A stretch of 64,000 bases of DNA. It comes from Oceanimonas pelagia. Lineage in GTDB: Bacteria > Pseudomonadota > Gammaproteobacteria > Enterobacterales > Aeromonadaceae. Positions 1 to 64,000 of the stretch are shown here, in pieces (positions within the stretch are counted from its first letter, which is position 1; every line of letters starts with the position of its first letter). Made by a program: the position numbers and the translations under genes. Location: NCBI RefSeq assembly GCF_030849025.1, contig NZ_CP118224.1, positions 2,154,001 to 2,218,000 of the forward strand, given 5' to 3'. Under the pieces are notes generated by a model that did not search any database, was not told the origin of the DNA, and saw only the letters and a program-made list of their open reading frames with translations.

Positions 1-1551
1 AATACCGTGCGCGCCGTGCTCGACTACAACCGGGGGCCCCTGCGCCACGGGGAGCTGAAGGCACTGAAGCAGGCCTTCAACGATCTGCTGATCAATCATG
101 CCAACGCCGACATGGCCGAGTCCTTCTACAATTCGGTTTACCGCCGCTCCACCCGCCATCGCAGCATTCGTGCCGAAAACCTGTATGTGCACCCCTTTGT
201 GCCTTACCCGGGAGAGCAGGATCTTGCCCCGGTCATCTGGCAGTACCGCATTGCCCCCGGTGAGCTGGGCACCACTTTAACGGAATTGCTGAAACGCCTG
301 GGCCTGGAGCGGCCCTTTGTGCGGCTGGCGCAGGATCTGGAGCACATGGAACGCACCCTGGCCGAGCACGGACTGGCCGGCGTCCCCCTGCAGCTGACAG
401 TGATCAACACCCTGTTTTACCGCAACAAGGGGGCCTACCTGATCGGCCGGCTGGAACGCCCCGAAGGACCGCAGCCCTTTATTGTGCCCATTCTGCACGA
501 AGAGGGGGGACTGGTGCTGGACACCCTGCTGCTGAGCCGGGACGACGCCTCCATTCTGTTTGGCTTTGCCCGGGCCTATTTCATGGTGTGGTGCCCGCAG
601 CCCTCGCTGCTGGTGCAGTTTCTGCGGCCACTGCTGCCCAACAAGTCGGATTACGAAATCTATAATGCCATCGGCTGGCAAAAACACGGCAAGACCATTT
701 TCTACCGGGGCTTTCTGCAGCACTTGCAGCACTCACGGGACCAGTTCGTGCCGGCGGAAGGCATCAAGGGCATGGTGATGTGCGTGTTTACCCTGCCCTC
801 GTCCGACGTGGTGTTCAAGGTGATCAAGGATCACTTCACTCCCCCAAAAACCGTGAACCGGGATACCGTCAAGGCCAAGTACCGGCTGGTCAAGCAGCAC
901 GACCGGGTGGGGCGCATGGCCGACACCATGGAATTCACCAACTTCGAGCTGCCCCTTAACCGCATCAGTCCCGAGCTGCTGGCCGAGCTGCGGCGGGAAG
1001 TGCCATCCCTGCTGACCCAGAAGGAAGACCGGCTGATCATTCATCACCTGTATACCGAGCGGCGCATGACCCCGCTCAATATGTATCTGGACCAGGCCGA
1101 TGACGAGCAACTGAGAGATGCCCTGGACGAATACGCCAGTGCCCTCCGCCAGCTGGCCGCCGCCAATATCTTTCCCGGCGACATGCTGTTCAAGAACTTC
1201 GGCGTCACCCGCCATGGCCGGGTCATTTTTTACGATTACGACGAAATCGCCTACATGACCGAGTGTCACTTTCGCGACATGCCCAGAACCGACCACCTGC
1301 AGGATCAGCTGAGCCCCGAGCCCTGGTACTCGGTGGGGCCGAACGATGTGTTTCCCGAAGAGTTCAAAACCTTTCTGCTGGTCAGGCCGCGCATTCGCGC
1401 CGCCTTTGCCGAGCGGCACATGGAGCTGTTTACCGCGGATTACTGGCGGCAGTTGCAGCACAACATTGAACAGGGCCGGGTGGAAGACATCTTCCCCTAC
1501 CGGCGCCGGCAGCGGTTTAAATACAAGTACGGTGAAAACCGTGAGGAGTGA
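1..1551 (+). CDS. aceK: Isocitrate dehydrogenase kinase/phosphatase, 5' truncated
   Basis: Bifunctional enzyme that phosphorylates and dephosphorylates isocitrate dehydrogenase to divide carbon flux between the TCA cycle and the glyoxylate bypass. The frame is open from base 1, so roughly the first 60 residues of the usual ~575-residue protein lie outside the window. It follows the E. coli AceK pattern throughout, including FGFARSYFMV-like FGFARAYFMV, the VFKVIKDxF kinase segment, KEHDRVGRMADT-like KQHDRVGRMADT, and the C-terminal RQLAAANIFPGDMLFKNFGV block with the downstream YDYDEI metal-binding segment. It is a host chromosomal gene, convergent with rraA. Confidence 0.97.
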   Translation, partial: NTVRAVLDYNRGPLRHGELKALKQAFNDLLINHANADMAESFYNSVYRRSTRHRSIRAENLYVHPFVPYPGEQDLAPVIWQYRIAPGELGTTLTELLKRLGLERPFVRLAQDLEHMERTLAEHGLAGVPLQLTVINTLFYRNKGAYLIGRLERPEGPQPFIVPILHEEGGLVLDTLLLSRDDASILFGFARAYFMVWCPQPSLLVQFLRPLLPNKSDYEIYNAIGWQKHGKTIFYRGFLQHLQHSRDQFVPAEGIKGMVMCVFTLPSSDVVFKVIKDHFTPPKTVNRDTVKAKYRLVKQHDRVGRMADTMEFTNFELPLNRISPELLAELRREVPSLLTQKEDRLIIHHLYTERRMTPLNMYLDQADDEQLRDALDEYASALRQLAAANIFPGDMLFKNFGVTRHGRVIFYDYDEIAYMTECHFRDMPRTDHLQDQLSPEPWYSVGPNDVFPEEFKTFLLVRPRIRAAFAERHMELFTADYWRQLQHNIEQGRVEDIFPYRRRQRFKYKYGENREE

Positions 1552-1584
1552 GGGGTAAGATGAAGCAGCATCTCCTCACTCCTG
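1544..1584. terminator. Hairpin between convergent aceK and rraA
   Basis: A perfect 10-bp inverted repeat (AGGAGTGAGG ... CCTCACTCCT) overlaps the aceK stop and lies 24 bp before the rraA stop. There is no clear T-tract, so it may be a bidirectional hairpin rather than a classical intrinsic terminator. Confidence 0.5.
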
Positions 1585-1607
1585 TCTCCTCCCCCCTCAC
1601 ACAAACA

Positions 1608-2099
1608 TCAAAGCTGCGGGTGGCTCAGGGGTTCGCGGGATACCAGCACGCCGTTGAGATCGGAGTAGATATAATCCCCCGGATAAATGGTGACCCCGGC
1701 AAAGGTCACCGGCACGTCCACCACGCCCTCGCCGCGTTTTTCCGAGCGGATCGGACACGCCGCCAGGGCCTTGATGCCCAGCGCCAGCTCACTCAGGGTG
1801 CCGGCGTCGCGAATGGCGCCATGAATGACAATGCCTTCCCAGCCGTTTTCCAGTGCCTTTTCCGCCAGCATGTCGCCCATCAGGGCGCAGCGCAGCAGGC
1901 CGCCACCGTCCACCACCAGCACCTTGCCGGTGCCGGGCTGGGACACCAGCTCCCGCACCCGGGAGTTGTCTTCGTAGCAGCGCACCGTCACCGCCTGGCC
2001 CCAGAACAGGGACTCTCCGCCAAAGTCACGAAACACCGGGTCCAGTACCTTGACCAGGTCGGCGTGTTCGTCACACAAATCCGGCAACAAATCGAGCAT
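1608..2099 (-). CDS. rraA: Regulator of ribonuclease activity A
   Basis: Binds RNase E in the cytoplasm and inhibits it, which alters global mRNA turnover. The 163-residue product has the family length (~161) and hallmark blocks: FRDFGG, AVTVRCYEDN, VLVVDGGG, GWEGIVIHGAIRD and an acidic metal/ligand loop. I place the start at base 2099 because a GGAGG Shine-Dalgarno stands just before it and the product then begins MLDLLPDLCDEH, as the family does; a longer frame from 2138 lacks this. It is the last recognisable host gene before the phage. Confidence 0.93.
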   Translation of the reverse strand: MLDLLPDLCDEHADLVKVLDPVFRDFGGESLFWGQAVTVRCYEDNSRVRELVSQPGTGKVLVVDGGGLLRCALMGDMLAEKALENGWEGIVIHGAIRDAGTLSELALGIKALAACPIRSEKRGEGVVDVPVTFAGVTIYPGDYIYSDLNGVLVSREPLSHPQL

Positions 2100-2422
2100 G
2101 TTTTCCTCCGTTATCAGCACAGACTGTCGGGCTTTCATCTTGGGCGAAAGTCCCGGTTTTCAAAAGCGGTATCGCCGTTTGCACCGGCCATAATGACATC
2201 GAATCGGCGCTTGACCTGGATCAAGCCCTTCCATAAAACTATTTAACAATATCCGTTGCAAACTGTTGTTATGCCCCTGTTGTACGGTACGAGGGTACAT
2301 AGGAGAACATAGCAGGACAAGTCCTTGATTTACCGTACATCTATGAATTCTAGCAGTACCTGAGTGTACAGAAGGGGGACGGGATTTGTCCCCAAATCGT
2401 CCCCAAACCGAATTGGGGACAA
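2100..2422. other. Host-phage junction, candidate left attachment region
   Basis: No gene is convincing here. The stretch separates rraA from the phage late-operon terminator. It holds a perfect 9-bp dyad, TGTACGGTA (2281-2289) and TACCGTACA (2331-2339), enclosing a smaller GGAC-AA-GTCC dyad, and then several GGGGAC boxes (about 2377-2420). Such a junction is where attL would be expected, but the matching right-hand copy is outside the window, so this remains inference. Confidence 0.35.
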
Positions 2423-2446
2423 AAAAGGGGGCTTTCGCCCCCTTTT
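2423..2446 (-). terminator. Strong terminator at end of late operon
   Basis: Perfect 10-bp stem (AAAAGGGGGC / GCCCCCTTTT) with a TTTC tetraloop. Read on the minus strand it is followed by a run of T. It begins at the stop codon of the exonuclease gene and closes the phage late transcript before host sequence. Confidence 0.9.
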
Positions 2447-3042
2447 CAATGACTTACTTGACTTTGTGCCTGAGCCCATCGGTGCTCCAAAACATGGCGC
2501 CACACAGTCCTGGTAGCCATGCAATCGTGAATGGCTCGGTGGGCGTCCCCTTCCCAAACATGGCCCAGCTCCTCAGCGGCCACCGTCAGCTTGCACCATT
2601 TATAACTCTGGTACCGCTCATTCCACTCACCATGCAGTGGAGCATACGCCTTCATTGCACAGTGGATCGAAAACGAGGTCAGGCACGGGTCCCCAACCAC
2701 CTTCACATCGTAAGCCGAGTTGTAGATGACCAGCTTCTTGCCTTGAATGATTTGGGTCAGCGTTGGCTCCAGCTCGGCCAACGTCGGCGCGTCCCTCACC
2801 ATCTCCGGGCTGATATGATGAATGGCTTGAGCTTCGTCCCAGCGTTCGTGATTAACGGGACGCACCAAGGTGTCCAGCAGAATTTCCCCGGCGTCGGAAT
2901 AGATGCCGATTTCCACCGGCTCTGCTGTGGGGCCGAGGCCAGTGCTTTCGCAGTCCAGGTAAATAATGTTGGGGTCGTGGCCAAGGGAAGTGAGATGTAA
3001 AGGCAGCAGTAATCCGTGCTGATTAATAGGAGGTGTGTGCAT
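2446..3042 (-). CDS. DEDDh 3'-5' exonuclease
   Basis: 198-residue exonuclease of the DnaQ/RNase T fold. Exo I is LDCEST (Asp30, Glu32); Exo II is in the IIQGKKLVIYNSAYDV segment with its Asp; Exo III is HRAIHDC with catalytic His and Asp. The likely role is 3'-end trimming of DNA or RNA during phage growth. It is the last gene of the minus-strand late operon, separated from the endolysin by a terminator hairpin, so it may be partly insulated. The start at 3042 is supported by a GGAG eight bases upstream. Confidence 0.85.
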   Translation of the reverse strand: MHTPPINQHGLLLPLHLTSLGHDPNIIYLDCESTGLGPTAEPVEIGIYSDAGEILLDTLVRPVNHERWDEAQAIHHISPEMVRDAPTLAELEPTLTQIIQGKKLVIYNSAYDVKVVGDPCLTSFSIHCAMKAYAPLHGEWNERYQSYKWCKLTVAAEELGHVWEGDAHRAIHDCMATRTVWRHVLEHRWAQAQSQVSH

Positions 3043-3063
3043 ATCGGGATACTCCAGGAAAAA

Positions 3064-3087
3064 CTTCCCGGGCCGTAGCCCGGGAAG
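3064..3087 (-). terminator. Intrinsic terminator after endolysin
   Basis: 9-bp perfect stem (CTTCCCGGG / CCCGGGAAG), six-base loop, followed on the minus strand by TTTTT. It lies between the endolysin and exonuclease genes. Confidence 0.75.
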
Positions 3088-3108
3088 GTTAGGTAGAGTG
3101 TACCATCC

Positions 3109-3474
3109 CTACTTGGCCCAGCACACCTCGGCGGGCTTACGAGGATCGGCATCGACGTGAATGAAATCGCCGGCCCCCTCCGAGTAAACCCCAATTCGGG
3201 TAAACCCTTCATCCAGAAGCGCCTTCAGGATTTTGAACCGGACGACACTGTTCGGCGTTTTAATATCTGCGGCCAAACCCACACGATGGGCGCTGGATTC
3301 AACACCACCCACATCAGCGTTATGAATTTTGCAGCGGTAGCCGCTATTAATCACGAAGGGAACGCCGGCGGCAGCCCGGGCTTTATCCAGGCGTTGAACA
3401 AACCCTTGTTCAATATGATTTTCCCCACAATGAGGACAGGCGAATTCTTCTCGCTTGAAATACTTTAAGGCCAT
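3109..3474 (-). CDS. Peptidase M15-type endolysin
   Basis: Small (121 aa) zinc peptidase expected to cleave peptidoglycan cross-links at lysis. The zinc motif SSAHRVGLAAD gives His63 and Asp70, and FIHVDAD gives the third ligand His106. The YxRxEFACPHCG N-terminus is typical of phage M15_3 enzymes. There is no signal peptide, so export would rely on a holin. I prefer the start at 3474 over 3507: it follows a GAGAG motif and a start-associated repeat (3497-3505). Two small genes between it and the tail fibre may assist lysis. Confidence 0.85.
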   Translation of the reverse strand: MALKYFKREEFACPHCGENHIEQGFVQRLDKARAAAGVPFVINSGYRCKIHNADVGGVESSAHRVGLAADIKTPNSVVRFKILKALLDEGFTRIGVYSEGAGDFIHVDADPRKPAEVCWAK

Positions 3475-3538
3475 AGTCGCTCTCGCTATGCTTAGATTTG
3501 GATTCAAAGACGGGGCATCCCCACCATAACTTCAATAT

Positions 3539-3811
3539 TTAAGCCGTAGGTTCGGCTTCAGGTTCCGCCGGATCTTCGCTCTGGGTCTCATCCACTAGGG
3601 TGATCGCCCCCACTGCCAGCTTATGGTCTACCCCCAAGGCGACCTGAGCCACCCGTTCTTCGGTGGCTTCTGCATTATATACCCCCGTATCATCAAACAC
3701 AGCATTTACATGCCGGCGATGGACCAAGTGGGGGGCTCCTTCATTGAAAAATACCACTTCCACAGTGTATTTCTCTGCCTCGGGGGCAGTGATGGTATAT
3801 TGAATTGCCAT
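3539..3811 (-). CDS. Small phage protein, unknown
   Basis: 90-residue soluble protein with a beta-rich N-terminal half (YTITAPEAEKYTVEVVFFN) and a strongly acidic Pro/Glu tail. Start supported by GAGGAG upstream. It sits between the endolysin and a small membrane protein. I do not recognise a family; a minor virion or tail-tip role is only a guess from position. Confidence 0.6.
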   Translation of the reverse strand: MAIQYTITAPEAEKYTVEVVFFNEGAPHLVHRRHVNAVFDDTGVYNAEATEERVAQVALGVDHKLAVGAITLVDETQSEDPAEPEAEPTA

Positions 3812-3821
3812 ATATTTCTCC

Positions 3822-4094
3822 TCAAGTGCTAATGAAACATATCACCCATCCTATTAGGATTGGGGTTATTAGATCCGGCATCAGTGCCTTATACGTCCAG
3901 CTCTCAGGGTAAAAACCCGCCAACCAGGGCATCCCTGCCCGGTTAGTTCGGTGTTTACTCATCCATCGGTATTCGGCCTGGCTATGCTCCCTACCCAACC
4001 AAAACCCTGCCATGACGGCTAACGTCCACCATTGGGTGCCGAGGGGAATGGCCACCAGAACGGCGGCCAAGGTGATGAAGATGTGGGTCCTCAT
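3822..4094 (-). CDS. Small membrane protein of lysis region
   Basis: 90 residues with a hydrophobic N-terminal segment (about 5-35) and a C-terminal one (about 72-90). The central WLGREHSQAEYRWM pattern is familiar from small phage proteins next to endolysins. Its start abuts the tail-fibre stop, with a GAGGG inside the fibre gene, so translation is probably coupled. It could be a holin-type or anti-holin protein, but no family can be named with certainty. Confidence 0.6.
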   Translation of the reverse strand: MRTHIFITLAAVLVAIPLGTQWWTLAVMAGFWLGREHSQAEYRWMSKHRTNRAGMPWLAGFYPESWTYKALMPDLITPILIGWVICFIST

Positions 4095-7000
4095 TTATTT
4101 AACCCTCGTAATCATAACCTTTCCCTGGTAACTCGCCGCCCCATAGTGGAGGTTCGCTGAGTGAGATGAAGGGGGACCAACTGTTATAAGTTCTCCCGCG
4201 TTAAGAAGACCAAGATAGAAAGATTGCGACGAGGAGTTTTGGTCAGAAGATGCGTGGTCGTGGTACCAAGTACCTGCAGTCCTGCCCTCCAAAAGGCCAC
4301 GGTCCCCGTTCAATGCCACACTTATATAAGGTCTCTCTGCATTCTTGGATCGTTGGTATGCTTCCACTTTATAATGACCTGTCTCCAGAATAAGAATTCC
4401 GTCGGAAGATGTGCTCATAGAGTTTCCAACCGAGGCATGACTCGCCCAGTAGTTTTTATAATCTGAGGTGAAGGCCGTCGGAGCAGAAAGATAAGCATAA
4501 TCTCCTCTAGGGTCATTACCCGTATGATATACCGTCTCAGTCCCTACTTTCAGGTTGGGACACTCCACCTTGACCTCATTCTCCGTCAGAATAAGAACAG
4601 GGACTGTCTGTACCGCTTGTCCTGCCGTCACACCACTCTTTAACTCGAACCACATAGTGGCACCGGTTTGGCTATCGGTGTTTACCTTAATGCGGGCAGC
4701 GTTACCATTTTGTTCAGGAACACCGGCCTTATGGTTCCAAGTGACGTTAGCGTTCCCGTGACCATCATTTATGGTCAGAGCTACGCCACCACTTCCCCTA
4801 CCTGACTCAATATGAGAGGTCGTTGAGTATTCGGCTGTCGCGTTGGTTACCGCATTGCTTCGCACGAAGTCTGTCGAGTTCAAACCGTCCAAAGTGTCGG
4901 CGTCCAACCCTGAGCCCGAGCCGTCATTACCAGCGTGCCACATTACGGAACTGTTGATGGTGACCTCACCGTTAAGTGCCCACAATTCCATGGCGGTTGT
5001 GCTTTGCCCGAGCTGTAATCGGCTATTAAGATTTATGGCCGCCACCCGCCGGTTCGCCCCTGAGGCGTCTTTTATGTAGTACCCCTGGTTGTTTGATAGG
5101 ATCTGATTACTACCTGGTTGATAGTAATTATCGGTGTCTTTCCTGGCCAATAGCGTACCTGAGACCCCGCGAACCTTGTCGGCATCCAGACCAGAGTCAG
5201 CACCATGGTTTTGGTCGGTCCACAACTTCTCCCAAGGTTTCCATGAACTCTGCCATCTGCGCCGTGCATAGATATGCCCGTTGCCTCCGTCTCCCCCAGA
5301 CCCATAACTACCTATCTGAAATATTTGGTTATTATTATCCCCTACGGCCTGCAAGAAGACGAAATTCCCCAGGGATTCATGGGGGGTGTTTGTAGTGCTT
5401 GAGTTATGGTTATAGAAACCGCTCACAGGACCTACAGAATTCGGCTCGGGGGATATTACACTAAGTCCCCCCAGACCATATTTTGTATGGTCATAATACA
5501 CACCCTGCTGGCCGTCTAGAGTGTCAGCATCCAGCCCAGACCCGGCACCGTCGTTACTGGCATCCCATACCACGCTTCCTCGATGGTAGGCGTGGCTACC
5601 ATCGATTTTGAACCACTCGACACTGGAACCACTACCATCTTGACCAGCGGTGTAATGTCGGAACACGAAAGGCTCAACATCGTCGTCGGTGGTGAAAAAC
5701 TCCAGTTCGCCGTTGTTGTTGGTACCCATCTGACGAATACCTGCGGCATCGTTGGCGATAGTGGTAGAGTTGAACAGCAAGCCGCTACCAACCCCAACAC
5801 CGGTAAACCGAATATCCGACGAGGTGGTGATACGACCGGTCATGGTACCACCGGACTTGTCCAGCTTATTTGCGTCTGCTGACTGGTATTCAGACTCGAT
5901 AGTGGCCAGTTGCTTACCGTCCAAGGTATCGGCATCCAGTCCGGAGCCGGCGCCGTCGTTGCCTGTGTGCCACACTTTCTGGTTCGATTGCGCGTACAAC
6001 TCATCACGGGCATAAAGGCGACCATCGCGAACATTAATCCAGACCGCGTTCTCTCCTTTCGGTACCGGCATACCTGAAATGGTTGGAGAAAAACCAATGC
6101 CGTACCAGGACCCGACCTTCACGTTGGCGACCAGACTTGTAGCACTATCACCATTACCGGGAAATATCCCTCCCCCCGAACTTGGAAATTCTGCGTTAGC
6201 CAATGCCGGATTGTTAAGGTAAGACAGGAAAAAACTCTTATCTAGACTGGTAAGGGAAGCCCCTCTCCTTGCGATATTAGCGCCTTGAATACCGTCTACA
6301 GTGTCGGCGTCCAGGCCGGAACCCGCACCATCATTCCCTGCATGCCAAACCAGGTTATTCCCTGATCTGAGAACACCGTCCGAGTGGTAGCGTACAATCT
6401 TATTTCCCCGCTCGACGTCAAAGAAACATCGGGTGTGATATACCTCGGCAGGATCTGTAATATCCACCAGTTTCTTTTGCGGGTATGTAATGTAGTCTCC
6501 TTTGACCACCCAAACATGCGTCGAGTCTTCAAAAGTACAGGTCCAAATGTAGTTGGTGTCATACCCTTGACCTGATCCTCTCCCCACACCATCCATCACT
6601 TCTTCGAGTGTAGGAAGCCTCCCGCCGTGGGTTTCGACAGCTGCCCAGGCATCCAGGAACCCGAAGGTTTTATTGGCATCAATTGAGGAAAAGTCGGATT
6701 CACCGTAAACATCAGTGATGGTATTACCGGGTGTTCCTACACTGCCGGCTTCGGCCCACGTAATTCTTGATACGGGTTTGGTAGAGGTTTCCTTGGCGTA
6801 AATATAACCTTCACGCCCGTCCAGTAAATCCGCATCCAGTCCTGAACCATTACCATCATTTCCGGTATGCCACACAGGGTTACCCATGTGTGTCAGGTTG
6901 GCGCCTGTAACATTAAGATCTCCAGAAATCTCAGAACCCGATTCCACCAGAAACCTACCACCGTTTGACGGCTCCACCTGTATGTCACAGGGGAGAGTTC

Positions 7001-9536
7001 CCAGATTCCCTGTCTCAATAACAAAACGCAGATCGGTAGGGTCGTCAACCTTACCCATGGTCCAGTAGAGAGCACCCCGAGGATATTTGGGAGACCCAGC
7101 CTGGGTGACTGTTTCCCCCGCAACCTGGAACGCTTTCCAGAAAGGTGCTTCTGTGGACAGCCCCCCAGAGTTACCGATGAAAAGTACGCCTTCTCCGTCT
7201 TTTAACAGGCCCTTACCAGCGGTAAATCTCTGGCTTTCAAGGAAGGTATTCGCGGCATCCACTCTGGCCAATTGTGAACCCTGCAGGCCGTCAACCATGT
7301 CGGCGTCCAAGCCTGAGCCAGACCCATCGTTACCCGAAGTCCAGCTTTTATACCACTCCCCCCAGACACCAGATACCCGCCGGCGTTCGTAGATCACCTT
7401 GTCTTGGGTGTTAAGGTCCCATGCCCTCTGTAAGCAGTAAGAGGTGTTATAGGTGTGGCACAGCACAAACAAGTACCACCAATTAGTATCTCCATTTGGC
7501 GCGTTGATTAAAGAATGTCCGTTGTAAAAACCCGAGGTGGTCAACGTATTCAGGTCAGTTCCGTTTGCTAACACCGTCGCCTTATCGAATGTTAGATTTT
7601 TTGAGTGGAAACTTCCTGAGGTGGAGGTATCGACATCACTTCTCACATAGCGACCATCAGATTCCGCTTGGCTGTACGAAGGGACATTTCGCGCATTCCC
7701 AAGCCCCACGTCGGCCTTACTTAACACTACAGCGCCGGTCTTACCATTCACGGAGTTCACGGCATCGGTGGCGTCGATCTTGAACCAGATGTCTTGCTGA
7801 ATATCCCAGTGAAGGTAATCGCCGGCCTCTACGGTCAGGGAACCTTGAGTACCTGTCATGGTGCCCGGGACCGTGATCCGGTAGTAGTCGGCGGTCTCGG
7901 GGCTCATGCTGGGAGTCGGGTAATTGCCGGCGCTGGCATCCCAGCCACCACGCCAGATTAAGGCTGACGATACCGTCTGAGCATACTGATGGGCGATTTC
8001 AGCCCAGTGTTTGGCTGAACGGGTACCCACAGCCTCACCAGGAATGTCCGAGTCTTGAGGATGCTCGGCCCACTGTTGAGCCTTGGTAGCCGAGGATGAC
8101 GCCTCACTGGCCTTGATGGTGGCGGTAGCTTCGCTGGCAGCGGCTGCACTTTTGCTTGACGCCGCTGCTGTTTCACTGGCTAAAGCCGCCGAGGCACTGT
8201 TAGCTGCCGCTGTTTTACTGGAGCTGGCTGAGGAAGCACTACTGGCGGCGGCGGTGGCACTACTGGCGGCGGCAGTCTTGCTAGAGCTGGCGGCAGACGC
8301 GCTGTTAGCCGCAGCCGTCTCACTGGACTTTGCCGCAGTCGCACTAGCAGCAGCAGCATTCTTGCTGGTGTTCGCTGCGGATGCGCTGTTGGCCGCTGCC
8401 ATCTCACTGGCAGAGGCTGCTGCAGCACTGTTGGCCGCCGCCGTTTCACTGGTAGCCGCCGCCGCTGCACTATTGGCCGCCGCTGTTTTACTGGAACTGG
8501 CTGAGGATGCGCTGCTGGCCGCCCCCGTTTCACTTGCTTTGGCCGCTGTCTCACTGGCCGCTGCGGCAGTCTCGCTGTTCTTAGCCGCCGTCTCGCTGGC
8601 CGCTGCGGCAGTGGCACTGGCCGCTGCCGCATTTTTGCTGGTGTTTGCTGCTGATGCACTATTGGCCGCAGCCGTTTCACTTGCCGAAGCGGCGGAAGCA
8701 CTGGCGGCTGCCGCATTTTTACTGGTGTTCGCTGCGGAGGCGCTGTTGGCAGAGGCCGTCTCGCTGTTAGCTGCAGCGGTTTCACTGGCCTTGGCCGCCG
8801 TCTCGCTGGCCTTTGCAGCATTTTTGCTGGTGTTCGCTGATGAGGCACTGTTGGCAGCAGCAGCCTCACTCGCCGCTGCAGCAGTCTCACTGCTCTTAGC
8901 TGCCGTTTCACTGGCCTTCGCCGCAGTCTCACTGGCCTTGGCAGCGTTCTTACTGACGTTAGCTGCTGAGGCACTATTCGCCGCTGCAGTCTTGCTCGCG
9001 GAGGCCGCTGATGCACTATTGGCCGCCGCCGTTTCACTGGTAGCCGCCGCCGCTGCACTATTGGCCGAGGCCACTTCACTTGCTGAGGCGGCGGAGGCAC
9101 TGGAGGCTGCCGCCGCTTCAGAAGCCGCTGCGGCCAACTCAGAAGCCTTGGCCGCCAGTTCACTGTTATGAGCGGCGGCTTGAGCAACTTCGGCAGCCGC
9201 TTGGGCTAAATCTGCATAATGGCGATGATGGAGGGCCGAATACTCATCCACGCCATTACCGATAGGAACCAGCTGGTCCACCGGATGAACCGCCCACTCC
9301 GCCGATGACGCGATCTCTGCCGACCGGGAGGTATACCAGGTGTCCCAGTTGGTCAGCGTCTGCGTCAGATGCGCCAGGGTTTGATGTAGGCTGGTCGAAC
9401 CGTCAGGGTGCGTTAAGGTAACCGTAGGACCGGCGGCAGTCTGCCAGTCGCCAAACTGATCCAGAAACTGCTGCCACTCATTTATCATGTTGGCCAGTTT
9501 CTGATACACCTGCGGAGCGGTGATCTCGGTGGTCAT
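4095..9536 (-). CDS. Side tail fibre, Ala/Ser repeat and GNDG repeats
   Basis: 1813-residue fibre protein, probably a trimeric host-binding fibre. After a ~115-residue N-terminal attachment region comes a long Ala/Ser-rich segment (SAAAAxxSETAAANSAS-like units) resembling the lambda Stf shaft. The rest carries seven copies plus one partial of a WHxGNDGxGSGLDADTxDG module, spaced irregularly between beta-rich domains. The start is the ATG at 9536; a TTG nine bases earlier lies too close to the GGAG. A start-associated repeat precedes it. The C-terminal domain is probably the receptor-binding tip. Confidence 0.9.
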   Translation of the reverse strand: MTTEITAPQVYQKLANMINEWQQFLDQFGDWQTAAGPTVTLTHPDGSTSLHQTLAHLTQTLTNWDTWYTSRSAEIASSAEWAVHPVDQLVPIGNGVDEYSALHHRHYADLAQAAAEVAQAAAHNSELAAKASELAAAASEAAAASSASAASASEVASANSAAAAATSETAAANSASAASASKTAAANSASAANVSKNAAKASETAAKASETAAKSSETAAAASEAAAANSASSANTSKNAAKASETAAKASETAAANSETASANSASAANTSKNAAAASASAASASETAAANSASAANTSKNAAAASATAAAASETAAKNSETAAAASETAAKASETGAASSASSASSSKTAAANSAAAAATSETAAANSAAAASASEMAAANSASAANTSKNAAAASATAAKSSETAAANSASAASSSKTAAASSATAAASSASSASSSKTAAANSASAALASETAAASSKSAAAASEATATIKASEASSSATKAQQWAEHPQDSDIPGEAVGTRSAKHWAEIAHQYAQTVSSALIWRGGWDASAGNYPTPSMSPETADYYRITVPGTMTGTQGSLTVEAGDYLHWDIQQDIWFKIDATDAVNSVNGKTGAVVLSKADVGLGNARNVPSYSQAESDGRYVRSDVDTSTSGSFHSKNLTFDKATVLANGTDLNTLTTSGFYNGHSLINAPNGDTNWWYLFVLCHTYNTSYCLQRAWDLNTQDKVIYERRRVSGVWGEWYKSWTSGNDGSGSGLDADMVDGLQGSQLARVDAANTFLESQRFTAGKGLLKDGEGVLFIGNSGGLSTEAPFWKAFQVAGETVTQAGSPKYPRGALYWTMGKVDDPTDLRFVIETGNLGTLPCDIQVEPSNGGRFLVESGSEISGDLNVTGANLTHMGNPVWHTGNDGNGSGLDADLLDGREGYIYAKETSTKPVSRITWAEAGSVGTPGNTITDVYGESDFSSIDANKTFGFLDAWAAVETHGGRLPTLEEVMDGVGRGSGQGYDTNYIWTCTFEDSTHVWVVKGDYITYPQKKLVDITDPAEVYHTRCFFDVERGNKIVRYHSDGVLRSGNNLVWHAGNDGAGSGLDADTVDGIQGANIARRGASLTSLDKSFFLSYLNNPALANAEFPSSGGGIFPGNGDSATSLVANVKVGSWYGIGFSPTISGMPVPKGENAVWINVRDGRLYARDELYAQSNQKVWHTGNDGAGSGLDADTLDGKQLATIESEYQSADANKLDKSGGTMTGRITTSSDIRFTGVGVGSGLLFNSTTIANDAAGIRQMGTNNNGELEFFTTDDDVEPFVFRHYTAGQDGSGSSVEWFKIDGSHAYHRGSVVWDASNDGAGSGLDADTLDGQQGVYYDHTKYGLGGLSVISPEPNSVGPVSGFYNHNSSTTNTPHESLGNFVFLQAVGDNNNQIFQIGSYGSGGDGGNGHIYARRRWQSSWKPWEKLWTDQNHGADSGLDADKVRGVSGTLLARKDTDNYYQPGSNQILSNNQGYYIKDASGANRRVAAINLNSRLQLGQSTTAMELWALNGEVTINSSVMWHAGNDGSGSGLDADTLDGLNSTDFVRSNAVTNATAEYSTTSHIESGRGSGGVALTINDGHGNANVTWNHKAGVPEQNGNAARIKVNTDSQTGATMWFELKSGVTAGQAVQTVPVLILTENEVKVECPNLKVGTETVYHTGNDPRGDYAYLSAPTAFTSDYKNYWASHASVGNSMSTSSDGILILETGHYKVEAYQRSKNAERPYISVALNGDRGLLEGRTAGTWYHDHASSDQNSSSQSFYLGLLNAGELITVGPPSSHSANLHYGAASYQGKVMITRVK
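8072..9190 (-). repeat. Ala/Ser-rich repeat tract in fibre gene
   Basis: About 1.1 kb of low-complexity coding repeats (7- and 14-residue units such as SETAAAN, SASAANT and SKNAAAA). The antisense strand is open for 362 codons here only because of this composition. Confidence 0.85.
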
Positions 9537-9606
9537 ATTGTACAACTCCAGTTTGGATTCGAAGGGCCAGCCGGGAGACTGGCCAAGTCTGGGAGTATGT
9601 TAGGCT

Positions 9607-9626
9607 AGTGAGGAATTTTCCTCACT
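9607..9626. terminator. Perfect hairpin before the tail fibre gene
   Basis: AGTGAGGAA / TTCCTCACT, nine pairs with a two-base centre, overlapping the stop of the upstream minus-strand gene. The T-run lies on the plus-strand side, so on the minus strand it would act as an attenuating or stabilising hairpin. A GGCCAG/CTGGCC stem follows at about 9567-9586. Confidence 0.45.
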
Positions 9627-9939
9627 GGTTTTTATAGGGGGGATCTTTGGACGCCCAGCTCTGTTGGTAGATAGACTCTACATGAGCGTCCACCGCCCGG
9701 GAGAAGTTCAGGAACTCCCCCCGGGTAAAGGTGATGTTTTGATTATCCTTGGACCGCCAAATCAGTTCGGTGATGTCGGGGTCCAGTATCAGACGCAAAG
9801 CCCTACTGGCAATCAACCCCATACTGTCAGGATCGATATCAAAGACACTGCCGTTCCAGGTAAAACCTGCGGCAATATTCTCATGCCGCTGTGCATTCAC
9901 CCGTCCCGACTTGTCAGGAGACTTATGGCTGATAATCAA
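9622..9939 (-). CDS. DUF4376-like tail fibre assembly protein
   Basis: 105 residues with the F-x-W-x-G-x-x-F-D-x-D pattern (GFTWNGSVFDIDPDSMGLI) and a following helical half, as in DUF4376 domains of phage tail-fibre assembly proteins. The start is TTG at 9939, seven bases after GGAG, inside the end of the upstream gene (17-bp overlap), so translation is coupled. It likely acts with the fibre encoded just downstream. Confidence 0.65.
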   Translation of the reverse strand: MIISHKSPDKSGRVNAQRHENIAAGFTWNGSVFDIDPDSMGLIASRALRLILDPDITELIWRSKDNQNITFTRGEFLNFSRAVDAHVESIYQQSWASKDPPYKNQ

Positions 9940-10279
9940 ACTCGAACTCCTTTTTCAAAAATTGAGGACCCGCGTTCACTTTGATGATGTAGGTACCTGG
10001 GGCATCAAACTCGAACACAGGTTGCTCGGTACAGTGGTAGTTCACTCCTTCGATGGTTACGGTGCAAGGTAGCGGCAGCTGCTCAAGGGGGTAATCCCCC
10101 TTGGAGTGAATGGTGCCCGTGGCGTGCTCAACCCAATACTCTGCATCAGTAACACCATCAGGACAAGGTAAGGCCGATTGCCCCTCCATAACATTCAACG
10201 GTAAAAATTCAGGTATCCCCGAAAAGCAGTGAGATATCTCCCCGGTATTCGTGTCGTACACAACGTATTGCTGAATCAT
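9923..10279 (-). CDS. Tail-associated protein upstream of fibre
   Basis: 118 residues beginning MIQQYVVYDTNTGEI, an opening common in phage fibre-chaperone proteins, followed by a beta-rich C-terminal half (CTVTIEGVNYHCTEQPVF). Overlaps the J stop codon by 4 bp (ATGA). Probably a fibre assembly or connector protein; a specific family is not certain. Confidence 0.6.
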   Translation of the reverse strand: MIQQYVVYDTNTGEISHCFSGIPEFLPLNVMEGQSALPCPDGVTDAEYWVEHATGTIHSKGDYPLEQLPLPCTVTIEGVNYHCTEQPVFEFDAPGTYIIKVNAGPQFLKKEFEFDYQP

Positions 10280-13200
10280 CGTTTTACCTCCAAGGCCACT
10301 AGGGATCGGTTCCTAACATCAAGGGTCCAAGCTGAGGTTTGATCATAGGTCTGAAACACCTTTATTTTATAGGTATGGGTTCCTGCCGGTGGTGTGTGTT
10401 TAAGGGCGATGGCTCCATTCCCCATGGACACTACCGCATAGGATTTGAACCGTGTAAAAAAACCAACAAATTGAAGGGCTATCCGATTGTCGTCGTAATC
10501 CAGAGTCATGTAGTAATTGCGCCGTCCATACGAAGCGTTATGTACCTCGGTGTCTGGTGCCATGGCTGCGTTGGCGGTAATAAGTACCGGGTTTCCTGTT
10601 GTAGTCACGGTTAGCGTTAACACAGTGACACGGTTATTCTCATTTCTGGTCGTGGTCGAGAATGTGCTGCTGGAGGCAACCGCCGAAGGGATTGTTACCG
10701 CCTGCCCGGCCAACTGCAGTGTATCAATACAAGCGTTGGGAACCTGCAGCGTTCCTCTCAAATCAGCATTGTGGGCCACCAGGTTTCCTTGAGGGTCTAC
10801 CGAAAACCCTGAGCCAATGTTGATTTGGCCACCAGAGATATTTACAGCGTTCAAGTCCAGGGTGTTGATATAAGGGGCATCCACCTTATTAGCGATCAAT
10901 TGGTCGATATAGGCCTGTTTGATGAATGTTTCATTCATCAACACCTTACCACCTTCAACAACGAACAGGTTTTCTTTAGTCGTGGGTTTGGCGGGGTCGA
11001 AAGCGACCACTTTACCCGCCGCCAATGCCAACTCACTTCCTCCCCCAGCTTTAGCGACCAGACCAATACCAGCAGTCACGTCACCGGCGCTGGCTTTGAC
11101 CCCCCACAACGCTTTATGTGCTTCAGATCCTTGCTCATCAATGGTGCTAACCGTCTGACTGAGAGTTTGCACTGTGCTTTGAGTGCCGTTCAAACTGGAC
11201 TGCACTGTTTCGACGGATTGAGCCAGGGCTGAGTCAGCATCCGCCCGGGCCGTCTGCTCTGCCAGAATGTCAGCTTTAGCCTGATCAGCCGTCCCTTGAG
11301 CCGCCGCCGCCGCCGCCGCCGCATCCGTCGCTACCTTATCGGTGGCACCTACCCATTTTGTACCATCCCACCGATGAGGCTTATTATCCGTGGACCGGAT
11401 CCACAGGTTCTTAGCATCTCGGTTCGATCCAGTGGGGGCTGACGATTGGTAAAACAAACGTCCCTTACCATCCGCCGTCGTTTGGGCGGCTGCCGCTGAG
11501 GCGCTAACACTGCTGATCTGGTTAGCCATGGCTGAGACAGCATCCGCCCGGGCCGTCTGCTCAGCGGCAATCGCAGCATCAGTCGCCGCCTTGTTACCGG
11601 TCACCGTTGCCGTCAGTGCCGAGATATCGTTTGCCATCGCAGTGTTGGCGTCGGCCCGGGCGGTTTGCTCAGCCAGGATCGCGGCATCGGTCGCGGTCTT
11701 GTTGCTGTTCACCGTCGCTGTCAGTGCCGAGATATCGTTTGCCATCGCAGTGTCGGCGTCAGCACGGGCGGTCTGCTCGGCCAGGATCGCGGCATCCGTC
11801 GCGGTCTTGTTGCTGTTCACCGTTGCCGTCAACGCCGATATATCATTGGCCATGGCCGTGTCAGCGTCAGCGCGGGCGGTTTGCTCGGCCAGGATCGCAG
11901 CATCGGTCGTGGTCTTGTTGCTGTTCACCGTTGCCGTCAACGCCGATATATCATTGGCCATGGCCGTGTCAGCGTCAGCGCGGGCGGTTTGCTCGGCCAG
12001 GATCGCAGCATCGGTCGTGGTCTTGTTGCTGTTCACCGTTGCCGTCAACGCCGATATATCATTGGCCATGGCCGTGTCAGCATCCGCCCGGGCCGTCTGC
12101 TCTGCCAGAATCGCGGCGTCGGTCGCGGTCTTGTTGCTGTTCACCGTCGCCGTCAACGCCGAAATATCACTGGCCATGGCCGAGTCAGCATCCGCCCGGG
12201 CCGTCTGCTCTGCCAGGATCGCAGCATCGGTCGTGGTCTTGTTGCTGTTCACCGTCGCCGTCAACGCTGAAATATCACTGGCCATGGCCGAGTCAGCATC
12301 CGCCCGGGCCGTCTGCTCTGCCAGAATATCCGCCACGTTTTTATTCACGGCACTGGTCAGCGTCGTGATCTGGTTAGAGAGGGCGGTATCCCCCTCTTGT
12401 CGGGCGGTCCGCTCAGCTTGGATAGCCGCAGCGCGAGCCCCCTGTTCCGCCTGAATGTCTGCTGCCCGGGCTGCCGCTTCTGCTTGGATCGCGGCAATCC
12501 GCTCCCCGGCCTCTTTTTGCACCTCACCAAGGGCTTTTTCCAAGCCCCGCCGCTCATTGACACGCTGCCGAGTCTGCCCCCGAGCGTTCTCAATCAGGTT
12601 GTTGATACCCGCTAACGAGTTAGCTTCCTGAGGAACCGTGACCACCTTCTGGGTATCGGGATGAAGGTCATCCCAACTGATCTCCCCGGAGATTTCATCC
12701 AGAATCTCCGAAGGGTTACGCACAGTAACCACAAAGGTGCCGTTAGGGTCATGAAGTGGTCCCTCGTCCCCGTTAGCATTAACATGGGTCACCCAGTAGT
12801 AATAACCCCGATCACTTTTCAGGTTGGTGTCGTGGTACATCATGGTGGGGGAACCGGCCACCAGCATGGAAGTAATGTCCAGGCGGGGAGGGTCCACCGG
12901 CGTTTTATCAGGGTTGAGAGCCGTCTCCTGACGATAAATACGAGTGTACCCGGTACCGTGGGATGGGTATTCATCCCAGGAGATATTGGCCCAGGTTGAG
13001 AAGGCGGCCACCTCCACCCCTGTGGGTTTGGTCGGGGGCTGAACCGCAGAAGGGATACGAACCTCAAAGCCCGTAGTGTTACTCGGGAAGACGTGACCCG
13101 AGGTGAATGGGGTCTCCAAGATCCCCCAAACAAACCATAGCTGATCAACGTCTACATCCAGGTACTGAAGCTGTGGACTCAATGCCACTTCCTTGGCCGT

Positions 13201-15960
13201 GGCAAAGCTATTCTGGCTACTCAGGAACCAACGCACGTTTGGTCTCGGAACGATGTCGTAAGTTAGTTCCGGGTCAATAATCAGGCCCCAGTGTTTGGAA
13301 ACATCCTGAAACGATAAGATTTCGGGGTACTGTACAGAGTCATACTGGTAGAATAACGGACCAAAGCGATCCCCCAGGTAATCTTCCAGGTACAACTCCA
13401 CATCCAGCTTTCCTGAGGGATATTCACGGTCAAAAAGCTGCTGCTCATAGGTATAGACCACACCGGTGCGCGGCAAATCTAATTCCCGCAGAACTTCGCC
13501 AGTAGGGCGGTCTTTAATCTGTACGAAGGCTCGTTTGATGGTAGACAGGTTAAACAGGTCCACATGGAAGGTCTGCCCCTCGTAGGTCTCCGCAAAGGAC
13601 AGCCCCACGTTGAAGTGCAGATCCCGGCGCTGGAAACCCGTAGTGCGCTCGGTCACCTTCACGTTTGTGGCATTGGCCGCCAGGTGCGCCGCCGTAATTT
13701 TTACCAGCGTCAGCTGTACTGGAGCACTGTCCTTGGTGCCGAACAACCCCACTGCTCGAACGAACAGCTGATAATTGTTGGGCTCAACATCCAACCAAGC
13801 ATCAGTAGTGGGTGTTTGCCCCAACATCTGGAAAGCTGAACTGGTATCGGGTCCCGCCCATACCTCATAACGAAGTGCCTGAGGACTGGCATCCCAGGTA
13901 ACTTTCAGCCTGAGTGAGGGTTCCCCGTCCTTCATTTCCCGTACAAACTCGGCCTGCACATTGGTGGGGGGAGTTAGAGACTTGTCGATGGCTTCTGGTT
14001 CAGGAATCCCTTCGAAGTACGCCTGCTCCTCGGCCACGAACTTGTCCATGTTGAGCAGCTTGAGCTGCACCATGTACTGTCCGGCCGAACTTTGGGATTC
14101 ATCCAGCGACATCACCCGGAAGGTTTGTGCCGTCCCAACATAATCCGAATGTTCGATCACAAACGGTGCATGTGGGGGGATATCCTCAAGAACACGACTA
14201 CAAGGCAGGGAGGAGAGTTCTCCCTTTGACGTCACCTCAAAGCTGCACTCCTCAAGGTCCAGATAACCCTGGACCCTCAAGGTGTAAGTACCGGGGTGTT
14301 CAAAATACACCGGTTCATGCAGATGAACCGTAGAGCCATCAATGGATTTTAAACGGCCAGTCAACCCCCACCCCATTTCGGCGTCACCCAGGGCCACAAT
14401 GTCCCCTAACTGCAACACCTGTCCCGCCATAGGGAGTGCGCAGCTCACCAGGATGGTTTCGGTATTGGCTTCCACCAAGATCCGAACGGCCTTACGATGA
14501 GCTTCATGTTCATAAATACAGCCGGGAAGCTCCAGTTCTAAGGGCTGAACACCCAACCTTTGAATAGTGGGGTCCTGACTCTCGGGCTTTCCTGAGAGCG
14601 TTAACGGTGGTAGAGCCTCCATATCCCAACCCCGGTTGGGGTTAACATACGAAGCATTGATGAGGTTGTATCTTTCCTTTACATCGGTGAAGCTGTACTG
14701 GAAGGTAATGTCATCGCCTTGATCAGGGGCCACTACCGATTCGGGGGTCAACAGCATAATCGCCGGTTCGGCTCGTTCGGCAACGACTGTAAGATTACCA
14801 CGCCCATCATCCAGAATGTTGGCAAAGGCGGTACCCGCGATATAACGCAGGGTTTCCAGCCCCGGCTTGGCCTCGGCCAGTACCCCATTAAACGTGTATT
14901 TTGGTCCTACCGTTGGATGACCCACCATGGTGTCGGCATCCTTGGCGAGGCGATACAGATCGTAGTCATTCAGGGTGATGAAAGGCTGGTATTTACGCAT
15001 ACCAAACCGCTCATTCATCACCAGTTCTCGAATAAGCCAGAAGGGGTTATCTGTCCAATGCTTGGTAGTGGTAAAAGTACCGTCCCAAGGATGAAACTCA
15101 TCGTAGGTGCGGGTACGGGGGTCGTAGTTGGTGGGCAGACTCACCAACAACCCACCATAGATACCTGAAATATTGGGGAGGCGGGTGAATTGATCATTAC
15201 TGTAAAGAACAGCGTGCATCATGGCCAGATCAGTGTGAGACCGCTTGGTAGCACTCTGGTCATGAGTCAGAACCACCTCATAGGCTTCCCACGAGACATC
15301 AGCCAGATACTCGGTGTCGGAGTTTTTTGATGATCGAAGCACCCGGATATCATAATCGGTATCCACCGCCTCAGTAGCCAGTCGAACACCATGTTCCACC
15401 CTGGCTCCCGTTGTGGTCTTATCGTTCACCGTAAAAGGACTGCCGGGGAATGGCTGCCAATCCGTGGTCCCCGAGGGCCGGTAATCGATGTTATAAGTGA
15501 AGGATGTCCTCATCTGGCCGTCAGTGTTCGACAGCATCAGCCGTTGAATATTAAGGATCACTTCGAGACGGTTAAACAACCCTCGACGAACGGCCGGGGT
15601 GGTCCGAATCACTGGCTCACCCTGCTTCAACTGAGCCTGGACCCCGTAAGCAATACCACTCCCTTTCAAATGGTAAGGGATGGGGGTGGGGTTTAGCTCA
15701 TCCCCGTTGTTGTACCCCAAACGGATGGAACCCGTCTCAAAGTTCAGCTGCCCGTTGGGGTCTCTGACAGGAGTATCGGCTAAGTAGACGTGCTGAAACG
15801 AATCATGCAGAGGGCCGGCAATCGGACCTTCCGATATCGCCAACACCCCTTCTATTAAGGCCTGGGAATGTAAACCGTCAGGGTGGATGGTAGGTTCTTT
15901 GGGTTGCCCCCCCCCTTTCCCGCCACCCGCCCCTTTCAAAAAGTTAGGCTTGTTGCTCAT
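10276..15960 (-). CDS. J: Central tail fibre / host specificity protein J
   Basis: 1894-residue lambda gpJ-type tail tip protein. Seen in order: a Gly-rich N-terminus; the conserved LHSQALIEGVLAISEGPIAGP segment; a long tail-hub region; fibronectin-like modules (about 680-1090); a coiled-coil tract with 36-residue repeats (about 1205-1480); and a C-terminal beta domain. It closes the tail tip and contacts the receptor. The start at 15960 follows a start-associated repeat variant (15974-15982). The gene is much longer than lambda J (1132 aa) because of the added repeats and C-terminal domain. Confidence 0.93.
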   Translation of the reverse strand: MSNKPNFLKGAGGGKGGGQPKEPTIHPDGLHSQALIEGVLAISEGPIAGPLHDSFQHVYLADTPVRDPNGQLNFETGSIRLGYNNGDELNPTPIPYHLKGSGIAYGVQAQLKQGEPVIRTTPAVRRGLFNRLEVILNIQRLMLSNTDGQMRTSFTYNIDYRPSGTTDWQPFPGSPFTVNDKTTTGARVEHGVRLATEAVDTDYDIRVLRSSKNSDTEYLADVSWEAYEVVLTHDQSATKRSHTDLAMMHAVLYSNDQFTRLPNISGIYGGLLVSLPTNYDPRTRTYDEFHPWDGTFTTTKHWTDNPFWLIRELVMNERFGMRKYQPFITLNDYDLYRLAKDADTMVGHPTVGPKYTFNGVLAEAKPGLETLRYIAGTAFANILDDGRGNLTVVAERAEPAIMLLTPESVVAPDQGDDITFQYSFTDVKERYNLINASYVNPNRGWDMEALPPLTLSGKPESQDPTIQRLGVQPLELELPGCIYEHEAHRKAVRILVEANTETILVSCALPMAGQVLQLGDIVALGDAEMGWGLTGRLKSIDGSTVHLHEPVYFEHPGTYTLRVQGYLDLEECSFEVTSKGELSSLPCSRVLEDIPPHAPFVIEHSDYVGTAQTFRVMSLDESQSSAGQYMVQLKLLNMDKFVAEEQAYFEGIPEPEAIDKSLTPPTNVQAEFVREMKDGEPSLRLKVTWDASPQALRYEVWAGPDTSSAFQMLGQTPTTDAWLDVEPNNYQLFVRAVGLFGTKDSAPVQLTLVKITAAHLAANATNVKVTERTTGFQRRDLHFNVGLSFAETYEGQTFHVDLFNLSTIKRAFVQIKDRPTGEVLRELDLPRTGVVYTYEQQLFDREYPSGKLDVELYLEDYLGDRFGPLFYQYDSVQYPEILSFQDVSKHWGLIIDPELTYDIVPRPNVRWFLSSQNSFATAKEVALSPQLQYLDVDVDQLWFVWGILETPFTSGHVFPSNTTGFEVRIPSAVQPPTKPTGVEVAAFSTWANISWDEYPSHGTGYTRIYRQETALNPDKTPVDPPRLDITSMLVAGSPTMMYHDTNLKSDRGYYYWVTHVNANGDEGPLHDPNGTFVVTVRNPSEILDEISGEISWDDLHPDTQKVVTVPQEANSLAGINNLIENARGQTRQRVNERRGLEKALGEVQKEAGERIAAIQAEAAARAADIQAEQGARAAAIQAERTARQEGDTALSNQITTLTSAVNKNVADILAEQTARADADSAMASDISALTATVNSNKTTTDAAILAEQTARADADSAMASDISALTATVNSNKTATDAAILAEQTARADADTAMANDISALTATVNSNKTTTDAAILAEQTARADADTAMANDISALTATVNSNKTTTDAAILAEQTARADADTAMANDISALTATVNSNKTATDAAILAEQTARADADTAMANDISALTATVNSNKTATDAAILAEQTARADANTAMANDISALTATVTGNKAATDAAIAAEQTARADAVSAMANQISSVSASAAAAQTTADGKGRLFYQSSAPTGSNRDAKNLWIRSTDNKPHRWDGTKWVGATDKVATDAAAAAAAAQGTADQAKADILAEQTARADADSALAQSVETVQSSLNGTQSTVQTLSQTVSTIDEQGSEAHKALWGVKASAGDVTAGIGLVAKAGGGSELALAAGKVVAFDPAKPTTKENLFVVEGGKVLMNETFIKQAYIDQLIANKVDAPYINTLDLNAVNISGGQINIGSGFSVDPQGNLVAHNADLRGTLQVPNACIDTLQLAGQAVTIPSAVASSSTFSTTTRNENNRVTVLTLTVTTTGNPVLITANAAMAPDTEVHNASYGRRNYYMTLDYDDNRIALQFVGFFTRFKSYAVVSMGNGAIALKHTPPAGTHTYKIKVFQTYDQTSAWTLDVRNRSLVALEVKR
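11527..12335 (-). repeat. 108-bp tandem repeats in J
   Basis: About seven near-identical copies of a 36-residue unit (core AILAEQTARADADTAMAND, then ISALTATVNSNK) plus a degenerate copy. Several are almost identical at DNA level. The unit is an alpha-helical coiled-coil segment; copy number could change by slippage or recombination. Confidence 0.9.
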
Positions 15961-15991
15961 GTCGTGATCTCAGTCTGGATTCGAAGGGCGC

Positions 15992-16729
15992 TTAACTGGT
16001 AAACGCCTGGTTAATCTGTTGCCAGTTGAAAGTGAAGTCGGACGGTGGTGTCGTGTTATCCTGCAAATAACTCCAACCCCCTCGGTTCTCCATTACCGGC
16101 AGCTCTCCATTGGTTCCGGGCTTCACATCCATGGCATAGGATATGAGATGACCAGACCATTTATGACAGCCCAGAATGATCGGGATCGGGGTACCCGCCT
16201 GAACAGTGGCCTGGTAGTTACCAAAGTAGCTCCGCTTTTGCTCCTGAGGGGCCGGCGCCGTCGGTTTGTCGTAGAGGAGTCCCTGTAACCCCGTCATAAG
16301 GTAATAAGACCCCGCCATAGTTACCAATACGGAGAGAGTAGCTACAGCAACCGTCGCGAGCATAGAACCGCCAACAGCTGTAGCGGTCAGGGAGGCCCCC
16401 CCAGTGAAGGGCGACAGCAGGATACCCACTACGATCAATGTGACTCCAACCACCACTCGCAACCAATCTCCTCCTCCGGCGCCGGCAAAGCCGGGCTCTG
16501 GACGAAGATGAACCTCGTCCCGGCCCCAGGTATCGTCAAGCTGGGCCGGTGTAGAGAAGTGATCCACCCGTACCGGGATCTTTCGTCGGGTCTTATGAGG
16601 ATTAAAGGCATCCACCGTCTGCAAGGCCGTCAATGCCTGACGAAGGGTTTTGGCCTTAACTCGCAAGGGTTCCGATAGGTGTTGCTTTAGGTGACCGTGA
16701 AGGTGAATAGTGATAAAGCCGTCACTCAT
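15992..16729 (-). CDS. I: Tail assembly protein I
   Basis: 245 residues in the lambda gpI position between K and J. A ubiquitin-like N-terminal half (ITIHLHGHLKQHL...) leads to a glycine-rich turn, a hydrophobic hairpin (about 88-155) and a C-terminal region with GTPIPIILGCHKWSG. Required for tail-tip assembly in lambda and not part of the finished virion there. Its start overlaps the JAMM gene stop by 8 bp. Confidence 0.88.
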   Translation of the reverse strand: MSDGFITIHLHGHLKQHLSEPLRVKAKTLRQALTALQTVDAFNPHKTRRKIPVRVDHFSTPAQLDDTWGRDEVHLRPEPGFAGAGGGDWLRVVVGVTLIVVGILLSPFTGGASLTATAVGGSMLATVAVATLSVLVTMAGSYYLMTGLQGLLYDKPTAPAPQEQKRSYFGNYQATVQAGTPIPIILGCHKWSGHLISYAMDVKPGTNGELPVMENRGGWSYLQDNTTPPSDFTFNWQQINQAFTS

Positions 16730-17078
16730 CGCTCATCTCCTTGTCAAAGACCTGATCCAGCAGCACCATGTAGTCAAAGGCCACGCTGTACTGCCAGACA
16801 CTGCTCTGGTCAATAATGTAATGCTGCCAGTCAGGGTAATGCTGAAAGGTTCGGTAATCAGACACGGACAGATTTCCACTGGTACGCGGATGGGTGTGCC
16901 AGCTGGCCACCACTCGCCCCATATAAGGGGCCAGGTCGGCATCAGCCACCTCAAAGGCGAGGGCCGGCTGTTCGGCCCGGTTGGGCAGCTCAATGATCTC
17001 ACCATTGTCGAGCACCACGCCGCAGCGTTCCGGGCCCGGTTGCCACAACCTTTGAAGCTGTACAATCAGTTCAGTCAT
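16722..17078 (-). CDS. JAMM/MPN metallopeptidase (half of lambda K)
   Basis: 118 residues with a clean JAMM zinc motif, SWHTHPRTSGNLSVSDY (His61, His63, Ser71, Asp74) and an upstream Glu near position 27-30. In lambda this domain is the N-terminal half of tail protein K. Here it is a separate protein whose start (17078) overlaps the preceding NlpC/P60 gene by 8 bp. Longer frames upstream run through that gene and are rejected. Confidence 0.85.
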   Translation of the reverse strand: MTELIVQLQRLWQPGPERCGVVLDNGEIIELPNRAEQPALAFEVADADLAPYMGRVVASWHTHPRTSGNLSVSDYRTFQHYPDWQHYIIDQSSVWQYSVAFDYMVLLDQVFDKEMSDE

Positions 17079-17559
17079 TAGAAATCTCCTGAGCCTTGAC
17101 CAATCGTTGTTGTTGGTACAACGGCAGTGTCTCAAGCAATAAGGACGACCGAGACTCACACCATTGCTCATAATTTGGCGGTCGATACATACCCCGAACC
17201 AGACGACGCATTACCGGAGATATCTCCTCAATAACCGACACCCGGTTACGGGACTGATGCAGAACCTTGTTTTGCCCCACATATACGGCCAGATGGTTAA
17301 TACGGCCAACATGGTAGATGTCCAAGGCCAGTAGATATCCGAATCGACAGCTGTTGAGTCCACCGTTGATTAACTCAAAACCCTCGGCCTCCAACCCTTC
17401 CGCGATCAGATCAAAATCCGGCTGTAAAGGCCAGCCTTCTGGGTTGGCGTAATTTCGGGGGTTAAGTCCCATCACCTCACGGTAGAACTCCGCCACCAGA
17501 GTTAAGCAATGTTGCCGCCCCGGGTCATACGGGCGACCTTCCAGATAGGATAAATCCAC
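17071..17559 (-). CDS. NlpC/P60 peptidase (other half of lambda K)
   Basis: 162-residue cysteine peptidase of the tail tip that probably cuts peptidoglycan during DNA entry. Nucleophile Cys18 in GRQHCLTLV and His89 in RINHLAVYVG match NlpC/P60. The gene lies between L and the JAMM gene, so the two lambda K domains are encoded separately and in the reverse order. Its own start follows the L stop by about ten bases with GGAGG. Confidence 0.88.
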   Translation of the reverse strand: MDLSYLEGRPYDPGRQHCLTLVAEFYREVMGLNPRNYANPEGWPLQPDFDLIAEGLEAEGFELINGGLNSCRFGYLLALDIYHVGRINHLAVYVGQNKVLHQSRNRVSVIEEISPVMRRLVRGMYRPPNYEQWCESRSSLLLETLPLYQQQRLVKAQEISND

Positions 17560-17568
17560 AGTACCTCC

Positions 17569-18060
17569 TTACAGCACCACACCCGGAAACTCAGGGGGGA
17601 GAAACTTCCGGGCGGGTAAGGTGAAATGGGGGGTGTCAGAATGGCGGCGAAGCTCAAACACCACCATGGCAGAGTTGGCAGAGAAGGCCCGGCTTATGTG
17701 CCACTCGGAGGTATCCGCCAGCCCGGTCTGCAGGTCATCGGGATGTACTCGATATCTAACCACCCGAGCCATATCAAACACACCAGCCTTAATCAGGGCA
17801 CTGAACTGGGATTCTGGGTTGGGGAAACTTAGCTTAGGTCGAGAGTGCTCCCCCGACTCATCCACGGCGACACCTGCCAGGTTGTAAGGGAAATAGTTCC
17901 AGGTAAAACCCTGGAACTGTAGCGAAGGACCTGAGGTGTAACGCAAGATGGTGAGGGACTGATCAGGATTGACCAGCTCAATCTTGAGCAGTTCAATATA
18001 TTCCTTGCCTGTCAGGGTATGGCTTTGCCGTTGATGCGATAAGGGGAGATCGGTCTTCAT
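17569..18060 (-). CDS. L: Minor tail protein L
   Basis: 163 residues in the lambda L position between M and K. The YxSGPSLQFQGFTWNYFPYNLAGVAVDESGEHSRPKLSFPN stretch (positions ~46-85) corresponds to the part of lambda L that precedes its Fe-S C-terminus. I start at 18060, where a start-associated repeat variant (18072-18080) precedes the ATG; the longer frame opens with TTG at 18180 in noncoding-looking sequence. Lambda-type cysteines of the Fe-S cluster are not seen, so this may be a cluster-less relative. Confidence 0.75.
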   Translation of the reverse strand: MKTDLPLSHQRQSHTLTGKEYIELLKIELVNPDQSLTILRYTSGPSLQFQGFTWNYFPYNLAGVAVDESGEHSRPKLSFPNPESQFSALIKAGVFDMARVVRYRVHPDDLQTGLADTSEWHISRAFSANSAMVVFELRRHSDTPHFTLPARKFLPPEFPGVVL

Positions 18061-18374
18061 GGTCTGCCAGCATTGGATTCGAGCGTTGCCGACAGTGTAA
18101 AGCAGGAGATTTTTTTTCGCCCAAAAATAATACCCCCAACCGAGGTTGAGGGTCTTTAGCGAATCCAAATCTGGAGACAACGACCATGTGTAGACATGAC
18201 GTGCTTCGAGATTTAGCCGACCATTGCTGGCCGACGGGTTAAATGTAGAGCATAATGACTTAGGAGGTCAACCAACAATATTTCATATCCTCCCAAATAA
18301 TCGAGGGTTAGGAAAACTACCCCCATTAAATCAACGACTTAACCAGCTCATCTGACCAGTCGATAACTTGACGG
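18061..18374. other. Gene-free gap in the tail operon with orphan leader
   Basis: 314 bp between M and L. On the plus strand it carries an intact start-associated leader (CTTTAGCGAATCCAAA, then CTGGAG, 18155-18176) followed by an ATG that opens only an 18-codon frame (18186-18242). On the minus strand it carries a terminator hairpin. It looks like the scar of a lost plus-strand accessory gene. Confidence 0.55.
18124..18152 (-). terminator. Terminator-like hairpin between M and L
   Basis: Minus strand: CCCTCAACC / GGTTGGGGG stem with one wobble pair and a very tight loop, followed by TATTATTTTT. Its presence inside a single tail operon suggests partial attenuation. Confidence 0.55.
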
Positions 18375-18761
18375 TCAGTACACCAACTCCACCAGTTCGA
18401 CCCTAAATCCCTGAACCACACCACTTCCACCTATGACAGCGGGAGGGAAGTTGGGCGGGGATTTGAACAGCACATTCAAGTCCCCAAACCGGGGGTGAGG
18501 ATAGATAAAGGGCACATGCAGTTGATGATCAAGGTAAAACTGCTCCAGATGCCCCAGATTCACTTCAGGCTTGGTATCTCGATCCAGTACCCCTTCGGGA
18601 GTCAAAAACCACTTCATCGCCGGAAAATTAAGCTCAAAAGTCCGTTGCCCCGGATAGGCCGGAGCCACCGCATGAACCCAGCCCCGCCCCATTTTGGTCC
18701 GGCCACCCGGGTCCGGGTACTGGGTGGCTTCGGTATGATGTTTATAGATAAATCTGGCCAT
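18375..18761 (-). CDS. M: Minor tail protein M-like
   Basis: 128 residues directly after the tape measure gene (1-bp overlap), the lambda M position. The C-terminal GVVQGFRVELVELVY beta strands resemble tail-tip proteins of that family. Sequence resemblance is modest; the call rests mostly on gene order. Confidence 0.65.
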   Translation of the reverse strand: MARFIYKHHTEATQYPDPGGRTKMGRGWVHAVAPAYPGQRTFELNFPAMKWFLTPEGVLDRDTKPEVNLGHLEQFYLDHQLHVPFIYPHPRFGDLNVLFKSPPNFPPAVIGGSGVVQGFRVELVELVY

Positions 18762-21700
18762 CAGATATGCCTCGCGTTGATTTGCTGGATCAATTTCTTG
18801 GTCTTGCCGCCCCGGGCCAGATCGTCGCTGATGATGGCCACTACATCATTGGGCCCCAGGTTGTTAGGTACCGATTCCTTGCTCACCACATAGACGTTGA
18901 CCTGATCGATACCGCTGTCTTTCGCAGGCGCCGGCTCACGGCGGCCGGCGCGGGCTGCAGCCGCCTTACTTCTCACGGTAGAACGGTCAAGACGGTTCAG
19001 TTCGTGCAGGGTATCCAGGCCTATGGCTTTTACCGCCTCACGACGAACTATAAACTCGCCTTTGGCCGCCTTGATATAGGTAGAGTCCCTGTCTTCTCGG
19101 CCTGAGGTAATAACCCCTCCACCGTAAAAACCTTTCACCTCGCCGCCCTGCCAGGCCACTCCCGTGCTGTAATCAATATTGGGACTCCCCGCCATGGAGT
19201 CGCCAGAACCGAAGCCAGATCCGCCCCCAAAATATCCCGCTGCAGCAGAAGCCGCGTAACTGATCAATTTTCCCAACAAGCCAGCAATTTGACTCTGAAC
19301 TAACTGAGCGGCTACATTCATGATCATGTTCTTCATGGCGTCTTCGGCGCTTATGGCGCCTTGGGCCACTTGGAGCCACATATTGGCCATATTATCGGCC
19401 AGCCCCCCCATGATCTCCTCGGCCTTGAGGCTTACCTCGGTCAGGGCGTCGATTCCTTCATAGGCCTGCGCCACATTATCAAACATGGCTTCCCATCCTC
19501 CCCGGCTCGCGGTACGCACCTCACCCTGACTGTCGTGGTACTGGTGGTCCCCAATCCCATCAATACCCGAAACACCAAATTCAGCTCGACGCTGCCTGTA
19601 GGCGGCGCTCTGATAATTACTGCCCCGGTACTGATCCAGGTTACGCATTCTCCGCAGCTGTTGGGTCTGCTGAGAAGTGCTACGGGTGTTCTGTTGCAGC
19701 TCCCTTGTATTTTTCTCCAGTTCAGCCTGTAGCTTTACTTGCTCGGCTTCGGCCCGCTCAATGGCCTTACCCAGTACCTGACCGGTGCGGGTAAACTCTC
19801 CGGCCTGCTCCTGATCCACCCGCATCTGAGTCAGGCGCTCGGTCAACCGGGCCAGCTGAGTTTCATTCCCCTTCTTCAGCTCCAGCAAGGCCTGGCGGGA
19901 GTATTGGGTCTCCTCTGCCATGGCTTGCAAGGCCTGGTCAAACAAGGCGCCCCGCTCCTCCCGGCTCAGCCCTTCGACCCCCACGGTGTCGGTGAGAGCC
20001 TGACGGCGGTCAGCAGCATCTTCAGCCTGACGACGAGCCTGCTGTGAGGCCTGTTTGGCGGCAGAGTCCATGGCTTCAAGGGAACGCTGGAACGGATACA
20101 GCACCTTGTTTTGAACCAGCCCCGCCAGCTTCTCATCGAACTCGGCCCCGGTCCCGGCCAGGCTGTAATCGATGTTGCCGGTGATCACGTCCCGGGCCAC
20201 CCGATACTCCCGGTCAATCTCCGCCAGGCGCTCATCCAGCATCATCTGCATATCGGCCGTGATCCGCTGGGCCTCTATGCTACCGGGAGCCGCCTTCAGG
20301 GTTCGGATTTGGGTCTGCGTCTCAATGCGCTGACGTTCACTGGCTTCAAGCTCTGCCCGTAGCCGATCAAGGTCTTCCAGGTTATTGGCGTTCTCAAACT
20401 GAATATCGACCGCCCGGGAATAGTCTTTTTCTTGGGTGAGCTGGTTGTGCAAAATACGCTGACGGGGCTTCTCGGCCTCCTCACGAAGCTCCCGCAGGGC
20501 AGTAGTGATATCTCCCATCAGACTTTCGGTACCCAGCTCCTGGGTCAACAGATTGGCCCGTGAGGGGTCAAGCTCCCGAATATCAGACAGCAGGTTGTCC
20601 AGCCGCTCCTGCAGCGCCGTCAGTTGTGGAGTGACTTCCCGGTAACGCCGTAACGGATCGTCCGAGAAATCTCCCCGTTGCAGCCCACGCTGGATCTCCA
20701 CCACGTCGTCACGCAAAGAGGAAGCCTCCGGCCGGAATTGCGGGGCCACCTCTTTTAGCCAGTCGAAGTTGACGCGCTCCTGCTGAGTACGGTCCTGATC
20801 CTGGCTCAACCGATTGATACTGGAGACCGTACCCCGGGTTTCAATCAGCTGTTCACGCAGCGCCTGGAACTCGCCCAGCACCTGGTCGCCGGCCTCATTC
20901 TTCATCAGCGACTGGTAGATGGTGTCGATTTGAGCCTGCAGCGGGCCAAGCTGGGCGGTGCTGTCCTGTTTGAGACGACTGCGCTCCTCCTCGGACATCG
21001 CCACGGAGGAGTCGTAAGCCTTGGCCACCTGCTCAATCACCTTCCAGGCCTGTTGCCGAACCTGCTCCTGTTCAGGGTTCTGATCCTGCCAGTACCCGAA
21101 GGAGTCAGTATTCACCGGACGAGTCGGCGCCTGATAATTGTTGGTCCCCCGCAGTTTCTCCATCTCGGCAATCTGCTCAGGGAACGCAAAGAACTTGTCC
21201 TGCTCTGCCTGGAACTGATCCCGGATTTGCTGGCGACTGTCCCGAGAAGCCAGCGCCTTCCGGGTGGTCGCCTGCAACTGGTCCAGATGGGCTTGGCGGG
21301 CTTCTTCCAGGGCAGTCTGCTCCAGCACAATCTTCAGCTTGTACTCATCATCTAGGGAGATTTTGAGGTCCTTCAGCTTATCGATCAGCCCCTCCACATC
21401 CACCACGGAGCTGTCCAGAACCAGCCCCACTTTCTCGAATTCGGTCTGCATCCGGCGAATCATGGCCTGAAAGGCGGCGTCGTCTTCCAGTTGATGACGT
21501 TTGTGCCAGATATCCTCCAGGGCCTTGCTGATCCTTTCCGAGTAACCCTGCAGACGGTCACTCTCGGACGCAAACGCATCGACCTCAGTCTGGGTCTTGT
21601 CGATGCGGTCGCTCAGGGCTCGCTCCTTTTCCATCTGCTGGTAGTAGTAAGCCCCGCCAGTGGACGCTGCCAGAGTAGCCCCCCCGAGCAAGAGGTTACC

Positions 21701-24484
21701 CCGTCCCCGGCTTCCCGCCACTTGTTGACTGGCCCGGAGCAAAGGATTGCCCCGCAGCAGGCCCCCGCCCAGCCGGCCCAGCCAGCCCAGCAGGCCCCCG
21801 CCAACCAGCAGGGTGGCCGCAGTGCCGACAAACGCCAGGGCGTTGCCAAAGTTCTGCGCCGCACCCGCTGCATCAGCCATCTTGGTGACCATCTGGGTCA
21901 GCACGGACAACGTGGGCCGTGCCCCCTCATTCACCATGGACAGCGAAGCGGAACGAAGACGATCCAGCTGGTTGGCCAGGGCCTTCATCTGGGTTTCGTT
22001 GGCCTTGGCTGCCGCTGTATGGTCGTCCAAGTTGACCATCATATCTCTGGCCACGTCCAAGTTGTTGGCAAAGGCACCGTAGGCGGCCGCCGCCCGGACT
22101 TCCATGGTCTTCATGGCATCGGTGACGGTAAAGCCTTTCTCGGCCAGGGTGGTCATCACGCCGACCAGACCATGGGTTTCCAGGTCCAGTTCGTCCATGG
22201 TGATGCCCAAATCCTTCATCTGCTGCTTGAACTCAGCACTGGGTTTCTGCAGGGTGATCAGGATTTGACGAAGACCGGTACCCAGGGTGGAGCCCGACTT
22301 GATACCCGAGTTAGCCATGGCACCGAGGGTGGCCACAACCTCCTCAAACGGGACATTGGATTGGTGTGCGGTGTTACCGGCGTACTGCAGGCCCAGGGTC
22401 AGTTTGTCGAGGTTCAGCTTTGAAGTGTTCACGGCGGTGGTCATCTGGTTGACCATGACCGACATCTGATCGGCGTCCTTGTTGAACACACCCAGCGCCG
22501 AGGTAGCCAGATCCACGGCAGTATTCAGGTCAGTGCCCACCGCAGTGGCAAACAGCGTCACCGACTCCATGGCTTCCTCGATCTGACGCTTGCCGAAGCC
22601 GGCCTGACCCAGCACGGTCGCGGCCTGAACAACTTCCAGAGCCGTGAATTTGGTGATTTCCGAGATGTCGATCAGGCGCTGACTCAGCCCCGCCATATCG
22701 TTATCCGTCACCCGAACGATGGATTGCAGCTGACGCAGCCCTCTATCCAGCTCCAGGATGAAGTTGGCCGAGCCCGAGAACAGGTTCTGCACGCCACTCA
22801 GCAGTGCGTAATGGGCCATCAAGGAGGCCTGAATGCCGATCAGGTTGGCGCCGCCGTCCCCGAACAGCCGCTCATTGGTGGCCCGACGCTGGTAATCAGC
22901 GTTGCGCTGCATGTAGGTGGGGTCGTTCTTACGGGTCCAGGCCTGTTCTTCGGCCTGAGCCTTTTCAAGGGATTTCAGACGGCGCTTCTCCGCCTGCTCC
23001 AGGTCCTTGAGGCGGGCAATGCGTGTTTCCAGTGCCCGTAGCGCCTCCCGTTCAATCTCCAGCTGCTTCCGGTTCTGCTCCGTGGTCTCACGCTCCAGAC
23101 GCACCTCGGCAGAGCCCACCCGGGCTTTTTGCCCCTCCAGGCGCCGCTTGGCCTCACCCAGGTCATTGAAACTATTCAGGCCCCGATCAGTTTGCGTCTG
23201 CTCGAAGTACCGCTGCTTCTGGTTACGGCGGTACAAGGTGCCACCGTACTCTGCCTGATTCAGCCGGTCTTCTTCCTGCTGCAGCTTGGCCCGCTCCCGT
23301 AGCTCCTCTTTATGGGCTTTGAGACGGTCTTTACTGGCCTGCTGGGCTCTCTTGGTCTGATCTACCCAGTCCTTCAGCTGCTCAAGCGCCTTGGCTTCCA
23401 GGGCCAGTTGCTCCTTCAGTTCAGGGGTCTGCAGACGCTGGTAGTCATTGAGGGCACGACCGGCGCGGAACTCCTGCCGGCGGATCCGCTCTTTGGCCTC
23501 ATCCAGATCACGAAAACCGTTCAGTCCTTGCAGCGTCTGCCGGGACCGGGCCTGACGGCGCAGTTCAGCGTCCTTGAAGTCCTGAGTAATGCTGGAGGTG
23601 CGCCCCTCACGGGTGTATCGCTGCCGGCGCTCGAAGTCCTTTCCGGCCTTATCGGCAATCTGAAAGGCACGCTCCAGCTTCGCGTGGAAAGTGCGGGCTT
23701 CATCCTGGACCGACTTGGGGATCTTCAACGCATCAACCAGCGCACTGTCAAACAATTGTTTCTGGGCTTCGAGAATACGCTTTCGCTCGGCCGGCGGCGC
23801 GGCCAGGGCAGCGTCCAGACTAGCCACCTTGCCCCGTGAGTTGGGGGCGATCCCACCGCTTCCTGTACGCTGGTCCAGCGCCCGGGACAGCAAATCATTA
23901 AGCTGACGGTCCTTGTAATCCCGGGCGTTCATCCGGTTAAAGCCCGCCAGATTACCTTGCTGCAGAGCGGTCTGCTTCTGCATGACCGTCTGCATGGATT
24001 TAAGTTGTTCCGCCATTTGCTGGCCCACCTTACGGTGAGCCTCCGCCATAGCCTTGTCGCCCTTGGCCAAGGCCTCGGACACCAGTTGACCCACCAGTTT
24101 TTTGGTATGGGTCAGTTCGGCCATAGACATTGACTGAATTTGACTGGTGGTAAGCGGTGACTGGGAGTGACGGAACTTGAACCGCTCCCCTTGTGTCATG
24201 GAGAGTTGATGGTACCCGGCACGGCGGGCAAACGCCTGGTTGTAGTTCAACCCTTGCCCATCCCCTACCTGGCTCATGGCGTTCTTCAGAGCCTGAAGCT
24301 GACGAGTCAGCTCCTTGGACTCCTGCTTCATCTTCTGAAACGCAGCGCCGGCACCACCTTTGGTGCCGCCAATACGATCCACCAAGGCACTGATGCTTTG
24401 CAGCTCGCTCTGAACCTGTTGCAGGTCTCTGAACAGCGTTTTGCTTATCTCTAAGCCAATATCTACATCGTTTTCATTCGCCAT
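18761..24484 (-). CDS. H: Tail tape measure protein
   Basis: 1907 residues, which by the usual ~1.5 A per residue predicts a tail near 280 nm. The N-terminal half is long charged coiled coil; the PhageMin_Tail-type core (GVQNLFSGSANFILELDRGL ... GTGLRQILITLQKP) spans about 560-780; hydrophobic glycine-rich segments follow (about 875-960); the C-terminus holds a lambda H-type amphipathic region (MNVAAQLVQSQIAGLLGKL) and GGVITSGREDRDSTYIKAAKGEF. It scaffolds the tail tube and probably helps DNA passage. A start-associated repeat precedes the start. Confidence 0.93.
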   Translation of the reverse strand: MANENDVDIGLEISKTLFRDLQQVQSELQSISALVDRIGGTKGGAGAAFQKMKQESKELTRQLQALKNAMSQVGDGQGLNYNQAFARRAGYHQLSMTQGERFKFRHSQSPLTTSQIQSMSMAELTHTKKLVGQLVSEALAKGDKAMAEAHRKVGQQMAEQLKSMQTVMQKQTALQQGNLAGFNRMNARDYKDRQLNDLLSRALDQRTGSGGIAPNSRGKVASLDAALAAPPAERKRILEAQKQLFDSALVDALKIPKSVQDEARTFHAKLERAFQIADKAGKDFERRQRYTREGRTSSITQDFKDAELRRQARSRQTLQGLNGFRDLDEAKERIRRQEFRAGRALNDYQRLQTPELKEQLALEAKALEQLKDWVDQTKRAQQASKDRLKAHKEELRERAKLQQEEDRLNQAEYGGTLYRRNQKQRYFEQTQTDRGLNSFNDLGEAKRRLEGQKARVGSAEVRLERETTEQNRKQLEIEREALRALETRIARLKDLEQAEKRRLKSLEKAQAEEQAWTRKNDPTYMQRNADYQRRATNERLFGDGGANLIGIQASLMAHYALLSGVQNLFSGSANFILELDRGLRQLQSIVRVTDNDMAGLSQRLIDISEITKFTALEVVQAATVLGQAGFGKRQIEEAMESVTLFATAVGTDLNTAVDLATSALGVFNKDADQMSVMVNQMTTAVNTSKLNLDKLTLGLQYAGNTAHQSNVPFEEVVATLGAMANSGIKSGSTLGTGLRQILITLQKPSAEFKQQMKDLGITMDELDLETHGLVGVMTTLAEKGFTVTDAMKTMEVRAAAAYGAFANNLDVARDMMVNLDDHTAAAKANETQMKALANQLDRLRSASLSMVNEGARPTLSVLTQMVTKMADAAGAAQNFGNALAFVGTAATLLVGGGLLGWLGRLGGGLLRGNPLLRASQQVAGSRGRGNLLLGGATLAASTGGAYYYQQMEKERALSDRIDKTQTEVDAFASESDRLQGYSERISKALEDIWHKRHQLEDDAAFQAMIRRMQTEFEKVGLVLDSSVVDVEGLIDKLKDLKISLDDEYKLKIVLEQTALEEARQAHLDQLQATTRKALASRDSRQQIRDQFQAEQDKFFAFPEQIAEMEKLRGTNNYQAPTRPVNTDSFGYWQDQNPEQEQVRQQAWKVIEQVAKAYDSSVAMSEEERSRLKQDSTAQLGPLQAQIDTIYQSLMKNEAGDQVLGEFQALREQLIETRGTVSSINRLSQDQDRTQQERVNFDWLKEVAPQFRPEASSLRDDVVEIQRGLQRGDFSDDPLRRYREVTPQLTALQERLDNLLSDIRELDPSRANLLTQELGTESLMGDITTALRELREEAEKPRQRILHNQLTQEKDYSRAVDIQFENANNLEDLDRLRAELEASERQRIETQTQIRTLKAAPGSIEAQRITADMQMMLDERLAEIDREYRVARDVITGNIDYSLAGTGAEFDEKLAGLVQNKVLYPFQRSLEAMDSAAKQASQQARRQAEDAADRRQALTDTVGVEGLSREERGALFDQALQAMAEETQYSRQALLELKKGNETQLARLTERLTQMRVDQEQAGEFTRTGQVLGKAIERAEAEQVKLQAELEKNTRELQQNTRSTSQQTQQLRRMRNLDQYRGSNYQSAAYRQRRAEFGVSGIDGIGDHQYHDSQGEVRTASRGGWEAMFDNVAQAYEGIDALTEVSLKAEEIMGGLADNMANMWLQVAQGAISAEDAMKNMIMNVAAQLVQSQIAGLLGKLISYAASAAAGYFGGGSGFGSGDSMAGSPNIDYSTGVAWQGGEVKGFYGGGVITSGREDRDSTYIKAAKGEFIVRREAVKAIGLDTLHELNRLDRSTVRSKAAAARAGRREPAPAKDSGIDQVNVYVVSKESVPNNLGPNDVVAIISDDLARGGKTKKLIQQINARHI

Positions 24485-24526
24485 GCCGGGGTACTCTCAG
24501 TTTTGGATTCGAAGGCTGAGCCGGGC

Positions 24527-25212
24527 TCAGCTAAACATTTTGGTGAACATCGCTTTGAGTTCGGCGCCGGTCTGAGGCACCTTCACATCCTCATCGGGCT
24601 CCTGATCCTCAGTCTTGCTGCCTCCCAGAGCCAGGCTGGCGGTCTGGCACAAGGCTTCGAACTGTGTGGTCAGGCTGGCCTGCTGCTCTCCGTAACGGAT
24701 CCGAATACGAAACCGCAAATCGCGGTAGGTGTAGGACCAGTAGATGAGGGCGAGCTGACTGGGAACGGTGTCAAAAGCCCAGGCCACCGAGTCCTCAAAG
24801 CTCAGTCCACGGAACCAGCTGTCGTAGACGCTGAGTTTAAGGCCCCCGGATTTTCCTGCTCCACGGTTTCCAGAATCGTCCGATACTGGCGAACCGCTTT
24901 CAGAAAAAAATCCGTCAGGTGCTCCGATACCCAGGTCAGGAGCGCCTGTGCTTCAGCAGTGCTCACAGGCTCCAGGTATTCATTGTATTCGTCGGTGATC
25001 TTGCCGTGGGCATCCCGGGGGGACAGCAGAGCAATCATCAGCTGATGACGAAGTTCAGGGTCCATCATGATGAACGGCACTGAGGAGATGTCACGGACCA
25101 GGCCGGACACCAGGTTGAGCAGGCCAAAGGTCATCACCACTTCCTTCTCGGTACCATCCAGAAAGGTCAGGGTGTGACGGTCGGCCAGAACAGGTTTAGG
25201 GGTATCTGTCAT
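24527..25212 (-). CDS. GT: Tail assembly chaperone GT, -1 frameshift product
   Basis: Predicted fusion made by a -1 ribosomal frameshift near the end of G. The downstream frame (24527-24787 and open upstream of it) has no ATG start. Joined at GCC-TTA-AAC (24843-24835) it reads ...PGA-LKLSVYDSWFRGLSFEDSVAWAFDT, a smooth continuation. Order G/GT between major tail protein and tape measure is conserved in siphophages; the extended form recruits tail tube subunits to the tape measure. The exact slip site is inferred; C-TTA-AAC is not the best canonical heptamer. Independent initiation at a GTG (24787) is possible. Confidence 0.7.
24802..25212 (-). CDS. G: Tail assembly chaperone G
   Basis: 136 residues. 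The N-terminal sheet (LTFLDGTEKEVVMTFGLLNLVSGLV) and helical remainder fit tail chaperones. It ends in a Ser/Thr/Ala tail that looks unselected, as expected downstream of a frameshift point. AAGGA precedes the start. Confidence 0.8.
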   Translation of the reverse strand: MTDTPKPVLADRHTLTFLDGTEKEVVMTFGLLNLVSGLVRDISSVPFIMMDPELRHQLMIALLSPRDAHGKITDEYNEYLEPVSTAEAQALLTWVSEHLTDFFLKAVRQYRTILETVEQENPGALNSASTTAGSVD

Positions 25213-25231
25213 GGTTGTTCCTTAATGGTTG

Positions 25232-25255
25232 AAGGGGAGGGTCCCCCCTCCCCTT
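25232..25255. terminator. Hairpin between major tail protein and G
   Basis: Ten-pair stem AAGGGGAGGG / CCCTCCCCTT with a TCCC loop, no T-tract. Placed after the major tail protein gene, it may reduce read-through and keep chaperone levels below tube protein. Confidence 0.55.
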
Positions 25256-25260
25256 GTGGA

Positions 25261-26046
25261 TCAGCTCAGCAGCAGCTTGCCTTTGCAGCCGATAAAGTCC
25301 GGGTAGCCGGGGTCGTCAACATCGTTGAGCACCGCCATCGGGGTGAACTCAAACGGGATGTTGCCGAAGTTATCAGTGCTGAAGGCCATCTGCAGGCCGG
25401 AGGTGACCCGACAACGGCTGAACAGGAAGGTGGCAATGGTGCCGTCTGCCAGCTTACCAACCGCTTTCACCGCATACTCGGTGATGTCGGTTTCGTTGCT
25501 GCCCAGATCCAGCACGTTGACCTTGCGCACGATGGTGCCGGAGGCAAACTGGTTGGTCCAGGTACCTTCGATGGTCATGCTGTTCATGCTGGGGGCGGTC
25601 TTCACCTTGGCCAGGGTCACGTTGCCATCCAGACCCACCAGAGCCACGGAATCGCCCGGAGACAGCGCCTGAGGCGAAGCCGGGTCATCCACGGTCAGGG
25701 TGGTTTCATCTGCGCCGGCGGTACTGGCGGCAGTCAGCTTGTAGGCATCACCGGTGATCGGAGCCAGCTTGGCACCGGCCAGACCCAGCGCAATCTGCAG
25801 GTTGGCTTCGGTGTACTCATACATCTCGAAGGTACAGCGGATCGGGTTGGAGGTCTTCAGTGCGAACACCACCTCATTGGTCACACCCTGGGTCAGTTCG
25901 GTGAACTCCGGGGTGGATTCAAAGGTGAAGTTCTTCACCAGGCCCACAGAGTCGGCCATACCCAGTTCGTTCAGCTTGTCGCGGGCGCCGATCATCACGG
26001 TCGCGGTGGACAGCATAAACTTGTTCGTTTTAGCTTCACCAGCCAT
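25261..26046 (-). CDS. Major tail (tube) protein
   Basis: 261 residues. Beta-rich with an immunoglobulin-like C-terminal part, no long helices, and the expected position between tail terminator and chaperones. The start at 26046 follows GGGAG and a start-associated repeat (26060-26068); longer frames begin inside that Shine-Dalgarno. It polymerises as the tail tube around the tape measure. Confidence 0.85.
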   Translation of the reverse strand: MAGEAKTNKFMLSTATVMIGARDKLNELGMADSVGLVKNFTFESTPEFTELTQGVTNEVVFALKTSNPIRCTFEMYEYTEANLQIALGLAGAKLAPITGDAYKLTAASTAGADETTLTVDDPASPQALSPGDSVALVGLDGNVTLAKVKTAPSMNSMTIEGTWTNQFASGTIVRKVNVLDLGSNETDITEYAVKAVGKLADGTIATFLFSRCRVTSGLQMAFSTDNFGNIPFEFTPMAVLNDVDDPGYPDFIGCKGKLLLS

Positions 26047-26147
26047 AAACACTCCCATATTTGGATTCGAAGTAGGTTGAGAGTTGAGAGCGGCCAAGAG
26101 CATTGAACCCAGGGCCGGTTATCGTTAGGCTGAGTCCAGGAGGAGTC

Positions 26148-26477
26148 ATGACAAAACGAAAAACCGTAAACCTTTCACTGACAATACCTGAACACCTGCA
26201 ACCGGTGCTGATGAACGGTATGGCCAAGGGTAAAACCCTCAACGACGCTATCCTATCCCGGCTGGGATTTTTCCTCCAATATGGTTGCGAACGCCGCGAT
26301 GTGACGGGTATCTGGCAGGGAAATGGGTCACGCCGGACGGTGCGGATCCCGGAAGATATGTTTGAGCGAATCAAGGTCATGGCCGACAGTGAGTTGCGGG
26401 AGCCGGCCAATGTGGTGGCTCTGATACTGGCTCAGAGCGTCTGCAGCGGCGAGGTTATCCCGCCGCCCTATCATTAA
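26148..26477 (+). CDS. Ribbon-helix-helix-like DNA-binding protein
   Basis: 109 residues encoded against the direction of the whole late operon. It has two similar halves, KTVNLSLTIPEHLQPVLMNG and RRTVRIPEDMFERIKVMADS, each a beta strand plus helix as in Arc/MetJ-type repressors; the second half is the better match. A strong AGGAGG stands before the ATG. It ends convergent with the tail terminator gene, overlapping by 4 bp. It looks like an accessory (moron) gene expressed apart from the lytic operon, perhaps in the lysogen. Confidence 0.7.
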   Translation: MTKRKTVNLSLTIPEHLQPVLMNGMAKGKTLNDAILSRLGFFLQYGCERRDVTGIWQGNGSRRTVRIPEDMFERIKVMADSELREPANVVALILAQSVCSGEVIPPPYH

Positions 26478-26929
26478 CTGATCACCAGGTCATCCACCAG
26501 AGACACGCCGGCGGTAAACTGCACGCCCTGAAGACGTTTTTTGCCGCCGGTACGCACCACCGGCATGATCTGGGTTTGGCCGTAACACACCAGCAGGCCA
26601 ATCTTCTCACCGGTGTTCACATCGTACAGCGGCAGCGTCTGCTCGGGCTTGAGCGCGTCGTACAGATCGCTGACACGGGCGGCCAAACGCATGTTGTTGG
26701 GGTCGTCCTGAGTCGCCACCATCATCACCGCTGAACACACCTCCAACGGCTCCCCCCGGCGCTCGGTACGCACCGTCAGCGCGTCCAGGGCAAACATATC
26801 GGTATCCGGCCAATCATCAAGGTCTTCAGCCGCTTCCATGTTCACTGTGGTGGCACCTAAGGGAACGGCTCGGTCATTGAGCCAGCGCAGAAGACTGGCC
26901 TGCACATTGCGATAGGAATTGGGGGTCAT
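26474..26929 (-). CDS. Tail terminator protein
   Basis: 151 residues, alpha/beta, with MTPNSYRNVQASLLRWLNDR helix first and strands such as TVRTERRGEPLEVCSAVMMVA after it, as in lambda gpU/HK97 gp10-class terminators. Gene order (just before major tail protein) supports it. Its start overlaps the upstream stop by 4 bp. Confidence 0.65.
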   Translation of the reverse strand: MTPNSYRNVQASLLRWLNDRAVPLGATTVNMEAAEDLDDWPDTDMFALDALTVRTERRGEPLEVCSAVMMVATQDDPNNMRLAARVSDLYDALKPEQTLPLYDVNTGEKIGLLVCYGQTQIMPVVRTGGKKRLQGVQFTAGVSLVDDLVIS

Positions 26930-27885
26930 CGTTTATTTCTCTCCAGTACGGTCAGGGCTGCTTCGACGTTATTCTGCAGGTCCTGCTTCAGGTATTGCTT
27001 CATCAGGGCATCGAGCAACTGACGTTTATGCTTCTTGGCCCCCACATAGAGCTTGTCTGCGGCCGAGGCCGGACGCCCTTTGCGGGATCCTTTGGTCTTG
27101 CGCCGCTCACCGAGCAACGAAGTGTCATGTTCATCGAGCGTATCCAGCACCTTGGTGGATCGATCCGTGAGGTACCCCAGGTTCTGGATATGGCCAAACA
27201 GGGTGAACGACTCCACCTTGGGCTTGTTACCCACCAGATTTTCGGCCAACAGACGGGCCGGACCCAGGTTTCTCCCGTCATAGCGACGAAGCAACGGGTT
27301 TTCAGTACGACTGACGCCCGGCGCCGAGGCGGCAGCCACAAAGCGTCGCACATTCACCGCCAGCTCGGCATTGGCCCGTTTGCCCGTCGCCTTGTGAACA
27401 AAATAAGGGTTCTTCAGCGCCCGGTTGACGTCGTTGACATAATGAGTTCGCAGTTCAAAACCGGCGTTCAGCACATGAGGCTGGGCCATCTGGTAGGTGA
27501 TGCCGCCAAGCGCGTGATAAAGCCTCCGGCCGCTCTGGGCGGAGTTCTGGTCCAAGGCTTTGAAGGTGGCATGAAGGCTGTCGTCCCTCTGGGTATAAAA
27601 TCCCTTGCCCCGGTAAAAGGCGTTCTCCTCTCCGCCCCACTTGCGGTACTTGTCGTAGTTCCAGCTCAGGCTGAGCGGCTTCCAGGTGGCACCATCGGGC
27701 GGCTCGCTGGTATTGATAGCGTCGAAGGCCTCATAGATAAGGTCTTCCATACCCCCCTGAACGGAGTGCTCCAGCTCCTTGAGCAAGTCCTGGATACGGG
27801 TCATGGCGGCTTTTTGGACCGCCGCCCAGACCACGGCATCCAGGTTCTTCTTCAGGGCCACGCCCAGGGTAGGCCGGCGAGCCAT
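26926..27885 (-). CDS. Neck / minor tail Z-like protein
   Basis: 319 residues. The EPPDGATWKPLS motif near residue 60 is typical of HK97 gp10 / lambda Z neck proteins, which complete the tail top. It is longer than these, with an added C-terminal basic region rich in Lys and Arg. Overlaps its upstream neighbour by 1 bp and downstream by 4 bp. The family call is by motif and position. Confidence 0.6.
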   Translation of the reverse strand: MARRPTLGVALKKNLDAVVWAAVQKAAMTRIQDLLKELEHSVQGGMEDLIYEAFDAINTSEPPDGATWKPLSLSWNYDKYRKWGGEENAFYRGKGFYTQRDDSLHATFKALDQNSAQSGRRLYHALGGITYQMAQPHVLNAGFELRTHYVNDVNRALKNPYFVHKATGKRANAELAVNVRRFVAAASAPGVSRTENPLLRRYDGRNLGPARLLAENLVGNKPKVESFTLFGHIQNLGYLTDRSTKVLDTLDEHDTSLLGERRKTKGSRKGRPASAADKLYVGAKKHKRQLLDALMKQYLKQDLQNNVEAALTVLERNKR

Positions 27886-28364
27886 TACCAGGTATCCACG
27901 ATGTTCACGCCACCCTCACGCCGTACCCGGCGAACCTGCCGTCCATCCAGGTTATCCCCTACCTGAACGTCATGCTGGGTGAAGTAGCGGAAATGGTCGG
28001 AACTGAGGCCTTCATGAAGCAGCACCCCCATTCCCTGGTAACCCATGCGTACTTCTTCCACGCCGGCGGAGACCCGGGGGCCAGCCAAACCGGTAACCGG
28101 GTGAACGCTTTCGGTAAACGACTCCCAGGCCACATCCCGCACCAGGGGGTACGCCAGGAAACGCTGCCGGCCCCCCAGGATCGTTCGAGCCTGTCCCAGC
28201 AGGTATTGTGAGCCGCTGCGAGAGACCACCACTACCCCCTCGGCCAGGCCCGGGGCACCAGCCGGAAAGGTCATGTTGGCGATGTGCGGTTGACGGTCAT
28301 GGGTGGGGGATAGCAGCCCGGGAACCCGGGTATTCCCCACCTTGTAGAGCGTGGGTGTGAGCAT
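27885..28364 (-). CDS. Head-tail connector / stopper candidate
   Basis: 159 residues, beta-rich, with no motif I can name. It occupies the head-closure slot between the connector and the neck gene. GGGAG precedes the start. The function is inferred from order only. Confidence 0.55.
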   Translation of the reverse strand: MLTPTLYKVGNTRVPGLLSPTHDRQPHIANMTFPAGAPGLAEGVVVVSRSGSQYLLGQARTILGGRQRFLAYPLVRDVAWESFTESVHPVTGLAGPRVSAGVEEVRMGYQGMGVLLHEGLSSDHFRYFTQHDVQVGDNLDGRQVRRVRREGGVNIVDTW

Positions 28365-28366
28365 GG

Positions 28367-29047
28367 TTATTCTCCCAGGAAGGGGTCGGAGCGGGGCACG
28401 GCCAGAACCAACGAATCGCTGTAGAAGTCCACACCGGAGTTGGCCAGCAGCTGATAGTATTCCGCCGACAGGCGCTCATGCAGGTCTTCCAGATCCAGCT
28501 TTTTCAGGCGCTCCTGACGCTGGTCATCGGTCGCATAGACCGCCAGCATCTTGTTCTGCAGCCCCACCATCTGTCGCCGGCACTCGGCCAGGCAGACCAT
28601 GCGGTTCACGATCTCCAGGTCTACCCCCAAGCCAAAAGGCTCTTGCTCCAGGTCTCGTTGCACCTGCAGGTACCCCTGATAGATGTCGATGTGATGATCA
28701 GGGAGTTCGTCAGGGGTAACCCCCAGCACCTGCCGAACCTCCTCACTCCCCACATAGATGGGTAGCGGTTCGACAATACGGTACGTTAGAGTAGCTTGAC
28801 GGGGTTGCCCACCGACCTTGAAGCTGCACCGGACCATCATCATCTGGCTGCTCTGGTCCGTTAACCCATGATGAGTACCCGGGATGGTCAGAGAAGTGGA
28901 CCCGGCAGTGGTCGTGCCCGACGCCACCTGAACACCGCCCCGATAGAGTTTCCAGCTGACCACACCATCATCGGGTGCGGTTTCAAACCCGTCCACCCGG
29001 AACAGCAGGGGCAGCTCAATCACCTCACCCGGATCAATGGTCAGCAT
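28367..29047 (-). CDS. Head-tail adaptor
   Basis: 226 residues. The N-terminal ~105 form a beta domain (immunoglobulin-like); the C-terminal half is helical (SEEVRQVLGVTPDELPDHHID ... ECRRQMVGLQNK), like gp6/gp15 adaptors that bind the portal ring. GAGGAG precedes the start. Confidence 0.6.
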   Translation of the reverse strand: MLTIDPGEVIELPLLFRVDGFETAPDDGVVSWKLYRGGVQVASGTTTAGSTSLTIPGTHHGLTDQSSQMMMVRCSFKVGGQPRQATLTYRIVEPLPIYVGSEEVRQVLGVTPDELPDHHIDIYQGYLQVQRDLEQEPFGLGVDLEIVNRMVCLAECRRQMVGLQNKMLAVYATDDQRQERLKKLDLEDLHERLSAEYYQLLANSGVDFYSDSLVLAVPRSDPFLGE

Positions 29048-29052
29048 GGTGA

Positions 29053-29385
29053 TTACTCCTCAGCCGGCTCGGCCTTGGCCGCCGATTTGCGGGTGGTTTT
29101 CTTGGGCTTTTCCAGCTCCTTTTCTGCCCCCTTCAGGGAGGTCAGGAAATTCGCTACAGCAGCGTCCTTATCGTCGTGCTCGGCCCAGAACTGAGCAAAC
29201 TCGTCATCAGACGCTTTCTCATCCAGGTCGTTTTCCAGCACACGGAGTTGGCCGTCTGCCTGCTTGAGCGAGATAAAGGGAGACGGCAGCACCACGGTAG
29301 GCCGGTTCCAGCGGATCTCGGCATTCTGATTCATATCCATCAAGGTGATATCACCGATGGTTTCAACCAGTAGTTTTTTGGTCAT
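29053..29385 (-). CDS. Small head protein, unknown
   Basis: 110 residues following the capsid gene and its terminator. Short N-terminal beta stretch, acidic middle and a C-terminus rich in Lys, Ala and Glu (KPKKTTRKSAAKAEPAEE), like disordered tails of small head-completion proteins. No family recognised. Confidence 0.6.
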   Translation of the reverse strand: MTKKLLVETIGDITLMDMNQNAEIRWNRPTVVLPSPFISLKQADGQLRVLENDLDEKASDDEFAQFWAEHDDKDAAVANFLTSLKGAEKELEKPKKTTRKSAAKAEPAEE

Positions 29386-29399
29386 TGGGAGTTCTCCAG

Positions 29400-29421
29400 A
29401 AAAAAGGGGGCCGGAGCCCCC
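29400..29421 (-). terminator. Terminator after major capsid gene
   Basis: Minus strand: GGGGGC-TCCG-GCCCCC followed by TTTTTT, 13 bp after the capsid stop. It would let capsid transcripts outnumber the connector genes. Confidence 0.85.
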
Positions 29422-29434
29422 AAACCCCTAAAGG

Positions 29435-30631
29435 TTACGCAGTGAAGTCGAGCAGGGTACGGGTGTCGCCGTAAACCAGGCGATAACCGGTGTTCTCGGT
29501 CTTCAGGTAGGTGATGGTCTGGTTCTGAATCGCCTTCTCGGACTCCTCGATATTGGAGTTGGCTTCCTTCAGTTCTTCCAGAGTGTCGCCCACGGAGTAG
29601 CACAGCAGCTTGCCGGCAGGCATGGCGCTGGACAGCTGGAACTTGATGTTCTGCATCACCGGCAGTACCAGAGACACGTTCGGCGCACCATGCTCCTGCA
29701 GATGCTCAGCCATGGACTTCTGGCCCACAACCGGCTGGAACATCAGGAACAGCTCAAGGTAGGAGTCCAGGTTGCCCACCACGGTGTCCACGGGGGTGCC
29801 GGCTGCAGCCTGTTTCACCAGGAACTTCATCAGCGCCGGGTAGTTGTCCTTCAGGGTCTTACCACCGGTCAGGTCAGCGCCGAACTCGGAAATACCCTTG
29901 GTGGGCGCAGCAGCGTTCAGGCCGTCACCGTTCACCAGGACGTTGGTGGCCGCACGAACCTTGGACAGCTCCAGCTGACGGTCGATACGACGGGCGTAAG
30001 GAGTCAGGATGTCCAGGGATACACGACGCTCAAACTCGTAGGTGGTGCGGATACCACGGCCGTGCTTGTAGAAGCGAACGGTACGCTCATCGGTCTCGAT
30101 GGAGTCAACCGGGATACGAGAACCTTCCGCCACGGTAGCGGTCTTCAGGGCGTCGGAGTCGTCCTGTACCACACGGCTCAGCAGCTCGGTGCTGGATACG
30201 GTACGGCTGTTGGCCAGCAGACCTTCCACGCGCTCCAGGTTGTCCTGACGGTGGCTCCACTGGATCATATCGTCGATGACCTCAGGGAACAGACCACGGG
30301 CGCCCGGGGTAGAGTCGAAGGAGTCGGCAGCGGCCTGCAGGGTAACACCACTGCGGAAGTCGTTGCGGATCGGCAGGTTCAGCTGGGCCAGAGCCGCTTC
30401 ATAACCAGAGGCGGCCATACCGTTAGGCAGGCGGAAACGGTCGGCGTCCTTGGAAGCGCGAACATCAACAGCCAGGTCCAGATAGTCACGCAGGTTCAGA
30501 CCGTACTTCTTGGCTTCACCTACCAGCTTCTGGCCGGCGCGGCGGGAGGTTTCCGGGTCGGTGCCCTGCAGGCCATCCAGTACCATTTCGAGGGGACGGC
30601 GTTGAATTTCACTCAGTCGTTTCAGAGACAT
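29435..30631 (-). CDS. Major capsid protein
   Basis: 398 residues, HK97-fold candidate. The N-terminal ~90 residues are helical and charged, like a delta/scaffold-type arm, before GARGLFPEVIDDMIQWSHRQ. The remainder alternates strands and helices (P-domain spine LSKVRAATNVLVNGDGLNA) and ends with an A-domain-like stretch. It follows the protease-scaffold and decoration genes and is preceded by a start-associated repeat plus CTGGAG, and followed by a strong terminator. Confidence 0.85.
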   Translation of the reverse strand: MSLKRLSEIQRRPLEMVLDGLQGTDPETSRRAGQKLVGEAKKYGLNLRDYLDLAVDVRASKDADRFRLPNGMAASGYEAALAQLNLPIRNDFRSGVTLQAAADSFDSTPGARGLFPEVIDDMIQWSHRQDNLERVEGLLANSRTVSSTELLSRVVQDDSDALKTATVAEGSRIPVDSIETDERTVRFYKHGRGIRTTYEFERRVSLDILTPYARRIDRQLELSKVRAATNVLVNGDGLNAAAPTKGISEFGADLTGGKTLKDNYPALMKFLVKQAAAGTPVDTVVGNLDSYLELFLMFQPVVGQKSMAEHLQEHGAPNVSLVLPVMQNIKFQLSSAMPAGKLLCYSVGDTLEELKEANSNIEESEKAIQNQTITYLKTENTGYRLVYGDTRTLLDFTA

Positions 30632-30682
30632 GGTTTACTCCAGATTTTGGATTCGAAACGGGGGTTTCCCCCCGAAAAACTA

Positions 30683-31090
30683 TTAACGGAAGATCACGTC
30701 ACAGGTCTTGGCGGTGGTGTCCACCGAGCTGACCAAGGTGTTTTTACCGGCACCTGCGCCGGCCTTCTTCACCTTACCGGCACCGGCACCCACTACGCTG
30801 TCACCTACGGCCGGGGCCGCCAGCTCGTCATAAGGGAAGGTCCAGACGCCGTGGTGGAACACGGAACACACCTTGATGCCTTCCACGGTACGGTCTTCGG
30901 CCTTGAACAGGCGACCCACCAGCTCGGCATCGGCCGGAGCCACTTCCACGGTCTTGTTCACGCCGGCCTTCACCGACACCGGAGCATTGCGCTCGCTGCC
31001 GTCAATCACACCGTCAAAATGCCAGGTGAGTGAGGCGTCTTCGTTATAAATGGAGGCGTGGATTACGCCATCACCGATTACTTGGCTCAT
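30683..31090 (-). CDS. Capsid decoration protein candidate
   Basis: 135 residues, beta-rich, with a Gly/Ala/Lys linker (AGAGKVKKAGAGAGK) near residue 105. Position between protease-scaffold and capsid genes is the lambda gpD slot. AGGAG precedes the start. Confidence 0.6.
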   Translation of the reverse strand: MSQVIGDGVIHASIYNEDASLTWHFDGVIDGSERNAPVSVKAGVNKTVEVAPADAELVGRLFKAEDRTVEGIKVCSVFHHGVWTFPYDELAAPAVGDSVVGAGAGKVKKAGAGAGKNTLVSSVDTTAKTCDVIFR

Positions 31091-31105
31091 GGTTGTCTCC
31101 TGTTA

Positions 31106-32224
31106 TCAGCCACGGATAAACCCGGCCATGGAAGGCGCGGACTTCAGTTCAACATCTTCACCCTGGCCACGAGCCACACCACCGCGAGGGATAGCGGCCA
31201 GTTTCACCTGGGCAGCTTTCAGCACCTCCAGCTGGTCGGCCAGGCCGGCATCAGCCTTCAGTTCCAGACCAGCAGCGGTGGCCGCCAGTTTGGCGTGCTC
31301 CTGGATAAAGGATTTGGCCTGCTCCAGCTCCGCCTTCAGATCGGAGAGCTCGGCTTCCTGCTCGGGGTTGAGCTTGGCTTTCAGCTGCTCGACCTCCTGT
31401 TGCAGGGCCTCCACACGGCCATTGGCGGCGGAGAGCTGAGCTTCGACAGTCTCCTTGCCGGATTGAGCCAGCTGAAGCTGGACTTTGGTTTCGGTCAGTT
31501 CCCCGACCAGTTCTTTCAGATCCATATCAGGTTTCCCCTTTGGTTGATTGGATGCAGGTTGAGAATTGGTGCTCGGGGAAGCCCGCAGCTCCAGATAGGA
31601 TTCGTTGATACCGGCAGCCAAACGGCGGTCGTTCTGACCGACAATTTTGGGTCGATTAGAAGCGCCCTTACCCACCAGTGAGAGTTCGCTCCACCGGCGT
31701 AGGCCCGTCAAACGAAGATGAGTGCCGTTCTGGCCAATCACATGGCCGTTGTCGCACTCATGAAACCAGAAGGCGCCTTCATTGCCTTCCTTCAGGTAAT
31801 CAAAGCCGCATTCCGAGCAATAAGCGTGTTCGGCCATCATGCCCACGCTCACCTCATCAATGATGCCAAGATCAATCTTCTGGGTGAGGGGGTCGCTTTC
31901 CTGCAGGTAGAACAGGGTGCGAAGTTCCTTGTGATCTTGCTCAGCAAGAACCACCTCAGAATGAAACACCTTACCCACGGGCAGCATTTCACCCTGGTGC
32001 ATGGTGATGAGAGGAACGGTTTCGTGGGTCAGCCAGTCAGCCGCAGCTTGAAGTAGACCTTCAGACATTACGGCACCATGATAGGCCGTCGCTTTCTGGG
32101 AAATAGGACGGGTAGAAGCTGCCACACATTCGTAAGCAGCCAGTTGACTGACATCTACGTCATCGCCTGCAGACCTGGCGATCAGTGCCTGAAGTTCAGG
32201 CGTCATGGTGATTCGTTTTGCCAT
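31106..32224 (-). CDS. Prohead protease fused to scaffold
   Basis: 372 residues in two parts. The protease part (1-~215) carries an inserted four-Cys knuckle (CSECGF...ECDNGH) and the SELSLVGKGASNRP motif typical of HK97-type prohead proteases. The scaffold part (~225-372) is coiled coil rich in Gln, Glu and Leu and starts at an internal Met (MDLKELVGELTETK) that could give a separate scaffold, as in lambda C/Nu3. A start-associated repeat of the CTTTAGCGAATCCAAA class is almost directly before the ATG, with no evident Shine-Dalgarno. Confidence 0.82.
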   Translation of the reverse strand: MAKRITMTPELQALIARSAGDDVDVSQLAAYECVAASTRPISQKATAYHGAVMSEGLLQAAADWLTHETVPLITMHQGEMLPVGKVFHSEVVLAEQDHKELRTLFYLQESDPLTQKIDLGIIDEVSVGMMAEHAYCSECGFDYLKEGNEGAFWFHECDNGHVIGQNGTHLRLTGLRRWSELSLVGKGASNRPKIVGQNDRRLAAGINESYLELRASPSTNSQPASNQPKGKPDMDLKELVGELTETKVQLQLAQSGKETVEAQLSAANGRVEALQQEVEQLKAKLNPEQEAELSDLKAELEQAKSFIQEHAKLAATAAGLELKADAGLADQLEVLKAAQVKLAAIPRGGVARGQGEDVELKSAPSMAGFIRG

Positions 32225-32278
32225 AATTTGGATTCGCTAAAGACCCGATGGTCGAGTTTTCGGCAGTGTGCCGGATGT

Positions 32279-32311
32279 AAAAAATTGCCGCAATGTTTTG
32301 ACATTGCGGCA
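32279..32311 (-). terminator. Strong terminator between portal and protease genes
   Basis: Minus strand: perfect 11-bp stem TGCCGCAATGT / ACATTGCGGCA with a four-base loop, followed by TTTTTT. It lies just after the portal stop, so protease, capsid and tail genes need antitermination or their own promoter. Confidence 0.9.
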
Positions 32312-32317
32312 GGTCAA

Positions 32318-33784
32318 TCATTTTTTCGGCCGGTTTTTGTTGGCTTTGGACTTGACTGACTTGTCGCTGGCCTTGCTGACTGAACGACCCAGGGGATCGT
32401 CATTCGGGCTCACTTCCCCTTCAGCCAGGGCGCCGCCGGCAGACATAAACCCGGTACCCGACAGCTCAGGGGAGGAGTCGGGGCGCAGCCGGCGGTACAT
32501 CCACAGATGGTACTCATCGTCGGTAATCAGACCGTCCGAGAGGTCTTGCCGCAGCCGGTTCGCCTTCAGGTTCAACTGGGCTTCCAGCTCCATCTCGGAG
32601 CGCAGCTCCACCTCCGGGAATCTCACTACTACCCGGCTCTCGCTACCTTGCAGGCGCAGGGCCATGGTCAGTATACGAGACAGGATATCGCCCACCGGGC
32701 CGTTAATGGCTTCAGCGTTCAAGGCGAAAATGCGAGCCTCAACGGTAGCGGTGTTCACCCCGGACTCGCCACGACCCAGGATGGTGGCCATGGTGCGGAG
32801 TCCGGCCTGATTCTGAGCGTTAAGCACGTTGATGATGGCGGTGATATCCAGGGCCATGCCCGGGTTCTTGTCGTTCAGAATGCTGATGTCGGCGCTGTCG
32901 TAGTGAGCAATCGGCTGGTCCGGTCGCAGCGCGGCAAACTGGCCGGCAAGCTCACTTCGACGTGCGTTCAGGTAGCGACGGAACTCCACCGGGTCATTGC
33001 GCACGTTCGCCGGCGCATTGCGGGCCACCACTTCCTCCAGGATCTTGATGGTGATACGGGGGTAGCCCGTCACCTGCATGATGCGGTAGAGGTCATTGAT
33101 CACCTGCTGCCGGGCAGCAATGGTGTTGATGGCCGAGACGAACACCGAGGTGCTGTAGGCCTTGTTGGGGGCCTTGCGAAAATACTCCACAAAGAACGTG
33201 GGAATATCCAGAGGTACGGGGTCTCCGCCTCCCACATCTTGAAATGGCACAACGCGGCCGGGCTCGGGCTCCTGCCACTTGATGTTCTTGAGGTCCACCT
33301 GACGAACTTCTGAAAGCGTCAGGAGTTCATCAAACACCGCCTCGGCGGCGATACCGCCCCTCAGCAGCACCATGTAGCGCATTTCCTCGGCTATCACCCT
33401 CAGGCTCTTGCTACGCTGGAAGCCTTTGGAGTAGTCCCGGCGCACGGTCAGCCGCTCCAGCAGCTCAGCACAAATCTTGTAACCGTCCCGGTCCACCTGA
33501 CCTTCCGGGTCCTGGACCAGGATCAGCGGCTCGATATCCGCCGTGGTAAGGAATGCGTTTACCGCCGCACTCATATCCGGGTCGCTTTCAAACAACGTCT
33601 CCAGCAGCTCCTGAGAGGTCTGAGTCTGCCGGTCAGAGAAGATATTCTGCAGGTGTTCCCGGTACTCGGGTGCGCTCAGTATCTCCTTCGGGTTGTCTGA
33701 GTTGTAGGTTGCCGTAACCGACGTACCCTTGGGTTTGGTGCGTTTCGGCAGCAGGATTTTCAGTTTGCTTAATACTTCAGCCAT
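32318..33784 (-). CDS. Portal protein
   Basis: 488 residues. Forms the dodecameric DNA channel of the head. Portal-like organisation: N-terminal arm, SDPDMSAAVNAFLTTADIEPLILV, a long stem-helix region, the IINVLNAQNQAGLRTMATILGRGESG segment and EAINGPVGDILSRILTMALR, then a basic C-terminal tail. It lies directly after the large terminase. No SPP1- or lambda-B-type signature dominates. Confidence 0.85.
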   Translation of the reverse strand: MAEVLSKLKILLPKRTKPKGTSVTATYNSDNPKEILSAPEYREHLQNIFSDRQTQTSQELLETLFESDPDMSAAVNAFLTTADIEPLILVQDPEGQVDRDGYKICAELLERLTVRRDYSKGFQRSKSLRVIAEEMRYMVLLRGGIAAEAVFDELLTLSEVRQVDLKNIKWQEPEPGRVVPFQDVGGGDPVPLDIPTFFVEYFRKAPNKAYSTSVFVSAINTIAARQQVINDLYRIMQVTGYPRITIKILEEVVARNAPANVRNDPVEFRRYLNARRSELAGQFAALRPDQPIAHYDSADISILNDKNPGMALDITAIINVLNAQNQAGLRTMATILGRGESGVNTATVEARIFALNAEAINGPVGDILSRILTMALRLQGSESRVVVRFPEVELRSEMELEAQLNLKANRLRQDLSDGLITDDEYHLWMYRRLRPDSSPELSGTGFMSAGGALAEGEVSPNDDPLGRSVSKASDKSVKSKANKNRPKK

Positions 33785-33799
33785 GATTGCCCTTTCAAG

Positions 33800-36028
33800 T
33801 TAGCCCCGATGCCGGGTAATGATTTTTCCGTTCCGGTTTGCCCGCCACTCGCCACCAAACAGATCCCCACCCATGGGCTGGTAGCCGGGCAGTATGGTGT
33901 TGCTCTCGAAACCGAACGCATCCAGGTTGTCAAAGCCCAGACCAACATGCTGATAGTCCTGATTGGCCAGCTGAACGCCGTGATAACACATGGCGCCCAT
34001 CATGAAGGCACTGGCATGGAAGTAGTGGTCTTTGCCGTTCAGCTTGCGCCACACCGCCTCCCCTTCCTCGGGAACATCCCGCACCATATCCCGGAAGTGC
34101 TCGATAATCAGGGCTTTCTGGTTGGTGTAGCCGGTGAAGGACACATGGCCTTTTTTGATGGCGTTGCTGATGTAGTCCAGTACCAGGGTCCGGTTGATCT
34201 GCAGGTGAGAGACAGCACCGGTGGCATCCTTCGCCTCGGCCACTTCCTTGGTACCTCGGTATTCCATGGGCATGATGATGCCATTGGTCATATCCCGGAT
34301 ACGGTCAGCGGTCGGCGTGTACGGATGACGGTCGATGCCGCCGCCCACAATGCGATACCGCTGGAACAGCTTTGCCACCAATCCCTCAAGCTCGTCGGCC
34401 CGGCAGGTATCCCAACGCACGATGTCGAATTTGGCCATGGAGTCGCCCACGCCCAGCACCAGGTTGCACACCTGACCCACGTCGATACCCAACCAGTAGG
34501 CCTTTCCTTCCTGAGGAGGGGGAACGGCGCTGCTGATTTGAAAGCAAAGCTCCAGGGCCTTTTCGGTAAGCCGGTTCTCGCCGTTTTTGTCCACCTCGCC
34601 CAGCACGGTGTTGCAGAAGCCCTTCATGTTGTCCCGGGCCTTGTAGCGGAACAGCTGAGTCACGATGTAGCGAACGTCCAGGCGCTCGGTGGAGAACGGC
34701 CGCACCTGATAGCCTCGGGCGAAGCTGGAGCGGCTGGGGTACTTGGCCACCCACTCCCGGTTGTCATGGTCTCCCAGATCCAAGGGCTTGTGGCATTTCT
34801 CGCACTTCACATGGCAACCGTCCAGGTTGATCACGCCCTCATCGAGCAACTGCTGCTCCAGGTCCAGCAGATCCTGCACATGATCAGGCAGGCCCGGGAT
34901 ATGGATGAAATCACGGGTAAATACCGGATCCTGATGGTGGCCGCAGGCCTGGCACTTGATGAGGTAGTGCATCTGGTCACTGACCGAATAACCCTTATGC
35001 ACCCCGTACCCCTCATAGGTAGGCGTGGAGAACCGCTGATTGATGCGCAGATCGGAGCCCTGCAGACGAGAGTTGAACAGGGCCAGCATATCCTGGGAAG
35101 TTAGGTCGATTTCGTCGTTGAACACGATATCGGCGTTGATAGAGGTCGCATCGGCCTCGGCGGCGCCGGTGACATACAGCCAACTGGAGCCGATCTTCAT
35201 CAAGCTCATGGCTTGTTTTGTGCCGGCGGCGTCGGGGTTGCGGAAAGCCCGGTCGTCCAGCAGCGGCTGAATACGGGCCTTTGAAATCCGCTTGTACATT
35301 TTCTCGTTGGGTAGCGTGAAGATCAGGCTGATCCCGGGGCTTCGCTTCAGGATGGCCAGGGCCTTGCGGATCTGGACCTCGGTGTTGTGCGTGGGGATCC
35401 GGCCACGGCCGGCCAGGAACAGGTGACTCTCGGAGCTGACCGAGATACAACGCACCGGTCGGGTTTCCACCGGGGTAATGCTCTCGATATTCCATTGGAA
35501 AGGGTCACCGTCCTGAAAGGCGGGGGAGTCGGGGTCCACATCGTTGGGGATCCAGTAATCCCCCCCCACCATGTCCTCGGTGCGCATCACTCCCGAACCG
35601 CCCTGCCACTCCACATACCAGCGGTGATTGGCGTCGGCCACGATGGTTTCGCCGGTATCAAAAGTCACGGCGAAACACGGGTGGTCGGTGTAGACGGGTG
35701 AAACATACTCCACTCGGCAGGGCTGGCCTTTCTCGTCATACACTGTATCCCCCACTTGAAGGGCACCCATGGTGCTCCATCCATTGGGTGTGGGTACGGG
35801 CGTGTTAAGGTCCAGGGCCAGACCCACCTGGGACGGTTTGATAACGTCCATGTTGTCGTGCATATCGTCGGCAATCGCCTTCTGGAACGGGTACCGCTTA
35901 AAGCTGAAAGGCTTGCCCATCAGCTTGGTGTTGGCACACATCCAGTCGCCGTGGCTCATGGAGTCCCGGTCGATGTTGTAGCGGTTGTTGGCGTCCTTCA
36001 GGAAGCTGTCGAGAAACGGGTTAACCAT
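33800..36028 (-). CDS. Large terminase (GpA family) with intein
   Basis: Motor and nuclease that packages DNA. The precursor is 742 residues and the spliced product 597. The extein joins KPSQVGL (64-70) to TEVQIRKAL (216 on), a GpA-family Walker A-like loop that only forms after splicing. Further blocks are DIVFNDEIDLTSQDM (Walker B), a zinc-ribbon-like CQAC...CEKC region, and the nuclease part with WLGIDVGQVCN and GGGIDRHPYTPTADRIRD. I start at 36028 (GGAAGAAG upstream), overlapping the previous gene by 8 bp, and reject 48 extra residues from 36172. Confidence 0.9.
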   Translation of the reverse strand: MVNPFLDSFLKDANNRYNIDRDSMSHGDWMCANTKLMGKPFSFKRYPFQKAIADDMHDNMDVIKPSQVGLALDLNTPVPTPNGWSTMGALQVGDTVYDEKGQPCRVEYVSPVYTDHPCFAVTFDTGETIVADANHRWYVEWQGGSGVMRTEDMVGGDYWIPNDVDPDSPAFQDGDPFQWNIESITPVETRPVRCISVSSESHLFLAGRGRIPTHNTEVQIRKALAILKRSPGISLIFTLPNEKMYKRISKARIQPLLDDRAFRNPDAAGTKQAMSLMKIGSSWLYVTGAAEADATSINADIVFNDEIDLTSQDMLALFNSRLQGSDLRINQRFSTPTYEGYGVHKGYSVSDQMHYLIKCQACGHHQDPVFTRDFIHIPGLPDHVQDLLDLEQQLLDEGVINLDGCHVKCEKCHKPLDLGDHDNREWVAKYPSRSSFARGYQVRPFSTERLDVRYIVTQLFRYKARDNMKGFCNTVLGEVDKNGENRLTEKALELCFQISSAVPPPQEGKAYWLGIDVGQVCNLVLGVGDSMAKFDIVRWDTCRADELEGLVAKLFQRYRIVGGGIDRHPYTPTADRIRDMTNGIIMPMEYRGTKEVAEAKDATGAVSHLQINRTLVLDYISNAIKKGHVSFTGYTNQKALIIEHFRDMVRDVPEEGEAVWRKLNGKDHYFHASAFMMGAMCYHGVQLANQDYQHVGLGFDNLDAFGFESNTILPGYQPMGGDLFGGEWRANRNGKIITRHRG
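35384..35818 (-). other. Class 3-type mini-intein in terminase Walker A
   Basis: Residues 71-215 of the terminase. Block A is ALDLNTPVPTPNGW with Ala instead of Cys/Ser at position 1. Block B ends ADANHRW (His135, Trp137), block F begins VRCISV (Cys194), and block G is IPTHN followed by Thr216. Trp, Cys and Thr are the WCT set that marks class 3 inteins, which start splicing from the block F Cys. At 145 residues there is no room for a homing endonuclease. The insertion point is the ATP-binding loop. Confidence 0.9.
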
Positions 36029-36326
36029 GTGTCTTCTTCCCACAGCGGTGGATCTCGAACCACAGCATGAACAGGATGCAGCAGCCGGCGTGGGCCAGGT
36101 GTGAGTGGCCCGATTCCGGGTCGTACTTCTCACCCTGCCGCCAGGCCATGAGATGACGCAGGGCGGCATCAAAGTACCGCTCCTCGGCGTTTTCTATCTT
36201 CTGCCAGTTATTGGGGGCGTACTTTTTGGCGCCGAACATCAGCACCCGAATGATGGCTTCCACGGGTGTAATCGGCAGCAGCCACCACTGCAGCTTGCCC
36301 TGGTCAAACTTGCGGCCGGCGCTCAT
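36021..36326 (-). CDS. DUF5664-type dATP/dGTP diphosphohydrolase domain
   Basis: 101 residues matching the all-helical domain pattern KFDQGKLQWWLLPITPVEAI, FGAKKYAPNNWQ, EERYFDAALRHLMAW, GEKYDPESGHSHLAHAGCC. The family is annotated as a purine dNTP pyrophosphohydrolase-type N-terminal domain and is common in phages. It would act on nucleotide pools. Odd placement: in the late operon between membrane proteins and terminase, with 4-bp and 8-bp overlaps. Confidence 0.75.
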   Translation of the reverse strand: MSAGRKFDQGKLQWWLLPITPVEAIIRVLMFGAKKYAPNNWQKIENAEERYFDAALRHLMAWRQGEKYDPESGHSHLAHAGCCILFMLWFEIHRCGKKTHG

Positions 36327-36829
36327 CGGCGGCCTCCCCGCCCCTTGCGCGGCTTGGCGTTCTTCACCTTGTCACTGAGCGGACGAGGCTCCGGCGGCAC
36401 CGGTGCCTTGGGTGTCAACGGCGGGATTTCCAGCTTGCCCTTGGCATCCAGTTCGTCCAGCTCGGCCTTGAATGCCTTCACTTGCTCGGCATTGAGCCGG
36501 CCGGATTCGCCGGCGCCGAAGGTGGTTTCAGCCAAAGGATTCTCCGCCGGCTGGTCCTTTTCCTTGCCCTTTTCCTTAATGCCAATGAGGGTCCCTCCCA
36601 ATAATGCACCAACGATAGTCACCGCCGCCTGCAGGTACTCTACCTGCCAGAAATCACCTTCCACGCTCTCGGCCAGCAGATAGGCCAGTTTGTCCTGCAA
36701 TTCAGGGTTCACTGGGACGCCCAACGCAGCCAGGAGGGCAAATAGGCCCACCCAGGTGGTTTTTTCCATCAGCCGGGCCTTGATCCACTTCCACAACAGT
36801 CCCCAGGCAATTTTCCGCAACCATCCCAT
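36323..36829 (-). CDS. Membrane protein of lysis cassette
   Basis: 168 residues: a basic amphipathic N-terminus, hydrophobic segments at about 23-40 and 67-84 (LQAAVTIVGALLGGTLIGI), then a long charged, Pro-rich cytoplasmic tail ending KPRKGRGGRR. Location right after a holin-like gene suggests a lysis modulator; no named family. Confidence 0.6.
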   Translation of the reverse strand: MGWLRKIAWGLLWKWIKARLMEKTTWVGLFALLAALGVPVNPELQDKLAYLLAESVEGDFWQVEYLQAAVTIVGALLGGTLIGIKEKGKEKDQPAENPLAETTFGAGESGRLNAEQVKAFKAELDELDAKGKLEIPPLTPKAPVPPEPRPLSDKVKNAKPRKGRGGRR

Positions 36830-36839
36830 GCCGTGCTCC

Positions 36840-37133
36840 TTAGATGCGTTTGAGTTTTTCCAGCAGCTGCAGGATGCGCTGGAGAGAATGGGTGACGCCC
36901 ACGCCGGTGAGGCCGGCGAGGATAATCATTTCGGGAAGTTCAAGGTTCTTGAGGGAGCTGATGGCCACCACCAGCACACCGGTGATCACCGACAGGATGG
37001 CTTCGCCCAGGAGTTGTCGGCCGGACGGCATTTTTTCAGCAACCAGATGACGGGCCAGCATTCCGAGGACAATCAAGCCCACGACGAACACCGACTCACT
37101 GTTGAATATCAGGTCTTTTACTTTGTCCGGCAT
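36840..37133 (-). CDS. LydA-like holin
   Basis: 97 residues with three hydrophobic segments (about 14-30, 42-60, 67-82) and a charged C-terminus ending LLEKLKRI. Size and topology fit LydA/superfamily III holins that form inner-membrane holes for the endolysin. First gene of the minus-strand operon. GGAG precedes the start. The endolysin lies 34 kb away at the other end of the operon. Confidence 0.7.
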   Translation of the reverse strand: MPDKVKDLIFNSESVFVVGLIVLGMLARHLVAEKMPSGRQLLGEAILSVITGVLVVAISSLKNLELPEMIILAGLTGVGVTHSLQRILQLLEKLKRI

Positions 37134-37187
37134 GAATCACTCCAATCAGTAAGATAGGCGTGACCCACAACGTATTGAGGACACTGC
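37134..37187. promoter_or_regulatory. Divergent intergenic switch region
   Basis: 54 bp separate the first late gene (minus) from the first early gene (plus). It must hold, or lie next to, the starts of both transcription units, though I see no convincing -35/-10 pair. The two flanking start codons are GGAG- and TGAGGA-preceded. Confidence 0.4.
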
Positions 37188-37667
37188 ATGTTTTACCCAC
37201 GGTTGTCAGAACCAGTAACTTTGGATTCGCTAAAGCTCATTCGCCGGCACCTGCAGGAAGACCCGGAGTATCTTGATCATCCGAGCTGCCCCTACAGCGC
37301 AGAGCTGGCAGAGTTTCTGAAAGAGATACTACCTGAACGAAAAAATCCCCTCGAAGAAATCTCCACCGAAACCGAGCCGGCAAATGACATCGAACCTGAG
37401 GACGTGGATATCGAAACGGAAAGCCGCCGTCTGTACCATGAGATGCGCGGATTTTTGAAGGGAATCGAGAAGTCTGATGTCTCCGAGCGGGCCGCCATGT
37501 TCCGTACCTGTACCGCCCTGCTCGAAAAGCTGATCACCATCCAGGAACGGGCTCAGGGTGTGAACCAGTACATGGGCTTTAAACGCCTGATGTTCGAGGC
37601 CATGGATGAATATCTGACCCCCAGCGAACGCACCGAATTGATGGAGCGGCTGGAAAAAGAACTGTAA
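37188..37667 (+). CDS. Unknown; small terminase candidate
   Basis: 159 residues, helical and acidic. The C-terminal half (RGFLKGIEKSDVSERAAMFR ... LTPSERTELMERLEKEL) resembles small terminase-type helical proteins, and no other small terminase is visible. It is divergent from the late operon rather than next to the large subunit, so the assignment is weak. A minus-oriented start-associated repeat lies within its codons 11-16 and a plus-oriented copy just after its stop, forming a 16-bp inverted repeat around the gene. Confidence 0.6.
   Translation: MFYPRLSEPVTLDSLKLIRRHLQEDPEYLDHPSCPYSAELAEFLKEILPERKNPLEEISTETEPANDIEPEDVDIETESRRLYHEMRGFLKGIEKSDVSERAAMFRTCTALLEKLITIQERAQGVNQYMGFKRLMFEAMDEYLTPSERTELMERLEKEL
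37219..37236 (-). repeat. Start-associated sequence, minus-strand family
   Basis: Representative entry. Cores (TTTGGATTC on the plus strand) at 3497-3505, 9552-9560, 15974-15982, 18072-18080, 24502-24510, 26060-26068, 30646-30654, 32227-32235 and 37220-37228. The first eight precede endolysin, side fibre, J, L, tape measure, major tail, major capsid and protease-scaffold genes. The last is inside a plus-strand gene. Copies at 18155, 32227, 37219 and 37669 share the longer CTTTAGCGAATCCAA. Confidence 0.92.
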
Positions 37668-37668
37668 T

Positions 37669-37685
37669 GCTTTAGCGAATCCAAG
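37669..37685 (+). repeat. Start-associated sequence, plus-strand family
   Basis: Representative entry. Cores GAATCCAAA or close variants begin at 37677, 42363, 43468, 44032, 44541, 45633, 45981, 46494, 47514, 48264, 49485, 49521 (coding), 50401, 50653, 52488, 52993 (coding), 53837, 55607, 56493, 58823, 59753, 61320 and 63420, plus the orphan at 18161. Most continue CTGGAGAA and then 3-8 bases to ATG, so the element carries the ribosome binding site. The bases before GGAG are conserved far beyond translational need. This copy ends in GGAG for the helicase gene. Confidence 0.93.
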
Positions 37686-37694
37686 GAGTTGACC

Positions 37695-40241
37695 ATGATG
37701 ATGCCTCCCAGTGCTATCTTCAGCCTGGCCGCCGAACGGTGGCCACAATTACCACTGGTCCCCTGCTACCCCTACTCCCAACAGCCGGTGCGGGGGGTTT
37801 CCCTGACCAAAGCCCCCAGTGAGGACGACCTGGAGTATTGGCTGGAACATCACAGCCACTACAACGCCGGCCTCCCTACCGGCCGGTTGTCCGGGGTCAT
37901 CGCTGTCTGGTGTGCCCAACGGGACGGGCAGAGTATGAACGCGGTGCTGGACCTGCTTCCCCCCACCCCCGCCAGCTTTGTTCAGGGGGATTACCGGGTT
38001 CTGTTGTATCAGTACGACGGCCAACCCAGTTTTGTGTTGAGCGAGGATGAAACCGGGGCGCCGCTGGTGTTCTGCCAGTCGGACGAGACCCTGATGCTGA
38101 TGCCGCCAAGCAAGAAGTCCGCGCAACACGCCGGCTTGGCCGAGCTGCCGGCGGATATCTTCGACCTGCCCCGGCCTTCAGCCCCGCAAGACCTGGAATC
38201 CCTGCTTCGAAGCGTGTTGCTGTCCGAGGGGTTCAACCTGCGGTCCAAACACCTGACCCAGACCGCAAATAAAACGCCGGTGGGGCAGCGAGACATCGAG
38301 GTCCGAAAAGTGCTGGTTCAGGTCTGCGATCAGGTGCTGGAAGGCAGTGTGACCCTGAAGGACGGGCTGGCTCGTCTTGCCGGCGCCCATGAGACCTGGC
38401 AACCCTCCCACCCGCTGGACCATTACCAGCAAATGATGTTCCGCTGGGGAGAGGAAGACCTGCAACGGCGGCAACTGGCGCTCCCTCTTGGTTGGGACGA
38501 TGGGCTCACTGAGGGGGAAAAGAAGGCCCTCAACCTGCCCTGGGGAGACCACCTGCAGGAATGGTCATTTGAACGGCTGCGAGATTACGCCTACGAGGGG
38601 TTTTCCAAGCATTACGACAACGAGCAGGGCCGTGCCCAGGTACTGGAGGCCTGTCTGAACGAGATGGCCAAGGCCCCCAGTCTGTCTGAGGTGGAGGCTG
38701 ACCTGCTGAAACAGTTCCTGTGCCGGCAGTCCCGGCTGGGCCTCAAGCAAGCCGGCCTGAACAAGCGACTCCGGGACCGCCAACAAGAGCGGGTGTTCGG
38801 GACCACCCACACCGAAATTGCCGAAGATATGGTGCGACGGCTGACCCGGGTTCACGATTACCGGTATACCGACTACGCCTACTACCGCTACACCGGCAGT
38901 CACTGGGAGTATACCGCCTACGGCTACCTGCGCCGGTTCATCTCGCTCAATTACGGCCGGTGCAAGTCGGCCCGCAAGGAGCAGGACCAGCGCAGCATCA
39001 TGAACATGGTCAGACACGCACTGGAACGCCGGTTTCCCGAGCAGGACAAGAGCGGCATCAACTTTGTGAACGGGTACCTGAGCGAAGACCTCACCATGCA
39101 CCCACATACCCCCGGCCGGGCCATGACTTACACCCTGCCCTACGAGTATCACGCCGAAAACGCCAACAAAATGCCCATGTTCGAGCAGTTTTTGGCGGAT
39201 TGTTGGGGCAATGACCCCGATTTTCAGGCCAAAAAGGACGCTCTGCAGGAGGCCATGGCGGCGACATTGTTTGGCATAGCCCCCCGGTATCAGCGGGCAT
39301 TTTTGCTCTATGGGGTGCCCAGCTCAGGCAAAACCCAGCTTTTGAACATCATTTCGGCCCTGGTACCCCCCAATGCCAAGTGTTCGGTGCCGCCCACCGA
39401 CTGGGGGATGCAGTTCAAGCCGGCTTTGCTGAACCGAAAGCTGCTGAACATCTGCGGCGAGCTGTCGGAGACCAAATACATCGATGGCCAGACCTTCAAG
39501 GACATCGTGGATGGCACCGAACGCACCGCCGAGGTCAAACGCCGGCAACCGTTCCAGTTCCGGCCCCGGGCGGCACACTGGTTTGCCTCCAACCATCTGC
39601 CCAAATCCAAGGACACGTCCGAGGGGTTCACTCGCCGGTGGCTGATCCTGACCTTCAACCAGCCCATCACCGACAGCCACAAGCTGGTTCGGGACCTGGG
39701 CCAGACCATCGTCAACAACGAACAGGCGGCAATCATGGCGTGGGCGTGCCAGGCTATCCCCCGACTGACCCGGCACAACAACTACACCCTGCCCGAAAGC
39801 CATCAGCAGACCCTGATTGAGATGTCCAACTCGGTGAACCCTCTGCGTTTTTTTCTGCTGGGGAGCGGTTGGGTGGATCTGGACCCGAGCCGGCCAGACC
39901 TGAGCACCCTCAACCCGGAGCAGCGCAATCAGCTGTGCAAGAAGCTCCCCTACACTTCGGGCGAGGTGATGTGGGACGCCTATTTGAGGTTCGTATCCGA
40001 ACAGGGCATTGCCACGCATGTGCTGCAGCGGGAGTTCCACCGGATACTGGGCGAACTGTGCCAGACCAACAACATCCTGCAGCGCCGGGTGCAGTACCAG
40101 AGCGGAAAGACCGACTTCATCTACTTCGGCGTGACCATTCGGTCGGTGAGTCAGCGCATGAGGGAGGAGGAAAAAATGCGCCGGAACATGGCTCAAGGGA
40201 TGGGATGGATAGCGAAACAGACCGCCAGGAAACAGCGTTAA
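37695..40241 (+). CDS. SF3 replicative helicase with degenerate prim-pol domain
   Basis: 848 residues. The N-terminal ~150 align with bifunctional primase-polymerase domains (LPLVPCYPY, W...HHSHYNAGLPTGRLSG) but the catalytic acidic pair is replaced (GVIAVWCAQ) and the later His-containing motif is missing. The C-terminal part is a D5-type SF3 helicase with GVPSSGKT (~residue 540), KLLNICGEL Walker B and the FASNHLPKSKD sensor. It probably unwinds the origin and leads the fork. AAGGAG from a start-associated repeat precedes the ATG at 37695. Confidence 0.88.
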   Translation: MMMPPSAIFSLAAERWPQLPLVPCYPYSQQPVRGVSLTKAPSEDDLEYWLEHHSHYNAGLPTGRLSGVIAVWCAQRDGQSMNAVLDLLPPTPASFVQGDYRVLLYQYDGQPSFVLSEDETGAPLVFCQSDETLMLMPPSKKSAQHAGLAELPADIFDLPRPSAPQDLESLLRSVLLSEGFNLRSKHLTQTANKTPVGQRDIEVRKVLVQVCDQVLEGSVTLKDGLARLAGAHETWQPSHPLDHYQQMMFRWGEEDLQRRQLALPLGWDDGLTEGEKKALNLPWGDHLQEWSFERLRDYAYEGFSKHYDNEQGRAQVLEACLNEMAKAPSLSEVEADLLKQFLCRQSRLGLKQAGLNKRLRDRQQERVFGTTHTEIAEDMVRRLTRVHDYRYTDYAYYRYTGSHWEYTAYGYLRRFISLNYGRCKSARKEQDQRSIMNMVRHALERRFPEQDKSGINFVNGYLSEDLTMHPHTPGRAMTYTLPYEYHAENANKMPMFEQFLADCWGNDPDFQAKKDALQEAMAATLFGIAPRYQRAFLLYGVPSSGKTQLLNIISALVPPNAKCSVPPTDWGMQFKPALLNRKLLNICGELSETKYIDGQTFKDIVDGTERTAEVKRRQPFQFRPRAAHWFASNHLPKSKDTSEGFTRRWLILTFNQPITDSHKLVRDLGQTIVNNEQAAIMAWACQAIPRLTRHNNYTLPESHQQTLIEMSNSVNPLRFFLLGSGWVDLDPSRPDLSTLNPEQRNQLCKKLPYTSGEVMWDAYLRFVSEQGIATHVLQREFHRILGELCQTNNILQRRVQYQSGKTDFIYFGVTIRSVSQRMREEEKMRRNMAQGMGWIAKQTARKQR

Positions 40242-40510
40242 GCCCGGACCAATGGCTCAGGATGCAAAACGACTGCGAAAAACTGGGTTTTCGACTGGTA
40301 GAACACCGGGGGAGCAAGTTGTTGGTGCTGAAACATAGCTGCCGGCCGGGCCTGAAACCCGGCGCCGTTCGGTTCACCGCCTGGTGGGCCGAGCGGGTCC
40401 ATAATCTGCTGCAGGACCTGAACCTGGGCCAGTCAGTGCGCCCAGCCACGGACGATAGGCTTCGTAAACGGCGTATCTATCAGGCTAGGGGTCGGAACGG
40501 GCCTATCTGA
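40205..40510 (+). CDS. Small basic protein overlapping helicase end
   Basis: 101 residues, overlapping the helicase gene by 37 bp in another frame. DQWLRMQNDCEKLGFRLVEHRGSKLLVLKHSC is a compact alpha/beta stretch; the end is basic. An alternative start is the Met at 40262. Function unknown; coupling suggests a replication accessory. Confidence 0.55.
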   Translation: MDSETDRQETALSPDQWLRMQNDCEKLGFRLVEHRGSKLLVLKHSCRPGLKPGAVRFTAWWAERVHNLLQDLNLGQSVRPATDDRLRKRRIYQARGRNGPI

Positions 40511-40513
40511 GGC

Positions 40514-40546
40514 AAAAGAAAACGCCCTGGGTGAGACCAGGGCGTT
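40514..40546 (-). terminator. Hairpin, terminator on the minus strand
   Basis: Perfect 10-bp stem AACGCCCTGG / CCAGGGCGTT with GTGAGA loop; on the minus strand it is followed by TTTTCTTTT. No convincing minus-strand gene precedes it apart from a doubtful 92-codon frame, so it may end a small antisense RNA. Confidence 0.7.
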
Positions 40547-41026
40547 GAGATGAGGCCGGGGAGACCCCAAGGAGTATTCTCCGATGCGTGATACAGCGTA
40601 ACAGGCTCCCCGATTACCGCAATCTTTTCTTCCGGGCAAAATGATACCCCCAGGGTGCGCACCTTGGGGGTCTTCAGAAAACCAAAAACATAGGGGGTAA
40701 CCCCGACTACATTTTTACCCCTGAGGGGCGTGGCCAAGTGTAGATTCTCTGGTTCCATACGTCAACCATCTGGCCCTAAACCTCGATACTGTGCAGGTTT
40801 AGGGGCTGGAAAAGGGCCTCGTAAACAGGGTGGCATAGGGCGTCGGCGGTGCCATTTGCACCACCCAAAATTTCAAAATTTTTTCAGGGAAATCAAAGGG
40901 ATAACCACCCCACCAGCCTCTAGCAAACCTAGTTTTTGCATCCCCCCCTTGCTATAGTTCGAACCGTAGACAGGAGGCCGGAACAGCGGCCCCTGTTGAG
41001 GCCTTATCCCTGTTGGGATTAGTGCC
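40547..41026. other. Gene-free, hairpin-rich control region
   Basis: With its flanks, about 670 bp without a convincing gene. Besides the minus-strand terminator it contains a near-perfect palindrome ACCCCCA...TGGGGGT (40651-40676), a 10-bp hairpin CCCTAAACCT / AGGTTTAGGG (40774-40804), and an extended -10 promoter. This is a candidate control or immunity-RNA locus. Confidence 0.5.
40950..40958 (+). promoter_or_regulatory. Extended -10 promoter candidate
   Basis: TGCTATAGT matches the TGn-TATAAT extended -10 with one mismatch. No good -35 is present, which extended -10 promoters tolerate. It would start the transcript whose leader contains the tandem hairpins before the gene at 41179. Confidence 0.4.
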
Positions 41027-41145
41027 GGGGTTCCACCGAACCCCACCGGAACGGGGTTCAACATTGAACCCCACCGGAACAAAACGGAACGGGGTTCAAC
41101 ATTGAACCCCACAGCAAAAACCGGGACGGGTTCAACATTGAACCC
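41027..41145 (+). repeat. Four tandem leader hairpins
   Basis: GGGGTTC-CACC-GAACCCC (41027-41044), then GGGGTTCAACATTGAACCCC at 41053-41072 and 41091-41110 and an 18-bp version at 41128-41145. This is the densest cluster of the hairpin family and stands in the untranslated leader of the next gene. Confidence 0.85.
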
Positions 41146-41178
41146 CACCGCTAAAACCAAAAACTTGAGGGTAATATT

Positions 41179-41928
41179 ATGACTATGACCGCGATCTCCG
41201 CCGCCACTGCCGCCACTGCTTTTGTTAACTATGAGGGTTCAGAATTGTTTTCCGCTTTTGCCGCCCGTGTGTCTCTGGCCGTGCTGCGCAAACAGTGTGA
41301 CGATAACTTAGCCATGGCGGCAGACGCCATTAACGAAGCTGCCCAAGCGGCCAATGCTGAGGCCCGCCGGTTCTGGCTCCAGCCTAATGGCGAGAAAGTG
41401 CGCACCACTAAGCACCTGAAAAGCCACCACAAACGCTACTGGATGACTGCCGGCAAGATCATCGCCGCCACTGAGGGCAAAGCTGATGTTCACTGGTCAG
41501 CCCTGCCCGAGTCACTGGAGGCCGACAAGATCCAAGAATGGATCGAGTTCAACGGTCTGGCTGGTATGACCATGGAGATGGTATATAACGCCATCGGCAT
41601 GGGTAGCCACAACGGCAAGGGCTCCGGCTCTGGCAAGGGCTCCGATTCGGACAAGGCCGCCGGCGAGGGCAAGAAAGTGACCGCCAACGGCAAGGCCAGC
41701 AATGGGTCAGGTGACGCCGTGGCCGAGGCCAATCAAGCCGCCGGTGCCGAGGCTGCCAAGCTGGAGCAATGGGGCACCATGGTGTCGGCCATAGGTCAGG
41801 AGCTGGAGAACATTCTGACCGAGGGCCGGAACATGCCGGGCAAGTCTGCCAAGGACTTAAAGGCACTGGTTTCCCACTATGAAACCAAGTTGCAAGCCAT
41901 GGTTGACCAGCTCAACAACAAGGGCTGA
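41179..41928 (+). CDS. Unknown, Ala-rich early protein
   Basis: 249 residues. A helical N-terminal half (AARVSLAVLRKQCDDNLAMAADAINEAA), a Gly/Ser/Lys linker (SHNGKGSGSGKGSDSDKAAGEGKK, ~142-170) and a second helical domain (EQWGTMVSAIGQELENILTE). TTGAGGG precedes the start. I do not recognise it. Two folded domains around a flexible linker, and first place in the early small-gene block, suggest an abundant DNA- or host-directed protein. Confidence 0.7.
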   Translation: MTMTAISAATAATAFVNYEGSELFSAFAARVSLAVLRKQCDDNLAMAADAINEAAQAANAEARRFWLQPNGEKVRTTKHLKSHHKRYWMTAGKIIAATEGKADVHWSALPESLEADKIQEWIEFNGLAGMTMEMVYNAIGMGSHNGKGSGSGKGSDSDKAAGEGKKVTANGKASNGSGDAVAEANQAAGAEAAKLEQWGTMVSAIGQELENILTEGRNMPGKSAKDLKALVSHYETKLQAMVDQLNNKG

Positions 41929-42384
41929 TACCAGACGGGGGCCGGGAGCCTGGCCCCCCACCACCCCCAGGTTTATATATACACCTGTGCATGTGTGCAT
42001 GTGCAGGTGTATGTGTACGCCGTGTGTGTATACACCCCCCTGTGCCACCCTATTTTACTGGCCCAGATGAAAGTTCAGTTGTTCCACCCTATTTCGGCTC
42101 TCGGGTAGTTCCGCGCGAGCTGTATTTGGACGATTTTTTGAACTGAGCCCTGAATTTTGATTTTGAGGGGTTCAACATTGAGCCCCATCCCCACGGTCAC
42201 GGCGTCGCGGTTGCGGTGTTGGTTGTTCACGGCCACCGTTATGTGGTGGAGGTGGATTTTGTGATGGCTGTCGGCAAAAAAGGGGTTGACAGGGGGAATT
42301 GGGGCGTCCCCACAAGAACATTTTTTAATCAACAATCTGGGGTTCAATGTTGAACCCCCTTCGAGTCCAAACTGGAGACATATT
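41929..42384. other. Gene-free interval with hairpins and boxes
   Basis: Holds a GGGGGCC / GGCCCCC stem (41937-41958), a TG-rich hairpin with 15-bp arms (41979-41993 / 41998-42012, two G-U pairs), TGTGCCACCCTATT and TTGTTCCACCCTATTT boxes (42041, 42079), the first copy of a ~39-bp repeat (42104-42142), two members of the main hairpin family (42167-42186, 42339-42358) and a start-associated repeat variant at 42363. No reading frame here is convincing. Confidence 0.7.
42104..42142 (+). repeat. 39-bp noncoding repeat, copy 1
   Basis: Shares GGTAGTTCCGCG, GAGCTG, ATTTGGAC and TTTTTT blocks with 43254-43292. Both copies follow a GTTCCACCCTATTTC box. No coding role evident. Confidence 0.7.
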
Positions 42385-42765
42385 ATGGCTATCCTGCGCA
42401 CCAACCGTCTGTTCCACCCTATCAATGCCCGTAAGCCTGTGATTGTGGTCTTAGCTCAGAAGCACCTTCGTGCCAAGGCCGCCGGCGCGAGCCGTTTTGC
42501 GCTGAACGACTACCGCTTCCGGGGCATGAACCAAGGGGTTCTCATGAACGAGGACATTGCCCGCCGGGCGGTTGAGGATTGGTATGAGCTGGAACGTCTG
42601 GCGATGACCTCCCCGGTCACGGCCTGTGAGATGGCTGAGGGCATCTTACTGGCAGCTCAGCGCCGTCGAGCTGACCGTTACATCCCAGCCACGGCGGCCA
42701 AGGGGTTCAACACTGAACCCCAACAACCCCAACAACAACAACCCCAACAACAACGAGCCCACTAA
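42385..42765 (+). CDS. Unknown early protein
   Basis: 126 residues. Basic N-terminus, helical centre (NEDIARRAVEDWYELERLAM), C-terminus of Gln/Pro repeats (QQPQQQQPQQQ). A family hairpin (42702-42721) is embedded in the last codons as KGFNTEP, so the gene end has grown over the punctuation element. CTGGAG precedes the ATG. Function unknown. Confidence 0.7.
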   Translation: MAILRTNRLFHPINARKPVIVVLAQKHLRAKAAGASRFALNDYRFRGMNQGVLMNEDIARRAVEDWYELERLAMTSPVTACEMAEGILLAAQRRRADRYIPATAAKGFNTEPQQPQQQQPQQQRAH

Positions 42766-42781
42766 CTGAGAGGAGTTCTCG

Positions 42782-42843
42782 TTTGTGCCACCCTATTTCT
42801 ATTAATAATGTCCTTTCACCATTTCTAAATAGGGTGGCACAAA
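42782..42843. repeat. 17-bp inverted repeat pair, copy 1
   Basis: Arms TTTGTGCCACCCTATTT (42782-42798) and its exact complement (42827-42843) around a 28-bp AT-rich centre (CTATTAATAATGTCC...). Confidence 0.92.
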
Positions 42844-42904
42844 TTCTGACTCCCCGTTCAGCTTTGTTCAATTATCACACAACAACAGGATATCTTTACG
42901 TGAA

Positions 42905-42965
42905 GTGTTCCACCCTATTTCTATTAATAATGTCCTTTCACCATTTCTAAATAGGGTGGCACAAA
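42905..42965. repeat. Inverted repeat pair, copy 2
   Basis: Same centre and right arm as copy 1, left arm with GTTCC in place of TGCC. Lies about 122 bp downstream of copy 1. Confidence 0.9.
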
Positions 42966-43253
42966 TTCTGACTGTGCAGTCAGAAATCCGTTTCAAACAC
43001 TCTCGAACGTCCCCCTTCACCCCGACCCCCACCCTCACTCCCACGCTGAGGGCCTTATTCGGGGCTGAGGGCGCGTTCGAGCCCCTGAGCCAGGCTCACC
43101 TACTGCTAAACCTTTTCGACCTCTCAGAAGGCTTTACAGAGCCCCTGAGCCGCCCCCACCCTCACGCCGACCTCTTGGGTGTGTGCCACCCTATTTCCGT
43201 CGGCGTGTTGTGTGGCGTGTTCCACCCTATTTCCGTGGTGGTGGTCGTGGGTG

Positions 43254-43292
43254 AGGTAGTTCCGCGTGAGCTGGATTTGGACAGTTTTTTCA
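43254..43292 (+). repeat. 39-bp noncoding repeat, copy 2
   Basis: Second copy of the element at 42104-42142, with a handful of substitutions. Ends in a T-run. Followed within 20 bp by another TGTGCCACCCTATTT box. Confidence 0.7.
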
Positions 43293-43491
43293 ACCCGGTG
43301 GTAATTTTTGACTTGTGCCACCCTATTTCCGTTGGCGGGGGTTCAAGGATGAACCCCCTGTGTTCCACCCTATTGGTCGGGATAGCTGGTCGGAGTTGAC
43401 AGCTAGAGTCTGACCGACGTATTTTCCGAACCGCTTGGCCTGCGCCCTGTTTTGGGCGGGCCAGCACGAATCCAGATTTTGGAGATAACCG

Positions 43492-43740
43492 ATGCAAACC
43501 TTACCTACCCCTCAGGGCACAGTTGTGTCTCGTATGCCGGTCTTTCGGCGTAATCCCAAGAATCAGCGACTCGTTTCCACGGGCCTCGTTTTAACAATGC
43601 TCGACAGTCTGACCTTCCCTGTTTGTCTGAACCGGAAAGGCGAGTGGCGAGCGGAAAAACTGAGCGAGGCTGAGCGTAAACAGTACCTGATCCGTGGCCG
43701 TCAAGGTCTGCGTCCTGTTCCACGGGGGACAATGCTGTGA
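43492..43740 (+). CDS. Unknown small early protein
   Basis: 82 residues, basic, with mixed alpha/beta character. TTTTGGAG after a start-associated repeat (43468) sets the start. Overlaps the next gene (GTGA). No family recognised. Confidence 0.6.
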   Translation: MQTLPTPQGTVVSRMPVFRRNPKNQRLVSTGLVLTMLDSLTFPVCLNRKGEWRAEKLSEAERKQYLIRGRQGLRPVPRGTML

Positions 43741-43928
43741 GCCGGGATAACTTCTACGGCTGTGAGCTGGCTGCCCACCGGATGGTACACCTCAAAGGGG
43801 GGCCTGACCGATGGGTAGTCCGGCGCACTTGGCGTGTTCGAGATGGTCGGCGTGAGTATGGTTGGAAGCTGGTACCGATGGTGAGACGTCGGCACTTGCT
43901 CTCGGCTATCCAGCCGCCGGCGCTCTGA
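43737..43928 (+). CDS. Unknown small basic protein
   Basis: 63 residues, GTG start overlapping the upstream stop, rich in Arg (RWVVRRTWRVRDGRREYGWKLVPMVRRRH) with alternating beta pattern. Possible nucleic-acid binding; no family recognised. Confidence 0.5.
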   Translation: MSRDNFYGCELAAHRMVHLKGGPDRWVVRRTWRVRDGRREYGWKLVPMVRRRHLLSAIQPPAL

Positions 43929-44054
43929 TGTTCCACCCTATTGCGGATGGAAAATGAGGGGGGTTGTTCCACCCTATCGGGGTTCACCCTTGAGCCCCGA
44001 TGTTCCACCCCATTCGGTTTGGGGTGGCTTTGAATCTGAATTGGAGTACGACCC
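43929..44054 (+). promoter_or_regulatory. Intergenic punctuation block
   Basis: 126 bp with three boxes (43928, 43963, 44000), one hairpin (43979-43998) and a start-associated repeat variant (GAATCTGAA, 44032) followed by TTGGAG. It shows the full order box, hairpin, leader before a gene. Confidence 0.7.
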
Positions 44055-44474
44055 ATGCAAAAACTTGAGTATCAGGGCCGGTACCGTCCGGCCTACGCCG
44101 GTGATTTGTCCGAGCTGATTAGCGACGTGCAGTTCACGCCTTACGGGGTCAACCATCCCCCGATGGACACTGACTGGGGGTATCTGCACACGTTCAAGCT
44201 GGATCAGTTGGACGTTAAGGGGTGGTTTCACGTTGCGTTGACGCCGGTGATGTCTCAAATCCTGGACGAGCGTTCCATCTACGGCGGGGACTTGAAGGCG
44301 TTCAACCATTACCACTATCTGGAACTGGTGAAGTCGCAGGATGGACGTATTTACCTGCGTCTGATGTTCCGCACCATCATCGGGGGTTACAACCTGATGG
44401 AGGTGCGTGAGGACGAGCTGATCCCGATGCTGGAGCAGGCGGTGAAGAACGCCGGCGTTGGGGTTCAATCTTGA
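44055..44474 (+). CDS. Unknown early protein
   Basis: 139 residues, acidic, alpha/beta, with FHVALTPVMSQILDERSIYGGD and YLRLMFRTIIGGYNLMEV. The last codons lie in a family hairpin (44460-44479). TTGGAG precedes the start. No family recognised. Confidence 0.7.
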   Translation: MQKLEYQGRYRPAYAGDLSELISDVQFTPYGVNHPPMDTDWGYLHTFKLDQLDVKGWFHVALTPVMSQILDERSIYGGDLKAFNHYHYLELVKSQDGRIYLRLMFRTIIGGYNLMEVREDELIPMLEQAVKNAGVGVQS

Positions 44475-44500
44475 ACCCTGTGCCACCCTATTCTGACATG

Positions 44501-44516
44501 TGTTCCATGTGAAACA
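44501..44516. promoter_or_regulatory. parS-like centromere site
   Basis: TGTTCCATGTGAAACA matches the chromosomal ParB site consensus TGTTnCACGTGAAACA at all but one central position. It is noncoding, between two box elements. No parB is in the window. Confidence 0.45.
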
Positions 44517-44564
44517 CCTTTGACGTGTTCCACCCTATTTGAATCCGAACTGGAGAACGACCTT

Positions 44565-45008
44565 ATGATGAACTTAGAGATGAACGACTACACCCGGGTC
44601 ATCCTGACCCAGACCCTGTGCTTTGAGCAGCACCACGCCCTGTACCACCCTCACCGGCGGGAGAAGAAATTCACCGACTACCTGTTGGAGTGGATGATGT
44701 ACCCCGACACCGTGGTGGCCGTGTACATCAACCCTGCCGATGTGGAAGTGGACGAGGAAACCGGGCTGGCCGTGGCCAAGGATATCTCCTGGGCCTGGAA
44801 GCCGGCCCGTGTGGGAGTTCAGCAAGACAGCTCGGGTTCCACGACGTTTGAGTATCTGCGCGGTGCCTTCTGTGGGGTGAAGCCGCCGGCCAACCTCGAA
44901 TGGTATTGGGACTACACCCACGTTTCAGTGGGTGAGCGTCACTACCTGCATGGTGGTCTGATTAACCACGGCACCATCCGTGAGCCGCAGTGGGGGTCTC
45001 ACTCATGA
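44565..45008 (+). CDS. Unknown early protein
   Basis: 147 residues. Contains LCFEQHHALYHPHRREKKFTDYLLEWMMYPDTVVAVYINP and an aromatic second half. The true start is the ATG after CTGGAG; the upstream in-frame codons only translate the box and leader. Coupled (ATGA) to the next gene. No family recognised. Confidence 0.68.
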   Translation: MMNLEMNDYTRVILTQTLCFEQHHALYHPHRREKKFTDYLLEWMMYPDTVVAVYINPADVEVDEETGLAVAKDISWAWKPARVGVQQDSSGSTTFEYLRGAFCGVKPPANLEWYWDYTHVSVGERHYLHGGLINHGTIREPQWGSHS

Positions 45009-45334
45009 GCAACGAGATTGTGAAGTGGACCATGGTCACCCGGCTGGAATACCTGGCGGCAGGTGGTGAACCTTATGACCGGGATTTGGGTATTTGCGCA
45101 GACATTTATAAAACTGCGCGGGACTACACCACAGCCATACTGTTTGTCTCTTTACAGGCTCATCCACTTGCCACCGGCTCGAGGATGTATCCCATCCCCT
45201 CAACGAACCCTTCCCAGGATCCACAAGATGCCTTTCAAAGATCCCCTGACCTCTGGGTAGGAGAATACGGTGCCCTGCGCCGAGACTTTGCGGCCCACGC
45301 CGCCCGTTATTTGAGGGAGAAGGGATATGAGTGA
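45005..45334 (+). CDS. Unknown early protein
   Basis: 109 residues, overlapping both neighbours (4 and 8 bp). A helix-rich N-terminus with ICADIYKTARDYTTAILFVSL, then a Pro/Ser loop. No family recognised. Confidence 0.6.
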   Translation: MSNEIVKWTMVTRLEYLAAGGEPYDRDLGICADIYKTARDYTTAILFVSLQAHPLATGSRMYPIPSTNPSQDPQDAFQRSPDLWVGEYGALRRDFAAHAARYLREKGYE

Positions 45335-45623
45335 TCCCCGCACCGAATCGTCAACCAAGAGCCAACCACCCAAAAGCGAGGAGTCATTCATGAGCTGTGA
45401 AATTATTCCGATGGAGCTAAGCCAGTTCTTTAAGCTGGCTTCCCAACTGGGCCTGATGACCACCAGTTACGGTGGCGAGATGGTGATAGCGGCTGATGGC
45501 CATGATGTGCAACTGACTTGGCGCTGTGCCACCCCATTTGGGGGGAAGCTGGATCATGCTGAAGCCTTGATTCCTGAAAGATACCTGGCTGAGGCCAAGC
45601 AAATTGTTGGGGTTCAAGCCTGA
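45327..45623 (+). CDS. Unknown early protein
   Basis: 98 residues with a disordered first 20, then a compact alpha/beta domain (CEIIPMELSQFFKLASQLGLM). An internal Met at 45390 is an alternative start. The stop lies within a family hairpin (45609-45628). Confidence 0.6.
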   Translation: MSDPRTESSTKSQPPKSEESFMSCEIIPMELSQFFKLASQLGLMTTSYGGEMVIAADGHDVQLTWRCATPFGGKLDHAEALIPERYLAEAKQIVGVQA

Positions 45624-45653
45624 ACCCCCTTCGAATCCACGAGGAGAACGACG

Positions 45654-45953
45654 ATGGACGACCGTCAAATTGTAAACACCATCAAACAGGTGTCTGCTGA
45701 TCTGGGCCTGACCTACCACTGTCGCCGGTTGGGATGGAAGTTCTGCACCGTGGCGTTAAAAGCGCCGGCCAACCTGAACAGGGTGGAACAGCAGACCTTA
45801 CTGGAAAAGGCGGATGGTGTGTTGATTGCCCGTGGCCTGGTGTCAGGGCAATTGACCACCCACACCAACCCGGAGCACCCCCGGCACGGCGACCCCTTTA
45901 TTGAAATCGACAGCGTGTGGTGGGACCCGCGCTGGGATGTGGAAGAAAACTGA
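45654..45953 (+). CDS. Unknown early protein
   Basis: 99 residues, alpha/beta (IVNTIKQVSADLGLTYHC, LEKADGVLIARGLVSGQLTT), ends in an acidic, Trp-rich tail. GAGGAG after a start-associated repeat (45633). No family recognised. Confidence 0.62.
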   Translation: MDDRQIVNTIKQVSADLGLTYHCRRLGWKFCTVALKAPANLNRVEQQTLLEKADGVLIARGLVSGQLTTHTNPEHPRHGDPFIEIDSVWWDPRWDVEEN

Positions 45954-46002
45954 AACCGGGGCTCAACCTTGAGCCCCTTCGAATCCAAACTGGAGAGCAA
46001 CC

Positions 46003-46089
46003 ATGCAAAAAATCTGTTTTTGGGCCTATTGGGTGGTGACCGGCCTTATGGGTACCGCCTTGTTCCTCAACCTGTTGAAGGGGGTGTGA
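46003..46089 (+). CDS. 28-residue membrane peptide
   Basis: A complete cassette (hairpin 45958-45977, leader 45981, CTGGAG, ATG) encodes a single transmembrane helix, MQKICFWAYWVVTGLMGTAL and eight more residues. Its stop overlaps the next ATG (TGATG). The context shows it is a real gene despite its size. Possibly a membrane toxin or superinfection factor; that is a guess. Confidence 0.6.
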   Translation: MQKICFWAYWVVTGLMGTALFLNLLKGV

Positions 46090-46451
46090 TGGATATTCAG
46101 CGCGTTCGAGACTTACTGGCCAAGGCCGAGAGCCTGGAGCTGGAGTATGTGTGGGAGAGCAAGTACCTGGAAGACGGGAGTCCCGGTGAGTGTGTGGCGG
46201 TGGGCACCGAGTTCAAGTCACCCCACCCGGAGGACGATTGTCTGGTCACCGAGCACTTCTGGACGCTGTATGGTCGTGATGCCGAGGGCTACGCCTTCTC
46301 GATTCTCGATGAACCCGACCCGGTGCTGATGCTGGGCAAGATTGTGACCCTGCTTCGGAACAACAAGAAGCTGGGACGTTCCTTGTACAACTGCCGAGGC
46401 CTGATTGGTCTCCGCGACCATGCCGACATGATGATTGGGGCTCAACCATAA
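46089..46451 (+). CDS. Unknown acidic early protein
   Basis: 120 residues, coupled to the membrane peptide. Helical ends around a beta middle (CVAVGTEFKSPHPEDD). Stop lies in an imperfect family hairpin (46439-46458). No family recognised. Confidence 0.62.
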   Translation: MDIQRVRDLLAKAESLELEYVWESKYLEDGSPGECVAVGTEFKSPHPEDDCLVTEHFWTLYGRDAEGYAFSILDEPDPVLMLGKIVTLLRNNKKLGRSLYNCRGLIGLRDHADMMIGAQP

Positions 46452-46515
46452 ACCCCTCTGTTCCACCCTATGCCGGGGGTATCCCCGGCCTTTGAATCCA
46501 AACTGGAGAAACAAC

Positions 46516-46845
46516 ATGGCACAACTCGACATCATCAACGATCCCAAGAACGGTAAATGGCGCCGTGTGCGTAAGGATGTGGCTTTGGTGGCCTACAGTC
46601 GGGGCGAGGACGTCTTATTTTGCCCCTGCAAGCTGTACCCCTTTGGCCCGTGGCAGCCCGGCGTGGTACGTCGGCATGAGGACAAGCACGATGAGACGGC
46701 GATTCAGCGGTTCACCCGTCTGTGTGGGGAGATACTGCAGGCCTACCCCGAACCTGAGTGCGGAAGATACCTGCACTACTACGTTCGGGTCCACCCGGCC
46801 AGTTTTGGCCTTAAAACAAGACCTGAGGAAACCTTACACCTATGA
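46516..46845 (+). CDS. Unknown early protein
   Basis: 109 residues with FCPCKLYPFGPWQPGVVRRHEDKHDET and CGRYLHYYVRVHP. A single cassette leader (46494) precedes it. Overlaps the next gene by 4 bp (ATGA). No family recognised. Confidence 0.65.
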   Translation: MAQLDIINDPKNGKWRRVRKDVALVAYSRGEDVLFCPCKLYPFGPWQPGVVRRHEDKHDETAIQRFTRLCGEILQAYPEPECGRYLHYYVRVHPASFGLKTRPEETLHL

Positions 46846-47072
46846 GCGGGATAAACAAATACGTTCGAACCATTGAAAACTCGTTAGAGAAAGCCGGCTT
46901 TATGGCCACGGGATGGAGTTACACCAGCAAGGGGCATTTGGCCTTTGAACTGGAGGACGGCTCCACCCACTTTATTAGCAAGACCCCCGGCGACCACCGG
47001 GTAGTGAAGAATTTCGTGTCTCAGGTTCGGCGCCGTGTTGCGGCCCGTGCCGAGGACGTGACCCTGCATTGA
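46842..47072 (+). CDS. HicA-like dsRBD-fold protein
   Basis: 76 residues. GWSYTSKGHLAFELEDGSTHFISKTPGDHRVVKNFVSQVRRR resembles small HicA-fold phage proteins (strand-GxGH-strand, then TPSDxR and a basic helix). The usual HicA catalytic GSH is SKGH here. No HicB partner adjoins it, so a toxin role is unlikely to be standard. Confidence 0.55.
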   Translation: MSGINKYVRTIENSLEKAGFMATGWSYTSKGHLAFELEDGSTHFISKTPGDHRVVKNFVSQVRRRVAARAEDVTLH

Positions 47073-47081
47073 GGAGAGAAC

Positions 47082-47471
47082 ATGGCAAAGCAAATTGAGG
47101 AGGCCGTGAGCCTCCTTCGTAAACACGGCTGTTTGGTGGTGCTGTGGTACCCCGAGGAGATTGAAGGGGTTCAACCTGGAACCCTGAAAGGTATCACCGA
47201 CCGACTGGTGGAGATGGGCAATGAGATGCTGGATGAGGCTGACCGATACAGCTTCAGCGTTGGTGATTTGGTTCGCCATGTGAAGACAGGCGGCTGCTAC
47301 CACATTCGGGGATTACCGGATAAGCACCGGTTGGAAGCCACCGGCGAGCCGGCCTACCTGTATGAGGCGGTGAGCGACGGCCTGATCTGGATGCGGTCAC
47401 AAGCCGAGATGGAGGACGGTCGCTTTGTGATGGTGCCGGGTGGCCTTGATATGTCTGCCGGCGCCGCCTGA
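47082..47471 (+). CDS. DUF1653-like protein
   Basis: 129 residues. The second half (LVRHVKTGGCYHIRGLPDKH ... EPAYLYEAVSDGLIWMRSQAEMED) matches the small beta-barrel DUF1653, often seen in phage and bacterial proteins of unknown role. The first half is helical. GAGGAG upstream. Confidence 0.65.
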   Translation: MAKQIEEAVSLLRKHGCLVVLWYPEEIEGVQPGTLKGITDRLVEMGNEMLDEADRYSFSVGDLVRHVKTGGCYHIRGLPDKHRLEATGEPAYLYEAVSDGLIWMRSQAEMEDGRFVMVPGGLDMSAGAA

Positions 47472-47497
47472 TTGAAGGGGCTCAACCTTGAGCCCCC

Positions 47498-47513
47498 TGT
47501 TCCACCCTATTTC
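47498..47513 (+). repeat. GTTCCACCCTATT box family
   Basis: Representative entry. Boxes TG(T/G)(T/C)CCACCCTATT at 42041, 42079, 43181, 43217, 43312, 43359, 43928, 43963, 44000 (variant), 44479, 44525, 46460, 47498 and the paired arms at 42782, 42905 and 56434. Here and at 44525 the box is fused to a start-associated core. Confidence 0.88.
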
Positions 47514-47534
47514 GAATCCAAACTGGAGAACAAC

Positions 47535-48203
47535 ATGCGAGTCCAATTATTGACTGATGCCGGGTATGCCTTTCTGAGCGGGATGACTTTCCCTGTGGAG
47601 GTCACGGCCGAGCCTCACCGAGATATTAAAGGTGCCATCTCCGTCACCTACGAGGAGCTGATTAAGGTGGGTGCCCCGGAGCCTTATGACCTGAGCCCAA
47701 GTCACCGCTGGTGCTTTAAGCCGGGGCAGTTTCAGTATGTTCCGATGGTACAGTCCCCCTCTCCTTGTTATGACCTTCAGGCCCAGATCGATGAGATGAG
47801 CGACCAGCTCCTCCACATTCAGGACAAACACACCGATCTGCTGTCCGAGAAGGATAACTTCAGGTTCGGCTACGAGTTTCGGGAGGCTTTTGACGAATAC
47901 CTTGATGAGGAGTTTAACGTGGAAGTGGCTTCCACGGATATTCCGGCCTCTGAGGTACTGAAGGACCTACGCCCCCGAGAGTATGAGCTGGCATTCGAGC
48001 GTTGGACTGACAATGAAGACCTGGAAGGCATTGACGACGAGTATGACGAGCTGTGCGACCTGCTCAGTGACGTTGAAGATCAGGCAGTCAATCTGGAGCG
48101 GGCCTTGGATCTTGCAGCCAACCATCTGGCCGCGTTCAAGACCGAGTTTGAGCGAGCCCAGAAGATTCTCGCTGACTACAAGGAGAGGGTTTCTGACAAG
48201 TAA
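47535..48203 (+). CDS. Unknown coiled-coil acidic protein
   Basis: 222 residues. A ~90-residue globular N-terminus, then long acidic helices (IDEMSDQLLHIQDKHTDLLSEKD; DEYDELCDLLSDVEDQAVNLERAL). Full cassette upstream: hairpin 47477-47496, box 47498, leader 47514. No family recognised. Confidence 0.68.
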   Translation: MRVQLLTDAGYAFLSGMTFPVEVTAEPHRDIKGAISVTYEELIKVGAPEPYDLSPSHRWCFKPGQFQYVPMVQSPSPCYDLQAQIDEMSDQLLHIQDKHTDLLSEKDNFRFGYEFREAFDEYLDEEFNVEVASTDIPASEVLKDLRPREYELAFERWTDNEDLEGIDDEYDELCDLLSDVEDQAVNLERALDLAANHLAAFKTEFERAQKILADYKERVSDK

Positions 48204-48284
48204 CCCAGAATTTGGGGGTTCAACCTTGACCCCCACCACCCCGCCGGCGAGACCCGCCGGCCTGAATCCAAACTGGAGAACAAC

Positions 48285-48935
48285 ATGAGCAACAACCCCT
48301 TCAACACGACTGCCGGCTACCTGTTGGTAGAGATGTGGGACGATTCCTACAAAGCCCAGCTGCAGGACGAGGACTTTAACTGCGAGCCCTGGGGAGGTGA
48401 AATTGGCCTGATGGCCAGCCTGGTGGATACCTGCAGCCGGGTCGGTCAACTGGTGGATAAATATATCGATTGGGATGTTTACGATGGTGTGTGGGATTAC
48501 GATCACACCGAGGCCTTGGCCGCTCGTTTGTGGCAGGAGGAATACTGGCCTGAGCAAAACGGTTTTTCCGAGTCCGTGTTCTTCGACTACTGCATGGAAC
48601 ACGGTCTGGTGCTGACGTTGCCCCGGCAAGATGGCCGGCACAACCTGGCGTATGAAATCCTAAACCGAGCATTCCGGGCGGGGCATCCGGTGGAGGTGGC
48701 CTACGAGGACGACGATGAGTTTATGGATGTTCGGACTTTGAAGGCTGCCTGGGACGAAGTGACGGCCTGCTGCTCAGCCACGGTGCGTATTAAAGCCCGA
48801 GGCCGGTGGGAAGTGATGCAGGTGGTCAACGCCCCCGCTGTGGCCCCGCATGAGACGGTGCATGATTGCACTGACGGCGGCTGGATTTCAGCGCAATTTG
48901 ACGACCTGAACGAGGGTCTGGAGGTGGCGATATGA
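48285..48935 (+). CDS. Unknown acidic early protein
   Basis: 216 residues rich in Asp, Glu and Trp, with DYDHTEALAARLWQEEYW and FFDYCMEHGLVL. Preceded by hairpin 48214-48234, a GCCGGCGAGACCCGCCGGC stem, leader 48264 and CTGGAG. Overlaps the next gene by 4 bp. No family recognised. Confidence 0.65.
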   Translation: MSNNPFNTTAGYLLVEMWDDSYKAQLQDEDFNCEPWGGEIGLMASLVDTCSRVGQLVDKYIDWDVYDGVWDYDHTEALAARLWQEEYWPEQNGFSESVFFDYCMEHGLVLTLPRQDGRHNLAYEILNRAFRAGHPVEVAYEDDDEFMDVRTLKAAWDEVTACCSATVRIKARGRWEVMQVVNAPAVAPHETVHDCTDGGWISAQFDDLNEGLEVAI

Positions 48936-49099
48936 GTAACATCAACTGGCCCCGCATGAGCAACGACGACCTGGGTACTCAGCTGCGCTACCTGTACGAC
49001 CGGCTGAACAATGAAGGGTTGGTCAGCGATGATGAACTGGATGCGTTGGAGGAAGCCTACCTTCGGCTAGAAGAGATACCAGACGACGAGGAGGAATGA
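48932..49099 (+). CDS. Small acidic helical protein
   Basis: 55 residues (MSNINWPRMSNDDLGTQLRY onward), acidic C-terminus EIPDDEEE. Coupled to its upstream neighbour by ATGA overlap and to the next by TGATG. No family recognised. Confidence 0.6.
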   Translation: MSNINWPRMSNDDLGTQLRYLYDRLNNEGLVSDDELDALEEAYLRLEEIPDDEEE

Positions 49100-49335
49100 T
49101 GCTGCCAAATGAAGAAAATTTCCTGTGCCTGCTGAACGATGTTCGGCGGGAGCACACCCAACACACCATGGACGAAGCCGACCTGTTGTGGGAATGGTTG
49201 TTGCTGGCCACCAAACGTCTGCAGCCGGTACAGCTGGAGCGGTTTGCCCGGGAACTGGTGGAGCAGGCTGAATCCGATGAACTGGGTGATGAGGCGGTGT
49301 CCTTGCTGAAGCAGGCCGCCGAGGAGGTGTCCTGA
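49096..49335 (+). CDS. Unknown helical protein
   Basis: 79 residues, all helical and acidic (LERFARELVEQAESDELGDE). The first two codons are both ATG; either may be used. Coupled to genes on both sides. No family recognised. Confidence 0.58.
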   Translation: MMLPNEENFLCLLNDVRREHTQHTMDEADLLWEWLLLATKRLQPVQLERFARELVEQAESDELGDEAVSLLKQAAEEVS

Positions 49336-49808
49336 TGCTTCATGAGTCCCAAAAGCATATCCTCCGAACCCGGATTGAAAGGTGGGAGGAGGTCAAGCGC
49401 CGGCGCCGGCAAGAGCGAAACCAACCAAGCCGGCGCTATAACACTGTGGGCTATTACATCCCTTGGGCTAAAGAGCCCGTTATCGAATCCAAACAGGAGA
49501 ACACTGTGAACAACAAAACCGAATCCAAACTGGACGCCTTACTGACCCGACGGGACGCACTGGTCGCCAGAATGAGCATGATTGGGCATTTCACCAAAGG
49601 GTTGCAGGATCTCAATCTCAATGAGGGGGCGACCCTTACCCTGAACGGGGGAGCCTTAGACCATTCGCCCTGCCTGCTGCTGGAAGATCCTGATACCTTG
49701 GCTGCCTTCGAAGGTGCCCTGCAGGTAGAATATATTAACCTGCACCAAGAGTTGGACAAGATCAACGACAAGCTGGCTGCAGTGGATAAGCTGCTGGAGG
49801 GGGTTTGA
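49335..49808 (+). CDS. Unknown, possible fusion of two cassettes
   Basis: 157 residues if read from 49335. The first ~50 are strongly basic (RIERWEEVKRRRRQERNQPSRR). A complete start-associated leader with AGGAG (49485-49500) lies in frame, followed by GTG at 49506, which would start a 100-residue helical protein, NNKTESKLDALLTRRDALVA and on. A second copy of the core (49521) is itself translated as ESKLD. Both starts may be used. Confidence 0.6.
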   Translation: MLHESQKHILRTRIERWEEVKRRRRQERNQPSRRYNTVGYYIPWAKEPVIESKQENTVNNKTESKLDALLTRRDALVARMSMIGHFTKGLQDLNLNEGATLTLNGGALDHSPCLLLEDPDTLAAFEGALQVEYINLHQELDKINDKLAAVDKLLEGV

Positions 49809-50041
49809 TGGCTTGCCCAGGAAATCGCCGGCCCTGGCCTCGTCAGGATCTGGAAAACCTCAAGCGATGGGCCGGCAAGGTGCCGGCACCAGTAATGGCC
49901 GAGGAGTTCGGCCGCACCCACAAGGCCGTGAAAGAGAAAGCCAAGGTGTTAGGCGTGAGCCTGTTCGTCCCCGGCTGCGGTGGCGGGCGGCACTGGAAGT
50001 TTAAATGGACGCCTGAATTGAGAGGACAATGTGATCAGTAA
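49808..50041 (+). CDS. HTH/SANT-like small protein
   Basis: 77 residues. PRQDLENLKRWAGKVPAPVMAEEFGRTHKAVKEKAKVLGV has the spacing of a helix-turn-helix of the Myb/SANT-like phage type. Stop-start overlap with the upstream gene. Probably DNA-binding. Confidence 0.6.
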   Translation: MACPGNRRPWPRQDLENLKRWAGKVPAPVMAEEFGRTHKAVKEKAKVLGVSLFVPGCGGGRHWKFKWTPELRGQCDQ

Positions 50042-50354
50042 AGTCTCACAGGTCGCCATGGCGGCCAAAGACTATGGTGTGTTATCAACCTTCCAACTAT
50101 CAGTCTTCTTGCAATGTGCTGAAAAGCAAGGTCTGGGAGTGTTCGATATTTTTGGAGTTGAGCCCGGCAACCCTGAGTATTCCACTTACTACGGGGCTAT
50201 CAGACAGCTGATGCTAGGAGCCTCAAACCGTGGTTACAACGGAGCGAATGTGTTGTGTTGGGGCGACAAACTCAGGGGCAAAGAGCGGGCACTCCTGTTA
50301 ACGCCTAAAGGAAGAAGGTTCTTGAAGGTGATTCAGGAGACGCTTGGTTCATAA
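50031..50354 (+). CDS. Winged-helix-like protein
   Basis: 107 residues, GTG start after GAGAGGACA. YGVLSTFQLSVFLQCAEKQGL ... KERALLLTPKGRRFLKVIQETL resembles MarR-like winged helix ends (L-T-x-K-G-R). Overlaps the HTH protein gene by 11 bp; the two may act together. Confidence 0.55.
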   Translation: MISKVSQVAMAAKDYGVLSTFQLSVFLQCAEKQGLGVFDIFGVEPGNPEYSTYYGAIRQLMLGASNRGYNGANVLCWGDKLRGKERALLLTPKGRRFLKVIQETLGS

Positions 50355-50377
50355 GTTGCAATCGTCGATAATCTCCA

Positions 50378-50397
50378 GGGGTTCAACCTTGAACCCC
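50378..50397 (+). repeat. Early-arm hairpin family
   Basis: Representative entry for GGGGTTCAACCTTGAACCCC. Others: 41053, 41091, 41128, 42167, 42339, 42702, 43337, 43979, 44460, 45609, 45958, 46439, 47477, 48214, 50608, 52443, 63399 (starts). Variants GGGGCTCAACCTTGAGCCCC at 45958 and 47477 and GGGGCTCCACGTTGAGCCCC at 63399 change both arms together. All lie between or at the ends of plus-strand genes; none is in the late operon. Confidence 0.93.
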
Positions 50398-50418
50398 TTT
50401 GAATCCAAGGAGATAACG

Positions 50419-50601
50419 ATGAGCGAACTGTTCCGTAATACCCTTCCCGACCTGGCGGACTGCGTTGATGTTCTGGAGCACAACGAAGTGGACTTTGATG
50501 ATATGTGTGAGGAAGAAATTCACGCTTTTCACACTGTCGCCCGGCTCTGCCAACGCTTTGTAGACGAATACCCCTACCACCCCGGGGCTGAGGCCCTGTA
50601 A
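50419..50601 (+). CDS. Small acidic helical protein
   Basis: 60 residues (VDVLEHNEVDFDDMCEEEIHAFHTVARLCQRF). Leader 50401 with AAGGAG, hairpin 50378-50397 before and 50608-50627 after. No family recognised. Confidence 0.6.
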   Translation: MSELFRNTLPDLADCVDVLEHNEVDFDDMCEEEIHAFHTVARLCQRFVDEYPYHPGAEAL

Positions 50602-50675
50602 CTGACCGGGGTTCAACCTTGAACCCCACCTCGCCGGCTCGCCGCCGGCCTTGAATCCAAACTGGAGTACCACCC

Positions 50676-51491
50676 ATGACTGTATTAGACCACGACCTCA
50701 ACAAGAAGGTCACTATTCGAATCTGTCCTGACCACGATGCTGAAAGCCCCCGCAGCTGGGATAACTTTGCCACCATGGCGTGTTGGCACCGCAGCTACAA
50801 CCTGGGTGATGAGGGGGGCCAGGAGTATTTTTTCGATGTCCTGCATGATGCCCTGACAGCCATCATGAAACATCGTCGGGCAGCCTCCGTTCGTGAGGGT
50901 TATACCGCCTATGACAGTGAATTAGCGTGTCCTCGGTGCAGTCACCTGGGCCGATACGGAGGTGATAACTGCGCCACCTGTGAGGGTTGGGGGGTCGTTC
51001 CCAATCCCTTCTACCTCGACAAGGAAGACCCGGGTCAAGCTCTGGCCATCTATCAGGAGTACGAGCATCTGGTGCCTTACGAAATGCGGCTGATTTATCT
51101 GCCGCTCTACCTCTACGACCACAGTGGTATCACGATGTCCACCGGTAGCTTCGGCTGCCCTTGGGACAGTGGCCAGGTCGGCTGGATCTTCGTGACCTAC
51201 CGGGAGGTGCTTGAAAGCTGGACCGATTGGAAGCGGATAACGCCGGCGCGAGCCGAAAAGGTGGGCGACTATCTCCGGGCCGAGGTCGAGGTCTACGACC
51301 TATACCTGACCGGCAACGTCTGGGGGTTCGAAGCCTATGAGCATGATGAGGACGAAGACCCGGAGGATGGGGTGTTTCTGGACTCCTGCTGGGGGTTCTA
51401 TGGTGACCCCGACGAACCAAATGAGAACGGTATGGCTGGTCATTGGCCGGACGAGTGGCTGACTGCCGATAGGGAGGTCTCATGGCACTAA
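50676..51491 (+). CDS. Conserved phage protein with zinc ribbon
   Basis: 271 residues. A zinc-ribbon insertion CPRCSHLGRYGGDNCATCEGWG (two CxxC pairs, ~87-107) separates two parts, the second with LPLYLYDHSGITMSTGSFGCPWDSGQVGWIFVT, a block I associate with widespread phage proteins of unknown function. Acidic C-terminus. A GCCGGC stem and leader 50653 precede it. Confidence 0.72.
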   Translation: MTVLDHDLNKKVTIRICPDHDAESPRSWDNFATMACWHRSYNLGDEGGQEYFFDVLHDALTAIMKHRRAASVREGYTAYDSELACPRCSHLGRYGGDNCATCEGWGVVPNPFYLDKEDPGQALAIYQEYEHLVPYEMRLIYLPLYLYDHSGITMSTGSFGCPWDSGQVGWIFVTYREVLESWTDWKRITPARAEKVGDYLRAEVEVYDLYLTGNVWGFEAYEHDEDEDPEDGVFLDSCWGFYGDPDEPNENGMAGHWPDEWLTADREVSWH

Positions 51492-51748
51492 AGGACATCT
51501 ACGTCTGCGTTGACTGTCTCATGGCGATAGCCAACAACGACTACTCCGGGCTGGACTACCACTACGGCCCCGAGGAAGCCGAGCGCCGAATGGAGGAGAT
51601 CAACGCCGGCCTGGCCGAGCTGGGCTGGGTCAGTCTGGGTGACCAGGATCTGGACAAAGAGTTCGACAACCAGCCCTGCGACTGCTGCGGCGACATTGAC
51701 GCTGGTGCCCGCCACCACTGTTACGTTGAGGAGAAGACTGATGCTTGA
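51482..51748 (+). CDS. Small Cys-rich phage protein
   Basis: 88 residues. CVDCLMAIANNDYSGLDY at the start and CDCCGDIDAGARHHCYV at the end form a probable zinc site (four or more Cys). A recurrent phage type of unknown function. Overlaps both neighbours by 8-10 bp. Confidence 0.65.
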   Translation: MALKDIYVCVDCLMAIANNDYSGLDYHYGPEEAERRMEEINAGLAELGWVSLGDQDLDKEFDNQPCDCCGDIDAGARHHCYVEEKTDA

Positions 51749-52148
51749 TTTTCTGCAATTCGACCCGCCCGACGCCGAGCTGGTGGACTTTTACCGGGGA
51801 TACCTGATCTGTGCCACCTGGGCCACCGGGTCTACCCATCCTTTCTCCGGTGAGTTGTTGGAAAGCCTGGTCGAGTTCGAGCCGTCCCCTGCGTTCCAAC
51901 AGCAGGCGTGGGCCGATTGTAAAGCCTTCTGGCAGACCCATTTCGCCCGGATGCAGAACCTGTGTATCAAGCATTACACCGATTGGGTGCAGATGGGGCA
52001 CGATTTTTGGCTGACCCGCAACGGCCACGGTTCTGGTTTCTGGGACCGTGGCTACGGTTCGGAAGGTCAACTCCTCACACAGGCCGCTGAGCAGTATTCA
52101 GAGATACATCTGTACCTGGGCGATGACCTGCTGATTTATGGAGAATGA
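51741..52148 (+). CDS. Unknown phage protein
   Basis: 135 residues. The FWLTRNGHGSGFWDRGYGSEGQLLTQAAEQYSE segment recurs in phage proteins that often follow Cys-rich partners like the gene before it. No biochemical role known to me. Confidence 0.65.
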   Translation: MLDFLQFDPPDAELVDFYRGYLICATWATGSTHPFSGELLESLVEFEPSPAFQQQAWADCKAFWQTHFARMQNLCIKHYTDWVQMGHDFWLTRNGHGSGFWDRGYGSEGQLLTQAAEQYSEIHLYLGDDLLIYGE

Positions 52149-52438
52149 TGATGGAACAGGAAAAATTGGTGCTGCTGAGCACCGGCCACATCAGCGAGCC
52201 TGATGCCCGACGACTGGAGCAACTGGCCCGGGAACTGCACATGGAGGAACGATTGTGGAACCGAGGTTACGGCTTCATGATGCAGGTGGAGTTGATGCAG
52301 GACGCCATTGCCGAATGCCAGTTACCGCTAACCAGCCTCCCCTGGGTGCTGGACTACGTTCGGGAACGTGGTGCCCAGTGGCTGCTGCTGGACCGTGATG
52401 TTGAGACGATTGAAGACCTCCCAACATACGATTGGTAA
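52145..52438 (+). CDS. Unknown helical early protein
   Basis: 97 residues, helical (DARRLEQLARELHMEERLWNRGYGFMMQVELM). ATGATGATGG at the start offers three Met choices. Followed by hairpin 52443-52462. Confidence 0.6.
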   Translation: MMMEQEKLVLLSTGHISEPDARRLEQLARELHMEERLWNRGYGFMMQVELMQDAIAECQLPLTSLPWVLDYVRERGAQWLLLDRDVETIEDLPTYDW

Positions 52439-52468
52439 ACCCGGGGTTCAACCCTGAACCCCACCCCG

Positions 52469-52486
52469 CCGGCGTCACGCCGGCCT
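52469..52486 (+). repeat. GCCGGC stem immediately before leader
   Basis: Representative entry. Short stems of CCGGC/GCCGG type stand directly before start-associated cores at 46474-46490, 48243-48261, 50634-50650, 52469-52486, 53815-53832 and 55590-55603. A second hairpin class in the cassette. Confidence 0.75.
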
Positions 52487-52509
52487 CGAATCCAAACTGG
52501 AGTACCACC

Positions 52510-53028
52510 ATGCACGATATGCAATGGATCGTTGATCGCAACAACTTTCAGGGCTATGCCCACACTCACACCACCACTGATGCCGAGGGCGTTGTTCGGG
52601 TGGCCTACAGCCGCTGCCCTGAGCGTGGCCGGCTGCTGACCCCCGAGGAGTACCTGGCGCTGCCTGAGAAGCAGCACCTGGAGCTGCTGACAGATGACGA
52701 GTTCAACGCCCTGCTGATGGCCTGGGAGAAAAAACAGTACCTGGACAAGCCTATTCAGGAAATCTCCGCTGAACGCTTCTGGGAGCTGCTGGAGGTGTTG
52801 CCGCCGGAGAACTGGACGGGCCTTAACACCCTATTCGAGCGGTTCAATCTGTCGGAGCGGCAGACAGGCAACATCGTGCTGCAGGTGTGCCGGTGGGGGT
52901 TTGAGCCCGAGGCCCGCTACTTCACCAAGTACGCCGAGCTGGGCAAGCTGGACACCTATTTGACGCCTGCTCGGATTAAGGCGTCACCCATCGAATCCAA
53001 AAGCGAACTGGAGAACGACCATGAGTAA
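52510..53028 (+). CDS. Unknown early protein
   Basis: 172 residues, helical (LTDDEFNALLMAWEKKQYL; ISAERFWELLEVLPPENWTGL). Its last 11 residues (ESKSELENDHE) are the in-frame translation of the next gene's leader (core at 52993, CTGGAG), so stop and next ATG overlap by 8 bp. No family recognised. Confidence 0.65.
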   Translation: MHDMQWIVDRNNFQGYAHTHTTTDAEGVVRVAYSRCPERGRLLTPEEYLALPEKQHLELLTDDEFNALLMAWEKKQYLDKPIQEISAERFWELLEVLPPENWTGLNTLFERFNLSERQTGNIVLQVCRWGFEPEARYFTKYAELGKLDTYLTPARIKASPIESKSELENDHE

Positions 53029-53782
53029 ATCCACTGAACTGTTCACCATCGAGCAACTGGCCGAGGCGCTGGGCGCCGAGGTAAAAGCCGTCCACGACAG
53101 CCCCACCCTGACCCGAAGTGCCTCACTTCGTCACCCGAACTGGAGGCTGTTCGCGGAAATCGAATACAACCACATGGACCGGGTGAAAGTCTCGGTGTCG
53201 GGGGGCCACACCCGCTTTAAACGCTATATCCGGCCACATCAGGCCGAGGGCGGCTGGCTGGAATGCAGCGTGGGGCGCGGCCGGGACGTGACCAAAGCCG
53301 CCGCTGAGGTATGGCGCAAGCTGGGCGTCAGCGCCGAAATCACTGGGCAGCTCTTTCGGGAAGCCCAGACCAAGGACGAATCCTACAGGGAGACCTTGGA
53401 TCAGATTTACGACCTGATGGTGCAAACCATGCCCGAAGCTGCGGAATCTCGCCCTACGTCAGAGCCCCGGCTGCGCTGGGACGGAGCCCGTCACGACTCA
53501 CGGTTTGAACTGCGCCGGCGCCTTGGAAAGGACTACACCGAGTTCGATTTTCGGCCCGGTTTTGATTATGCCGAGGGGGGTGTGGTTGTTATGACCGTTC
53601 CTGCGTTCACCCCGGTTATCTCCCTGGTGGAGGATCGAGGCTGGGGTGTTCGGGAGATTGAGGCCCGGTATCGTAATCAGGGCGGGGATGTGAAGATCAG
53701 CCTGATCCCCGGCCAGGAAGTGGAGATGGTGCGGCAACTGCTGGACTGCTGGATCAGTTACCAACAGGCTGAGATGGCTTGA
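53021..53782 (+). CDS. Unknown early protein
   Basis: 253 residues in two parts: FTIEQLAEALGAEVKAV with a beta domain (1-~120), and a C-terminal alpha/beta part after a linker. A GGCCGG / CCGGCC stem with TTTT (53815-53836) follows. No family recognised. Confidence 0.65.
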   Translation: MSKSTELFTIEQLAEALGAEVKAVHDSPTLTRSASLRHPNWRLFAEIEYNHMDRVKVSVSGGHTRFKRYIRPHQAEGGWLECSVGRGRDVTKAAAEVWRKLGVSAEITGQLFREAQTKDESYRETLDQIYDLMVQTMPEAAESRPTSEPRLRWDGARHDSRFELRRRLGKDYTEFDFRPGFDYAEGGVVVMTVPAFTPVISLVEDRGWGVREIEARYRNQGGDVKISLIPGQEVEMVRQLLDCWISYQQAEMA

Positions 53783-53857
53783 CCCCTCCCCAAAACTTCC
53801 CGAAAATAGCTACAGGCCGGCGACCCCCGGCCTTTTGAATCCAAATTGGAGAACACC

Positions 53858-54064
53858 ATGCCCCATCCTTTCGCTATCGAGGATTTTGAATCCTTAACCG
53901 AATGCAGCGACGAGAAGCTGTATAAGCTCGCCCACAAGGCCTACGACTACCACCTGGACTGTATGCGAGCAGAGCGTGAGGCTCGACTCCGTTTCAACGA
54001 CATCAACAAAGAGCTGATCCGCCGCAACCGTCAACCCTTACTGGTTCGTTCGGAGGGCTGCTGA
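53858..54064 (+). CDS. Small helical protein
   Basis: 68 residues; helical with basic C-terminus (YHLDCMRAEREARLRFNDINKELIRRN). The ATG after TTGGAG (leader 53837) is preferred to an upstream TTG. Coupled to the next gene by TGATG. Confidence 0.62.
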   Translation: MPHPFAIEDFESLTECSDEKLYKLAHKAYDYHLDCMRAEREARLRFNDINKELIRRNRQPLLVRSEGC

Positions 54065-54294
54065 TGACGTATTTCAATGTTTTTCTGGTGTTGGATGATG
54101 GTCACCCCAAGTACCTGGGGTCAGCTGGGGCCTCCAGTCTTGGCGAAGCCGCCCAGATAGTGCTTGAAGACAAAGGGTATGACCTCGCCCATTTTCACCG
54201 TGGTAACCGTACCTACTACGGTATGGAGCTGCGGCACCTGCCACGGACAGAGGTTCCTTCCGATCAGCTAAGGCTGGTTCGGGGTGTCGCATAA
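54064..54294 (+). CDS. Unknown small protein
   Basis: 76 residues, beta-rich start (MTYFNVFLVLDDGHPKYLGS) and a helix. Overlaps both neighbours by one base. No family recognised. Confidence 0.6.
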   Translation: MTYFNVFLVLDDGHPKYLGSAGASSLGEAAQIVLEDKGYDLAHFHRGNRTYYGMELRHLPRTEVPSDQLRLVRGVA

Positions 54295-54899
54295 TGATTA
54301 CCCGCTTTCCTGACTGGATCCAGGATCCTCATCGGTTACCTGACCGGTTCTGGGATCCTGGGATGTCGGACCTTGCCCGGCCGGCGCCCGATTATAATTG
54401 GTACCGTGTGGTCGAAGCCGCCATGCTTGAACAGGGTATCGGCCGCCGCCGGCTTAACCGATGGCGTGACCTCCGCCTTTTGGCTTTCCGGCCCGACAAG
54501 CCTTTCTCTTGGCCTGGCCCTATCAATGACCAAGGAGAGCCATACCTGCAAATGCCGTTGTACCACGGTGCCTGGGGCAGTGAACGACGGTTGAGGGCCG
54601 AACACGCCATCTGGATGTGGATGTATCCTGAGCTGATAGACAGCCGGAGGATGTCTTGCCGTTGGATTGGCCTGAGACGCCCACACCAGAGGTTCAGGGG
54701 GTTCAATGTTAATCCCTGGTACCACTGGCCGGGAAATACCAAGCGGATCTACCTGAAGATGCTGTTGGGGGATAATCTGTGGTTTGAATGGCAGATGTTG
54801 TCCAAACAGCGGGATAAACCCCAACTGAACAATCTCACCTCGGAGCCGGAGGCCGCGCTGCCTCAGCTTGACGATGATGAGTTCACCTTTCTCGATTAA
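54294..54899 (+). CDS. Unknown; HNH-like scaffold without clear catalysis
   Basis: 201 residues. The order LRLLAFRPDKPFSWPGPINDQGEPYLQMPLYHG ... RAEHAIWMWMYPEL with Arg/His-rich stretches is reminiscent of phage HNH-type proteins, but I see no intact HNH triad. An imperfect hairpin (54697-54716) is coding here (RGFNVNP). Confidence 0.5.
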   Translation: MITRFPDWIQDPHRLPDRFWDPGMSDLARPAPDYNWYRVVEAAMLEQGIGRRRLNRWRDLRLLAFRPDKPFSWPGPINDQGEPYLQMPLYHGAWGSERRLRAEHAIWMWMYPELIDSRRMSCRWIGLRRPHQRFRGFNVNPWYHWPGNTKRIYLKMLLGDNLWFEWQMLSKQRDKPQLNNLTSEPEAALPQLDDDEFTFLD

Positions 54900-54921
54900 C
54901 CCTTCTATAGGAGTACCACCG

Positions 54922-55191
54922 ATGCAATGTGCCTCCCCTACAGAGCTTGCCCAAGCCATGGGGCAGTTAAGTCCTGAAGACCTGGCTCAGGTTCTACAAC
55001 GAGCGGCGGTGTTTAACCGCATCATCTCGGAGGAAAACGCCAAGACGATCCCCGACTACCAGAGCCTGATGATGGCCTATGCGGGGCTTGATGCCCTGGC
55101 TGAGGAGTTTGACCTTCCCAAGACCTACGATTTTGGCAAGGTTAAAGCCGAGATGTACCTGAAGACCACGGCACCCACCACTCTACAGTAA
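54922..55191 (+). CDS. Unknown helical protein
   Basis: 89 residues, helical (PTELAQAMGQLSPEDLAQVL). Preceded by TAGGAGTACCACCG but without a start-associated core, an exception in this region. No family recognised. Confidence 0.6.
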   Translation: MQCASPTELAQAMGQLSPEDLAQVLQRAAVFNRIISEENAKTIPDYQSLMMAYAGLDALAEEFDLPKTYDFGKVKAEMYLKTTAPTTLQ

Positions 55192-55221
55192 GGAGAAGGC
55201 CCCTGAGGGGGCCTGTAAGCC

Positions 55222-55581
55222 ATGGACAACGAATACTGGTTGCAACGATACCCTCACCAGCCGGTGGCCTTCTGGCAGCTCCTGTCAGGCCGTAAGAAGC
55301 CTGAGGAATGGGCAGCGGCCAGCAAGGAATTGCACTTTCGAGGATACGACACTACCCCTATCAGTCCCTGGCATCAGCAGGTAGGGCTCAAAGTGGAGCA
55401 TTACCGTCTGATGGACCCCGAACTGACTGAGCGGGAGTTCTGCCGCCGGCTGCATTACAGCCTGACCAAGTACCGAAAACTGATCGCCGGCCAGTACCCG
55501 TTACTGCTGGCTGATCTGGAACACCTCAGCGACATCACGGGGATGTCGTTGGAATACTGGCTACCCAAGAATGATCGATGA
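55222..55581 (+). CDS. HTH protein, Cro/XRE-like
   Basis: 119 residues. The second half (EREFCRRLHYSLTKYRKLIAGQYPLLLADLEHLSDITGMSLEYWL) has the five-helix rhythm of an XRE domain with the usual L-x-x-L-s-x-x-T-G-x-s ending. A possible early regulator, the only Cro-like candidate in the window. Confidence 0.6.
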   Translation: MDNEYWLQRYPHQPVAFWQLLSGRKKPEEWAAASKELHFRGYDTTPISPWHQQVGLKVEHYRLMDPELTEREFCRRLHYSLTKYRKLIAGQYPLLLADLEHLSDITGMSLEYWLPKNDR

Positions 55582-55627
55582 AGTACCTGCCGGCAACCCC
55601 GGCCACGAATCCGAATTGGAGAACAAC

Positions 55628-56395
55628 ATGCAAGACGTACTGTTTCAAATTCACAACCTGGCCGCCCAAGCCAAAGCCCTGTACAACGACGAGGCCCAGG
55701 AGTTTAACGAGCTACTGGACGAGCGAGACCGCCTGGAACTGGCCTTAATGTCAGCGAAAGACCAGCTGGCCAAAGCTGAAGCGGCGCACGAAGAAACCAT
55801 CCGGCACTTCAAAAAAGAGGTGGAGAAGGCCCAGCTGCAGCGTAATGAGCAGGCCCAGCAGCATCTGGACGCGAAGCGTAAGCTCAAGGAAACGGAACGT
55901 CAGCTCAAAGATCTCCGCAGCCTGGATCCCACCCGGCTGGCCAAGCACAACAAAACCCTGAAGGCCAAAAACGAGGAGCTAAAAGCCGCAAATGTGGCGT
56001 TAAAAGCCAAGAACGTCGAGCTTCAGAAGCAAATCCAGAAGGCGGCCAAGGATGGTGTGGAGAAAGGGATCTACCCCGTTTACAAGGATCCTATCGATGG
56101 TCATCTGGTGAAGCTGGTCAGCTACATTCGCCCGAAAGAGGACAACACCGATGATCTGGTTCCGCATGTTCCGGTCGTCGAGTTCTATCACAAGACCGCC
56201 GGCGTTATGCGTCAGGGATGCTTGAACATGGAAGGCGGGATCAGCTGGGGCAGCACCAAGAACACCGTCCCGCCGGCTCGGGTGAGCCGGGAAGTGGCCA
56301 GTCTGCTGGTGGACTACTGCGAGCGAAACAAGATCAAGATCCCGCAGGATGTGAAGCTGGCGGTGAGAGAGCAGAGCCTGAAAGCGGCAAGCTGA
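55628..56395 (+). CDS. Coiled-coil early protein
   Basis: 255 residues. Residues ~20-145 are continuous coiled coil (LIM: DERDRLELALMSAKDQLAKA; HLDAKRKLKETERQLKDL). The C-terminal ~110 are globular (KLVSYIRPKEDN...; VPPARVSREVASLLVDYCER). The start at 55628 follows TTGGAG; the longer frame translates only the leader. No family recognised. Confidence 0.65.
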   Translation: MQDVLFQIHNLAAQAKALYNDEAQEFNELLDERDRLELALMSAKDQLAKAEAAHEETIRHFKKEVEKAQLQRNEQAQQHLDAKRKLKETERQLKDLRSLDPTRLAKHNKTLKAKNEELKAANVALKAKNVELQKQIQKAAKDGVEKGIYPVYKDPIDGHLVKLVSYIRPKEDNTDDLVPHVPVVEFYHKTAGVMRQGCLNMEGGISWGSTKNTVPPARVSREVASLLVDYCERNKIKIPQDVKLAVREQSLKAAS

Positions 56396-56433
56396 GCCTG
56401 AAAAACAGGGTGGAACGCTTAAAAAATAAGCGA

Positions 56434-56492
56434 ATTGTGCCACCCTATTTCTATTAATAATGTCTTTCCACCATTTCTAAATAGGGTGGCAC
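56434..56492. repeat. Inverted repeat pair, copy 3
   Basis: Arms TTGTGCCACCCTATTT and AAATAGGGTGGCAC with nearly the same centre, 13.5 kb from the other copies. Its right arm runs straight into a start-associated repeat (56493) and CTGGAG before the gene at 56513. Confidence 0.92.
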
Positions 56493-56512
56493 GAATCCAA
56501 ACTGGAGACCTC

Positions 56513-57214
56513 ATGTTGAAACCTCAAACCGATACTCGGGCTCCCTTGCCCTGCTTCGGCCTGCACAAGGCCTCGGATGGCGTCTGGTACCTGCATCAGG
56601 ACATTACCCTCGACGGTGCCCAGTTCGTTGGCCTGAAGGGTGGGAACCCCGATGGCAAGGTGAATCACCTCAAAGGCAAATGCTCCCACGCCATTCCCCC
56701 AGGAGCGGGCCTGAGAGAGCCTGCACGGCCTCACTGGGACAAGTTTAGGGCTTACATGGCCGATCCCCTTGTGAACGCCCTGCTGCCGCTCCCACGGCCT
56801 CAGAGCGCGTATTACCTGGCGACTCCCGACAACCTCGACCTGTCCGTGCTGCTGCGCTGTCTGGAACGGTTGTCCAGCCCGGTGTACAGCTGGGTGCGCC
56901 CCCTGTGGAGCGTCACCGCCGCTCAGCTCAAATCCCAATTGGTGCTGACCAACCTTCACCCGATGGTGCTGTATGGCGGCACCATGGACGACAGCCAGAA
57001 AATCCAACAGTCGCTGGAGTTGGCCCAGGTCTACTCCCGCCCCTTGCTGCTGGTCGGTTCCAGTTTCCAGGTGTTGCCGCCCGGGGTGGAACGTGTGGAA
57101 ACCAAGCTGCAGGAATGTGACGTGCAGACATTGGTGGGTCTGCCGTTGGAGCAGATCGGTTCTTACCTGATCCGCCGGTATTGTCAGGGAGTCGAACTGG
57201 ACCATGACCTCTAA
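56513..57214 (+). CDS. Helicase-linked protein, unknown
   Basis: 233 residues. An N-terminal strand-rich part and a helical C-terminal part (EVxKLQECDVQTLVGLPLEQIG-like). Its 3' end overlaps the helicase gene by 11 bp, so they probably work together. It is the first gene after inverted repeat copy 3. Confidence 0.62.
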   Translation: MLKPQTDTRAPLPCFGLHKASDGVWYLHQDITLDGAQFVGLKGGNPDGKVNHLKGKCSHAIPPGAGLREPARPHWDKFRAYMADPLVNALLPLPRPQSAYYLATPDNLDLSVLLRCLERLSSPVYSWVRPLWSVTAAQLKSQLVLTNLHPMVLYGGTMDDSQKIQQSLELAQVYSRPLLLVGSSFQVLPPGVERVETKLQECDVQTLVGLPLEQIGSYLIRRYCQGVELDHDL

Positions 57215-58709
57215 ACGTAAACCAGCGGCGTCAGCCGCTATCCCCAACCAACCCACCTGGGTGGACGTTAACGAGCTGAAGGAGCGTCGTGAGACGCTTT
57301 CCCTGCGGGACTACCAGAAAACGCACCTGGCCCGGTTCTTTGCCGAGGAGCGCAAGATGGATTTGTCCCACCCCGGCACCGGTAAGACCTGCCCTGCTGC
57401 CGTGTACATGTACGGCCTGTGGGCCAGCGAAGGCATCAAGAGCATCTGGGCCATGCCCAAATCGCTGCTGGTGAAAAACTGGGAAGAACTGCTGCTGTGG
57501 TCGAACTTCATGCCCGATGACGTGGTGATTTTCGACGGCAACCCCAAGCAACGGGACAAGCAGATGGCCACCGACGCCAAGGTGTTCCTGATGGGGTTCG
57601 ACGCCTTTGCCCGGAACTGGCGGCAACTGCTGGAGTGTCACCCCCAGATCCAAAGTCTGGTGGTGGATGAGTGGCATCTTGGTTTCAGCACCCATGGTTG
57701 GATGTACCGGGGCAAGGTCCACGGCGCCAAGCGCACTCTGGAGATGTATCAGGCCATGCGCCGCATACCCTGGTTCTTGCCGATGACCGGTACCCTGATC
57801 GACGGCCGACTGAACTCGGCCTACCCGGCTATCAACGTGATCGAGCCCCGGTATTACGGCACTTACGACAACTTCATGGCCACCCACGCCTTGCTGGACG
57901 ATTACGGCAAGCCATGGCTCTGGAAGAACCATGAGCATCTGGCCCAGATCCTGATGAAGCATTCGGTTCGGGTGACCTTTGAGGATGCTTACGGTGCAGA
58001 GAACAAGCAGGTTTTCGTGGAGCTTTGCACCATGAGCCCTGCCCAGCGCCGGGCCTACGCCGAGATGGAGGAAACGGCACTGCTGGAGCTGGAGGATGGG
58101 TTTATCGAAGCGGGCACCCCGGCGGTGGCCGTCATGCGGTGCCGGCAAATCATGCAGCACCCGGAGACCTTTGGAATCCCGATGAACAGCGGCGATACCA
58201 AGCCGGACCACTTACGAGTGCATATCCAGAGTGCGCTGGACGCCAACAAGGCGCTGGTCATTTTTGAGGTCACCCGTGAGGCTCAGAACCAGATTGTCGC
58301 CCTGGCTGAGAGTCTGGGGGCCAAGGTCGGTCTGCTTAACGGCACCGTCACAGGGAATGCCCGGGCCAAGGCTGACAGCGAGTTCCGATCCCGGTTCCTG
58401 GACGTGATGGTGTGTAGTCCCGAGGTCGCCGGCGTTGGCTTCAACTGGAGTCACGTCGATACCCTGATATTCAACAGCATCGACTATCAGGACAGCAGCT
58501 TCATTCAGGCCTACCGCCGGGCTCTGAGGGGCAAGCGAGACACCCCGCTGAAAATCTATGTGCTGCAGTATCGCAACAGCATAGATCAGCGTATCGCCCA
58601 CATTGCGAACAGCAAGAGCAAGGACCGAACCAAGGTGTTCAAGGACGACACACAAGTCCATATTGTGCAATCTAACTCTATGATGGGAGGTGATTTTATG
58701 TCCGGTTAA
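57204..58709 (+). CDS. SNF2/DExH-type helicase
   Basis: 501 residues. Walker A HPGTGKT (56-62), DEWH box (155-158), MTGTLID motif III (~194-200), and a C-terminal RecA lobe ending with VAGVGFNWSHVDTLIFN and QAYRRALRGKR (motif VI, ~435). It fits phage superfamily 2 helicases of the SNF2 type used in replication, recombination or remodelling. Complete and intact. Confidence 0.9.
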   Translation: MTSKRKPAASAAIPNQPTWVDVNELKERRETLSLRDYQKTHLARFFAEERKMDLSHPGTGKTCPAAVYMYGLWASEGIKSIWAMPKSLLVKNWEELLLWSNFMPDDVVIFDGNPKQRDKQMATDAKVFLMGFDAFARNWRQLLECHPQIQSLVVDEWHLGFSTHGWMYRGKVHGAKRTLEMYQAMRRIPWFLPMTGTLIDGRLNSAYPAINVIEPRYYGTYDNFMATHALLDDYGKPWLWKNHEHLAQILMKHSVRVTFEDAYGAENKQVFVELCTMSPAQRRAYAEMEETALLELEDGFIEAGTPAVAVMRCRQIMQHPETFGIPMNSGDTKPDHLRVHIQSALDANKALVIFEVTREAQNQIVALAESLGAKVGLLNGTVTGNARAKADSEFRSRFLDVMVCSPEVAGVGFNWSHVDTLIFNSIDYQDSSFIQAYRRALRGKRDTPLKIYVLQYRNSIDQRIAHIANSKSKDRTKVFKDDTQVHIVQSNSMMGGDFMSG

Positions 58710-58727
58710 CAAATTTCACATACGCCC

Positions 58728-58756
58728 TTGACGTGGGATCAAACGTCAACGATTAT
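58728..58756 (+). promoter_or_regulatory. Sigma70-type promoter with dyad
   Basis: TTGACG, 17-bp spacer, GATTAT (5/6 and 4/6 to consensus). The -35 is one arm of a TTGACG ... CGTCAA dyad (58728-58733, 58744-58749), so a dimeric repressor could cover it. It would drive the Q-rich protein, HU and genes beyond. Confidence 0.55.
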
Positions 58757-58791
58757 ATGCCCGTCAGCGCCTACTGGGCCTGACTTCGTAA

Positions 58792-58831
58792 TCTCGAATC
58801 TTAATCTCGAATCTCGAATCTCGAATCCAAA
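58792..58831 (+). repeat. TCTCGAA tandem repeat feeding the leader
   Basis: Several copies of TCTCGAA(T/TC), three of them in exact 7-bp register (58805 on), run directly into a start-associated repeat core (58823) and CTGGAG. Confidence 0.8.
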
Positions 58832-58846
58832 AATCTGGAGAAAATT

Positions 58847-59713
58847 ATGAACAACATCGATCAGATGCTGGCTGACGCCAACGCCCAAGCTCAATCTTTC
58901 ACCCAGCCCCAGGGCCAGACCTTCGAGCAGCCGCAAGCTCAGAATTTTGAACAGCCTCAGGCTCAGCCTCAGCAGCAGTACCAGCCGCAGGCTCACGCTC
59001 AGCCCCAATATCAGCCTCAGGCTCAACAGGCGCCGGTTCAGGGTCACATGCACCCTCAGGTTGCCCAACACTATCAGCAGGCTCCTCAGCAGCAAATGCC
59101 GGCTCAGGCCCCCGCTGGCCAGCCCGCCCTGCCGGCTCACCTGCAGCAGTTTGCCGCGCCTCAGACCTTCACCATGGAATCCATGGCCGCTATGGGTCTG
59201 TCCGTCGAACAGTGGTTCAAGCCTGACTACCAGGGCATGACCGTGGGCGACCACGACGCCATCATCCGAGAGGCGATTGTTGAGATCGATATGACCGAGA
59301 ACGTGGGTTTCGTTCTGGGTATGGGTATCCGGTACGGTAACCCCGCCGTATACCACTTCACCACCGATGGTGTGTCCTGCCAGGACGGCATGAGCTGGCC
59401 TCAGGCGCTGGCCACTGCCATTAGCGTGGACCCCTCAGCCAAGCCTTTCCGCTCCGTTCAAATCCCCATGATGGCGGTTCAGGACGTTGTGGATGTTGAC
59501 GGCCAGACCGTCGTCACCGCCGGCACCAGTCTGGGTTACACCACCCCCTACTCTGGTTGGAACTCCTGGCTGGCCTTCCACCGTCAGGTGGCTATGAAGG
59601 GCCTGCTGGGTCAGCGTGTGGTTGTTCGCCTCACCAATGAGCCGAAGAAGAACGCTGCTGGTAACAAGTGGGGCAACCTGCGCTACGAGCTGCTGACTGA
59701 CGCTCAGGCCTAA
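58847..59713 (+). CDS. Q-rich protein, ssDNA-binding candidate
   Basis: 288 residues. The N-terminal ~110 are Gln/Pro/Ala repeats, low complexity; the C-terminal ~180 form an ordered beta-rich domain ending KWGNLRYELLTDAQA. It has its own promoter, sits between the helicase and HU, and likely is made in quantity. A single-strand DNA-binding role is suggested by context only; no OB-fold motif is certain. Confidence 0.6.
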   Translation: MNNIDQMLADANAQAQSFTQPQGQTFEQPQAQNFEQPQAQPQQQYQPQAHAQPQYQPQAQQAPVQGHMHPQVAQHYQQAPQQQMPAQAPAGQPALPAHLQQFAAPQTFTMESMAAMGLSVEQWFKPDYQGMTVGDHDAIIREAIVEIDMTENVGFVLGMGIRYGNPAVYHFTTDGVSCQDGMSWPQALATAISVDPSAKPFRSVQIPMMAVQDVVDVDGQTVVTAGTSLGYTTPYSGWNSWLAFHRQVAMKGLLGQRVVVRLTNEPKKNAAGNKWGNLRYELLTDAQA

Positions 59714-59722
59714 GGCCATAAC

Positions 59723-59745
59723 AGGGGGAGGTATTTCCTCCCCCT
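59723..59745 (+). terminator. Hairpin after Q-rich gene
   Basis: AGGGGGAGG / CCTCCCCCT stem with TATTT loop, then TTGTG. A weak terminator or attenuator. Confidence 0.6.
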
Positions 59746-59778
59746 TGTGATCGAATCCAAATCAACAAGGACTATCTC

Positions 59779-60057
59779 ATGACTGTGATGACTAAACGCG
59801 AAATCATTGTTGCTATGGCTGAGGCCGCCGACATCAGCCAGGTTAAAGCTAAAGCTGCACTGGAAAAGTTTCTGGACCTAACTGCAAACAGCTTAGCCCA
59901 CGGCGAGTCCGTCGCCCTGTCTCCTCTGGGTACCTTGAAACCCGTTGCTACCGCTGCTCGCACCTATCAGGGCTTTGGTCGTGAGACCGTGGTTCCTGCC
60001 CATTATCGGGTGAAGTTCAACCCGAGCCAGAAGCTCAAGGAAGCTCTGAAGCGTTAA
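59779..60057 (+). CDS. HU/IHF-family DNA-bending protein
   Basis: 92 residues with the HU fold: MTKREIIVAMAEAADISQVKAKAALEKFLDL helices, GESVALSPLGTLKPV strands, a shortened arm and PSQKLKEAL at the C-terminus. Probably aids recombination or packaging; AAGGA precedes the start. Followed by a TGCCCCGG / CCGGGGCA hairpin. Confidence 0.9.
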   Translation: MTVMTKREIIVAMAEAADISQVKAKAALEKFLDLTANSLAHGESVALSPLGTLKPVATAARTYQGFGRETVVPAHYRVKFNPSQKLKEALKR

Positions 60058-60085
60058 TACAGGTTGCCCCGGAATACCGGGGCAC

Positions 60086-60159
60086 CACCCGACAGGGCTT
60101 TCCGATCCACTTACCTGCTCCTTGGTAGATGGGCGACGCTCGGAGAGTCCTGTCGGGTG
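60086..60159 (+). ncRNA. Structured RNA candidate 1
   Basis: Arms 60086-60105 and 60140-60159 pair along all 20 positions with two G-U wobbles and no mismatch, closing a 34-nt loop. Presence of G-U pairs rather than mismatches favours an RNA fold. It lies between HU and a terminator, with no reading frame of note. Confidence 0.65.
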
Positions 60160-60217
60160 GGGGTACCAGCCCGCCGATTCGAAGGCAATGCCGGTGGTCA
60201 GACAGCACCGGACTTAT

Positions 60218-60244
60218 CCCTGGCCTGCGGGCCAGGGTCTTTTT
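60218..60244 (+). terminator. Intrinsic terminator
   Basis: CCCTGGCC-TGCG-GGCCAGGG followed by TCTTTTT. Ends the HU/RNA transcript. A second stem, GAAAGGGGT / ACCCCTTTC, follows at 60245-60271. Confidence 0.9.
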
Positions 60245-60304
60245 GAAAGGGGTTTGTCTCAGACCCCTTTCAGAGGGATTGTTAGTGCAGTAGACCCTGA
60301 TCTT

Positions 60305-60330
60305 CCCCGGCTTTCGGGCCGGGGCTTTTT
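60305..60330 (+). terminator. Second intrinsic terminator
   Basis: CCCCGGC / GCCGGGG stem followed by CTTTTT, about 80 bp after the first terminator. Two strong terminators in a row isolate the TerB-like gene. Confidence 0.8.
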
Positions 60331-60416
60331 ATCGGAAAGGGCTTTTACCGGGGGTTTTGTCCGTTTTGACCCGGGTGCTTTTCAGGCAGAGCACAAGCTC
60401 GAAAGCCCTTTCCGAT
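60331..60416. repeat. 15-bp inverted repeat before TerB-like gene
   Basis: ATCGGAAAGGGCTTT (60331-60345) and its exact complement (60402-60416) enclose 56 bp with CCGGGGG / CCCGGG. Possible operator or leader RNA of the next gene. Confidence 0.7.
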
Positions 60417-60443
60417 GATGAACCAAAAGATAAGGATGCCCTG

Positions 60444-60884
60444 ATGCTGGGAAAACTGTTTGGCAAGAAGGTCGCCGCTGCAAAAGCGGAAGCCAAGAAA
60501 TTTGAGAACCGCGACCTGATGGAAGCCTATGTAGGTGGCTGTGTGGCCGTGATGTACGCCGATGGTAGTGTGGAGGATGAGGAGCTGCAGAACCTGGAAG
60601 CTCAGATCGCCGCCAACCCCTCGATGGACGGTTACGGCAGTGAGATTAACCAGACCATCGCCAAATTCTCCTCCATGTTCGATGCTGGCCCCCGGATGGG
60701 TATGCTCAAGGTGATGCGTGAGATCGCCGACATTAAGGCGAGCAAGGAGGAGGCCGAGGAAGTATTTGTGGCCATGCTTACCACCGCCGAATCAGATGGT
60801 GATATCTGCGACAAGGAACTGGCTGTACTGAAGAAGGTTGGCCAGACCCTGGGTATCAACCTGCGGGATTATGACCTTGAGTGA
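60444..60884 (+). CDS. TerB-like protein
   Basis: 146 residues, fully helical. FENRDLMEAYVGGCVAVMYADGSVEDEELQNLEAQI and LTTAESDGDICDKELAVLKKVG give the two acidic D-G-x-x-x-x-x-E loops of the TerB fold, which binds metal in tellurite/phage-defence proteins. Start at ATG 60444 after AAGGA. Seen in jumbo and other phages; function not known. Confidence 0.8.
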   Translation: MLGKLFGKKVAAAKAEAKKFENRDLMEAYVGGCVAVMYADGSVEDEELQNLEAQIAANPSMDGYGSEINQTIAKFSSMFDAGPRMGMLKVMREIADIKASKEEAEEVFVAMLTTAESDGDICDKELAVLKKVGQTLGINLRDYDLE

Positions 60885-61038
60885 CAATGCTTTCCGAAAA
60901 GCAGCGGCCGTGGTGCTGCTGCTGGGTATGGTGCTGGTGGATTTCACCAGCCGCATCCTGTCGGTGGGCATCGACCTGCTGCTGGCCGTCGGCGTAGCGA
61001 TGATCCTGTGGCCAATGATGTTCAACACAAAAGCATAA
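60871..61038 (+). CDS. Small membrane protein
   Basis: 55 residues, overlapping the TerB-like gene by 14 bp. Two hydrophobic segments (AAAVVLLLGMVLVDF; ISVGIDLLLAVGVAMIL-like). Probably anchors or partners the TerB-like protein; inference from coupling. Confidence 0.6.
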   Translation: MTLSDNAFRKAAAVVLLLGMVLVDFTSRILSVGIDLLLAVGVAMILWPMMFNTKA

Positions 61039-61041
61039 CCA

Positions 61042-61065
61042 GTGCCCGGGCTGACTCCCGGGCAC
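61042..61065 (+). terminator. Hairpin after membrane gene
   Basis: Perfect GTGCCCGGG / CCCGGGCAC with CTGACT loop, no T-run. Confidence 0.6.
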
Positions 61066-61188
61066 ACAACGGCAAGGGCAACAATAGGGCTTGTACTGTA
61101 TCGGGGGACTAGGCCCCCGGTTCAGGATTGGAACCCGGTAATTGAGTGCCGGGAAGCCTGAATAGACTCAGTGCCCTTGACCGTTGTG
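61065..61188 (+). ncRNA. Structured RNA candidate 2, multi-arm
   Basis: Ends CACAACGG..AAGGGCA (61065-61080) and TGCCCTT..CCGTTGTG (61172-61188) pair as 8 plus 7 bp around a small internal loop. Inside are at least three hairpins: CGGGGG / CCCCCG (61102-61119), GGTTC / GAACC (61119-61135) and TGAGT / ACTCA (61143-61170). A multi-helix junction without a gene suggests a functional RNA. It is not a tRNA. Confidence 0.6.
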
Positions 61189-61344
61189 GTGAATGCACAG
61201 GCTGATGTGCAAGAGATGGATCTGATGTAATCCTGCGGTGACAACGACACTGGACAGTGCAACGAACGTAAAAATCATCATGTCGGAGATCAGCACCGGC
61301 CACCACAACACCCTCCTTCGAATCCAAAACCTGGAGTACAACCG
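61189..61344 (+). other. Leader of exonuclease gene
   Basis: 156 bp, no gene; ends with a start-associated repeat (61320) and CTGGAG. Otherwise nothing recognised. Confidence 0.5.
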
Positions 61345-62136
61345 ATGCTTAAACTCATTGACGGTAACAACCAACTCAAGCGCCTGTTCCACGCCATGGG
61401 ACCGGGAGCCCTTGAAACCCTGTTTATGGAAGCCCTTACCCCACCCCAAGGCACTCGCCTGATTTGGGTATGGGACGGTAAAAATGCCAACGCTCGCCGG
61501 CGTGAGCAATTCCCCGGCTACAAGCGTTCAGACGGCCATGTGGCCGATGATTTCTACCACGTCACCGACCTGTTCAAAGAGGTGCTGACCCACTCCGCAG
61601 CCATCCAGATAGAAGTAGAGGGGTATGAAGCTGACGACGTGATCGCCACTCTGGCCCAGGGCACTGAAGACCAGGTGGTAATCCAGTCCACCGACCAGGA
61701 CTACTACCAGATTGAATCCTCCCGGATCCGTGTGCTCTCCGAGAAGGAGCGCAAGATGCCCGCCGAAGACATCCGCTTGTTCAAAACCATGGTGGGTGAC
61801 AAGTCAGACTGCATCCCCGGCATGACACGTTTTGGTGAGACCGCATTCAAGAAGCTGCTGCCGTCCGAGCGGCAGGTACTCAAGAGCTATTTTCGGGGGA
61901 ATACCGATCACACCGCCGAGGAAGTAGCCCAGTTCCTGGAGCTGAAAGGCAAGGCGCTGGAGAACTGGCTGGCTGAACAGGACCAGCTCAAGACCTTCTG
62001 GAGCATCATTGGTTTCTACGAGGTGCCACTGGACCTGATGAGCGGGGCCATGAAGCCTGGCACTCCCAACCTACAGGCCGGCACCGCCTTGTTGCACAAA
62101 TACATGCTGACCATGCCCGTGCCGGAGGTGGTGTGA
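61345..62136 (+). CDS. 5'-3' exonuclease (PIN/FLAP family)
   Basis: 263 residues. Metal-binding acidic residues are all present: LIDGNN (Asp6), VWDGKN, EGYEADDVIA, STDQDYYQ and GDKSDCIPG with the helix-hairpin-helix after it. Resembles phage flap/exonucleases that remove RNA primers or degrade host DNA. CTGGAG precedes the ATG. Confidence 0.9.
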   Translation: MLKLIDGNNQLKRLFHAMGPGALETLFMEALTPPQGTRLIWVWDGKNANARRREQFPGYKRSDGHVADDFYHVTDLFKEVLTHSAAIQIEVEGYEADDVIATLAQGTEDQVVIQSTDQDYYQIESSRIRVLSEKERKMPAEDIRLFKTMVGDKSDCIPGMTRFGETAFKKLLPSERQVLKSYFRGNTDHTAEEVAQFLELKGKALENWLAEQDQLKTFWSIIGFYEVPLDLMSGAMKPGTPNLQAGTALLHKYMLTMPVPEVV

Positions 62137-62267
62137 TGGACGCCCCTTACAACTGCCCCTGGTGCGGAGCCCCCGCCTGGCGGGAGCCGGGGGAGATAGA
62201 CCCACCGGCGGACTATTGCCATGAAGGCGACCACGGCACCCCTGAAGAATGGGTGGAAAACAGCTGA
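62136..62267 (+). CDS. Small zinc-finger-like protein
   Basis: 43 residues: CPWCG near the start and CHEGDH later suit one zinc site. ATGA overlap with the exonuclease and TGATG with the next gene indicate coupled translation. Confidence 0.55.
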   Translation: MDAPYNCPWCGAPAWREPGEIDPPADYCHEGDHGTPEEWVENS

Positions 62268-62374
62268 TGGCCCGCCGTCGTAAATCCCTCAGCCAGCGGC
62301 AGAAGCGCCGCTGGCCTCAAATCTGGTGCAGTCATCACAGGCCCAAGGAGAAGAAACATGACCCAAGATACTGA
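62267..62374 (+). CDS. 35-residue basic peptide
   Basis: MARRRKSLSQRQKRRWPQIW and 15 more residues; very basic. Overlaps the next gene by 17 bp. Plausible only from the tight coupling with neighbours; low certainty. Confidence 0.4.
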   Translation: MARRRKSLSQRQKRRWPQIWCSHHRPKEKKHDPRY

Positions 62375-62627
62375 CAACTCCAACGTGATCCCGTTACCCC
62401 CAGCCCGTTTGGTAACCCTTACAGCCGATAAGCTGGAGCAGTCAATCATCAAGCCCGCACGTATCTACAACAACATGCCGTCCACTTTTCGGCTGGCCCT
62501 GTATCCCGATGGACGCAAGGTGATTCAGGGCGGTTATGTCTGGAGCGAAGGCTTCCAGAGTGGGATCGAGTGGAAGGATCTTCCCGTGGTGGAAGTGGAC
62601 GAACACGGCAAGGCCGAGGGGGATTGA
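62358..62627 (+). CDS. Unknown small protein
   Basis: 89 residues. AAGGAG precedes the start. NMPSTFRLALYPDGRKVIQGGYVWSEGFQSG is a short beta domain. No family recognised. Confidence 0.6.
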   Translation: MTQDTDNSNVIPLPPARLVTLTADKLEQSIIKPARIYNNMPSTFRLALYPDGRKVIQGGYVWSEGFQSGIEWKDLPVVEVDEHGKAEGD

Positions 62628-62794
62628 TGGGATACGTCCTAGCTACCATCCTCGCCCTGATCATAGGGCATCAGTGGGGATGGTCCGCAGCCCATAAAAC
62701 CGTTGCCCGGGAGTGCCAGCTTTTGGGCAAGTTCTGTGTCGGAAACACGGTGTATCGATGCACCGAGATAAACAAGGAAACCCAGAATGGCTGA
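62627..62794 (+). CDS. Small membrane-anchored protein
   Basis: 55 residues with an N-terminal hydrophobic helix (YVLATILALIIGHQW) and three Cys later (ARECQLLGKFCVGNTVYRC). Start overlaps the upstream stop (TGATG). No family recognised. Confidence 0.55.
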   Translation: MGYVLATILALIIGHQWGWSAAHKTVARECQLLGKFCVGNTVYRCTEINKETQNG

Positions 62795-63389
62795 CTACGG
62801 AGGATCTACCACCCCGGCCGAGACCCGGGACCAGACCCAGACCCCTTTATGGCTGTTTCAAGCCATGGATCTGGAGTTCGACTTTGCGTTGGACGCCGCC
62901 TGCATGGACCACACCGCGCTGGTGCCCGGCGCCTACCTGACCCCCCGGGAGAACAGCCTGATCGTGCCCTGGGCCGATCAGCTGGACCCTCTCAAGAACA
63001 ACGCCCATGTCTGGCTTAACCCGCCCTATTCCAATCCCAAACCTTGGGTAAAAAAAGCCATGATTGAGCGTCACAACGGGGTCACGACGGTGATGCTGGT
63101 CCCCATGGATGCCACTGCCTCTTGGTGGCCGGGGGATAACGCTCAGGAGCTGCGTGTGATCACCGGCTATTACGATGAGAACAACAAGTGGCGCAGTGGC
63201 CGCATCGCATTTATCCACCCGGTTACCGGTGAGGAGATGCCGGGGAATCCCAAAGGAAGCTGTTTCTTAATCTTCCGACCCGAGGTTGACCACCATACCG
63301 TGACCTACGTCAGTAAGGGTGACCTGTTGCTGTATGCCAAGCTGCATCCCAACTACGGAAAAACCCTGCAGCAGTTACTGGCTGCATAA
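62787..63389 (+). CDS. Phage DNA N6-adenine methyltransferase
   Basis: 200 residues of the phage Dam type. Catalytic NPPY at 78-81 (VWLNPPYSNPKPWVKKA); the TPLWLFQAMDLEFDFALDAAC opening and LTPRENSL are characteristic. It probably methylates GATC or similar sites to evade host restriction or time replication. Confidence 0.9.
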   Translation: MADYGGSTTPAETRDQTQTPLWLFQAMDLEFDFALDAACMDHTALVPGAYLTPRENSLIVPWADQLDPLKNNAHVWLNPPYSNPKPWVKKAMIERHNGVTTVMLVPMDATASWWPGDNAQELRVITGYYDENNKWRSGRIAFIHPVTGEEMPGNPKGSCFLIFRPEVDHHTVTYVSKGDLLLYAKLHPNYGKTLQQLLAA

Positions 63390-63441
63390 CCTACCCCGGG
63401 GCTCCACGTTGAGCCCCTGAATCCAAAAACGGAGAACCATA

Positions 63442-64000
63442 ATGGCTATACTGAACCCTCTGAAGAACATCATCACCTTTGCCGCTCAGCTGCCTGAAGC
63501 CAAGGACCTGGAAGGGCACTTGGCCAAACTCCCCTTTAAGGAGCTGGCATCCAGCGAGTACCAGACTGCCGGCTTCGTCCAGCACCCGATTACCAAGCAG
63601 ATGGTATCCCCTTTCGAGGATGGGTTTGCTTTCGTTGTTCGTTACGACGAGAAGGTGATCCCGGCGGCGGCCGTGAAAGCGGAAGTGGCCAACCGGGTGG
63701 CTCACATCGAGGCCGAGGAGGAGCGCCCCGTCAGCCGCAAAGAGAAATCAGCCATCAAGGATCAGGTGATGGGTGAAGTGGTTCGGACAGCATTGGCCCG
63801 CCAACAACTGATCCACGCCTACTACGTCCCCTCCAGCAAGCGCCTGTTTGTGGTAACGGCCAGTGAGCGAATGGCTCAGGTAGTGATGAATCTGCTGGTG
63901 AAGGTCGTGGGTTCGGTGAAAACCGAAACGACCCACGTTACCGATGTTAAGCACGGCCTGACTACCCGCTTGCAAGCCTTCTTGACCACGGACACGCAAC
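63442..64000 (+). CDS. rdgC: Recombination-associated protein RdgC, 3' truncated by window
   Basis: 186 codons seen. VIPAAAVKAEVANRVAHIEA, SRKEKSAIKDQVMGEVV and HAYYVPSSKRLFVVTAS match RdgC, a ring-forming DNA-binding protein that modulates RecA. Phage copies are known. A full cassette precedes it: hairpin 63399-63418, core 63420, GGAG. Confidence 0.88.
   Translation, partial: MAILNPLKNIITFAAQLPEAKDLEGHLAKLPFKELASSEYQTAGFVQHPITKQMVSPFEDGFAFVVRYDEKVIPAAAVKAEVANRVAHIEAEEERPVSRKEKSAIKDQVMGEVVRTALARQQLIHAYYVPSSKRLFVVTASERMAQVVMNLLVKVVGSVKTETTHVTDVKHGLTTRLQAFLTTDTQ

Follow-up and report, generated by a model that had tools for sequence, protein, structure and literature searches.

The window analysed here is a stretch of 64,000 nt from Oceanimonas pelagia (contig NZ_CP118224.1). 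Its minus strand harbours a gene for a large terminase of the GpA family, which is interrupted in frame by an intein (Table 1). Two identical 17-bp sequences, which form the longest stretch shared exactly by 4 kb on the left side and 32 kb on the right side, probably represent attachment sites and would bracket a prophage of approximately 77 kb beside aceK. This prophage contains genes for head, portal, tape measure and tail fibre proteins, primase, helicase, DNA polymerase and a tyrosine integrase. The frames for terminase, portal, head and tail are all located on the minus strand, so that it is reasonable to speak of a late operon, as was done in the initial annotation. In the phage collection, the closest large terminases are those of Pseudoalteromonas phage KB12-38 and its kin, and the phages with related terminases are 77-85 kb in size, similar to the prophage.

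Table 1. Features of the terminase locus and of the surrounding prophage. Positions are counted from the first nucleotide of the window; intein residues are numbered from the first residue of the intein.
Feature	Position	Strand	Remarks	Basis
Host gene aceK	7-1551		left of the prophage	
Candidate attL	2265..2281	.	17 bp; identical copy at 79195	
Major head protein	29435..30631	-		phrog_3922, E 2.2e-72
Portal protein	32318..33784	-	next gene downstream of the terminase	phrog_3753, E 2.5e-101
GpA-family large terminase gene with in-frame intein	33800..36028	-	742 aa, ATG start	
C-extein	33800..35383	-	527 aa and stop; starts with TEVQIRKAL	alignment with five intein-free terminases; model of L073 (same family)
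+1 Thr	35381..35383	-	protein Thr216; doubles as the Walker A loop Thr	translation, five-terminase alignment
His144-Asn145	35384..35389	-	G:6 and G:7; Asn145 is protein Asn215	translation, alignment
Class 3 mini-intein	35384..35818	-	145 aa, protein residues 71-215	stop-free translation, 6rix match, model, Foldseek
Thr143	35390..35392	-	G:5, T of WCT	alignment, published signature
Cys124	35447..35449	-	F:4, C of WCT; predicted initiating nucleophile; protein Cys194	alignment
Trp67	35618..35620	-	B:12, W of WCT	alignment, published signature
His65	35624..35626	-	block B:10	alignment, published numbering
Cys48	35675..35677	-	counterpart of the M. smegmatis DnaBi1 disulfide partner	alignment
Intein residue 1, Ala	35816..35818	-	no N-terminal Cys/Ser/Thr	translation
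N-extein	35819..36028	-	70 aa, Walker A-like end ...IKPSQVGL	alignment with five intein-free terminases
Tyrosine integrase	77800-79161		just inside the right 17-bp copy	

The terminase was assigned to the Pfam family PF05876 (GpA_ATPase) with 49.1 bits at a cut-off of 25.6, and in PHROGs it matched phrog_675 (terminase large subunit) with an E value of 9.8e-100. Its domains were analysed via an intein-free homologue, L073, which is 54.8% identical to the window terminase over the C-extein. A model of L073, based on an alignment with 22 rows, had a mean pLDDT of 85.9. The ATPase part of this model resembled the TerL proteins of P74-26 (4znl, Z 20.1) and HK97 (Z 20.0), while its C-terminal part resembled terminase nucleases (5m1f, Z 16.8). 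Thus, as judged from the modelled homologue, both the ATPase and the nuclease domain of a GpA-family large terminase are predicted to be present. The host family according to Pfam is GpA, yet the best structural matches of the L073 model belong to other terminase families.

Two further candidates for inteins in the prophage were rejected. A tblastn search with the two halves of the intein in the window and the 32 kb to its right gave only the terminase below an E value of 1. The prophage DNA polymerase (997 aa) showed an over-long match to its family model, and an insert was considered; in this protein no intein model matched and inspection by eye revealed no intein ending.

Class 3 signature and fold of the intein

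Translation of the inserted segment gives the sequence ALDLNTPVPTPNGW...RPVRCISVSSESHLFLAGRGRIPTHN. The initial annotation had placed an intein of 145 residues within a frame of 742 residues, and the coordinates, the length and the residues which it named proved to be correct: protein Cys194, Asn215 and Thr216 correspond to Cys124, Asn145 and the +1 Thr. According to the available text of PMC5222942, class 3 inteins are marked by Trp B:12, Cys F:4 and Thr G:5 (WCT), while His B:10, His G:6, Asn G:7 and a +1 Ser/Thr are splicing residues in general. The segment contains the whole set, namely Ala1 in place of a nucleophile, the WCT triplet, His65, His144, Asn145 and the +1 Thr. The Trp-Cys-Thr set described in the initial annotation is therefore present, but its Thr is Thr143, and Thr216 at the +1 position is a separate splicing nucleophile.

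The assignment to class 3 in the same annotation was borne out by sequence and by fold. A phmmer search against the PDB sequences gave end-to-end matches to 6rix_A (E 3.3e-25), 6riy_A (1.6e-24) and 6bs8_A (6.4e-24), and the NCBIfam model TIGR01443 (intein_Cterm) was matched with 19.5 bits at a curated cut-off of 15.6, while a Pfam search with the intein segment alone revealed no family. An AlphaFold2 model built from 16 aligned inteins had a mean pLDDT of 92.7. When it was compared to known structures with Foldseek, the top seven matches were chains of 6rix, 6riy and 6bs8 with E values from 1.6e-12 to 7.6e-12, and the predicted structure has the Hint fold (6rix_B, E 1.6e-12, TM by target 0.90). 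The closest solved relatives are the class 3 DnaB inteins.

These relatives are the Mycobacterium DnaB mini-inteins of M. chimaera (6rix and 6riy) and M. smegmatis (DnaBi1; 6bs8 and 6own), which share the catalytic set with the window intein. The residues Cys124, His65, Thr143 and Trp67 of the M. chimaera DnaB1 intein have even the same numbers (PMC7664689, available text). Further common traits are the lack of an endonuclease, the insertion in a P-loop, a +1 Ser/Thr with a dual role, and Cys48. In contrast to them, the window intein resides in a prophage terminase and not in a replicative helicase, and its identity is approximately 40%. With respect to host and setting, it resembles the class 3 inteins TerL1-c, -d and -e of mycobacteriophages, which are also inserted in a terminase ATPase of a phage; the P-loop terminase sites TerL1-a and -b were described in mycobacteriophages as well (PMC5050341). 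However, the mycobacteriophage hosts in the available part of that study are of the Terminase_1 and Terminase_6 types only, whereas the window terminase is of the GpA type and belongs to a non-mycobacterial prophage. In sum, it is well supported that the window intein represents a new and clear case of an element type already known, the class 3 mini-intein.

Empty, full-length and mini versions of the insertion site

The intein is inserted in the sequence KPSQVGL/TE (the slash marks the insertion point) between residues 70 and 71 of the terminase, in the Walker A region (P-loop). The initial annotation had located it at SQVGL/TEVQ in the ATP loop, and it had proposed a search for intein-free alleles. 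Both points were confirmed by the large terminases of five annotated phages, KB12-38, JWF, Seuss, Mystique and Lumi (from Pseudoalteromonas, Achromobacter, Caulobacter, Acinetobacter and Xylophilus, respectively), and the site is empty in further relatives, too. The five terminases are 40-49% identical, and in them [TS]E follows SQ[VI]G[LMV] directly, precisely at the place where the window protein has its insert, so that the boundary of the intein is fixed by these alignments.

In a set comprising GTDB genomes (5 loci), viral contigs (the best 80 of 113 confirmed), the five phages and the window, the site is empty in 80 of 91 terminase rows and filled in 11, the window included; these rows contain copies. 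After removal of redundancy, 8 of 68 terminases carry an insert (for the viral contigs again among the best 80 of 113). Seven inteins besides that of the window are found at the identical insertion point. They have the class 3 signature and are 47.6-63.4% identical to the window intein, but all except one (L058) differ from it by the presence of an endonuclease domain. Their lengths are 148 aa (L058), 364 aa (L113), 365 aa (L055), 373 aa (L075), 399 aa (L115), 403 aa (L059) and 407 aa (L083), compared to 145 aa in the window. In the six long ones, LGLWLGDG- and LLxGLMDTDG-like endonuclease motifs were recognized by eye, and when 16 class 3 inteins, among them five of these six, were combined in a profile, its positions 98-269 matched PI-SceI (E 1.7e-11). 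This region is absent from the window intein and L058, which are the only mini-inteins at this site in the set compared (for the viral contigs, the best 80 of 113), the others having kept an endonuclease of the LAGLIDADG type. The lack of an endonuclease noticed in the initial annotation thus holds: only 56 residues lie between Trp67 and Cys124, as fits a mini-intein.

The natural reading of these sequences would be a homing intein at a fixed site, of which the window and L058 carry two decayed mini-copies. Since the terminases of L058 and L076 are 85.8% identical, yet only the former has an intein, the site has changed its state recently. Within one phage family, a single site is thus found empty, with a full-length intein or with a mini-intein, which is a good natural series for intein gain, decay and loss.

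Class 3 inteins are also found at the matching place in other GpA-like terminases, for instance in the contexts KSAQMGA/TE (L010), KGAQLGA/TE (L140 and L141) and KSARVGY/TK (L165 and L203). Those of the viral contigs L140 and L141 are mini-inteins of 156 aa in the matching P-loop position, which suggests that endonuclease loss at such sites was repeated or is old. A terminase-like ORF of 1041 aa in another viral contig (L023) contains a class 3 intein and, after it, another intein-like stretch that ends with SHN/C.

Splicing, the Walker A loop and the Cys48-Cys124 pair

In the L073 model, the intein site falls into a loop that links a strand (59-63) to a helix (70-84). We take this terminase loop to be the equivalent of the Walker A lysine of lambda gpA. 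The +1 Thr of the window is both a splicing residue and the Thr of the loop, as is the case with the +1 serine of DnaBi1, which serves splicing and the P-loop alike (PMC6195587, available text). According to the published class 3 pathway, a precursor of 742 aa would be made first, Cys124 would attack the Leu70-Ala71 bond, the N-extein would be transferred to the +1 Thr, and Asn145 would then cyclise. The product would be a terminase of 597 aa with an intact KPSQVGLTE loop. Without splicing, the ATP loop would be interrupted, with the intein separating the strand from the helix on its two sides, and the precursor should be inactive, neither hydrolysing ATP nor pumping DNA. The position in the Walker A loop and the conserved extein residues therefore suggest that packaging of the prophage DNA should need splicing, which we predict to occur. 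The element itself would be a degraded homing intein that is kept since its imprecise loss is presumably impossible. Altogether, sequence and models argue for a class 3 mini-intein in the Walker A loop of a prophage GpA-family large terminase, from which a protein of 597 aa would be spliced, and we assign to this reading a probability of roughly 0.93.

A regulatory role for the intein is possible. In M. smegmatis DnaBi1, H2O2 leads to a disulfide between Cys48 and the catalytic Cys118 and splicing is blocked (PMC6195587), and zinc binds Cys118 (PMC7360933), as described in the available parts of these papers. Both cysteines of the pair, Cys48 (aligned with Cys48 of DnaBi1) and Cys124, are present in the window. 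The initial annotation had proposed a post-translational checkpoint, and the presence of the DnaBi1 cysteine pair, the sole support found, makes this proposal testable. By analogy, a Cys48-Cys124 disulfide, or a metal on Cys124, could stall splicing, so that terminase maturation and packaging would await a reduced cell.

How far Cys48 is conserved bears on this idea. Cys48 of DnaBi1 was termed non-conserved, and all seven substitutions tried abolished splicing (PMC6195587, available text). Alignment A2 has Cys48 in each of its 16 inteins, and 80 of 92 nonredundant related class 3 inteins have it as well (the set comprised 93, one of which is cut before the position). In a wider nonredundant set, which is a biased sample from the best 80 per scan, it is present in 153 of 207 inteins and absent from 54; one of the scans was purposely seeded with a Cys48-poor group, and rows with more than 15 gap columns were removed before counting. 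Universal conservation is ruled out by the 12 and 54 inteins without Cys48 in these two sets; L173, for example, lacks it, while the mini-intein L058 has it. On the tree of the 207 inteins the state of this position is clustered (14 changes compared to a shuffled mean of 48). Cys48 is, as far as these sequences tell, common in class 3 inteins and often lost along with lineage. Thus, in many class 3 inteins of phages, the residue termed non-conserved is the one usually found at this position, by which the oxidation-sensor proposal becomes testable outside mycobacteria, in a harmless phage protein. Our literature search found no discussion of Cys48 outside the DnaBi1 papers in the texts available.

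The retention of Cys48 can be read in two ways: either most class 3 inteins require it for splicing, or it serves as a redox latch, and the latter would be a novel case. The seven inactive DnaBi1 variants agree with the first, since Cys48 may be kept for splicing itself. The class 3 intein AceL NrdHF, which is naturally split, splices without Cys48; its sole other cysteine, which lies in the N-part where the position is not conserved, is replaceable (PMC7891396, available text). Together with the inteins lacking Cys48, and with the need for terminase late and in bulk, this makes a conditional intein in the window unlikely, despite the DnaBi1 precedents and the frequency of the cysteine. It is tempting to speculate that Cys48 and Cys(F:4) form an ancestral, class-wide redox latch and are not just a peculiar trait of a single mycobacterial helicase, a latch which is kept even in non-homing copies and lets maturation of the phage packaging motor await a reduced cytoplasm, but we regard this broader proposal as quite improbable.

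Prophages decay, and the endonuclease of this intein has already been lost; it could accordingly be asked whether it is a dead or poorly splicing relic, leaving a prophage which cannot package. However, its frame is still open, all catalytic residues as well as the conserved residues of the exteins are kept, and the frames for head, portal, tape measure, tail, polymerase and integrase are open, so that we consider a relic very unlikely. Last, all Hint domains share their fold, and class 1 inteins and hedgehog domains appear lower in the Foldseek list, but it is very improbable that a class 1 or class 2 intein, or a different Hint domain, has been taken for class 3 here, given that residue 1 is no nucleophile, the WCT set is full and the best matches in sequence and fold are class 3.

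The residue before the catalytic cysteine varies among the 207 inteins, being mostly Arg, Lys or Ala in those with Cys48 and mostly Gln or Val in those without. This pattern may be a lineage effect or a coupled change.

Occurrence and origin of class 3 inteins

The initial annotation had called class 3 inteins rare and mostly reported from phages. The phage setting is supported for the window intein. Rarity does not stand for phage sequence: when viral contigs were scanned three times with profiles from class 3 alignments, the scans gave at least 529, at least 592 and at least 595 confirmed relatives. The WCT set was found in 207 of the 208 nonredundant inteins with both ends that were kept from the best 80 per scan (the 208th is cut before it), a figure which is partly by construction as the search profiles were class 3. 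Few class 3 inteins have been described in publications, though they are abundant in phage sequence. The PHROGs terminase profile phrog_15 already contains an intein stretch, which means that intein-bearing terminase genes sit unlabelled in databases. Our literature search, with subscription journals mostly outside its scope, revealed no publication that deals with inteins in terminases of the GpA type; the window adds this type of terminase to the known P-loop intein hosts.

Horizontal transfer of the window intein was considered and not accepted. Two inteins are more similar to that of the window than their exteins are (63.4 vs 41.8% identity for L115 and 60.7 vs 43.3% for L055), and L058 shows the reverse (47.6% for the intein vs 52.0% for the extein); such contrasts are suggestive only. 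The tree of eight inteins (109 columns) was too weak, being unresolved, and the grouping of the terminase tree was not rejected (p-AU 0.517 and 0.289). On the terminase tree, intein presence requires 7 changes, and 148 or 149 of 500 label shuffles were as low. The scattered presence in these sequences would fit mobility, but is equally expected from few carriers. The GC content is 0.609 in the intein, 0.585 in the C-extein and 0.565 in the prophage; the base composition of the intein does not stand out, and a recent arrival is therefore not supported.

Matches were obtained in 1 of 23 genomes of the genus and in 3 of 75 genomes of the family. Besides the window, they comprise only a distant GpA-type terminase (L228, 25% identity) and, in L229, a DnaB-like protein which carries an intein of its own, so that the intein-free alleles come from phages of other hosts. 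The DnaB-like protein is encoded at 391-2376 (minus strand) of L229, from a genome of the same family; its intein resides in the P-loop with the borders GK/A...THN/T, and at the position of Cys48 it seems to have Val. Last but not least, an ORF of 1228 aa in the viral contigs L016 and L018 contains three apparent class 3 intein-like segments, which start near residues 96, 300 and 701; just 133 aa make up the first, which has a Gly-Asn end.
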